From: Patiria pectinifera
Lineage: Eukaryota > Echinodermata > Asteroidea > Valvatida > Asterinidae
Reading direction: 5' to 3'
Length of the DNA stretch: 64,000 nt
NCBI GenBank assembly: GCA_029964075.1
Contig: CM057134.1
Coordinates: 19,570,905 to 19,634,904 of the forward strand
How positions within the stretch are numbered: the stretch's first letter is position 1; every line of letters begins with the position of its first letter. A model generated the notes under the pieces. That model worked only from the letters and a program-made list of their open reading frames with translations. It had not been told where the DNA came from and ran no database searches. The position numbers and the translations under genes were made by a program. Positions 1-64,000 of this stretch are shown here, in pieces.

Positions 1-942
1 TCACATTTCATATTAATATGAGCAAACTGGAAAGGAAAGGAGTATTTTTGAGAAGGCGTGGATGTTATAATTACAATGATCTTGAAAACACGTAATGCAC
101 GTTGGAAATAACACCACTAACTACACGATATAAATCCATTACTAGCCAATTGCGGTATCGAATCAGGATACAGGCAGAAAGTTTCCTATCCAGGGCTTAC
201 TATTGGAAACGAGGTTGGAAATAAAGTAGGCACTGGGGACGAGGTTGGGTTTGAGCATGCTCAGAATAAATTAGTCGTGCGCACTCCGTGCCATACGTCC
301 ACAAACCGGTACGTGAACGCGGCGTGTCCCTCCCCTGGGGCGGCGGTAACACCAACAAGCCAAAAGCTACCCATACCTATACTATACGACACCTACATAA
401 ACATGAAGCATTTCTTGACTTACTCAGACTTGCTCATGCTGCTTCTTTTTTGACTCTGTTGAACAGGCCATGTTGCTAATCACATGATTCGGACAATCAC
501 AAGCTCTTGTTGCATAGTCTTGCATACAGCACCAATACATTGTTCACAATCAATATGATGGCACAAGACACAAGAATTAAGACAGAAGACACCTGGCTAG
601 GTAGCAGTACGTCCCCCGAATCATGATATCAGTCAGTCTCTGTTTTAGGGAAAAAAATGCAAGTTAAAAACGCCAAGCATTGGATTAAGTCAGTGTTCCA
701 GATTTTATTCAAATTTAACTCGCCAATGCCTTATTCAAAGGATGGCAAGTCAATCTAAATATGGTAAACATTTGATGGAGCTTTCGTGCACTGTTGAAAT
801 AATCAAATGTTTAAAAGTTGCTCTTTGGTCCATTATGTGTGGGTCGCACGTACAAGATTTGAACACTGATCTTTGCCCAATGGTGTATTAGAAACATGAA
901 ACCTAATAAGTTCTGAACGTCAAGGCCTAATTTGGAACCTAC
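1..942. other. NALCN intron, no exon found
   Basis: No further NALCN exon was seen below 943, so the next one (II-III linker) is presumably outside the window. About 480-740 resembles the foldback repeat at 35.72-36.05 kb (shared cgaatcatg and ttattcaaatttaact). Confidence 0.5.
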
Positions 943-21396
<20,454 letters not shown>

Positions 21397-21461
21397 GATT
21401 GCGGTAGCCTCCAGCCTGTTTTAGTGATATTCTCGGTCTTGGAGATAGTCTGGCTAAGGAC
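21397..21461 (-). other. NALCN: NALCN 5'UTR part of first coding exon
   Basis: Upstream of the ATG at 21396 the minus strand runs 65 bases to a pyrimidine-rich sequence ending in ctcag at 21462-21466, which looks like a splice acceptor. The start is supported by the good match to the NALCN N-terminus (charged, then ...QWVNQPW). The promoter and any leader exon would lie between here and about 25.4 kb; neither was identified. Confidence 0.5.
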
Positions 21462-22211
21462 CTGAGTAAAAAGGAAAAGCATCTACTAAAACATCAAAGC
21501 ACTTGCTGTATTACCTTAACAAAAAAAAGTCAACAGGAAACCTTGGAGCGTAAATTTCACCCGCCTCCCCCCCCCAACCTGCCGTTACGGCTGTGCCTTA
21601 ACGATAGCCAAGTATGTAAAATTAGTCTCCAATAATTTTTTTCCTGACGAAGTGCATTTTGAAAAAAACAACGTAAGCTTCTTGAGATTTCTGCGCAGAT
21701 TTCTGCGATGTCGCATGTTTTTTCTGCGATGTCGCAGAAAGCTGCGCAGAAATCTCGATGTGTGATGTCCCTTCAGGGCCACCATATGATTATGTCTTGC
21801 GCAAAATTAAACCAAACATCATGGACGACAGCAGTGATACGGGACGTATTTAATGGACAAGCCAACAAAATCATCAATATTTTTCATATCTTTTTTTGTT
21901 GTTGTAGGTTTCAAGTCAATCATTTAATAGCCTCGTGAATGACTGCTGAATGTATGATGAGGTATGTAAATGGAATCTGGGGTGAGATAATGAGGTGGAA
22001 AAGGACAATTTTGGGAGGCCATTCTGGAAGGGTCTTCTGCTGCTGCTTCAATACTGTGCAATCAGCTCCATTTGGCGGTTATCGCGCCCTGGTTATATCT
22101 CCAGCGCTACATGTGAATGAATATGAGCATGTCAGCTGGAGTTACTTACTCAACATGCTCAAGCTAGGTCATTAGTTTACTTGCAAAGACCAAAGACCAC
22201 CATTGGGAAAA

Positions 22212-22412
22212 AAATTTGCAACCTAACGCCACTTTTTTCTTAATCATATATCATCTCAATTAAGGTCATTCATTGCAAAAATGATGATAAGACATGAATC
22301 TGGGACTGAGAAATATTTCCAATTTTGTTAGGAAATACTTAGAAAATTGTCTTTACTCTCCAAAGACTTTGTACACAATCGCGGAAGTGGCGTCAGGTTG
22401 CAACGTTTTTTC
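22212..22412 (+). mobile_element. Small foldback MITE upstream of NALCN
   Basis: Inverted ends: ttgcaacctaacgccacttt at the left and, inverted, ttgcaacctgacgccacttc at the right. About 200 bp with no coding sequence. Confidence 0.6.
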
Positions 22413-24636
22413 CTCACCATTATTTAATATGCTGCCATGAATTGTGATTTTGGAATCCTGATTGTTAATATCAGTTCAATTTTAAGTTCGCTTTGAAATC
22501 AGAGCTGTGCAAAATCAATCGAAGTTCTAACTCACCGCATCAACAATGATCAACAAAATCCCTCTTGACAATCACCAAATTCACACCAGTTACCGATGAT
22601 CTCGTTGTTACAAGACGACTCTTGCATTTTCACATATCAACCCAATGAACCGATCTTGAATCCAGTAAAACCGAGACGTTTCTTGGTCAATCGCTAGCGC
22701 AGTCTCAATCATTTTTCACAGCTGTCAGAAATTTATAATGTAAACAAGTAATTTTATGCAGACTAGTCTGTTACTGAAATCATTCGCGTAGTTTTGTATA
22801 AAGTATCCGCTTTGTAATAAGGGAACAAGACCATTGCGTTAATGTGCACGCAGAACGCATGCTGAGCGCAGTGTGGTGTACACCAGTCAAAATATAAGCG
22901 CATCTAAATGATTGGAATGTTGGCTCGGGTACCAGTCACATTCCGCACGGTTCACTTTTACTAGCCCCGCCCCTCCCCGCGTGCAAAGAGGGGGGATAAC
23001 GATAAAATACCTTGAAAAATAAATTAAACAAAAAAAAAGAAAAAGTTAACGCTTCAATATTCATTTATCTGTCCGTGCTTGAGTGTCTTGTGAGAATTTT
23101 CAACAAAATGATTTTCAATTTTAAAGTTAATTTCTTCAAATGTTCCGGACTTAAAAAAAAACAAAGTTGAAATCTGTTTCTCTATTTGTAGCAAAAATTT
23201 ATCAAAAATACCATACTGCGATACAAACTGCAGCCTGAAAACATAGAACATGAGAGAATGTGACACAGGAAAAAATAAGACTTCTATTTTTATTTTTATT
23301 GTGCTTGAGTGTCCTGTGTGAAATAAAACAAAATCATACAATAATATCAACATGTTCTTTTTTTAATAAAACACAATGACCAAAATTGCACCATTTGACC
23401 ACAATTTACAGACTACATTGATAATTCCAACGTGATTCATTTTCTTATGTAAGAAAACAATAATTTTTCAATTCCATAAAATATCAAATAAAATGGTGCT
23501 TCGTAAGTCCATAATAATATTCTTGTTTGACAAAAAGTTACAAACTATGCTGTTTTTCCAATGGAAACTTTCAGAAAATGTAAGAATTCATTACAAATTT
23601 GCATAATGTTTTGTCTTACAGAAAAGAAAAGGCAACAATTAACAATATATCATCAATTAATTATGCAATACTGTTATATACCCAATAACTTCTGAACAAA
23701 ATGTACTGTACAAAAATGCCCCGAAATTATGCATTATAAAATGCATGATATTTTGTTTCCAAACTAAAATTTTACATAGAATTGATCACATATGACTTTC
23801 AAAATAGGCATCAAAATCAGAATGCAATCTACAAAAACAAAAAGAAGGAAATTTCAAATTTACTGTTTTTGAAATTCCAAAATTAGGGGTTCGGACGTTT
23901 TGGGAATTACATCTACCCTTTGCCATTAATTTAGAGACAAAAATATCACATAGAGCCACACAAGTACTGGAACTATTCCAATCTTAAAACCTACACCATT
24001 CACTAATAGATGTTACATACTTTACTAATAATAAACATCATGTCAAGTTTATCAATTTGCACATTTTTACTGATTTTTTGATTGACTGAATAAACGGTTA
24101 TCATCCCTCAATCACAAAACAAATCCTGAACCTCTAGATCTATGTATTGATCAGAACATTTTCAGCCGGGAAACAACAATGACCTTCACAAAAAAAAATG
24201 TACCAAAAAACTACACTTCTATACTACACTTAGAAAATGTTTACGGCAATAAATTTGTTTCAAAATGGTTTCATTTCTTCAATTGTTTTTCTTAACAATT
24301 GAATATTTGCGACCCTCCAACACAAAGCCTGTCACTACACTTGGACCAAAAACTGGGATTTTGGGCTCATTGGAAAGGACACTGAATAAGTTTTGCAATG
24401 TTGTACAGAATATGGAAATCGGACAAAATCTGACGGAGTTATAGGCATTTTCAGTTTTCAAAAAAAAAAAGGAATGGAGAAATTTGTCACTTAAGTTTCC
24501 CAAATGACCTCCTTCGGAAATTTACAAGTTAACTTCTTTGAAAATTAACTATGTTAATTTTTCTAGTTTCTACGCCTAAATCAGAATTTTGATAATTCAT
24601 GCCTGTTGAATGTGTCACAGGCTGTATCTCAAAATA

Positions 24637-24904
24637 CAGGAGAGTATGGGCTCCGTGCGCCAACAAAAGAGGGCGCCTTTTGACCTAGCAACGACGTCCC
24701 ATGGGCGGGACACATACATTTTGCTGGTTGACGCGCGCGCACCGTTCCTTGTGTGTGACGCACGTACACCAGGAGATGTGTAGTATGTACACGCAGTGGC
24801 CGCGCTTCGCGGCAAAATATTGCAGTCAGGCAAGATGACGTCGATCAGTCACCCCCAACTGTACTTTCTTTGCCGGTGAGGGGGTACTTGTGAACGGAGT
24901 GGAT
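24637..24904 (+). mobile_element. Family E element with 20-bp target-site duplication
   Basis: Flanked by a perfect 20-bp direct repeat, acaggctgtatctcaaaata, at 24617-24636 and 24905-24924. This fixes the insertion borders and suggests LINE-type retroposition. No tRNA-like promoter or coding sequence was recognised inside. Other copies: 10838-11115, 40398-40655 (inverted), a piece near 18775-18815 and one near 53680-53725. Confidence 0.75.
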
Positions 24905-25372
24905 ACAGGCTGTATCTCAAAATAAGCTCATAACAAATGTAATGCTACAAAATTATCAATTCAAGTTGAAAATCTATTTATAAAGGTGCCACACCCAAAA
25001 AGCATACACTAAATTTAAGGGAAGTTGACTCCGAGAACCATTTTGTTACCAACTGACGCATGCGCATTGTGGTAATGACTATACTTGGTTGCAGAAAAAA
25101 TAATTGCGGCCGAGTCACGCGCATTATGGTCATTGACTTTACTTGGTTGCAAAAAAAATTATTGTAGCCGGGTTACGTGGATCAGTGAAAGAGCCCTTTA
25201 GACCTTTATCATGCTGCCACCATTGCAGTCATGTTCCCTGTATCCAATAACAGTACTGAATGATAATGTTTTTTCAGGCAAAAAGGAACCAGACTATTTT
25301 TCCTTCCAGCCTCGCTTTGGTTACATTAATTTGAATGGGGGGAAAATCAAGATGGCCGCAACATGATAATGG

Positions 25373-25378
25373 TTTAAT
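25373..25378 (-). terminator. EMC1: Candidate EMC1 polyadenylation signal (ATTAAA)
   Basis: ATTAAA on the minus strand, about 56 bases past the EMC1 stop codon. No AATAAA was seen closer. A single hexamer is weak evidence. Confidence 0.35.
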
Positions 25379-25433
25379 ACACAGCCTAAGACTAAATCTG
25401 TTAGCCTGGAACGTCCTCTGTTCGAGTCTTCCA

Positions 25434-28400
25434 TCACCTCCAGGCTTGGTTCATGGCTTTGTTTGCGGCTAGCTTCCTTGTCAACCAAGCGGCGAACACT
25501 AGACCGACTAGAACTGCACTAATCAATGTGTAGTCAAAGTCTTCCTTCAAGACGTCAAAGAGATTGGATGGAGTGACTCGTGTGAAGTAGTAATCTGAAA
25601 TAAACAAACAGCAACTTGTGAATAAGACTAACTGACCAGTTTGGTTAAAATATACCTTCTCAGTTTTCAAGCCATCTTTAGTGGTTCAAAGATAACTAGG
25701 CTTTTAACATGATCAAGCTTTTGTTGCCATTATCCAAAAATTGTGCACCTACCTAAGCCATATGCCAGAAGTAGGCAGGTAGACTCCAATCCAGCCGCTG
25801 ATGTAAGCAGTCCCTCAATGCCAAGTACCTGAGAAATAAAGAAACAGCCCAAAAAAAAAAAAATTAGAAAAAACACAAAGTTAAAATTTAGTCCAACAAG
25901 TTGATCCAGGTAGTTATTATTTGGCAATAGTAAACAATTAACTGGTGTGGTTGTTCTGGTAATTACTGTTTGGTTATAGTTAATGTGGTATAAGTAGTTC
26001 TTTCAATTACCATTATTATAGGTAGTAATTGAGTGGTGTGGAAGAGGTAATAGTGGTATTTTACCGTTTGGTTATAGTTAATCTGACTGGTGTGGTATAG
26101 GTAATTGTGGTATTTACCGTTTGGTTATAGTTAATAACTGACTGGTTTGGTGGGAAGTAGTTGGAATTACTGGTCCCAAGATATAGGTCAGCTTGACTAC
26201 CTCCCGACGTGAAGCGGAGGGAGGTAGCCAAGCTGACTTACACCGAGGGACCAGTAATTCCAACTATTTCCAGAAATAAACCATGCTGTATTTGTTTTAC
26301 AACACGTCATAAATATCTAGTAGCCTCACTGCCTTTTTAGTAGCCCCACTGCCTTGTCGATAACGGCCTTCGTAGAGTTTGCATCTTTATTCAGTACAAG
26401 ATATTTAAGTTCTTTGTCAGTCAGTAAAATACTCTGGTGCCAACACTCTTTAATGTGTCTTTCCTGCAGTAGTTACTGACTACAGTAACTAAAACAACAG
26501 ACTACAACTACAGACGTAAAGATTGCATGCCACAGACTACATGTCTATGAGGCGGGTTCCAGAGGTAATTTTAGGTGCTACCAGAAAATATACCGCACGG
26601 CAGCGAGCTGGATACTCACCGGGATGAAGTCACCTGGGCGCGTATCATTTTTACTTCCCGGAGGCACGGCAGAATCAGCCAAAGACGTGCTTCGATTTGA
26701 TCATGAATATTTATGAGGTGTAGTAATAACTAACTAACTGGTGTGGTGTAGGTAGCTTTGGAAATTACCGTTTGGTTATAGTTAATAATGGTAAAGCTAA
26801 TTCTGGTAACTGGTGTAGTAGCGGTAGTTTGTGGTATTTACCGTTTTGTTATAGTTAATAATTGACTGGTGCGGTATCGGTAGCTCCGGTAGATATGGTA
26901 TCAGTCCTTCTTCCTTCTCTTCGGTGGTGGGTGCTAGAGGGCGCCGCGGATCTAGGAACCGTTTGGGCAAGGCTAGGATACCGCCAGACTGCAGGGCAAC
27001 TAAGGAAACAATACGGCAGAAAAAAACTAAAATCACAATTTAATAAAACAAAAATGTATCTCTCATCGAACCAAAGACAAATTTGGATGTGACTGTTTCA
27101 TGAGCAAATGTTTCATGAGCAAAGTGTCTATTTCGTCAAACTCATTTACCCTAACCACCCCCAACCCTTTAAAATCCAACTGCATGTTTTGTTGGAATCT
27201 GTTGGAGTGAGTACTGCACTAGTCAACTGATTATGCTTTACATGGGGTCAGGCATGCCACCATAATCAGAGGCCAACAGTTTGGGTGAAGAGTTTGGGGT
27301 GTTGGATTTTGCAAGAATGAGGAAGGTTCCTGGTAAATCACTCAAGGGGGTTAGGATTAAAGATGCGTGCCCTGTGCTTTGCTTCTTTTTTTAAAATTCT
27401 GCTAACAACTTTTCAATTTTTATGTTTTGTTCTTACGAAAAAAAACACACCTACTTTTCTCTGATTTTTTGGCATCTGCAGCCCTCTGAAAAAATGGCTT
27501 TAATTTTTGCACAAATGAACCCGCCCTGCGATAACTGAAATATTGTCGGGCCGCAAACAATGCAAACTTTGTAAAGAAATAATTCAATAACTAAATGGCA
27601 GTGGATTGTTTTCGTTCGATGTCTCATAGGAAAAAAATACTGCAAGTAAAACTTTCGCGCCCCCGACAAACTTTCTGTGCACGTTACATACCTAGCACTG
27701 TGAGCATAAATATCTTGTCAAATTTGCCTGGAAAATCTTAAATTCTTTAACAACACAATCCTTGACAATGGGGTGGGAATGTACAAGTGGAAAATAGGAC
27801 AAACAACTTGATATTATTATCCTGCTTCATTTCCCAATCCCATGTCACACTTTTGTACCCCTTTAGTGTGGAAAGGCCCACATGTTAGAGTCATTAGTAA
27901 TACTGAGCTGAGCTCTCCAGAGACCTCGTAAATATCCATATTGGAAAGGATTTTTTTGACGTTGGTCTTCTCTCCACAGACCACCTTTCAGGTTTGGTTG
28001 AGATTGATGACTGAACTTACAGTGAACCTGACCAAAATGGCACACACACACATAGGTGTGTATTTGCCCGCAATCGGGGACCCCCTATTGTCCCTCTTTT
28101 GTTTGTACTACAATGTATAACTTTTTAGGAAGACCTCCCATATGTTTTGTACACGAATCCAAATTGGGGACCTCTCGGGAATTAAGGACACTACGGTACC
28201 CTATAGTTCAACGTCCCCTATTGAATGCAGAAACAAACTCTTGGACACACAGAAGGACCACACGATTGCAATATCCCCCTGTCTGGCTTGAAAACCAGGG
28301 GGATAAAAAAAATGGACAAATTGAACGCTTACGTAGTAGGTTGCTGCTGGTGATGCCCTTCTCTGTGCGTGTGATTGCCATAGATTGCAGAGCTGAGGGG

Positions 28401-31400
28401 AGGATGTAGGACTGCCTGAGCACCAGGGGCGCCGGGGGCGGGTCGACCGACGAAAACACAGTGCTGCAAAGAAAAAAGGCAGTCATGATGGCGTAACAAT
28501 TCCTGTTAATTGCGGACAGAAGATGACATGTTTTTACCACTTTCAAAAGCTCCAGTGGGCAGGACATAACGCATGCGCTTTACTTGAAGGGGCCCAGGCA
28601 ATGCAGTTTTTTTTTAATGCTATCCTTGAAAATGCAACTTTGTGTCCCATTTAACCTTATTTTTTATTTTAATAACCTTATTGGGAATGTTGGGAATGGA
28701 ATCAATACAACGACTTACCTGTTTTTCTGGACTTTTCCTTCATACAGCTCCAACACTGTCATCTCATGACGTCTATGTCTGGAGTTCCAATAATGATACT
28801 ACAAAGGGGAGATTCCAAAGGTTACTCATTTTCACATCTGCTGGATAGTATGGCTGTTCCAAATACACTGAAAATCGGAACGTCTGGTCATCAACCAAAT
28901 ATCCGAATAGCGTTCCTTTTTATTTGAATATTTGAAAAATGTGAGTGGTCTTCAAAAGATGATGAAAAACGTCCATGATGGTCTTCTAATCACTTAACCC
29001 TCCAATGCAAACATGCATTATGCACCAGGTTGTCCTTTCAGTCAAAATCATTCAAGTGACTGTTTTCAACCCGTAAGAATTCCCAGCCCACATATAAAAG
29101 CAGGATTGACTGGCTGGGACTATTAAAGTGACTTGATACAGCTATGCTTTGACTCCAGGTGAGTGATAAAACAGCTGTGACCACAACTTGCCTGCTTTGT
29201 ATGTTCGTGGTCTGTTGACTGAATTTGACTAGTCAGAGTGCTTGTCTGACATATAATCTGCCTGTTGGTGACTAGCCTGTGTAAAAGGCATGGCAGGGGA
29301 AGAGGATGGACTTTTTGACTGTCTGTGACTGCTTAAATAGCAGGAGGGTGAATAAGCTCTTTGTCGATTTTCAGTAATCGCAAGTGCATGCAAATCCGGA
29401 TCGGCGACCAGTTAAGACTGGCGCACGTTAAACTTGATCAGCGCATTTCGAATATTTGAATAATTGATTAAGTCCAAGTTAGAAAAATTGAGTATTCAAT
29501 TATTCAAAAAATGCACAGCCCTATACTGTATTGATATACACATACCAATAGACAAGTTGATTTTCACTTTGAACAGGCCATCAGTCAAACTTTGCCATAA
29601 ATGTACACAAGAAATTAACGTGAACGTTAACAATGACTTCAAAATAATCCTTAAAAAATGCTCATGCATGGTTTACAATGTTTAGACTATCAATAGAATT
29701 TATATATTTTACTACTTCTTCCAATCTCCCAATAAAACTCTAATTATATGACGATTTTTAGAACAAACTAAAAGGATTATGCAATTTTTTTTTAGAAATG
29801 GAGAACTCACCACGATCCAGTTTTCCGTGTGTACCAGGAACAGCGGACTGGAGGTCTTTTTGTGGTCGATGCTAAACACGATATGACCAGTCACTACGTC
29901 GATAAGATACACACTCACATGGCCTGCGAAGGATGAAACAACAAAACATCACAAATATTTTTAATTTTGCAATAAAGCTACTTATAAAAAGACAAAAACT
30001 CCCAAGTTCAATGTTGTACCTTTTGCCGAGGTGTCCTGCCCTTCAGTAACCACGGCGACCAAGTTGGGGTTGAGGTATTTGTACAGGACGGAGCGATCGC
30101 CAAGGACGCGACCCTGTGAGTGAACGTGCTCTGTAGAAACGGAAAATGGAAAACAAGATTCAGAGAGTTTAATAGCTTCGTGCGTGAACAACAGGGGGCG
30201 CTCTTCATTCAAATGATGGAGAAAATGCCACTTAAATTTTGATGATTTATTCACATTCACTAATCAATGCTTTCTTGAGAAAGTTGAACGATACCTCGCA
30301 TAAAATATCCAGAATTAGTCGCAGACAAATTATCCCGCAATAGCTTCACAGCATTAGGTAAAAGTGGCAGAATTTTTAACACAAGGTTCCCAGCACTTTA
30401 TGAAAACAGAATTCCCTGAATTTTCCCTGATATTTCCCTTAGAAATTTCTAAAAATCCACGAGAAATATTTTCACTTCTATAACGAGGTTGGAAGTCAAG
30501 AGGTGGTTGCAGCAAAGCAACTAAGATAGTAATAACATGCACACTGCATGAACACTTAATAACCAGTTAGTCAATGGTCACAGCTTGGACACAACTTGGA
30601 CACACTAGAAAAATAAAATTACAGCACCCAAGACACGATTTAACAAAGATATTTTACGCCTCAATCCTAATATTAACCTAAATTTCCTAAAAAAATATAC
30701 CTGTATGCTTCTTTCCTTGCAGTTTAACGATGCCTCTATCTGTAGCCGGTAACCGTACATTCCAAACCACGTCAGCCGATATAGATTCCGATCCCTGTCC
30801 AGTTGAAGCTAACCGGTACCCTTGTAAGGCGTTATCGGAGCGGTTAGCGGTGAAGAGATATATGGTTGATGCACGGGCCTGCAGGATACCAGTTGCTTGC
30901 TCAGGAAAAATGTGCACCTGTAGGAAACCAGCCAATTGTAACATTTGTAACATGTGAGGACGTTCAGGCGAGGGCCAGTAGTCGACAAAAGGTCAGTTTG
31001 CGACGGAACTTACGTCTGCACACTAATAGCGATGTGCGAACATCTCTTATCAAACGATGGTTTAAACGTCACGACATGAAACTTTTTGGTCCTGGTGCCC
31101 TGCTGCGCTTTATGATGCGTGCGGCTATTGGTCACCAGTGATTGAACCCTGCCCCATGGCCCAATTCCAAATAGTCGACTGGCGTTGTCCGAGCATCCTT
31201 AGTTCAAGCAAAGTAAGCCCAACTATGGTTAACTGTGGTCCAATGGTTACCGTGTTCGACTCGTGTGCCGTGGTACGTGGGTTCGTATCCTGACGGGGAA
31301 CATGGGGCTTGTGTTCTTGGGCAAGACACTTTACTACAATTGCCTCACTCCGCCCAGAAGTATCAACGGGTATCTGTGAAGGTAGAGACCAGAATGCACT

Positions 31401-34400
31401 GATCTCGAGCTGCTGCAAAAACTGGTCTCATGGCCTGATGAACAGGGGTAATAATTGTGGAGCGCTTTGCGACGTTTTGTGTTCTTGGGCAAGACACTTT
31501 ACTACAATTGCCTCTCTCCACCCAGGAGTATAAATGGGTACCTGTGAAGGTAGAGACCAGAATGCGCTGATCTCGAGCTGCTGCAAAAACTGGTCTCATT
31601 ACTTGATGAACAGGGGTAATAATTGTGAAGCGCTTTGCGACGTTTTGTGTTCTTGGGCAATACACTTTACTACAATTGCATCTTTCCACCTAGGAGTATA
31701 AATGGGTACCTGTGAAGGTAGAGACCAGAATGCGCTGATCTCGAGCTGCTGCAAAAACTGGCCTCATGGCCTGATGAACACGGGTAATAATTGTGAAGCG
31801 CTTTGCGACCTTTGGTATAACGCGCTATAGAAGCACCACATTAGTATTAGTATTATTAACATACAGGGTGGTCCAAAGAAAATTAACACTGTTTCAGATG
31901 CTGATTTGTTGGAATTGGGGAGACATGTTGAAATCGTTTCAAGATATTCCTAAACTACAGGATCTTTGTGGTATATGGTGAAAACGGCGCTGAAAATAAA
32001 GCCTAAATTGAGAAATGGTGATGGTTTAAAGGAAGATGGTCAAAAACCAGTTTGTCCACACGCAAGTCTATGAAATATGGTCAACACAATAGCACTGCAC
32101 ATACAAAGAACTGCAATAATCCTAATTAGGTCTACATGACCGCCACTAACGTGGACAAACTAGTTTTTGACCATTCTTCTGTAAATGGCCGCTATTTCTT
32201 AACTTCAGCTTTATTTCCAACGCCGTTTTCACTTACATACCACCAAGATCTTGTAGTTTAGGAATATCTTAAAACAATTCAACATGTCTCTTCAATTTTG
32301 AGAAATCTGCTTCAGAAAAAGTGTTAACTTTGACCACCCTGTAATCCGTGCCCGAATTAATTTCTTAAATTGATGAAGCCTACCTTGTTATCTGTGTCCA
32401 GTAGAACCACAATCTTCAGTTCTTGTTCGTCCGTCAGCGCCAGCATACTGGCCTGCTTGGCTCGGTAAGGCAAGACGTGGCTTATATCCTCGGCATTCAC
32501 AGGGTCAAAGGCATCGCCGGTTATTGGGTTGAAGGAATACATTAATGTATTGCCAGATACCTGAAATCAATAGTTTAAAATTACTAGGGTCAGTGTTAAG
32601 TTGCTGTACAGGGTGAGTAGAAAAAAACGAAACCCAAATGTCGGGACTATTGTTTCAGTGAAGTTCTGCATGTAGCACTTTGAAAATCTAGGATATGAAC
32701 GCCAAATCTATAAGCTTTCTTTTAGTACAAGAATCAATCAAATCACTTATATACTTTTCAAGTTACGTAATTTTAAACACAACCACCGTTTTAAAGTTCT
32801 GTCCACGGATCACAAAAAAGGTGTGCCCTCTTTCAGCAAAACGAAAACAATTCACACACGTCCCTATGCGATTTGTTTTCGTTTTGCTGAAAGAACACGG
32901 AACTTTTTTGTGATCCGTGGACAGAACCTTAAAACGATGGTTGTGTTTAAAATTCCGTAACTTGAAAAGTACATAAGTGATTTGAATGATTCTTGTACTA
33001 CAACAAAGTTTATGAATTGGGCTTTCATATCCTAGATTTTGAAAGTGCTACATGCAGAACTTCACTAAAACAAGAGTCCCGACATATTGCATATTTCCTT
33101 TAGAGGAACAGCTGCACATGTTCCACTTTAATAAAGGTAATAAACACCATTTGCGTTTGCTGTAATTTTCAGAAATGGATGGATTTAGGGGGGGTTTAGT
33201 ATTTTATAGCAAATACTGTTACACTGACCTCTTTAAAGGTTTGTGTTCATAGATGCTGGAAAAACCAAGACAAAAATGCTGCTCTTGTAGTCTGGTTCCC
33301 GGACCCTTCTTCAGACCAAACTGATCAATTTATAGACATCAGGAATTGTGAGGTCAGGGAATCAGACTAGCTGGCCTGCACCCGTTCACAGATGTGTACG
33401 CGATTGTGTACCCATAAGCTGCACTTTGGCAGTTGAAAAAGAACAGCGTTTTTCGTGAGTTTTACCAGCACCAATGGACACAAAACATTGAACAGCTCAG
33501 TGGAATGATGTCTGCTATAATTAAAAAGCCCTTTCGGTCCATTTCATGAAATTACGACAAATACAAATGATCCTATATGCCTTCAACTTCAAGCCCCACG
33601 TAAAGTCATGATAAGCAATTACAAGTTACATTATCCGTAATTGATTATTGGTCAATACCCTGTCGATACCGATGACAGTGCAATGCGGTGGATGAGGGAA
33701 GTGAGCTGTAGTCCTTCGTACAAACAGCAAGACCTGGCTATGGCCAGGGATAGTTGGGCTCTTGAGTCTGGCTAGGTAGGTACTCCAGACTAACGACCCA
33801 TCTTCAGAATCTAGACCGAAGATCTGAAGAAAACAAACCAGAAAATAAAAACAAGTCAAACAATTGAAAAGTGAAATAAATGAAAACAAAGACCTATTCT
33901 GGTCTGAAAAAAGACTGAAATTTGCAATTCAACGGATTTTTCAGTGTATTATAAAAAAATACTGCAAGTAAAACTTGCCCGATCCCCTGGCATCCTGCCA
34001 GTTTGTAGTCATGTACATGTACAGGCAGTTAGTAAGGACAGTTTTCAGTGAGGGCCTTGATTGTCCACCCCGCGGGTACCAGTTCTCAGTTGAATGGGGA
34101 GTTTGGGTTGGATGGAGAGTTTGGGTGAGACACCGCACTAACATATGTTAGAGTCATAATAGTAATACTGAGCTGAGCTCTCCAGAGACCTCGTAAATAT
34201 CCATATTGGAAAGGATTTTTTGGGATGTCAGCCTTCTCTCCACAGACCACTTTTCAAGTTTGGTTGAGATTGATTACTGAACTTCACAGTGAAATGGAAC
34301 ACACACACACCCTGACACCCACTCTTGTTTTACTATACTCCCAAGGACAATGCTTTGTGTTTCCCTTTGTCCCTGTTATTTAACACTCTCCCATAGACTA

Positions 34401-37400
34401 AGCACACAAACCTACTACAGAGGACCGTTTTGAATAAAAGACCCAACTTCCAAGGACTGAAAGGATCTGTTGTTTTTCCTTTGTGTGTCTGTCCTTGGGA
34501 GTTATGTAGAGGTTTGAAAGCTAGGAGGCTAAAAATAATTTTCATTTGGTTCAAACCCGGACCTTGGTTTCCAGTATGTAAACCATGAAAACATCCTACC
34601 TTTCCCGAGCGACTGACTACAATGACGATCTTGCGAAGGCTGAACTCATCTCGGGTCAGTGGTTCGTTCTCATCCGAGTCTGCCGCCTCTGTGTGGACCG
34701 TGGCCCCGCCCTTCATGGTTTCCTGGATGCTGATTGGATCCTGGAGGAAGGCGTGGCTGAATCGTCGCTTCAGGTGGGCCAGATAAACCTAGGGATTAAT
34801 AACAACTACGATTCAAAGTCACACATCATCTCTTGACATAATGCACAGAAAAACCTAGTCGTTGGGAACACCAATCTAAGATTAAAGTGCCATCTAACAG
34901 ATTTTGTTAGTGGCCGTTTAGAAAATGTAACTTTGTAACCATTTAGCTTACTTTCACGGGCGTTTTGGTGCCTCTTTGGTTTTTATGTTTCCTTATTCAC
35001 TCAATACTGTGATGTCATTCAAGGCAGAAACTTTAGTGTTACACTTGCTTCAGCATCAAAAGTTGTAAGAATTTTGGATTATTTGATGTGGTAAATTTTC
35101 CTTTTTTTCTGGGTTCACAGCTTCAACAGCAACCCCCTGAACTAAGAGAGTGCACTTAAAATGACATCACAGCAACAGCGCCCTCTGTTGTCAGGAAATG
35201 CATTGACCATTTTACATTATTTCACAAAAGTGCACGTTACAAAAATGTTAACCAAAAAGATATCTCACAGTTTCAGAGGAACTGAAATTTGCACAAAATA
35301 TGTTCCGGTGTAAACTTCATGTCATGGACCCTTAAACAAAGAAATGTCTGGGAATAAGAATCTTTGAGGATGATCTTACCTGAAGCTGGGCAAACTGCGT
35401 GCTGAGCCTCCGCAGGAACATTGAGCCAATACTCTCTGGTGGTGAACAGAATTAGACGTACATCAATTATCTCACTTTAATACTTGTGTACTTTCAAGAT
35501 GCATATATAGAGAGTTTCGTATCTGGTAAAATACGTGTATGAATATGCTTAGCATTGTTTTGCATTATGTGCAAATAAGAATTAGTTAAGTGACCAATAA
35601 AAGCAGTAATCCAAAATGGTAGCCTCCGACATAAACCTTGTATCTGCAGCTAATCCTGCTTTGAAAACACAGACAAATGGCACATATACGTTCAGCAATA
35701 AGCATTTTGCAAATTAAATTCGAGTAACATCTGTTACCCCGACCTGCTCGAATGCTCGGCACATTTTAACTTTGAATTCTCCAGACCAAAGAGACTGTTG
35801 CTACATCAAATGATTCGAGGCAAGCCTAACACTAGCAACCCCCAGCTCTGGAATGATCTGGTGTCTTTGTGCCATTCTCATCCATTGTTAGCAATGCATT
35901 GGTGCTGAGCGTCTTTTACGTAACTATGCAAGAGCTTGCCCCGAATCATGTGATATAGCAACAGTGTCTTTGGTCTGGAGAATTCAAAGTTGAAATGAGC
36001 CAAGCATTATGAGCAAGTCAGTGTACCAGATGTTATTCAAATTTAACTCACAAAGGGTATAAGGCTATTTGCAAATGGCTTATTCATCCTCTTCCAATCG
36101 ATTTACTGGCGCGTAGCCCATGACATATCTGTACGTGTACACACATAGTGGATAGCGAGTTACATATATGACGTCTCATGATCCCACAAACCGATGACAT
36201 ATCAAGTGCGCTAATTATTTGTTCGCTTGCAAAACCTCTCTAAAAAAAAATGAAAATACTGAAGAAAACAGAAAGAGAGACAGAGACAGAGACAAAGGAG
36301 AAAAGAGGAAGACAAAGAAATTGTAGACCTACTCACCCCGTGCCCTGCCGCCAAATTCCTCTTCAAACTTTGCCTCCGTGTCAGACACTGGTAGCTCCAC
36401 CATCTCTATGGCCGCCACTGAGGCAAGACCCTCCTCCCGTTGCCAGGCAACGCGTCCTTGAAAACAAGATACCATGGAAACTATCAAGACAACTTCTGTA
36501 ATTTCAAGCCTAACTCCACTAATAGTCTAACTCCACCAAGGCATTTTTTTCATTCAAATACAGAAACAAAACATACAAAAATTTGCAGAGCAATCTGTTG
36601 AAGAACAAAGACAGTAAATGTTTAACCCTACAAGACTTCTGCACTTCACAATGCTTGAAGTTTTGAAAATCACTTTTGCCCGTAGGGTTAGCACCCACAC
36701 TTCAAATTCCTTTGAGGTAATCTTCTGTGGAGTATGGATAACACTTCAAATCCCTGCACTGTTCTTGTGTGTGGTTAAGCTCAGGGCAAGCAGGCAGATT
36801 CAGTCACGCTTCACTGCTCTCCACAGTGCTGTTTTTTTTAGTGCAGTGACTCTCTGTGTGACACAGTTACTTTAACACTTCATATCCCTTCACCTGAAAC
36901 TGACCTGCAGGGTTTAAAGGGTTTAACTTATTGCTCTGAATATTGACTTCCCACTAGGAGGGTTATTAAAAAGTCCTACCCGGTTGATTGAGCAAAGTCA
37001 GAGCATGGTCGGCCGTCTCCAGAAGGACTTTGTATCCAGGGTTAGCGCTCTTCTTATCAATCAATAAAACGTTCATCTTGGATGGGTTGCCATGGTTACC
37101 TTCCAGGGTAACTTTCTCCATCATCGGAGCGATCTCCACACCATCCTTATAGCAGCGGAAAATGGTTTCCTATGGAATTTAAAAAAAATTGCAACCTCAA
37201 AATATTAGGATATTAATTTTTTTGGATGTAACAAAAGTGTATAAAATCTTAAGAAGGGTATATAACAACTATCCTGTTGAACTTTCAGCTCAGTGGATAA
37301 TATACATTTTCAGAAAACAGCGAAAACATACGCACATTTTTTTAAGGTCTCCCAACTGGATTCTGTTGCTATTGTACGTAAAAAATGTGTCTGCGGGCAC

Positions 37401-40400
37401 GCTGGTTTGAAACCATCTTCAATAATTGGGTTTTTTTGAGAACGATACCATTTCAGGCAGAATAAGTTCACAAGGTATTTGATACCGGTCCTATCCTCAC
37501 TATGAGAAAGGTTTCTGTAATTTAACCAGTTCGCGCCGGGATTATTTTGACATTGACCGGACCCAGGTGTGGGATTGTTTTTCACGAACCTCGATGCCAG
37601 ATGGGTTCAGGCCGTCATCTGCGGGTAGCACACCCTGATATTTCCGGCCTCGCTCGCTGCGAGCGGGTCGCTGACAGATATTTCCGGCCTCGCTCATTGC
37701 GTGTTTATCAGTCATCCATTCTGAATACCGCAAAATCTTTGTGTGTATACACGTCATCCGACGTAAACTGCTTAATCCTTAGGTACTTTTCAGGGTTAGT
37801 GCAAATGATCCGACGTGATTTCAGAGGGTACATACTGTTGTTGATGGGAGCCAGCTAGCTGTAGTGACGATTGCATTGCCGTCCAGGGTGGAACCAGTTA
37901 TCTGCCATACCTTGAACAAAGCAGAAAAAAATAGAACGTCAGCAAGAATATGTCAGCAAAAACGGAACCAAACATGTCAATATCTCTTCAAAACCAGTTT
38001 CGTTAAATCGTTCAAGCAAAATAATAATAGCATGTAACCTGTATTCCTATTTTTCAATGGGCAAATTAAATAGCTGCAAACCTTTGCTTTTGTTTGTTTT
38101 TATTATTAACCACATTAACCCTAACAGAACTCAACCCACCCAACCCCAACAGCATGTTTTGTTGTAATCTGTTGGGATGGGTACAGTACCCCTAAACTGA
38201 CAGTCTTTTGCATTGGGTTGGCACACCTCCAGAATCAAAGTCAGAAATATGTGTGTGCAGTATCCCATATGGTGTTGGAATTTGCCAGGATGGGTATGGT
38301 TCCTAGTGAATCATGCTAGGGAGTTAGGGTTAATATCCGATTTAAGCAAAGCACGGTAATTGATAAGTTGGTGGCCTAAGGTAGAACATGAGCTATACAG
38401 TTTTGAATGATATTGTGAGCAGTTTAACTCGCTGAATGATTACACAGAAAGTTTGAAGTTATCTTTTCTTGTGTTTCTGTTACAGATTTAATCTTGACAG
38501 TCACTGGTTCCTGAGAAATAAACTTTAAAAATGGGGGGAAAAATGGAAACATTTATCAAATGAAAAAATTGAACAAACGAACTCAAAAATGGCAACATTG
38601 TCCCTTGAGAGGTTGTGCCGAGTCTGTTTCTGATCCTGGGGCAAATTTCACGGCGTTGCTAAGCACAAAAATTTGCTTAGCACAAAATAAGCAGGTTACC
38701 AGCCAAAACTCCATGTGATGTATATTGCTTGTGATTAGTATTCAGCTGTTGTTTGCTAAGCATTAAAATCACATGGAGTTTAGGCTGGTAACCTGCTTTT
38801 ATAAGCCAGACTTTTTGAGCTAAGCAGCAAATTTTTGAGCTTAGCAGCACTGTGAAATTGGCCCCAGGTCCACGCAGCTTCAGGATCCAATGAGCTGATA
38901 ATATAAACTTACCGATGGTAAATCCTTGACGAGTGTCACCTGACCGGCGGACATCTTGAGTAGAGCGTGATGGTCCTCAGTCAACTGAAGAGCAAACTCC
39001 ACCCTCCCAGACGACGGAGCAAAGAGCTGAATCAAGGTTGGGTTGGGACCGTGTTTGTCCAGGCCAATGGTCTGCAATAAAATAGTCATTAGGAAAAAGA
39101 ACTCAGCAGAGTCAGTCACAAGTCATAACAAGTCATTCACAAGTCATCACAAGTCATCACAAGTCCATCACAAGTCATCACATGTCATCACAAGTCCATC
39201 ACAAGGCAATATAAAGTCACCACAAGTCATAATAAGTCACATTTCAGACGAGTTGCAACAGAGTCAGTCACAAGTCAAAAGTCATCACAAATCACTACAA
39301 CCACAAGTCATCAAAAGTCAATCATAAGACATCATAAGACATCACAAGACATCACAAGTCATCATAAGTCATCACCAGTCAACACAAGTTAACACAAGTC
39401 ATTGTAAGTCCATCACTTGTCGCAAATCATCACAAATCATCACAAGGCAATCAAAAGTCATCACAAGTCAACATAAGTCATCACAAATCATCACAAGTCA
39501 TCACAAAAATCACAAATCATCACAAGTCATCACAAATCATCATAAATCATCACAAGTCATCACAAATCATCACAAGTCACTTAAGTTCATCACAAATCAT
39601 CATAAATCACCACAGTTATAAAACAAAATCCTTGCTAGTCAGCACAAGTCATCAAACGATTTTGTCAAACATTTTTGCTCCAAAATTTGAAAAACAAATT
39701 TCTGTTCTTTACATTATGCTTGAAATTGAAAATGTTTGCAGAAATCATTTAATTCTCCAATGTTTTGTATCTTTTTTAATGCTCTCTAGTGGGATTTTCA
39801 GAGAGCTGAATTTCGTTTAAAAGCTGAATTCCGTTTAAAAGCTGAATTCTGTTAAATCCATTCCGTTTTCCGTGAAACAAAAACTTCAGTTGCCCAATTT
39901 AATTCAGGGGAGGGGAGCACAGAGAAGATAACAGCCAAAACGACGTTGGATACGAGACGCACCTTTAACGGCGTGGTGGAAAACACGTTGATGTTCTCCA
40001 GCGAAGCAACTTGCAAGGAGTTGGTGAGGGTATCCACACACACAAACTGGAGCGTGGATACCAGTATGCAACTGGTGTCCTGCAGACTAGCCCAGGCTGC
40101 TTGAAGAGATGCCTGCGAAGGGAAATATATGACATATACTTATATTTCATATGAAATAATTTATATATCACATGATTTTCCAGAAAATGCAACGAAAATA
40201 AATGCATTGTGCGTTCAAAGCGCTTTGTAGTGATCGCCATCTTGATTTTTCATTTTCGGCATTTTGTGTCGTCATCGTCATTTTATCCCAAAAGTTACAA
40301 AAATAAATATCAAAACCCTGCCCTCTTTCCACAACTTTCCTGTTGGATTTCAACATCGGTACTTAATGGGTTGAACCTAATAAATGGATTTTCTTTCTCC

Positions 40401-43400
40401 TATTCGCTCCGTTCACAAGTACCCCCTCACCGGTAAAGAAAGTACAGTTGGGGGTGACTGACCAATGCCATCTTGCCTGACTGCAATTTTGCCGCGACGC
40501 GCAGCCGTACCACTGCGTGTACATAGTACAAATCCCTGGTGTACGTGCTTCACACACAAGGAACGGTGCGCGTCAACCAGCTAAATGTCCCGCCCATGGG
40601 ACGTCGTTGCTAGGTAAAAGGGCGCCCTCTTTCGTTGGCGCACGGAGCCCATACACCACAATCACCAATTTCTTATTCACAAAGCAACCTATGTGTATCG
40701 TGTCCAAAATTAGGCTGGTTACTTGCCTTATTCTGCAGAGCACCGTTCACTGCTGAGTACTTGAGTAGATTGAAGTGCGAGTTGGGAACAAGACCGAGTG
40801 TGTAGACCGAACTGCCATCGGAATACAGCCATTTGTAATTTGTCCTGCATACAAAAGCACATCAAAAAATAAGTTTTTAAATCAGTCCATTTTTGGAAAT
40901 TTCAGTAAATGCAGTTATGTAGAATAGGCATTTAATAAACACAAATGAACTCAAATAACCCTAGCCTCCCAAATCCTCCAAAATCCTCTTTGCAAAATGG
41001 AGGGTTTTGCAGGATTGAGGTTATATGGCAAAAACGGGTGACGTCTAAACACGCTAATCCCAAAAACCAGTAAAGTCTGTGGAGGTGGACCGTGTGTTGA
41101 TCTTGAATTGGCCGTTGTGCCTATTGTTGTACAATTTACGCTCCAGTGCACACCCATAGTGTATTGAAACATGAGGTTTCGGCAAAAAATATGGCACAAA
41201 TACTGTTGAAATGACTCTTGCGAATCGTGGCATTTGGCTGCATATCAGAAGTTGGCTGGAAATGTTTGCCTTTTTGTCCCGGCGCGAAGTGGTTAATAAC
41301 GAATATCTTCAATTTTTAAAAGTTTAACAGCAGGCAATGATTTTTTTTCCTAATAGTGTTTGGTACCCAGTACTTTCTTTACTTCGAGCAGGTTTTCCCC
41401 TTTTAATGTGTAGTTTCCTTGAAGCCTTGAATCTACTCAACAGTTGAAGGAGAGTAAAAAGATCAAGACTTACGTGGCTGGCAGTTGTTGATCCCAGATT
41501 TGTTGACCATCTTTCAGTGAGTGTACGTACAGGTTGCTGCCTGATAACACGGCCAACGATGGTAATTCATCATTGGGGACAAAGACGGCATCGGCATCAC
41601 TGTAAACATTGACAAACACAAAATCAGTAAAGTAAAGTCTGTTATGAGCCAATGTGACCCATCAGGCCAGCGTTTATCTCCGGTTTCAGAGGCATGAAAC
41701 GACTGAGAATATTTCTACTCCCCCTGGATGGGATGCTAGTCCATCACAGGTTACTCCCCAGCTAATGCCGGTACCAATTTGTACTCCTTGGTAGAGAGAG
41801 GCAAGTGGAGGTAAAGAGGCTTGCCCCAGGACACAATATATAGCCAGCAGCTGGATTTGAACCCCTGACCCTCTGATCATGAGTAACAACCCTAACCACT
41901 AGGCTCCCCGAACCCAACAAACACAAACTTAGGAACTTGGTTATTAACAAAAAAAATCCCATTACTATTCTTGTTCAAAATCTTCTTAGTGAAATGATGC
42001 TTTTGTAATAACTGTAGCACTTTGCCACACGTGTAATAATAGTCGGCCAAGAAATTTACAGTATTTGTGAGAAAGCTTTTCACTTACCCGTGTGACTCTT
42101 TAACAGTCGCCGTTTCAGTTGTTGTTGCCACTTCCCATCGTAAGAAACCCGACGATGGCTCCCATGAGCGCAGAACATGTCCACCGCCCGACACACTGAT
42201 CAGATCTGTTAAGGAGGACATACAACAGAATAGGCAATATTTTTTGCACACGAGGGCAAACAATGCATTTTCTGCGGACCAACTCTAGAAAAAAAATCCT
42301 GTTTACTAAAACAATTCATGAAATTATTCATATTAATACAATATGTTACAACGCTCCATAGGCATTTTGCTAAGATGCAACCTCAATCCTCCAAAATCCT
42401 CCAACTGCCTGCATGTAAAAATTGCACACAGCTTCAATCCTCCAAAATCATCCGTTATTTCTTGAATGTGATCCTTGGAGGGGTGACCACTGTCTCAATT
42501 CTGCAAAATCCTCCAGCAATCACTGTCAATATGTTGAGGCAGAACCAGTGACATCCTGGAGCAGTGTGGAGGATTTCAAGTATAATCTAGGCCTAAATTT
42601 ATGCACGGCTGAGCATAAACAACACAAGGTCCGGCCCAAGACCTTGACACAGTGCATCCTCCAAAATCAGCCACACATTTTTGCCATGTAGCCTCAATCC
42701 TGCAAAATCCTCCATTTTGCAAAGAGGATTTGGGAAGGTTAGGGTTAAACGAGGATACTCCATTCTTTCTAGCTGATCTTTATCTTACCTTCATTGTTAT
42801 ACAACAAAGCGTCGATCCGTCCAGTGGGGCCAGGCTGGAATATTTGCCTCCAGGTCAGGTGACCATTGCGAGAGTTCAACGCAGCGACGACGTTAGACTC
42901 TGTTGCTACAAAGATGTTCCGTTTGCTGCCCCCTTGCTCAAAGTACAAAACTTTAGCTTTACCTATAAACTGCTGGCGCCTGCAAAATAAATACAAAAAA
43001 ACACACACTAATTTATTATTCAGCTCTAACAGTCCTGAATCCTCCAATTTCAATACAATTTTGCACACCCCCTAGGAAGTTGGGGTTGTTTGTAGGCCTA
43101 TAGTTGTAAGTTATGATCATATCTGGCCACTGTTGTGATCATATCTGGTGCCTCATTGAAAAGTAAATTATGTTTGTATTATTTTTTAAATAGCACTTTA
43201 ATTAAAAACAAATCATTGAACTTTCCAGGATTAAACTTGAAAAATGCAAAAAATAGCTCTTAAACTGTCAATTTAATATTTCTTTTTGATTTTACTGTTG
43301 TGATTGTGAATGGTGAATCGTCAGCTTATCGTAAAAATTGCAAAAAGAAGTAGGCCTACGTGCTTTCACTGGCTAGGCTCTGAATTTAAATAAATAAATA

Positions 43401-44096
43401 ACTGCGATTGTGTAGTGTAGGGCCCGGTTCCTATAAGGGAACAAAATCCACTTTAAAATTATTGAAACTACCAAAGGAGTTGGCGACATTCTCAATAAAC
43501 AGGTATGTCATAGATAGAGGGCAGGATTTTGAAAAAAAATTTAGGGAAATTTGGGGGTAAAATGACGATGACAGCGCGGCAACAACACACGACCCAAAGA
43601 TAGCGATTACCACGCGATATACCGTGAGCACGCACAGCCCGCTGAATCGCAAGGAACAAACCATGCAGGAAAATCATGATTTCTACCCCAAGAATCTGTT
43701 CAAAATTGCAAAAAAGGTGTCTTTAGAATCGAGAAAAGTCTGCTTTTGATTGTGTAAAGGTGATTTTTGAGCAATAATCACTTTTGACTCTGATTTGATC
43801 AAAACAAAAACAGGGGCCCTACACTTCACGGTCGCCAAAACAGAAAGAAAGAACTAAAATAAATTAAAACAAATTGAGTTTAATTTTGTTCAATTAAAAA
43901 AAACACCGGTTTTTATACTTGTACCCTAGAGGGCGCTATTCAAAAGTCCCACCTCCCTTTGACCAACAGAAAATCTACTCAATCTTGCATATTTAAGAGT
44001 AACTTACCAATCAAATTTCCCCACTTGATCCTCATAAAGAGAATTTACAATCCCAGAAAGTCCTAGCAACAAAAGCAGCAGAAAAGCTGCGTTCAT
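25434..44096 (-). CDS. EMC1: ER membrane protein complex subunit 1 (EMC1), complete
   Basis: EMC1 is the large luminal subunit of the ER membrane complex, which inserts and chaperones membrane proteins. Exons, 5' to 3': 44008-44096, 42789-42979, 42088-42205, 41474-41599, 40727-40844, 39963-40112, 38913-39071, 37836-37910, 36980-37169, 36337-36456, 35380-35435, 34600-34788, 33659-33823, 32384-32560, 30701-30917, 30020-30130, 29811-29923, 28719-28798, 28333-28463, 26842-26999, 25753-25828, 25434-25594. They sum to 2970 bp: 989 residues plus stop (human 993). Visible: a Leu-rich signal peptide (residues 1-19), then [14 protein letters not shown], propeller repeats ([15 protein letters not shown]), [18 protein letters not shown] nearly identical to human, [33 protein letters not shown], a membrane helix at about 959-975 and the end NQAWR. 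All junctions keep frame. Exon 40727-40844 uses a GC donor. Confidence 0.97.
25920..26150 (-). repeat. Minisatellite made of EMC1 exon end plus splice donor
   Basis: In minus sense each unit carries ttaactataaccaaacg followed by gtaaatac. This is the 3' end of EMC1 exon 26842-26999 and its donor. Units lie near 25964, 26064 and 26113, and others near 26766; the true boundary is at 26842. Units are about 50-70 bases and diverged. Confidence 0.8.
26152..26271. repeat. Long near-perfect hairpin in EMC1 intron
   Basis: The arm tagttggaattactggtccc (26158-26177) is repeated inverted at the right end, as is gtcagcttg.ctacctccc. The loop is about 11 bases (gacgtgaagcg). Not a classic terminator; probably a foldback repeat. 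Confidence 0.75.
27150..27360 (+). repeat. Dispersed repeat, family G, divergent copy
   Basis: Contains gcatgttttgttggaatctg and aggttcctggtaaatca, matching 38120-38335. Confidence 0.5.
27640..28025 (+). repeat. Dispersed repeat, family M
   Basis: Strong match to 33955-34300 (ctgagctgagctctccagag, cctcgtaaatatccatattg, ttctctccacagaccac). In EMC1 intron 19. Confidence 0.7.
28851..29525 (+). mobile_element. hAT-like element copy with another repeat nested in it
   Basis: It shares with 2274-2928 a left part (atttgaaaaatgtgagtggt, gatgatgaaaa) and a right part (gcgcacgttaaacttgatc, gagtattcaattattc). Its middle (about 29000-29345) is instead the inverted match of the repeat at 20165-20540, so the two copies carry different inserts. 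Confidence 0.5.
31235..31850 (+). mobile_element. SINE family B with triplicated 168-bp body
   Basis: One tRNA-like head (gttaccgtgttcgactcgtg, ~31246) is followed by three consecutive bodies starting at 31309, 31477 and 31645, an exact 168-bp period. One tail follows (acctttggtataacgcgcta). 168 is divisible by 3, so an open frame of 108 codons runs through on the minus strand; it is an artefact. Confidence 0.85.
31864..32341 (+). mobile_element. Mariner-type MITE with TA target duplication
   Basis: A 478-bp foldback. The left end is cagggtggtccaaagaaaat and the right end, inverted, cagggtggtcaaagttaac. Each end is flanked by TA (31862-31863 and 32342-32343). TA duplication and cagggtg ends are typical of Tc1/mariner. 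No transposase inside. Confidence 0.75.
32609..33085 (+). mobile_element. Large palindromic element, mariner-like left end
   Basis: Arms of about 210 bp (about 32641-32855 and 32870-33085) share gtgaagttctgcatgtagca, aagtt.cgtaattttaaacac and gttttgctgaaag. The left side begins ta/cagggtgag; the matching outer right end is missing, so the element is probably truncated. Confidence 0.65.
33110..33400 (+). repeat. Dispersed repeat, family N, second copy
   Basis: In an EMC1 intron; see 14820-15080. Confidence 0.55.
33955..34300 (+). repeat. Dispersed repeat, family M, second copy
   Basis: See 27640-28025; both start with atactgcaagtaaaact. Confidence 0.7.
35720..36050 (+). mobile_element. Foldback MITE, family U
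   Basis: Inverted arms around ttgaattctccagaccaaag (left) and ctttggtctggagaattcaa (right), with atgattcg/cgaatcat inside and taacatctg ends. A partial relative is at 480-740. Confidence 0.65.
36660..36965 (+). repeat. Dispersed repeat, family F copy 2
   Basis: Full copy in an EMC1 intron, ending acttcccactaggagggtta like the third copy. See 10035-10250 for shared blocks. Confidence 0.7.
37522..37775 (+). mobile_element. piggyBac-like MITE, TTAA-flanked
   Basis: Ends ttaaccagttcgcgccggg and, inverted, ttaagcagtttacgtcgg. Holds two copies of gatatttccggcctcgctc. The right end stops 61 bases from the EMC1 exon 37836-37910. Confidence 0.5.
38120..38335 (+). repeat. Dispersed repeat, family G
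   Basis: Copy in an EMC1 intron; see 16785-16995. Confidence 0.6.
38636..38872 (+). mobile_element. Foldback MITE, family I
   Basis: Ends cctggggcaaatttcac and, inverted, cctggggccaatttcac. Inner arms share aactccatgtgat and gctaagcacaaaaatttg. Second copy at 48668-48912. Sequences of this type are, from memory, frequent in echinoderm genomes. Confidence 0.7.
39105..39655 (+). repeat. Minisatellite, acaagtcatc units, EMC1 intron
   Basis: Imperfect 10-12 base units (catcacaagtcat, catcacaaatcat) over 550 bp, right after the acceptor side of EMC1 exon 38913-39071. Same core as 1117-1568. Confidence 0.9.
40398..40655 (-). repeat. Family E element, inverted copy
   Basis: Reverse complement of 24637-24904, from cgctccgttcacaagtaccc to gcgcacggagcccat. 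Lies 70 bases from the EMC1 exon 40727-40844, the exon with the GC donor. Confidence 0.75.
41040..41296 (-). mobile_element. Partial piggyBac-like MITE copy
   Basis: Right end gcgcgaagtggttaa, with internal similarity to 10248-10661 in inverted orientation. The left end is not clear. Confidence 0.4.
41640..41910 (-). mobile_element. SINE family A, inverted, with tRNA-like head
   Basis: Reads on the minus strand: head gtggttagggttgttactca, box B ggggttcaaatcc, body tgccggtaccaatttg-type and tgatgggtcacattggctca. It lies 41 bases upstream, in EMC1 transcript sense, of exon 41474-41599. Confidence 0.8.
42355..42745 (+). repeat. Dispersed repeat, family H
   Basis: Rich in ctcaatcctccaaaatcctc. 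Aligns with 47615-47960 (cagtgacatcctggagcagt, tttatgcacggctgagca, acaaggtccggcccaagacc). Confidence 0.65.
43411..43830 (+). mobile_element. Foldback MITE, family X, EMC1 intron 1
   Basis: Ends gtgtagtgtagggcccgg and, inverted, cgtgaagtgtagggcccctg, about 420 bp. No coding content. Confidence 0.55.
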
Positions 44097-45637
44097 GATG
44101 AAATTATATCGGGCAAAATGCTCCGATACACGATCAAATCGGCAAAATCACGCTGGCATATGCAAAGTCTGGCACCCATTTCTCTATACACTTTTAAGGC
44201 GATAAATATTTTACAAATAAGGGTACCAATCTAACCTGGGTTCTGACAACCTCATGTGCAGGGGGAGTATCGTTATACCGCTCATTTACATTGACTGAAA
44301 GTGCAGCTGATATCGCACGAGAACGGGGTTGAAAGAACCTTCAGCCCTGTGCACAAAACACGTGTGATGAGCACTTGAGACTTGTGTTGCATAAAAAAGT
44401 AATTATTTCCACAGTTTGTCTTTGTTTCCTTTAGTACGTCATTTTTTGCTGATTAACCTACTGTTCTGAAACGCAGAAGTATTGCTTATGTCACAAAGGG
44501 CACTAGTTTGCCGAACGTGCCACTACATCACATCAACAACAACAACAACAGTTGTTTTAAATCTTTATTTGAAATTTTTATTCGGTGCCAGTGGAGAGAG
44601 AAACAATTGATAATGTAGCCCAACTTCACTGCCCTTAAAGTTTCAAATACAACTTGTTCTGTCATCAGTGTCATGTCTGTTTTCAACTTCAACTTTCAAC
44701 AGTGTGATAGTTCACTAAATTTGTTTCTGCAAATATTTGATATTTTTGGTAGATATACCTGAAATTGTTGAACCATTGTGAAATAAAAATTGAATGACTG
44801 AACATGCTCATATTCATCATATGGTCACACAATGTGCATCGTCTTTCGTTTCTCTTTTGTTGAAAAACAGGCCAGTACTTTTGGAATTGGATGTTTCAAG
44901 TTTAGCTCAAACAAAAAGAAGACGATAGTCATGATAGTACTACAGCAGGCCTAAACTTGTGTCGTTTAGCATGGAGGATGTGTTCTTATTCCTCCATGAG
45001 TTTAGGACCCCGTTCCATTTAATAAGAGAACAAAAAGACACTTTTAGGCCAAAAAAAAAAAGTCTCCGGTTTCTGGTATGGAGCTTGCCCAAAAAGTGGT
45101 GCGGGGACGCGGCTTTTTTTTTTACCTGTTTTTTATTTTTTTTTTGGCTTCAAATGTCGGCTGATGACTGCAAATGGTGCCCGACTAAACTTAGTGCAAA
45201 TATATGGGAGTCCAGAGAGGCCACATAAATCTTATTCTCGATCATAACCCCTTCTAAAAACCCGTTAAAATTGTGCAGCAGCAGAATTCCAGTCAAACCA
45301 GTGAGTTTGGCGGTTTTGAAACATCATCTTGTATTGAAAAAAAAACTTTTTCATTTTGCCGACGCGCATGGCTACGGCGACGCGCGCGCATACCAGAAAC
45401 CGGAGACTTTTTTTTTTTGGCCTTAGTTCAATGTTTTGGGACTTAATACCTAAACATTTGGCTATGATACAAGCAGGAAATGTCGATTTATGTGTTTGGA
45501 TTCATCTAACAAGTCTTAAATACTAAAATACATGTAGCTCGCAGAGGTACCATGTTGAATATCAGCTCGTTTAATTCATTGCGTTTTTTTGTTAATTTTA
45601 ATTTGCTTAACAATTTTTAACCTGTCCTGCGCACAGC
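44097..45637. promoter_or_regulatory. EMC1-NOL7 divergent spacer
   Basis: Head-to-head spacer of 1541 bp that should hold both promoters. It contains a Harbinger-type MITE at 45047-45422, only 215 bases before the NOL7 start codon, and a small (aac)n run near 44526. No TATA box or clear initiator was identified. Confidence 0.45.
45047..45422 (+). mobile_element. Harbinger-type MITE with TTA duplication
   Basis: The 376-bp element has inverted ends of more than 30 bases, starting ggccaaaaaaaaaaagtctc on both sides. It is flanked by TTA at 45044-45046 and 45423-45425. A 3-bp TTA (TWA) target is the known signature of PIF/Harbinger elements. No transposase inside. Confidence 0.8.
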
Positions 45638-48600
45638 ATGAAGAAACAATCGCACAGAATGACAAAGAGTGAGAGTACGACAGCCTCATCAATGCAGGAG
45701 GATTTGGAGGAAGTTGATGAGATAGGAAGCGATGATGAAGCCCCAGAAGCCGTCTCTTTCAATCAGGGAAGGAAAGAAGCATTGGAATCAATATCCCACG
45801 CACTACAAGATCTACAGAGGTATGCAGTCTAGAGTATGGTTTTATCGTTAGTCTCGGTACAAGATTTGAATTGGTTAAGGCGCCGTGGTGATAGAGGGCG
45901 CTATTGTTGGGCGTGTTCGGTCGATCATGATCGACCGATAGCACAGCACGATCAACTGTAGTCCAAAAATTTGGGACTCTCAATACTGTGTATGAGAGTC
46001 CCGAAACTTAAGGTATTGAAAACATGCAGAACAAGAAAAATAGACTGGCACCTAAAACAACCAGTCCAACACAGCTTCAGTACTGCATCAATCAACCATG
46101 CCAAAAGAATTTAAGAAACATGTGGCATGAAGCGGGAACTAGTCTCAATTTACTACACATTTCTCCATAGTCAAGCCACCAGACTATTGACACTGAATGA
46201 AGAGGTCAGTCTTTTCATATAGTTGGACCATGGTTGGACATGTAACAGTCTAGTATTTAGCCCCATTTTGAAATCAGTTGACTTCCCTCTCATGTGTAAA
46301 ATATTGAAGAAATGTCTCCTTTAAAAATTGAATTTGGTCTGCAAACTTGGTTGGTGAAATACTGAGGACATTTTCTTTGCCCAGGTGGAATTTTTGGAGA
46401 AATTTGCTGGCTAAACTTTGAGTAAAGTGGGCCTGATTTAGTTTTGCACGTTTCAGAGCACTCCAGAGCCCTGTCTGGATCAACTGATACTAGCGCAGCG
46501 CGATTGATCGACCGATCGCACACAACACTATCATCAAGATAAGTCAAATCAGGTCTTGAGAACTTTAGGTACCCAGACCCAAAACTTCCAAGCATACATC
46601 ACCAGTGCGCATCAGCTTAAAAAATAATGCCAGGGATGTAGTCGATTCCATCAAGTCCAGTCACAAGTCCAATCACAAGTCTAGTCACAAGTCCAATCAC
46701 AAGTCCAGTCACAAGAAACAGTGGACGAACAATAACAAAGAAATGCCTTTGTCAAAGCTCATTTGAAAAGCTTGTGAGTTGAATTGGGACTGGAGGACTT
46801 GTGATGGACTTGCAGGGACTTGTGATGGCCTCAACTACATCCCTGAACAGCATATGTGGGGTACGCTCAGAATGTCTCGGGTTTCTTCTGTGGAGTATGG
46901 ATAACACTTCAAATCCCTGCACAATTCTTGTGTGTGGTTACGCTCAGGGCAAGCAGGCAGATTCAGTCACGCTTCACTGCTCTCCACAGTGCTGTTTTTT
47001 TTTAGTGCAGTGACTCTCTGTGTGACACAGTTACTTTAACACTTCATATCCCTTCACCTGAAACTGACCTGCAGGATTTTAAAGGGTTTTACATATTGCT
47101 CTGAATACTGACTTCCCACTAGGAGGGTTAAAAGCACATGACTCAGCCCCGATGCGACAATTCATAAAGTCAAATGCATAATTGACAGGTTTATATTGTA
47201 ATACTGAAAAATTAATTTGAAATTTGTCGTCGACTGATTATTTTCAGAGTGAAGTTGAAGGCTAAGGAGAGACGCAGAGACCGCGACAAACTCCTCAAGG
47301 AACAGAAACAAAAGAAGAAGGTATCATTGAGTAAGGCTCGCCTCCCTCCTGAGTTACTGGACAAACTCGCCCAGCAACAGGACTTGACGTTAGAACAAAG
47401 GTAACATCAGTTGCGGAGATTTTTATCTTTGTTTGTTACGCATTGTTGTGTCAAATCATTCCTTCAACATCTTAATATTTTTGCCAGTCCAAGAGAGCCA
47501 GCCTAGTGTTCTCTTTGTACCTATCTCACTGACCGACCGACTCCCCGACCGACTGACTGACTGACTGACTTACTTTCACTTGTGATCTGGGCAGTGCTAT
47601 CATTAACCGTAACTCCTTAGGCCTTTTTGCTAGGATGTAGCCTCAATCTTGCAAAATCCTCCATCATTTCTTGAATATGGTCCATGGAGGGGTGCCCACT
47701 GCCTGAATCCTGAGGCAGTGACTGTCACTATGTTGAGGCTTGGCCAGTGACATCCTGGAGCAGTACGGAGGATTTCAAGCATAATCCAGTCCTATATTTA
47801 TGCACGGCTGAGCAAAAACAACACAAGGTCCGGCCCAAGACCCTGACAAAGTGCAACGAAATCAGTAACGCATTTTTGCCATGTTACCTCAGTTTTCCAA
47901 ATTCCTCCACTTTGGCAAAGAGGATTTTGAAGGATTCAGGGCGGTTAGGGTTAAGGGTGTGCATTGAAACAGGCACCCAAGTACCCCACCGCAGATGTCA
48001 CCGCTGTTCCAGATTATGGGATCAGGTACCTGTGACCAACTTTACAAATTACTAAGCAACTTCTCAGACAATGAAAAAGAAAGGTTTCAAATGCCCATTT
48101 GTGGGGAATTTTTCGAAATGAAAACCAGGCTACATGGAAAACCAAAATAGCTTTCAAATTTATTTGCATTTTACCGGGCAACAGATGACGCTCGCGAAAG
48201 TTGTAGTTTACACCGTAAAGCTATGAAGTCCTTCAGACAATTTCCGGGATTTGAATTTTGGAGTTCGGTTTCTTTTAGGAATGGTACCCAGGTACCAATG
48301 TTTTAATTCAGGAGGGTACCCAGTTACATTACTATCTGTAAATGGACACCACTAGTAATAATACTGATGAATCAAGGCACTCGATCATACATTCACGAGG
48401 CCCCCTTCAATGGAGAAACCATTGTGCATGCTATTGTACAAAGCAACTGCCTGTGACAGATTATCTGAACAATAGCTAGCACAATGCTTTCGCCATTGAA
48501 GGGGGCCATCATGATAGAATTGGTAGCCTGCTCGGATTGGTTTGTAGGACTACAGCGTATCGCCAATGAATGGGCTAAATCCGGCCCATCATGTAGACCA

Positions 48601-51600
48601 GATGCATGAAAAGACTTTTGGTAAATAGCCATTCTGAATCAATTGAATATAATTTTTGTGCACTCTAGGACCAGGCCCAATTTCATGGAGCTGCTAGCAC
48701 AAAAATTTGCTTAGCACAAAATAGTCCGGGCTTATAAAAGCTGGTTACCAGCCAAAACTCCATGCGATTTTCATGCTCAGCAAACAGCGGCTGAATACCA
48801 ATCACAAGCAATATACATCACGTGTAAATTTGGTTGGTAATCCTGTTTTTGCCAAGGAAGACTTTTCATGCTAAGCATGTTTATGTGCTTAGCAGGTCCA
48901 TGAAATTGGTCTAAGCTTTACTAGGCTTACTGTGTCGTGTTTAATGGTGCATTTGGAATAATGCGATGCACAAGTTGAATGTTTCATTAACATTCTGTTT
49001 TAAATGTGCAAAGTTTAGTTAATTTTGTGAACATTCCTTCTTCTTTTTAGTGAGAAATCACAAGGCCAACCACAAACGGAATCCAGCCCTACAGAGGAGA
49101 CAACAGATCGTCTTAGAGAGGATGACGAAGACAGTGACTTTGAAGACTTTGACGACTCTGACGAAGAGAAAGATCCATCGACCATCCAAATCATCCAGAG
49201 ATCTAAAGTACACCACCCGCCTCCCAATGAAGCTGCTCGTCAGTTCCTGCAGAACCAGTTGTATGGCTCAAGAATACCGCGAGAATCCAGTAAGTGTCTC
49301 TTTTTAATTTGCTGCCGAACAATGGACCCTCCCAGCTCGTCAATCAAACAAAGCACATTGACCAATCAGATTCAAACGTTTGGTCAGGTGACCAAGGTAG
49401 ATTGTTAAAACTCGGTCAGTCGGGGAACGTTTGTTTCGGTGCGGATTTAAATGCTTGTAACCAGTAACGTGCTTTAACAAACAAAACTGCGCCCAATTTG
49501 GATCTCAAGTCGCGTGAGAAGGCAAAAGTAAACATAGCGACAGTTAATGTTGCACGTCGTTTTGTTAGTCAGCATTTTGAATCTTGTGCTGATCCACCTC
49601 TCGGGAAGGATCTCTGAGATCCGTGATCTGGACTCGAGCGAAACACAGGAACGGATCCTGGATCGAGATCAGGATCCTAGCAAAACAAACAAACAGATCC
49701 TGCATCCAGATTAGGATCCAAGCAAAACAAACCAACAGATCCTGCATCCGGATCGAGATTCGAGCAAAACAAACAGATCCCACATCCAGATCAGGATCTG
49801 AGCAAAACAAACAAACAGATCCCACATCCCAAGCAGGATCCAAGCAAAACAAACAAATAGATCCTGAATCCAGATCTGGATCCAAGCAAAACAAACGAAC
49901 AGATCCTGGATCTGGATCCGGATCCGAGCAAAACAAACAGATCCCACATCCAGATCAGGATCTGAGCAAAACAAACAAACAGATCCCACATCCCAAGCAG
50001 GATCCAAGCAAAACAAACAAACTGATCCAGCATCCAGATCATGATCTGAGCAAAGCAAACAAACAGATCCCGCATCCAGATCAGGATCCGAGCAAAACAA
50101 ACACACAGATCCCGCATCCAGATTAGGATCCAAGCAAAACAAACGAACAGATTCTGCATCCAGATCAGGATCCAAGCAAAACAAACAAACTGATCTCGGA
50201 TCCAGATCAGGATCCAAGCAAAACAAACAAACAGATTGTGCATCCAGATCTGGATGTGTGCGAAACAAACTGGCCCTAGCACAGCAAGAAATGTACACAA
50301 ACCAAGAATTTGGCAAGAATTATGGCCAAATTGGGAAAAGTCAATTCACTTTTAACATCCAAAATCCCTGAAAATTCTACTCCAAGGATAAGTTAAAGGT
50401 AAAGGGGACGAACCTGTGTTCACAGGAACGGAGTGCCCATCTCTCTTTCGAAGCGATTGGGCCAGACTCAATATAATGCTGCTGCTGTGGGGGGATCGCC
50501 ACACCTCCTCCACAGCGAGTCTGTTACCTTCCCAGCATTGAATAATGCCGGTACCCATTTAACACCTGGGTTGAGAGGAGTAATTGAGGTAAAGCGTCTT
50601 ACTCAAGGGCACAACATGCATGGCCACGGCGGGGCTCGAACCCACAATCCCAATCATGGGGCCTGTGCTCTTACCGCTAGACCACACGTGCCCGTAGGAT
50701 AACTTGATTATAAAAATTCAGATTGGATGCATCAATGTCAATATAATAGAACTGTAGTCCTGTAGAGTAGCCATGTGTTTTTAAAGTAATGAAGGGAATA
50801 AGTACAGGTTTCTTTGGAAGTTTTGCAGTTTACTAGGGGGATCTTCTTATTTTTTCAGTGACGAAGAACGTTTCAAGAAAACTGAAGAGATTAGGAAAGC
50901 CGGGCATGAACTTCCATCATCAGAAATCACTCGGTAAGTTTGAAAGCAATCAGTAGGCATGTAGATGTTTGCGATAACTTTCTTCAAAGAAGATTGTGGT
51001 AATAGTAGGAATTATGAATGTATTCATGAAGAAGTTAATGACTGATCTTTGGAAAAAAATACATTGAAACAAAACGAGACAAGCCTAGAAAAGCTGGTCC
51101 CAGAGTGCACAAAATTCTATTAAATCGATTCCGAATGGCTATTCACTGGCAGTCTTTTCATGCATCTGGTCTAAACAATGGGCTGATTTAGCACATTCAT
51201 TGGTATTGTGGGGTAATCATATTTCAAACTTTTTGGCCAGTGTAAGACTTAAAGGTACAGTCCATCATTTGTAATTTGTGCTTTCTGTTCGTTTGAAGCA
51301 ACAAAAGTGCTCAAAATCAGCTGTATATTTCAAGAAATATACAGCATTCTAGGATCTTGATTTCAAATCAAAAGTTGCTGAATCATGTTATGAATTGGGC
51401 CTGAATTCAGCATCCGAGACACGTTTTCACTGAGCCGATTGCAGCTACGTGATGTCAGGCACCGATCCGACGAATTATAGCAATCGCGTGCGCGTTGTGC
51501 CAACGCTTGCGTGCGCTTCCCCGAGTTAAAAAAAAACAAACTACTGACGGAAATTTCCAACAATGCATCTTCAGACGCACCGTTGGAAAGGCCTTCTTTC

Positions 51601-52211
51601 GTTGATTTCTTCAAAACGACAGCTTGCCAGAAAGAATAATTTCACAGGGAGTTTCGTCCCCTTACTATCTTTCAACCAAGTATGTTTTTCAACAATAATT
51701 ATGTCAGTTACATTTTGGATAGCTGCGAATGATGGACTGTAGCTTTAAGCAAGTCTAATTCACAAGTGACAGTCAGTCAGTTAGGGCCCGTCGCAATTCA
51801 TATCCGAGACAAGTTTCGGGCAAATTCCGGACATTGTATTGGGTATAAGCTGCAGGATTCTGAACAACTTCCCCGCAATCTTCCCGCAATGAAGTTATCA
51901 GTATCGATGAGTCAAGCAGTTGCTAATGAAATTTTCCCTGGAACATGTCTGGGACAAATGCATAGCTTCTTCCAGACAAAGTGAACGATTCTACTCACAA
52001 CTTATGCTGAACTCGTCCATAATATGAATTGAGACGGACCTAAGTCAGGTACAAATTGGACTATTGGCTTATGCCTCTCAGGCCAGCAACAAATCCACCT
52101 AACGTAGCAGTTTTACTGTTTTACAATAATTGCCAATGATTTTATTTTTCTATTTTTTTTGCAGGAGTCAAGAAGAAGAAAGGAAAAAGAAGTCCAGCTC
52201 TTGATCAATAA
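45638..52211 (+). CDS. NOL7: Nucleolar protein 7-like (NOL7), complete
   Basis: NOL7 is a nucleolar factor of small-subunit rRNA processing. Five exons: 45638-45819, 47248-47400, 49051-49289, 50859-50933, 52165-52211, all GT-AG and in phase, 231 residues plus stop (human 257). Visible in order: an acidic N-terminus with DEAPEAVSFNQGRKEA (human has DDEAPEELTF), a long basic helix KERRRDRDKLLKEQKQKKK, LPPELLDKLAQQ (human LPDTILEKL), an acidic run, then AARQFLQNQLYGSRIPR, which matches the NUC129 region (AAQAFIHNSLYG), and a Lys-rich tail KKKKGKRSPALDQ. It is transcribed away from EMC1. Assignment rests on remembered human sequence; the middle is poorly conserved. Confidence 0.8.
45918..45937. 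repeat. Perfect 20-bp palindrome in NOL7 intron 1
   Basis: cggtcgatcatgatcgaccg reads the same on both strands. A related ttgatcgaccgatcg lies at 46503-46517, so this may be one end of a larger degraded foldback element (45.88-46.53 kb). Confidence 0.6.
46645..46715 (+). repeat. Short minisatellite, aagtccaatcac units, NOL7 intron 1
   Basis: About six units of 12 bases. The inverted form (acttgtgatgg) occurs at 46796-46830. Related to the arrays at 1.1 kb and 39.1 kb. Confidence 0.8.
46880..47135 (+). repeat. Dispersed repeat, family F copy 3
   Basis: Copy in NOL7 intron 1, very similar to 36660-36965, including the acttcccactaggagggtta end. Confidence 0.7.
47615..47960 (+). repeat. Dispersed repeat, family H, second copy
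   Basis: In NOL7 intron 2; see 42355-42745. Confidence 0.65.
48395..48515. repeat. Stem-loop repeat in NOL7 intron 2
   Basis: Left arm ggcccccttcaatgg with ccattgtgcatgctattgt; right arm (inverted) ccattgaagggggcc with acaatagctagcacaatg. Stem of about 40 bases with a loop of about 40. Confidence 0.65.
48540..48665 (+). repeat. Dispersed repeat, family R (pair with 51110-51225)
   Basis: Inverted match to 51110-51225 (agaccagatgcatgaaaaga, aatagccattc, gtgcactct). Both lie in NOL7 introns, in opposite orientation. Confidence 0.55.
48668..48912 (+). mobile_element. Foldback MITE, family I, second copy
   Basis: Begins aggcccaatttcatggagct and ends gtccatgaaattggtct. Same inner blocks as 38636-38872 (ggttaccagccaaaactcca, caatcacaagcaatatacat). 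In NOL7 intron 2. Confidence 0.7.
49640..50270 (+). repeat. 42-bp minisatellite, NOL7 intron 3
   Basis: About 14 copies of a unit built from caggatccaagcaaaacaaa and cagatcccgcatccagat. The period is near 42, a multiple of 3, which creates open frames of 167-201 codons on both strands; these are not genes. Units differ at several sites, some alternating in a higher-order way (49760-49860 resembles 49930-50030). Confidence 0.95.
50455..50700 (-). mobile_element. tRNA-like SINE, minus orientation, NOL7 intron 3
   Basis: Plus strand ends ggggctcgaacccacaatcc ... cttaccgctagaccac, i.e. minus-strand head gtggtctagcggtaag with box B gggttcgagcc. The body has actcaagggcacaac, as in other SINEs here. 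Confidence 0.7.
51255..51740 (-). repeat. Dispersed repeat, family S, inverted copy
   Basis: In NOL7 intron 4; see 18190-18480. Both ends carry accgtccatcat-like motifs (agtccatcattt and gatggactgt), suggesting a foldback element. Confidence 0.5.
51784..52053 (-). mobile_element. MITE family T, second copy
   Basis: Inverted-repeat ends (gggcccgtcgcaattcatat versus inverted ggtccgtctcaattcatat). In NOL7 intron 4, just before exon 5. Confidence 0.5.
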
Positions 52212-52226
52212 AGTTAAGCATCAGCC

Positions 52227-52232
52227 AATAAA
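52227..52232 (+). terminator. NOL7: Candidate NOL7 polyadenylation signal (AATAAA)
   Basis: AATAAA 15 bases after the stop codon; another AATAAA (52207-52212) overlaps the stop. Either could define a very short 3'UTR, but longer ones cannot be excluded. Confidence 0.35.
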
Positions 52233-52951
52233 CCAGAAGTGCAGAAGTTAAGATTTGAAATAAGCAAGTTTCAATCTAGAACCTAAGTGAGATTGAAATG
52301 AAATTTCAAGGGTATGGGTGGGGGCCGGGGGGGGGGGAGTTTCTAGAAAGAGGGGAGGGGGAAGTTCAAGGCGGATGAATTCAATCCTCGGGGAGATTCA
52401 GTTAAAAAAAACAATATTTTCAGCTTTTAGTAAACTATTTTATATTGTCCACTTTCCAAGTAATTTTGAAATGACCCAAATTCCCTTGTGTAGGATCTGA
52501 AGAAAGTTTGTAACAAATTTTCATTTTGTGGAGAATTAAAAGAATATTTGAACATTGCATTAACATTGTGAAGTTCACCAAAGGTATTTAATCAGTGCAT
52601 TATCTACCACTCCATTTCTGGACTGATTTTTGTAAAAAAATCTGACGAGTCGGCATACCATTTCAGCTTTTGTGAAATTGAATCTGTTAAAACGTCAAAA
52701 GCAGAACGTACTATAATTAGAGTACACACCACACACCTTAGCCTTGATTACAAGGCTGTGTAAGTGCTGTATCAGCATGCGATTAAGCATGCATTTGCCG
52801 TTTGTTCCTCTATATGCATGGACCTTACTGATAAATCTGAAACAATCATGTGCCAATAAATAAATATAATTATATATATTATATAGCGCCTTTTTCAAAA
52901 GAATACAAAGCGGAGAATGCAACCACAAAAAATGAAGTATATGACATATGA

Positions 52952-53135
52952 ACATATGAGACCCATTATGTAGCACCTTTTTGCTAGGTGCTGCGGCGCA
53001 CATTGCTGTCACTGCCAGAAACACCGGGGCAAACCCCTTCTCTTAACGACAAGCCATGATTGTTTCAGATTTATCAGTATTTGGTCTTGCTGGGTACCTA
53101 TTGTGGCGGGGAACTCCTCGGGCCAAACCTAGGCT
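52952..53135 (-). repeat. Family D repeat, second copy
   Basis: See 12838-13170; here between NOL7 and the long Schlafen gene. Similar for about 100 bases, then diverges. Confidence 0.55.
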
Positions 53136-53499
53136 AGTTGGGAGCAAGTCTGACACCCATTAGAGTGCAGCTGATCTTTCTGAACCCAAGCTTTCCCCAG
53201 ACGAGAGACCACTCAGAGTGACCTCGAGGCTCAGGGAGCAGGTCCGTTTTGGAGGAAATGTCCCGCCGATTGTTAGGCCTAATTGCACAATAAACCAGCA
53301 AGAAATACACCTTGACAAAGTACAACAGGATTGTCAGCACAACAAATATGATCGTAATTTATTACACAATAATCAAGAAATATACATAACAGTAATAATT
53401 AGGACTTAATGGGGCTGTATTTAATACCAGGTCACTTAATTATAGTTGGGAGACCACCCAATGCTCACAGCAGCAGCAACGCGCACAGCATCAACAATG

Positions 53500-53655
53500 C
53501 ACAACAATGTTAGCAATGCACCACTAAGTCAGCATGCGCGACTAAGTCAGCAATAAGAAACAGTATAAGCAATACATGTAACCAATGTAAGCAATGCACA
53601 CCAATGTAAGTGATGTACACCAATGTAAACAACGCACGCCAATGTAAGTAATGTC
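53500..53655 (+). repeat. Short tandem array, accaatgtaagcaatg units
   Basis: Five to seven diverged copies of about 22-24 bases (accaatgtaag.aatgcac). Confidence 0.7.
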
Positions 53656-54285
53656 ATGTTCTGTCCAAGGGGATTTCAAAAGTGGTAAAAACGCGCCCTC
53701 TTTTGTTAGCGCACGGAGCCCATAGTCCCTACACTTTCCTTTACACTATCAACTCTACTGGTCATCCAAATATTATCATCTCCATCACATGCACTTTGAA
53801 TAACACTTGGGATATATATACTCTCGTGTTTATTCTCTCGAAATATTTGATTTTGTTATAGACTTGCGTGCTTTGCCCTTGAATGAAATACGCATCTAAA
53901 TTTCCATGTTGGAATCCTTGTGAAATACATAGTCTGGACTAATTTTTTTTCACGTATTGTTACTTGTTATCCAAATCGCCCACTGACAGACTGTGCCGAG
54001 AAAGCAGAGCAGACCTTGCCATGCTTTTGGACATCCCATCACCCATTCGTCCCTGATGCTTACATCGTACCAAGATCTTGTTATTTAACTGATCAAAGAC
54101 TTCTCAATCTCATACCTTAAGTTTGCAGCATTCTTAATGTTTGTATGAATAATGCTGAAGGAATCGTATTCATAACCTAAGTTTGTATTATTGATAGTTG
54201 ATCCACTTTATACAGTCTTTAATTTTGATTGTAAGGCGCCTTTGATCAGTTTTATCTGGAAATTGCGCAATTAAGCATTAATAAC

Positions 54286-54291
54286 TTTATT
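54286..54291 (-). terminator. Candidate polyadenylation signal of long Schlafen gene
   Basis: AATAAA on the minus strand, 44 bases past the stop codon. Confidence 0.5.
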
Positions 54292-54334
54292 GTGTGAAAC
54301 TTGTTGAATTCAGGTTTCCTGGTTCTTATAATTG

Positions 54335-57300
54335 TCATTCATTGACGTAATACTTTTGGACTGTTTCAAGCAAATTCTTGTCAGTACACATATTGAGCAC
54401 AAGATCGGCACCAACGCTGAGGAATTCTAGCTTGGTTCGTGCCCTAGATGCCAGGGCTAAGACGTAGGTCTTCATCGTGTACTTCTGGAGAGTGCCTTCA
54501 TTTGGCATTATGCCAATAACCACCTGGTTCTCCCGGCCAGCGAAACTTTCTAAACCCTCAATGCGCACGCACTGGCCGCGTGCAGGCACTTCATGCGTTC
54601 CGTGAATGGCGTGGACGTTCGGAAGAAGATGGAAAATGATCAGCCTGTAGACGCCAGCATGCTGGACATCGATGATACGGAAGATGTGCTCGGGAACTGT
54701 TACAGGTCCCAGAAGGAACTCGGAAACTGCGTACAACATCTGGAGATTTGTCCCCTTGGTTTCTCCGTACCCCAAGAGCCTCACTTTACGATCTACCAGA
54801 ATACCTATCTCTGATGGAACCCCCGAGACAGGTCGACCACTCTGTACAAAATTCTTGTAGAGTTCGCACAGATATTGCCACTTTTCTTCAAACATGCATA
54901 CAACTGTGTTTCTGACGGGTGCATCATATCTGCCTTTGTCAGAACAAATTCGACCCAGGAAGAGAGGGGGTGTGGCCGTGTCCTCTCCAAAGCAAGAGTC
55001 TGCCAGACTGATCTGAAAGGTGGCGCCTTGATCCGAAAGCAGCTCTTTGGTCAGGAGGCAAAAGAACAGCACAGCATGAAGCACCTGGGGACCAGGCACG
55101 CCATTGTCCTCAATGCCACCTTCTTTCAACTGTTCATGTATGTCTCGGTACAACCTCATGCATTCCTTTTGCACAGGGGTCGTCATGAGGCTGCTCAGTG
55201 ATGTTCTGTCGTCATCTACATCGTGCCGAATGAGTGTAATCTCACCAGGACTGTATCCCATGTTCGTGTACTTTTCTACAGTCGCTCTCAGCGATTCGGG
55301 CGACAACGGCGTGGCCCTCATCACCGGCCGTTCACCCTTGAAATCGTGCGCCGTCGTGGGCAACACGCCGTAACACTCGGTGGAGACGAACTTTTGAAAG
55401 AAGTCAGTTATCTCCTCGGAATTTCGTATCACAACGTTTAGCGTCACAGTTTTACCGTTGGACTCACCCATGAACTCCCTTAAAGTCTGGTAGTAGTGTG
55501 ATTGCTCGAGGCTCTGCGATTCGTCAGAGATGACCACCATCCTGCATTCTGGCTTCTTTCTTAGCCAGATACACAGACACTCCAGCCAGTCGATTTGGAA
55601 GCACTTAAAAAACGTGTTATCTATTTCTCGCACAGCCACACGCATGTCCGTGGTTAGATTCCTAGTGTCTTCCTCCACGTTGCTAGGAGGAACATCTCTC
55701 TTGTTCAGTAAGTTTTGTGTGTCGTCTAAGATGAGATATTTGGCGGATTCGGGCAACGTTCCATCTTTAATCTTCCACACAATGTCGTCGAATGCAACCG
55801 AGAGACATATTTTCTCCCCACAAAGAGTTGAGCTCTTTGGAAAAACCAATTCTCTAAAAGATAACGACAAATATACAGAGTCTGAATTATAATGTATGGT
55901 ATTGCGACATAACTTTTGGTTTACAGGGCAATTAATGAAAAGTACACAGTTTGATGTATGGATCTACAGGACCTGCATTAACTTTTGTTCAAAATTATGT
56001 CAGAAAGCATCTATATGTGAAAGACAATGTACCTATATGAATCTGTTCTTGGATACCCACTTATTAGAGAAGGATGCCTACCTCACGTAGTTGGCCATCT
56101 GTACATTCGACGGTATGTACAAGATCTGCTCTACTTCAGCCCCACCGAGACGGAGGCGCTTGGCTCTCTCGATGCCAATGACTGTTTTCCCAGTACCTGG
56201 ATAGCCCTGGATGTACACATGAGGAACCTCATTGCACAAAGTCAGAGCTTGGAGCTGAGATGGAGTCAAGAGGTTCATCACCTGGACTCCCATCAGGTCC
56301 CGCATGTACAAATAGGTCTCCGGCGTGAACGACGCCACGGCGACAACGAGGGCGCTGACTAAGGATTGCAGCTTCTTGAAGTACATTTGGTGATAGCTCG
56401 CTGGCTTGTTCGCCGGTGTGTGGCACCGGATGCTCTCGATAATGCCGGGAATACAGTCAGGGTCCGTCTCCAAATCAAGGCAGCAGCTCTTGACGAAGAA
56501 ACGGCCTTCTCCGCCGTGCCTTGTGAGACATTCTTCAAGCTCCGTGGACGCCTTCTCGGAGTATTCCTGCAAACCTATTCCTGCTGACCCTACGGTCACC
56601 AGAAAAGGAGTGTCTGTTTCTGTGAAGACTAAGATGTCGCACATGACCTCTTTGGCGCATTCAGGTCTGTGAATGCCAATGTCGGCCAGTATACATTGCG
56701 ACACAACACATACTCCCTTGGTACCTGCGAACCTGTCTTTCAAGGCAGTGGTGATGTTCTGGAGTACGCTAGTCCCAGTGTGAGACACCAAACTGATATA
56801 GTTCTCCGGCCAAATGTGTAGGCCTTCCTTTACTGTGAAAAAAAAACACAGTGCGGAAAACAAATTATTGGATTGATTTGCCCGGCCGCAATTTTTTTGG
56901 TTTCCTGCACCATCGTTCAGTCGCTATACTCATTACAAGCACGCGTATAACCATTGGTTTTCGGACTTTGCTTCCCTTTAAAAAAATATCCAAATCCATG
57001 TCAAAAAGAAAATGTGAAACTTATTCAAGAGAGTAGTTGAATTTATTTCCACAAAAAAATATGTAATTTGAAAAAAGAAAAAGAAAACAAAATGGGTCAC
57101 AAGAGCAGTCCGACAATACATGTACAGCGATTTCAAATGCTTCTAAAATTATCTGCAATCACCATAATATTTACTACAACCACGTGATGCTTTCACGCAT
57201 GCGTGTTATGTTTGTTATGCTTGAGAGTTAGGAGTGCGCTTTTACCAAATTAAGTCGCATCATCATATTTTGCAATATATAGCAATCAATCACTGGATGA

Positions 57301-59198
57301 GTATGGGTTATTGTGTAGGGCAGTTCCGCTACCTCAAATTAATGGTTATTTCTGTTGTATTTTTAATTCTACTTCAAAAGTATCTCATGATAAATGCCTT
57401 AAAAATAACCTTTCATCTTCCAAAATGCACTTACTTGGAAACATTCGTTCTCGTATGTCCCTGTGTGAGCTTTTCAAAGCAAACACTTTGCACCCGCCAG
57501 ATATGTGAGTGCTCAGCATTTCAAACTTCTCTCGCATTTCGTCACTTCGCCGTTGCTCTGTTCAAGAAACACAACGATTAAGATGATGACTGGGAAGTGT
57601 CGAGTCAACCAGGCAGCTGGCAGTTTTATATTCCACAATCATTTAACGTTTCTAGAATAATTCAAACGTTTACTCTAAGCTTACAATATTGTTTCTGTAG
57701 AATTTGATGGCATTAAAGGGTTTGGAGTAGGCCTATATTACTTTTTTTGAGTTTTTCTTATCTCAAAAGAAAATTAATATTGATCGATGCATTCTGCCGC
57801 ATCATTACAATGGTAATAATTGATTATATCAAGCGTTGTAATGTGTACAAGTTTTAAAACTCGACTCGCAACTTCACAATGACCAAACGGACATGCAATT
57901 GTTTGTTGTAAGTTGTGCTTGGGTTAGAGTTTAAACGCTTGTAAACGTTTAGTGCAAATATTTACATCGCTGGATACACTTTTCCAGAATTTTAATGACG
58001 ACGTTGTTGATGATACAGTAGTTATGAAAATATATAGGAAACAGTATGTATGACAGAAATGTTTGTATTTGTTATTCAAAACCGTAAAATATGTACAACA
58101 GATATGTTGTAACAACATACCTGCTATCTTGTCTCTCAACATGGCTTCCACCCACTCATGAAATTTCATCTTCCTTATCACCCTCTTCCCCTTATCATCG
58201 ACTCCAAAGGTATATGATTCAGGCTCCTTCTGAAATACTCCTCCACAAAACGGGTTGATTCGAACCTCGACAAGATGCAAGTCTCCTTCCAGAGAATGGA
58301 AATAGACATCCCAGTGCTTCCCTCGAATTGGTTGCTCATTTAATCTCCCCCATGTTTTCCGCTTGGCACAGCAATCAAGACATCGCTCGATTTCTGTCTT
58401 AGCTTGATCAGAGATCACCTGGCCGACAACTTCACACTGATTGTCTTCCACACCTATGATGACCCAGCCGCCTTCCTGATTTGCAAAGGCGCCAAAGTAA
58501 TCAGAAACATGCTTTTCAATGTTAGTCGCCAGCGCATTCCCGTCCTTCAGCTTCTTGTATTGGACCGTCTTGGATTCAGGTATCCTGACAATATCCCCCT
58601 TTTTGAGGTCCAACAGTCCAGGAAAATGATGTCTGCTGCTCTGGGAATTGTCATCGACAGCCGAAGCGGCCCCACTTGGCAACTCCGGAGCCTCAGCTTT
58701 CGGTAAGTGATCATCGAAGTCAAAGAAGGGACGAGTCGCTGTGCTGTCCTCCTCTCTCAATAAGATGGCTTCCACCTGGTGGTAATCTTGTACAAGCTCC
58801 GTGCTTGTGTCTGTTGGCAAGCGAAGGTTGTAGTTCACGGTGGCTGGTCGGCGGCTTGGAGTGATGTAACAGTACAGAAACTCAGCATCAGCAGGCTGAC
58901 TGCAGAAATCAAAGCATTCCCCCCATTGAGGAGGTCTGATGTTCTTCAGGAGTTCCTGCTCGATTTGCTTCCTCCATTCGTCCAGATGTTTCTGCTCTAC
59001 ATCCGGATGATCTCGGTGCACATTCCTCAATGTGATGACTTCCCTGTGGTCTGAGTTGAGCGCAGCGCACACCAAGCGCACAATCTCTCCACTCTCCAGT
59101 TTCCTCTGTGCTACTCCATCTTTTGTTTTCGTCACGGAATTCATGATATGAATATTCATGGTGCTTTCCTCACCAGTAAACTTGTCCGCAGAAGCCAT
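54335..59198 (-). CDS. Long Schlafen protein with helicase-like C-terminus (group III type)
   Basis: Coding exons: 58121-59198, 57435-57557, 56082-56832, 54335-55853, all GT-AG and in phase, 1156 residues. Schlafen core: N-lobe near 25-140 (EIVRLVCAALNS, DAEFLYCYITP) and AlbA_2 C-lobe near 200-360 (ESKTVQYK at 208-215, GAFANQEGGWVIIGVED to D252, RINPFCGGVF, EPESYTF, EWVEAML). The linker has SQCILADI (445-452) where vertebrates have SWAVDL, followed by VMCDILVFTETDTPFLVT. Helicase part: LMGVQVMNLLTPSQ, Walker A GYPGTGKT (610-617), Walker B ILDDTQ (692-697), VVIRN (791-795), GYSPGEITLI, LESFAGRENQVVIGI and LALASRARTKLEF (1116-1128). These match vertebrate SLFN11-type proteins in order. Unusual: Gln213 where the second catalytic Glu is expected, and roughly 170-180 extra residues between 865 and 1079. 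Nucleic-acid binding is expected from the family; nuclease activity is doubtful. Confidence 0.9.
55854..56081 (-). other. Schlafen intron 3 (no gene)
   Basis: Intron of 228 bp (donor gtaggc at 56076-56081, acceptor ttttag at 55854) separating Walker A exon from Walker B exon. Nothing else seen. Confidence 0.7.
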
Positions 59199-59252
59199 GT
59201 TACACCACACACGCTCAGTCAGGATTGGCAGATCGAAACCAAAACAGGATCT
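59199..59252 (-). other. 5'UTR of long Schlafen gene, starting at a splice acceptor
   Basis: The first coding exon extends upstream to 59252, just after a pyrimidine-rich tttttcttcag acceptor. A non-coding leader exon therefore probably lies further up in the spacer. The ATG at 59198 was chosen because the only in-frame upstream candidate (59208-59210) is GTG. Confidence 0.55.
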
Positions 59253-59519
59253 CTGAAGAAAAATGCATTAATTAAATTTGCTAGATTCATTTCCTTGAAT
59301 TAATTCACATTAAAAACCCCTACAGGTTCGCGTTTCTTGAGTAACAAACGCAGAGTGGTCGGGCAGACAACTATTTCATTGAACACTGTTTAAAATTACA
59401 GGAGGACATACACGTACGTGCAATTTCAGGTTTGATGACGCATCAGCTAAGAAAGGGAAGTGAATACTGATTTAATTCGGAGAGAATACATGTCAATCAT
59501 GCCGTAAAATAACATGAAA

Positions 59520-60890
59520 ATATGAAAATATATATGTATATATTAATAACAACTAACTTCCGGTTTTATGACGTCACAGCATAAGGGATCCAAACGTCAG
59601 CATTAAACGGACACACAGAGAGGTTTCAGACCTACTGTTACATTGACATTTAAAACGAAAATCAAGATTACATCTCTCAGAGTTGATTTTTTCAGGAATT
59701 TTCAAAGGAAAAGAGTTGTTTTCATTCTAACTTCCGATTTCATGACGTCATTATTTTTTCACGCAAAGGTATTCTCTGCATTAAGGTCATCACATATATA
59801 GTAGCTTTGAAGCAATTACCGCAATCTTTGCCACAATAATCTGAAAAATTAAAATAAACTGAAAATTAATTTTTAACATTTTCAACCTGACGCTGGAGGG
59901 CGCTCTAATATTGCATGACGTCACCGGTAATTTTTGTAAAGTATAACCTAGCCAGAGACTAACATCGTTGAAAGAAAGTTTACATCTTTGTCCACTTTCA
60001 AGTTCCGGTTTGGACCGAAAGGAAGGGTCATGAGATTTTGCACAAAGCAAAATCAGATCTCCCACATAATTTTATACTGATTTTCAAAGATTGAATCTAG
60101 AAATCTTGGGTTGCTTGTAATGTGATACTTGATGACGTCATAGTGACGTACTTACCAGAAAGCTCGAGAACTATGTTAACTGTGCTATTTGAATCAAAAG
60201 TCTAGATTATATCTCTTGCGGCTGATTTTTTCAGCAATTTTTAAATGTTTAAAGGTTTTTACATTGTAACTTCTGGTTTGGTGACGTCATCAATCGTTTC
60301 CCCCTCAACTTGTTCTTAGCATGAAGCTGATTATATATATCAATTATAAAGGGATTTCAGCAAACTTCGCCACACGCATCAACTGATTACTCATTTAAAC
60401 ATTTTTCAAACTGCCGCTAGAGGGCGCTCTAACATTTTATGACGTCACCGGTAATTTTTTTTTTAAGTACTACCTAGCCAGAGATTAACATCGTTGAAAG
60501 CAAGTTTACATCTTTTTCCACTTTCAAATTACAAGGCACTCCCGGTGTGGACCGGAAGGAAGGGTCACGTGATAAGGCGCACACGAGATAAAATGAAGAT
60601 CCTGAATTATTCTATCAATTCCCGCAAAAGTCAAGTTCAGGTTTCTCAAGGTTGATTTTATATTAATTTTCAAAGATTAAATCTAGAAATCTTTAATTGC
60701 TTGTAACTTGACACCCGATGACGTCATCATAAAGTCAGAGTAATATGAACCACTCAGGATAAAGGTCGATGTAATTATGTTGAAAGTTACAAGTTCACAC
60801 CATACGTATTTTGCAACAAACAAAAAGGAAGAAAGTAGATTTATCGGAACGATTTTAAACGGTGGTCGTGCCCAACCACTCAACAACGAT
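59520..60890 (-). repeat. Repeated ~540-bp unit, CRE-bearing family
   Basis: Two diverged tandem units can be aligned. Shared blocks include gagggcgctctaa, atgacgtcaccggtaattttt, cctagccagaga and aacatcgttgaaag, at about 59890-60010 and 60415-60520. The segment 60590-60890 is the reverse complement of 14485-14815 in a NALCN intron (shared blocks around gaattgatagaataatcca and gatgacgtcatc), so this is a dispersed repeat family. Transposon class unknown. Confidence 0.7.
59569..60726. promoter_or_regulatory. Cluster of seven perfect CRE/ATF octamers
   Basis: TGACGTCA occurs at 59569, 59743, 59916, 60133, 60282, 60440 and 60719 (start positions). The palindromic octamer is the consensus for CREB/ATF bZIP factors. 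The copies sit in a repeated unit of about 540 bp (for example 59743 to 60282, and 59916 to 60440), so their number follows partly from duplication. Function is inferred only from the motif and the position upstream of two genes. Confidence 0.6.
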
Positions 60891-62150
60891 GGTCCATCGA
60901 GGGGCGGGGCAATTTAGAGATGCAGCTCTATGTATTGATGCACATTTCCTCATCATAATGGCTGTTGTTGAAGGGGAAGGGGATCCCGTTACATTACAGA
61001 GGCAACGACACGAAGCCTCTACAACTTCATTGCTAAACATCACTAAAATACACTCACGTGATGCTACATGTACTGATGATGTTCAACGCCGTGACATCGC
61101 TTCTGTGCTGCTATGTGGGCCTTTATTTGCCTGGTTTCCAAAGAGCAGGATACTTACTATTTTGCAGACAGAATCGGATTTTTCCACGGTGATAAAAGGA
61201 GAATATGATTATGACATCTGACACACCGAGGGTAGAAACTGTATAACACAACCCCGGCGCATAAATACATGTATGTCTCCCGTGAGTGCGTTTGATAGCA
61301 AACATGAATTTTACAGTAAAACGAAAGGTATCTTTGTTCGCGCAGTCGCATTGTTCGACAACAACGTTCATAGGGCAAAATTCCAAAGGTTAATTGGCCG
61401 TTGGAAGTAAAATGTTGTGTTGCGCTGCAGCTGAGAAACGACGTGCGTCAATCGTTAACGATATCAGTTTGGCGAAATATCCATTCGTAAAGTCACCGCG
61501 ATGTCGGCGTTCTCTGCCCAGAACGACATGCCCAACAAGAACATCAGGTACATGAATTTATAGACTAGCATAATATACATGTACAGACCATCGGTAACAT
61601 TATATCATATTGTCCATACATGGTGGACGATTATTTATTTATGGTCGGTCATGTACATGCACACCATCATGACTCAGTGTGCAAATATTTAGAGAAAGAA
61701 AATGTTGGTTGTCGTGAATTATTTTCAAAAATATGTCATAGCAACGTCCGTACGTCAACGGTTGCACCTCAACTTGATCAGTTTTCAGTCAAGGTTCCCA
61801 TATGACTTATGCTCAATTTTTAAGCGATATTTTTTGCTCAACGGCACCATGAAACATTGACCTCGGTAACTCTGTGTTTGTTTCTTAAATCATTCACAGA
61901 GATTACTGCATGATTGATCGGCCCGTCGTGATCATCAGTAGAAGTTTCTCTCAGCTTGAGATGCAATAAATAAGCGTTTATTTTGACCATATACGTTTTA
62001 TATGAAGATATCAGCGTATGATCCAGAAGACTTCTTTAGCAGTTTTAGATGTCATGTCCTGGTGAGTTTGATCATCCTAATTCCTCCAAAATTTGATCGT
62101 CGTTCAATTCAACCCATCAGAGATATCTGGATATCACACGAATTTTAATA

Positions 62151-63943
62151 ATGGCTCGCAAGCCAACTGAAATCGCTACCGAGGTACATATCATTGGGAA
62201 GAAAGAAGACATTAATAGAGAAGTAGAAGACATTCCGAAGATCATCAGCGCCATCTCAAATTTTCAGAGACGTGGAACGATCAAAATGAAAAACCTTCAA
62301 CATCGTGAACACTTGACGGCAAAACAGCTTGATCAGTGGAAGAATATTATCTGTCAAAAGGCTCTGAGACTCCTTCCCCAGGAATGGAGTATATTTGAAT
62401 TCTGTAGCAACGCACAAGACGCAGAATACCTTTACTGTCACGTGACACCGGCTCCTAGGCCAATCACTGTTGAGTATAAGCTTCACGTGCCGTCAGTTTC
62501 CGGTACACGAGTTGTGAGGGACTTTGATGGGGCTCTGGCTGTTCTGTTACGCACTGCGGACGACACATGGCCAGGGCGGGGAGCTAAGTCACCAGCCGAC
62601 AAAGACTATGCCTCTGTGGATGGTAGTTCTGCCTCCTCTGAGGCCGACTCGACCGAACCGGCGGAACCAACTATTAGACTAAGACTGACTGGAGTTAATG
62701 CACAGGGCAAAGGAAAAGGTAAAGACGTGCCTCACGAAGATAGGCAGTTAACAGAGATCATTGAAGGCGCGATATCAAATCACATCAGCGCTCTGGCAAA
62801 TAAAAATGGAGGTAGCATCATGATCGAAGATGCGGACAGTGTCTGCCAGATAGTTGATGGGAGGATTGGTGTGAAGGACCAAGACTCCATCGCAAAGTGT
62901 CTTGAAGAATGTTGCAAGAAGAAGATCTGGGGTAGGGAGAGAGTACCCCCCAAGAGAGGAGAGCAGTGGGATGTCTGCTTCCCAATCGTTAATCAAGATA
63001 ACATCGTTCTCACTATCCGTGTGGATGTTTTCTACGGTGGAGTCTTCGAGGAGGAACCAGTCGCTTATACTCTAAAACAAAATGCCGACGACTCATATGA
63101 AGTAATCAGGATGGCGTTTGGAGACTGGTACGAGGCAATGGTGAAACAACACGTAGAAAGTAAGACACATTAAGTGAACCAAAAAATATCTAAGTTCAGT
63201 GTACAGTTGTGAAATATTTTCGGTAATGAACGGATTTAAACGTGAGAAGTGACAATTTGAGAACAAGATAGGAGGGAGATTGTAAAGACATTGATAGACA
63301 TTAGGCAAGGAAGACACTGAGAAAATGAAAGGATGCAAAAAAAAAGAGGGAGAAAAAAATAGCGAGAATTTTGGTAGAGTGAAGAAGTGCCCGAAGTTTC
63401 GCACAAACCATCCCAAAAATCGATCTAACCATTCTTCATTTTTGCTGAACCTTGGCCAAATTCGTTCTTCATTATACAAAGTTCAAGTGAAAAAACCTCA
63501 GTTTTCTTTGGTTGATTATTTAAGTTACTATTTGTGATTGAGATGCTTAAAGTTTGACAAAACATGAGAGTTCCTAAAAGAAAGATGGAAAAGTTGTACT
63601 TGTTCATTTACTACAAAAAAGTAGTACTACGGATTTTGTTTGGCTTAAGAAATACAGAAACAGCTATAAGCTCAGACAATAATGATCTATTGAGTATGAA
63701 CTATGCGGAACCGCCCATCCTGACTCCACCCCTAAAAAGGGGACATTTTTTTATGTTTATTTCAAATCTTTACCTTATGCTTTAACTTTTCATGTTCTTA
63801 TAGAAGAGCAAGATTACAATGACACAGAGAAGAGGCTTGAAGAGATCAAGGGGAGAGGTTCCAATCCACACTGCGTATCCTATGACAACACATCGTCCGA
63901 GCCGCATCTACTACCGACGGCTCAAGGAGGCTCCTTCGAATGA
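62151..63943 (+). CDS. Short Schlafen-like protein, core only, nuclease site degenerate
   Basis: Two coding exons (62151-63159 and 63804-63943, GT-AG, in phase) give 382 residues ending QGGSFE. It is a paralogue of the long Schlafen. FEFCSNAQDAEYLYCHVTP parallels FDFCSQPADAEFLYCYITP; SNHISALANKNGGSIMI parallels SDYFGAFANQEGGWVII; YGGVFEEEPVAYT and FGDWYEAMV parallel CGGVFQKEPESYT and FHEWVEAML. The ES-x4-E/Q-Y/F-K stretch holding the catalytic acids is replaced by a Gly/Lys run (QGKGKGKDVPH), and the PFC cysteine is missing. The helicase part is absent. A family-typical nuclease seems unlikely; RNA binding or a regulatory partner role is possible but unproven. The exon begins at 62121 after a cccatcag acceptor, so a leader exon is likely. 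Confidence 0.82.
63160..63803 (+). other. Intron of short Schlafen-like gene
   Basis: Intron of 644 bp between GTAAGA at 63160 and cttatag at 63797-63803. AT-rich, no repeat or gene recognised. Read-through would end at a TAA right after the donor (peptide ...VESKTH). Confidence 0.6.
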
Positions 63944-64000
63944 TACCACACTGAACTCCCGTGAAGGTTCAGTGCAGTGTCTTTGACAGTTTACGATCAT

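Follow-up and report, generated by a model that had tools for sequence, protein, structure and literature searches.

A complete long Schlafen-like gene joining core and helicase domains in the sea star Patiria pectinifera

We identified a complete long Schlafen gene in the sea star Patiria pectinifera, within a window of 64,000 nucleotides (the whole stretch of DNA analyzed here). The spliced gene model occupies positions 54335-59198 on the minus strand and comprises four exons with 1156 codons, not counting the stop. Its gene structure, its co-linear homology to human SLFN11 and the residue changes described below were observed directly. Taking all parts of the reading jointly, we consider it probable that this is a genuine echinoderm long Schlafen, that it stems from a fusion predating the split between echinoderms and vertebrates, and that its product is a SLFN5-like nucleic-acid binder that does not cleave.

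Gene structure and domain order

The four exons are joined by GT donors and AG acceptors with compatible intron phases (1/1/2), and the coding sequence has a GC content of 0.495 versus 0.335 in the introns, a coding-like composition. The gene and its immediate 3′ flank contain the following features:

58121..59198, minus strand: exon 1, with the start codon and the Schlafen core (aa 1-359; assigned from the gene model, the phmmer alignment to SLFN11 and a PF04326 match of 37.7 bits)
Within exon 1, minus strand: the two core lobes, an N-lobe at about aa 30-190 and a C-lobe (AlbA_2) at aa 208-321
57435..57557, minus strand: exon 2, a 41-codon bridge from core to linker (GT-AG, phases 1/1; SLFN11 alignment unbroken at the joins)
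56082..56832, minus strand: exon 3, with the linker and the helicase N-lobe including Walker A
Within exon 3, minus strand: the linker, in which an SLFN GTPase-like region spans aa 438-512, CILADI takes the position of SWAVDL, and PxSY is present
54335..55853, minus strand: exon 4, with the remaining helicase domain and the stop codon (aa 651-1156; the PF09848 match spans aa 606-806)
54286..54291, minus strand: poly(A) signal (AATAAA), 44 nt downstream of the stop codon

An earlier, sequence-only reading of this DNA had described a complete long Schlafen gene starting at 59252. We instead take the start codon at 59198, and completeness is borne out by the open four-exon model, the intact splice sites, the poly(A) signal and the co-linear homology to SLFN11.

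In a phmmer search of PDB sequences, the spliced protein matched SLFN11 best (E=4.4e-30), with a co-linear alignment over aa 30-653 that crosses both domain borders and three exon joins, followed by SLFN5 (E=5.2e-26) and SLFN14 (E=4.2e-20). Schlafens account for 14 of the 15 matches at E<=10, the last (E=1.3) being unrelated, and the helicase half alone gave four matches at this threshold, all to SLFN11 or SLFN5 (best E=1.6e-4, to SLFN11). Past aa 653, hardly any sequence similarity to solved Schlafens is left, with 0.6 bits across motifs V-VI, which we count against our preferred explanation. Identity to SLFN11, SLFN5 and SLFN14, the three human proteins compared, is about 27% in each case; these three are mutually 37-48% identical.

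A profile search, proposed with the sequence-only reading as a check, gave a divided outcome. Pfam SLFN_AlbA_2 (PF04326) matched the spliced protein at 37.7 bits, above its cut-off of 25.3, which places the protein in the Schlafen family by homology. SLFN-g3_helicase (PF09848; 23.8 bits against a cut-off of 24) and SLFN_GTPase-like (20.2 bits against 27) fell short, and that two of the three Schlafen models score below their own cut-offs also counts against our explanation. PF09848 is by itself unspecific, because a ZNFX1 helicase scores 21.7 bits with it. An exon-by-exon genome search with this model returned 10 matches that did not include the long gene, in which an intron interrupts the region matched by the model; of these 10, one was inspected and proved to be this ZNFX1 helicase. 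Structure predictions for the core (two-row alignment; pLDDT 32.9) and exon 4 (single sequence; pLDDT 34.5) were too low in confidence for use.

Overall, the unbroken SLFN11 alignment in the four-exon model supports, in this one genome, the proposal of a full-length Schlafen in an invertebrate with the group III order of core, linker and SF1 helicase. The accompanying claim of a SWAVDL-region equivalent stands only as to position: the aligned place exists, but it reads CILADI, which fits the consensus S-W-(A/S)-(V/G/L)-D-(L/I/V) at two of six positions (PMC8875196). Because it departs from SWAVDL, the protein is best described as group III-like rather than as a strict group III member.

Nuclease site, zinc finger and helicase motifs

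Alignment places the following elements within the exons:

58554..58580, minus strand: nuclease active-site strand PESKTVQYK (aa 207-215)
56183..56206, minus strand: Walker A, GYPGTGKT (aa 610-617)
55715..55735, minus strand: Walker B, LILDDTQ (aa 691-697)
55418..55435, minus strand: VVIRNS (aa 791-796), which we take to be motif IV-like from what is known of SF1 helicases
54437..54556, minus strand: span from GLESFAGRE (aa 1084; motif V-like) to LASRAR (aa 1118; motif VI-like), aligned with SLFN11 chain residues 873-922 at 0.6 bits
54581..55387, minus strand: extra stretch (aa 807-1075), the bulk of 200-220 surplus residues relative to PF09848 and SLFN11

In SLFN11, E209, E214 and K216 are each essential, and family members without one of them are endonuclease-deficient (PMC9482658). 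The catalytic Glu214 corresponds to Gln213 here, and E208 and K215 are retained, leaving two of the three residues expected of an RNase-competent Schlafen; our reading of lost cleavage is based on this single substitution. Two other AlbA_2 loci in the same genome keep E-x4-E-F-K (ETRILEFK at L001 and ENRNVEFK at L004), which suggests that this signature may have been lost in the long gene. The alignment shows one of four ligands left at the CCCH zinc finger, so that this element is not retained as such: H and C of HxC are R and N, and CC is CG (ligand positions from PMC8789055 and PMC9482658).

We consider it unlikely that the protein has kept RNase activity, with Gln213, or an acidic residue such as D252, supporting metal binding in an altered site. 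D252 is retained in the alignment together with E208 and K215, and the site tolerates some variation: D252A slightly raises rather than lowers SLFN11 activity, and SLFN11 requires Mn while SLFN13 assays used Mg (PMC9482658, PMC5862951). However, cleavage is abolished by E214A in SLFN11 (PMC9482658) and by E210A in SLFN13 (PMC5862951), and the zinc finger is mostly gone in our protein, while zinc-finger mutants of SLFN13 are insoluble (PMC5862951).

The helicase motifs named in the sequence-only reading (Walker A, DDTQ Walker B, VIRN and LASRAR) are all present, beginning at aa 610, 691, 791 and 1118, and thus include the Walker A and B pair of a group III SF1 helicase; Walker B carries DD, as has been reported for SLFN5. 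The surplus residues probably lie mostly after motif IV, in aa 807-1075, because aa 606-806 cover positions 4-174 of the 354 in PF09848 and the next, very weak similarity to SLFN11 appears at aa 1076.

The protein resembles SLFN5 in domain order, in sequence (27.5% identity over 338 aligned columns, aa 206-565), in a Walker B ending in D, and in that each is missing one tRNA-cleavage residue (PMC8789055, PMC9482658); for SLFN5, ATP binding and an absence of tRNA cleavage are reported (PMC8789055). The two differ at the zinc finger (CCCH in SLFN5, three of its four ligands lost here), at SWAVDL (kept in SLFN5, lost here) and at the E214 equivalent (kept in SLFN5, Q here); moreover, SLFN5 ends at residue 891 (PMC8789055), compared with 1156 aa here. 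From SLFN11, its top match, the protein differs at the essential E214, in a distance from Walker A to the LASRA motif that is longer by about 220 residues, and in four of five alignable ssDNA contacts (contacts from PMC9482658). N633 is kept and Q634, S853, R855 and R856 are changed, the last three being compared within the 0.6-bit stretch of the alignment.

Genomic neighborhood and origin

The long Schlafen locus is apparently single-copy; the contig around it measures 24.2 Mb and the genome 613 Mb. Elsewhere in the genome are three further loci with AlbA_2 matches, which may be SLFNL1-like; SLFNL1-type single AlbA_2 proteins have this domain in common with them and with the long gene. A second Schlafen-related frame lies beside the long gene:

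62151..63173, plus strand: degenerate core-only Schlafen paralogue, whose one open frame of 340 aa is oriented head-to-head relative to the long gene

This paralogue is 35% identical to the long gene, its best match to any solved Schlafen reaches only E=0.72, and the position of its catalytic strand is an alignment gap. Without claiming orthology, we note that group I mouse Slfn1 and Slfn2 likewise have a core with neither linker nor helicase, and that Slfn2, comparable to the degenerate paralogue, has kept only one of the three residues proposed to be catalytic (PMC8789055). A PADLOC scan of both core frames (long gene and paralogue) gave no match, and one of the exon 4 frame gave three weak UvrD-type matches (E 0.0023-0.016).

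Because similarity to SLFN11 is unbroken through both domain borders, an independent fusion is unlikely. This continuity, together with the equidistance from three human paralogues, supports the earlier suggestion that core and helicase were fused before vertebrates arose. The same near-equal distance argues against contamination or transfer from any of the three paralogues' lineages. Vertebrate contamination or recent horizontal transfer would accord with a review that calls Schlafens a vertebrate family (PMC9256597), but we find it barely credible: the gene sits well inside its contig with introns and an adjacent diverged paralogue, and no relative appeared in three viral scans, one each with the whole protein, the exon 4 frame and the core, or in one prokaryote scan (core only), all of which reach mainly close relatives. 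Tektin exons from the same genome were also compared. One scores 333 bits to a sea urchin chain versus 154 to the best other chain, and a second 241 versus 141. A third is reversed (191 bits to vertebrate tektin-3 versus 124 to the best urchin chain) and is counted against our explanation; its counterpart is probably absent from the comparison set, which contains only three urchin tektins. By these tektins the host looks like an echinoderm and not like a vertebrate, a hemichordate being a less likely reading; a search of the assembly for COX1 gave no match. Vertical descent is the origin that we infer for the long gene.

Two alternatives concern the gene model itself. The model was built from genomic sequence alone and a core-only paralogue lies next door, so a core-only Schlafen and a separate linker-helicase gene could have been wrongly merged; yet a 41-codon bridging exon with matching phases connects the two parts and SLFN11 homology continues over the joins, making this very unlikely. 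That the gene is decaying, as the loss of catalytic, zinc and SWAVDL residues might indicate, we regard as extremely unlikely given 1156 open codons, intact splice sites, intact Walker A, Walker B and SF1-like motifs, and the difference in GC content between coding sequence and introns.

Proposed function and significance

In the reading we prefer, the core-linker-SF1-helicase fusion would already have been present when the echinoderm and vertebrate lineages parted. From sequence we infer loss of cleavage, ATP binding and a biological role, and the protein most likely acts like SLFN5 rather than SLFN11. Its horseshoe core would grip nucleic acid, tRNA-like or other, and leave it uncut, since Gln stands in place of the second metal-binding Glu. 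ATP would be bound by the P-loop helicase domain, which probably also engages nucleic acid, and the protein would serve innate defense or genome maintenance through binding, shielding or blocking. The functions hinted at earlier, virus restriction and fork blocking, do not simply carry over: changes affect one of the three essential residues of the RNase site, three of the four ligands of the zinc finger and four of the five SLFN11 ssDNA contacts that can be aligned. A more elaborate scheme, which we think improbable, is that the long protein and the divergently transcribed core-only protein, both nuclease-dead, act together in binding or as a decoy, with the surplus residues (mostly between motifs IV and V) forming a 2B-like subdomain that SLFN11 lacks and that confers true strand unwinding.

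Several invertebrates have proteins that automated database annotation labels Schlafen-like. In the literature searched, we found no published description of the long gene. One review names a frog and a cartilaginous fish as the only non-mammals in which Schlafens were found (PMC8875196), a study puts their origin early in metazoan evolution, giving no detail (PMC9729291), and another article refers to the Schlafen domain as having an antiviral role in metazoans (PMC3710099). A mussel study names Schlafen transcripts (PMC7772429), and a further paper concerns mouse Slfn4 only and has no bearing here (PMC11842673).

The new details are Gln213, a zinc finger with one of four ligands, CILADI, the DD Walker B and the 200-220 surplus residues. 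The changed cutting site and the largely lost zinc finger suggest a long form that may work by binding rather than cutting, and the gene offers an outgroup for asking which came first, RNA cutting or nucleic-acid binding. A complete echinoderm long form would date the core-linker-helicase fusion before the echinoderm/vertebrate split, and thus before the vertebrate interferon system; our analysis suggests that the long Schlafen form is older than vertebrates.

A four-exon long Schlafen gene

The frames picked out in the sequence-only reading are real exons, which join into a four-exon model with consistent splice sites. The span it proposed for a complete long Schlafen gene, 54335-59252, holds at its lower end, where exon 4 ends, but its upper end lies upstream of the ATG chosen at 59198.

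Exons of the long Schlafen gene (splice model)
59198-58121, minus strand, exon 1
57557-57435, minus strand, exon 2
56832-56082, minus strand, exon 3
55853-54335, minus strand, exon 4

The introns have GT donors and AG acceptors (phases 1, 1 and 2), and the model encodes 1156 aa. An AATAAA lies 44 nt beyond the stop, and GC content is 0.495 in coding sequence versus 0.335 in introns.

Among chains of solved structures (phmmer), the spliced protein best matches SLFN11 (E=4.4e-30, aa 30-653), followed by SLFN5 (E=5.2e-26), SLFN14 (E=4.2e-20) and, more weakly, SLFN12, core-only chains of SLFN11 and SLFN5, and one chain labelled Schlafen 8. Schlafens make up 14 of the 15 sequences matched at E<=10; the remaining one is unrelated (E=1.3). 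The SLFN11 alignment runs from the core through the linker into the helicase, crossing each of the two borders, and covers every one of the three exon joins, stopping just past the third, at aa 653. With the helicase half as sole query, four sequences matched, all SLFN11 or SLFN5 (best E=1.6e-4). Of the Pfam models, AlbA_2 scores above its cut-off and the other two Schlafen models below theirs; PF09848 is the best-scoring helicase model. PF09848 alone is not specific, since it also gives 21.7 bits to another protein of this genome, a ZNFX1 helicase, whose scores with AAA_11 and AAA_12 are far higher. Overall, the gene is almost certainly a long Schlafen homologue.

An exon-wise PF09848 search of the genome listed ten places, the long gene not among them. 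Nine fall in C13:3.73 Mb, C13:7.03-7.15 Mb and C4:13.53-13.55 Mb (loci L018-L021); eight of the nine lie in open frames 1791-2405 aa long, the other in a frame of 563 aa. L018, the only one tested, carries a ZNFX1 domain with AAA_11 and AAA_12, and these regions may represent a locally expanded set of ZNFX1-like RNA helicases.

Active site and helicase

SLFN11 cleavage requires E209, E214 and K216 (PMC9482658); the long protein aligns E208, Q213 and K215 to these positions and also retains D252. In SLFN13, E205A and E210A each abolish activity, and mutants of the zinc ligands are insoluble (PMC5862951). One of four zinc ligands is left in the long protein, because the HxC pair is lost and the CC pair is now CG. 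The equivalent proposed for the SWAVDL region exists as an aligned place, but its sequence is CILADI; PxSY is retained from the YPxSY motif. Walker B ends in D, as in SLFN5, for which the published assays report ATP binding and neither ATP hydrolysis nor tRNA cleavage (PMC8789055). One of five alignable SLFN11 ssDNA contacts (PMC9482658) is kept, N633.

Walker A and LASRAR are 508 residues apart (610 to 1118), about 220 more than in SLFN11 (about 286, chain positions). The PF09848 match pairs profile positions 4-174 with aa 606-806 (201 residues), and the remaining 180 profile positions face 350 residues, so the bulk of the excess lies after the motif IV-like VVIRN. Subdomain 2B sits in that interval in SF1A helicases. 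SLFN11 is described as being without 1B and 2B (PMC9482658).

Neighbourhood, family and distance

The window corresponds to C6:19570905-19634904, on a 24.2-Mb contig of a genome of 613.5 Mb in 1020 contigs.

Further features of the window and genome
62151-63173, plus strand, core-only Schlafen paralogue, one open frame, 340 aa
3898-3970, plus strand, tRNA match (Rfam, 37.7 bits)
9646-10122, minus strand, open frame with a below-threshold Ion_trans (ion-channel) match (21 vs 25 bits)
1123-1564, 20696-21256, 31309-31813, 39110-39614 and 49650-50270, tandem arrays
L001, L003 and L004 (two on C4, one on C13), further AlbA_2 loci (profile search of the genome)

Long repetitive open frames coincide with three of the five arrays (near 1.1, 39.1 and 49.7 kb). 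The paralogue stands head-to-head with the long gene, 2.95 kb away, and the two possibly have a common control region. It shares 35% identity with the core of the long gene and falls short of the AlbA_2 cut-off (18 vs 25.3 bits). Its catalytic strand is not recognisable, the place being a gap in the alignment to that core, and over the next 8.4 kb tblastn revealed neither a linker nor a helicase exon.

Among the best candidates scored, the genome holds at least three AlbA_2 loci elsewhere and at least one SLFN_GTPase-like match, the long gene being the one listed; a whole-protein search found no second long Schlafen among them. L001 and L004 retain E-x4-E-F-K, the signature of an RNase-competent site, which makes it plausible that the active site is ancestral and was lost later in the long gene. 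We lean towards loss of cleavage in the long protein.

Over aa 206-565, the long protein is 26.8% identical to SLFN11 (91/340 columns), 27.5% to SLFN5 (93/338) and 26.9% to SLFN14 (90/335), while the three are 48.2%, 40.6% and 37.1% identical pairwise in the same columns, which are those aligned to the long protein because the rows come from HMMER alignments. In the SLFN14 chain the second catalytic Glu is replaced by A, presumably a construct mutation. The equal distances, from an unrooted three-protein comparison, fit a branch outside these mammalian paralogues.

Three tektin exons of the genome were compared with solved tektin chains. One is identical to chain 8snb_8D at 142/191 positions; over the part common to the best other chain, 7rro tektin-4, 8snb_8D has 112/138 versus 74/138. 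Another scores 241 bits with 8snb versus 141 with the best other chain. The last goes in the opposite direction (tektin-3, 191 bits; best 8snb chain, 124), and its counterpart is probably missing from 8snb, since that structure has only three tektin sequences. We take 8snb to be sea urchin and some other chains to be of vertebrate origin, and read the host as an echinoderm, a hemichordate being less likely.

Proposed action and place in the family

Taking the gene, its homology and its substitutions as established, we infer that the Schlafen core would keep its RNA-gripping horseshoe without cutting, that the P-loop would take up ATP, and that the protein may serve defence or genome maintenance, occupying nucleic acid or shielding it. 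This reading as a whole, from gene to non-cutting binder, we consider likely.

PMC9256597 and PMC8875196 treat the family as vertebrate; PMC9729291 places its origin early in metazoans, PMC7772429 mentions Schlafen transcripts in mussel, and PMC12839542 reports on Schlafen RNases encoded in bacterial defence loci. Given these reports, the long gene is a divergent form of a family already described rather than a new system, and is useful for dating and polarity.
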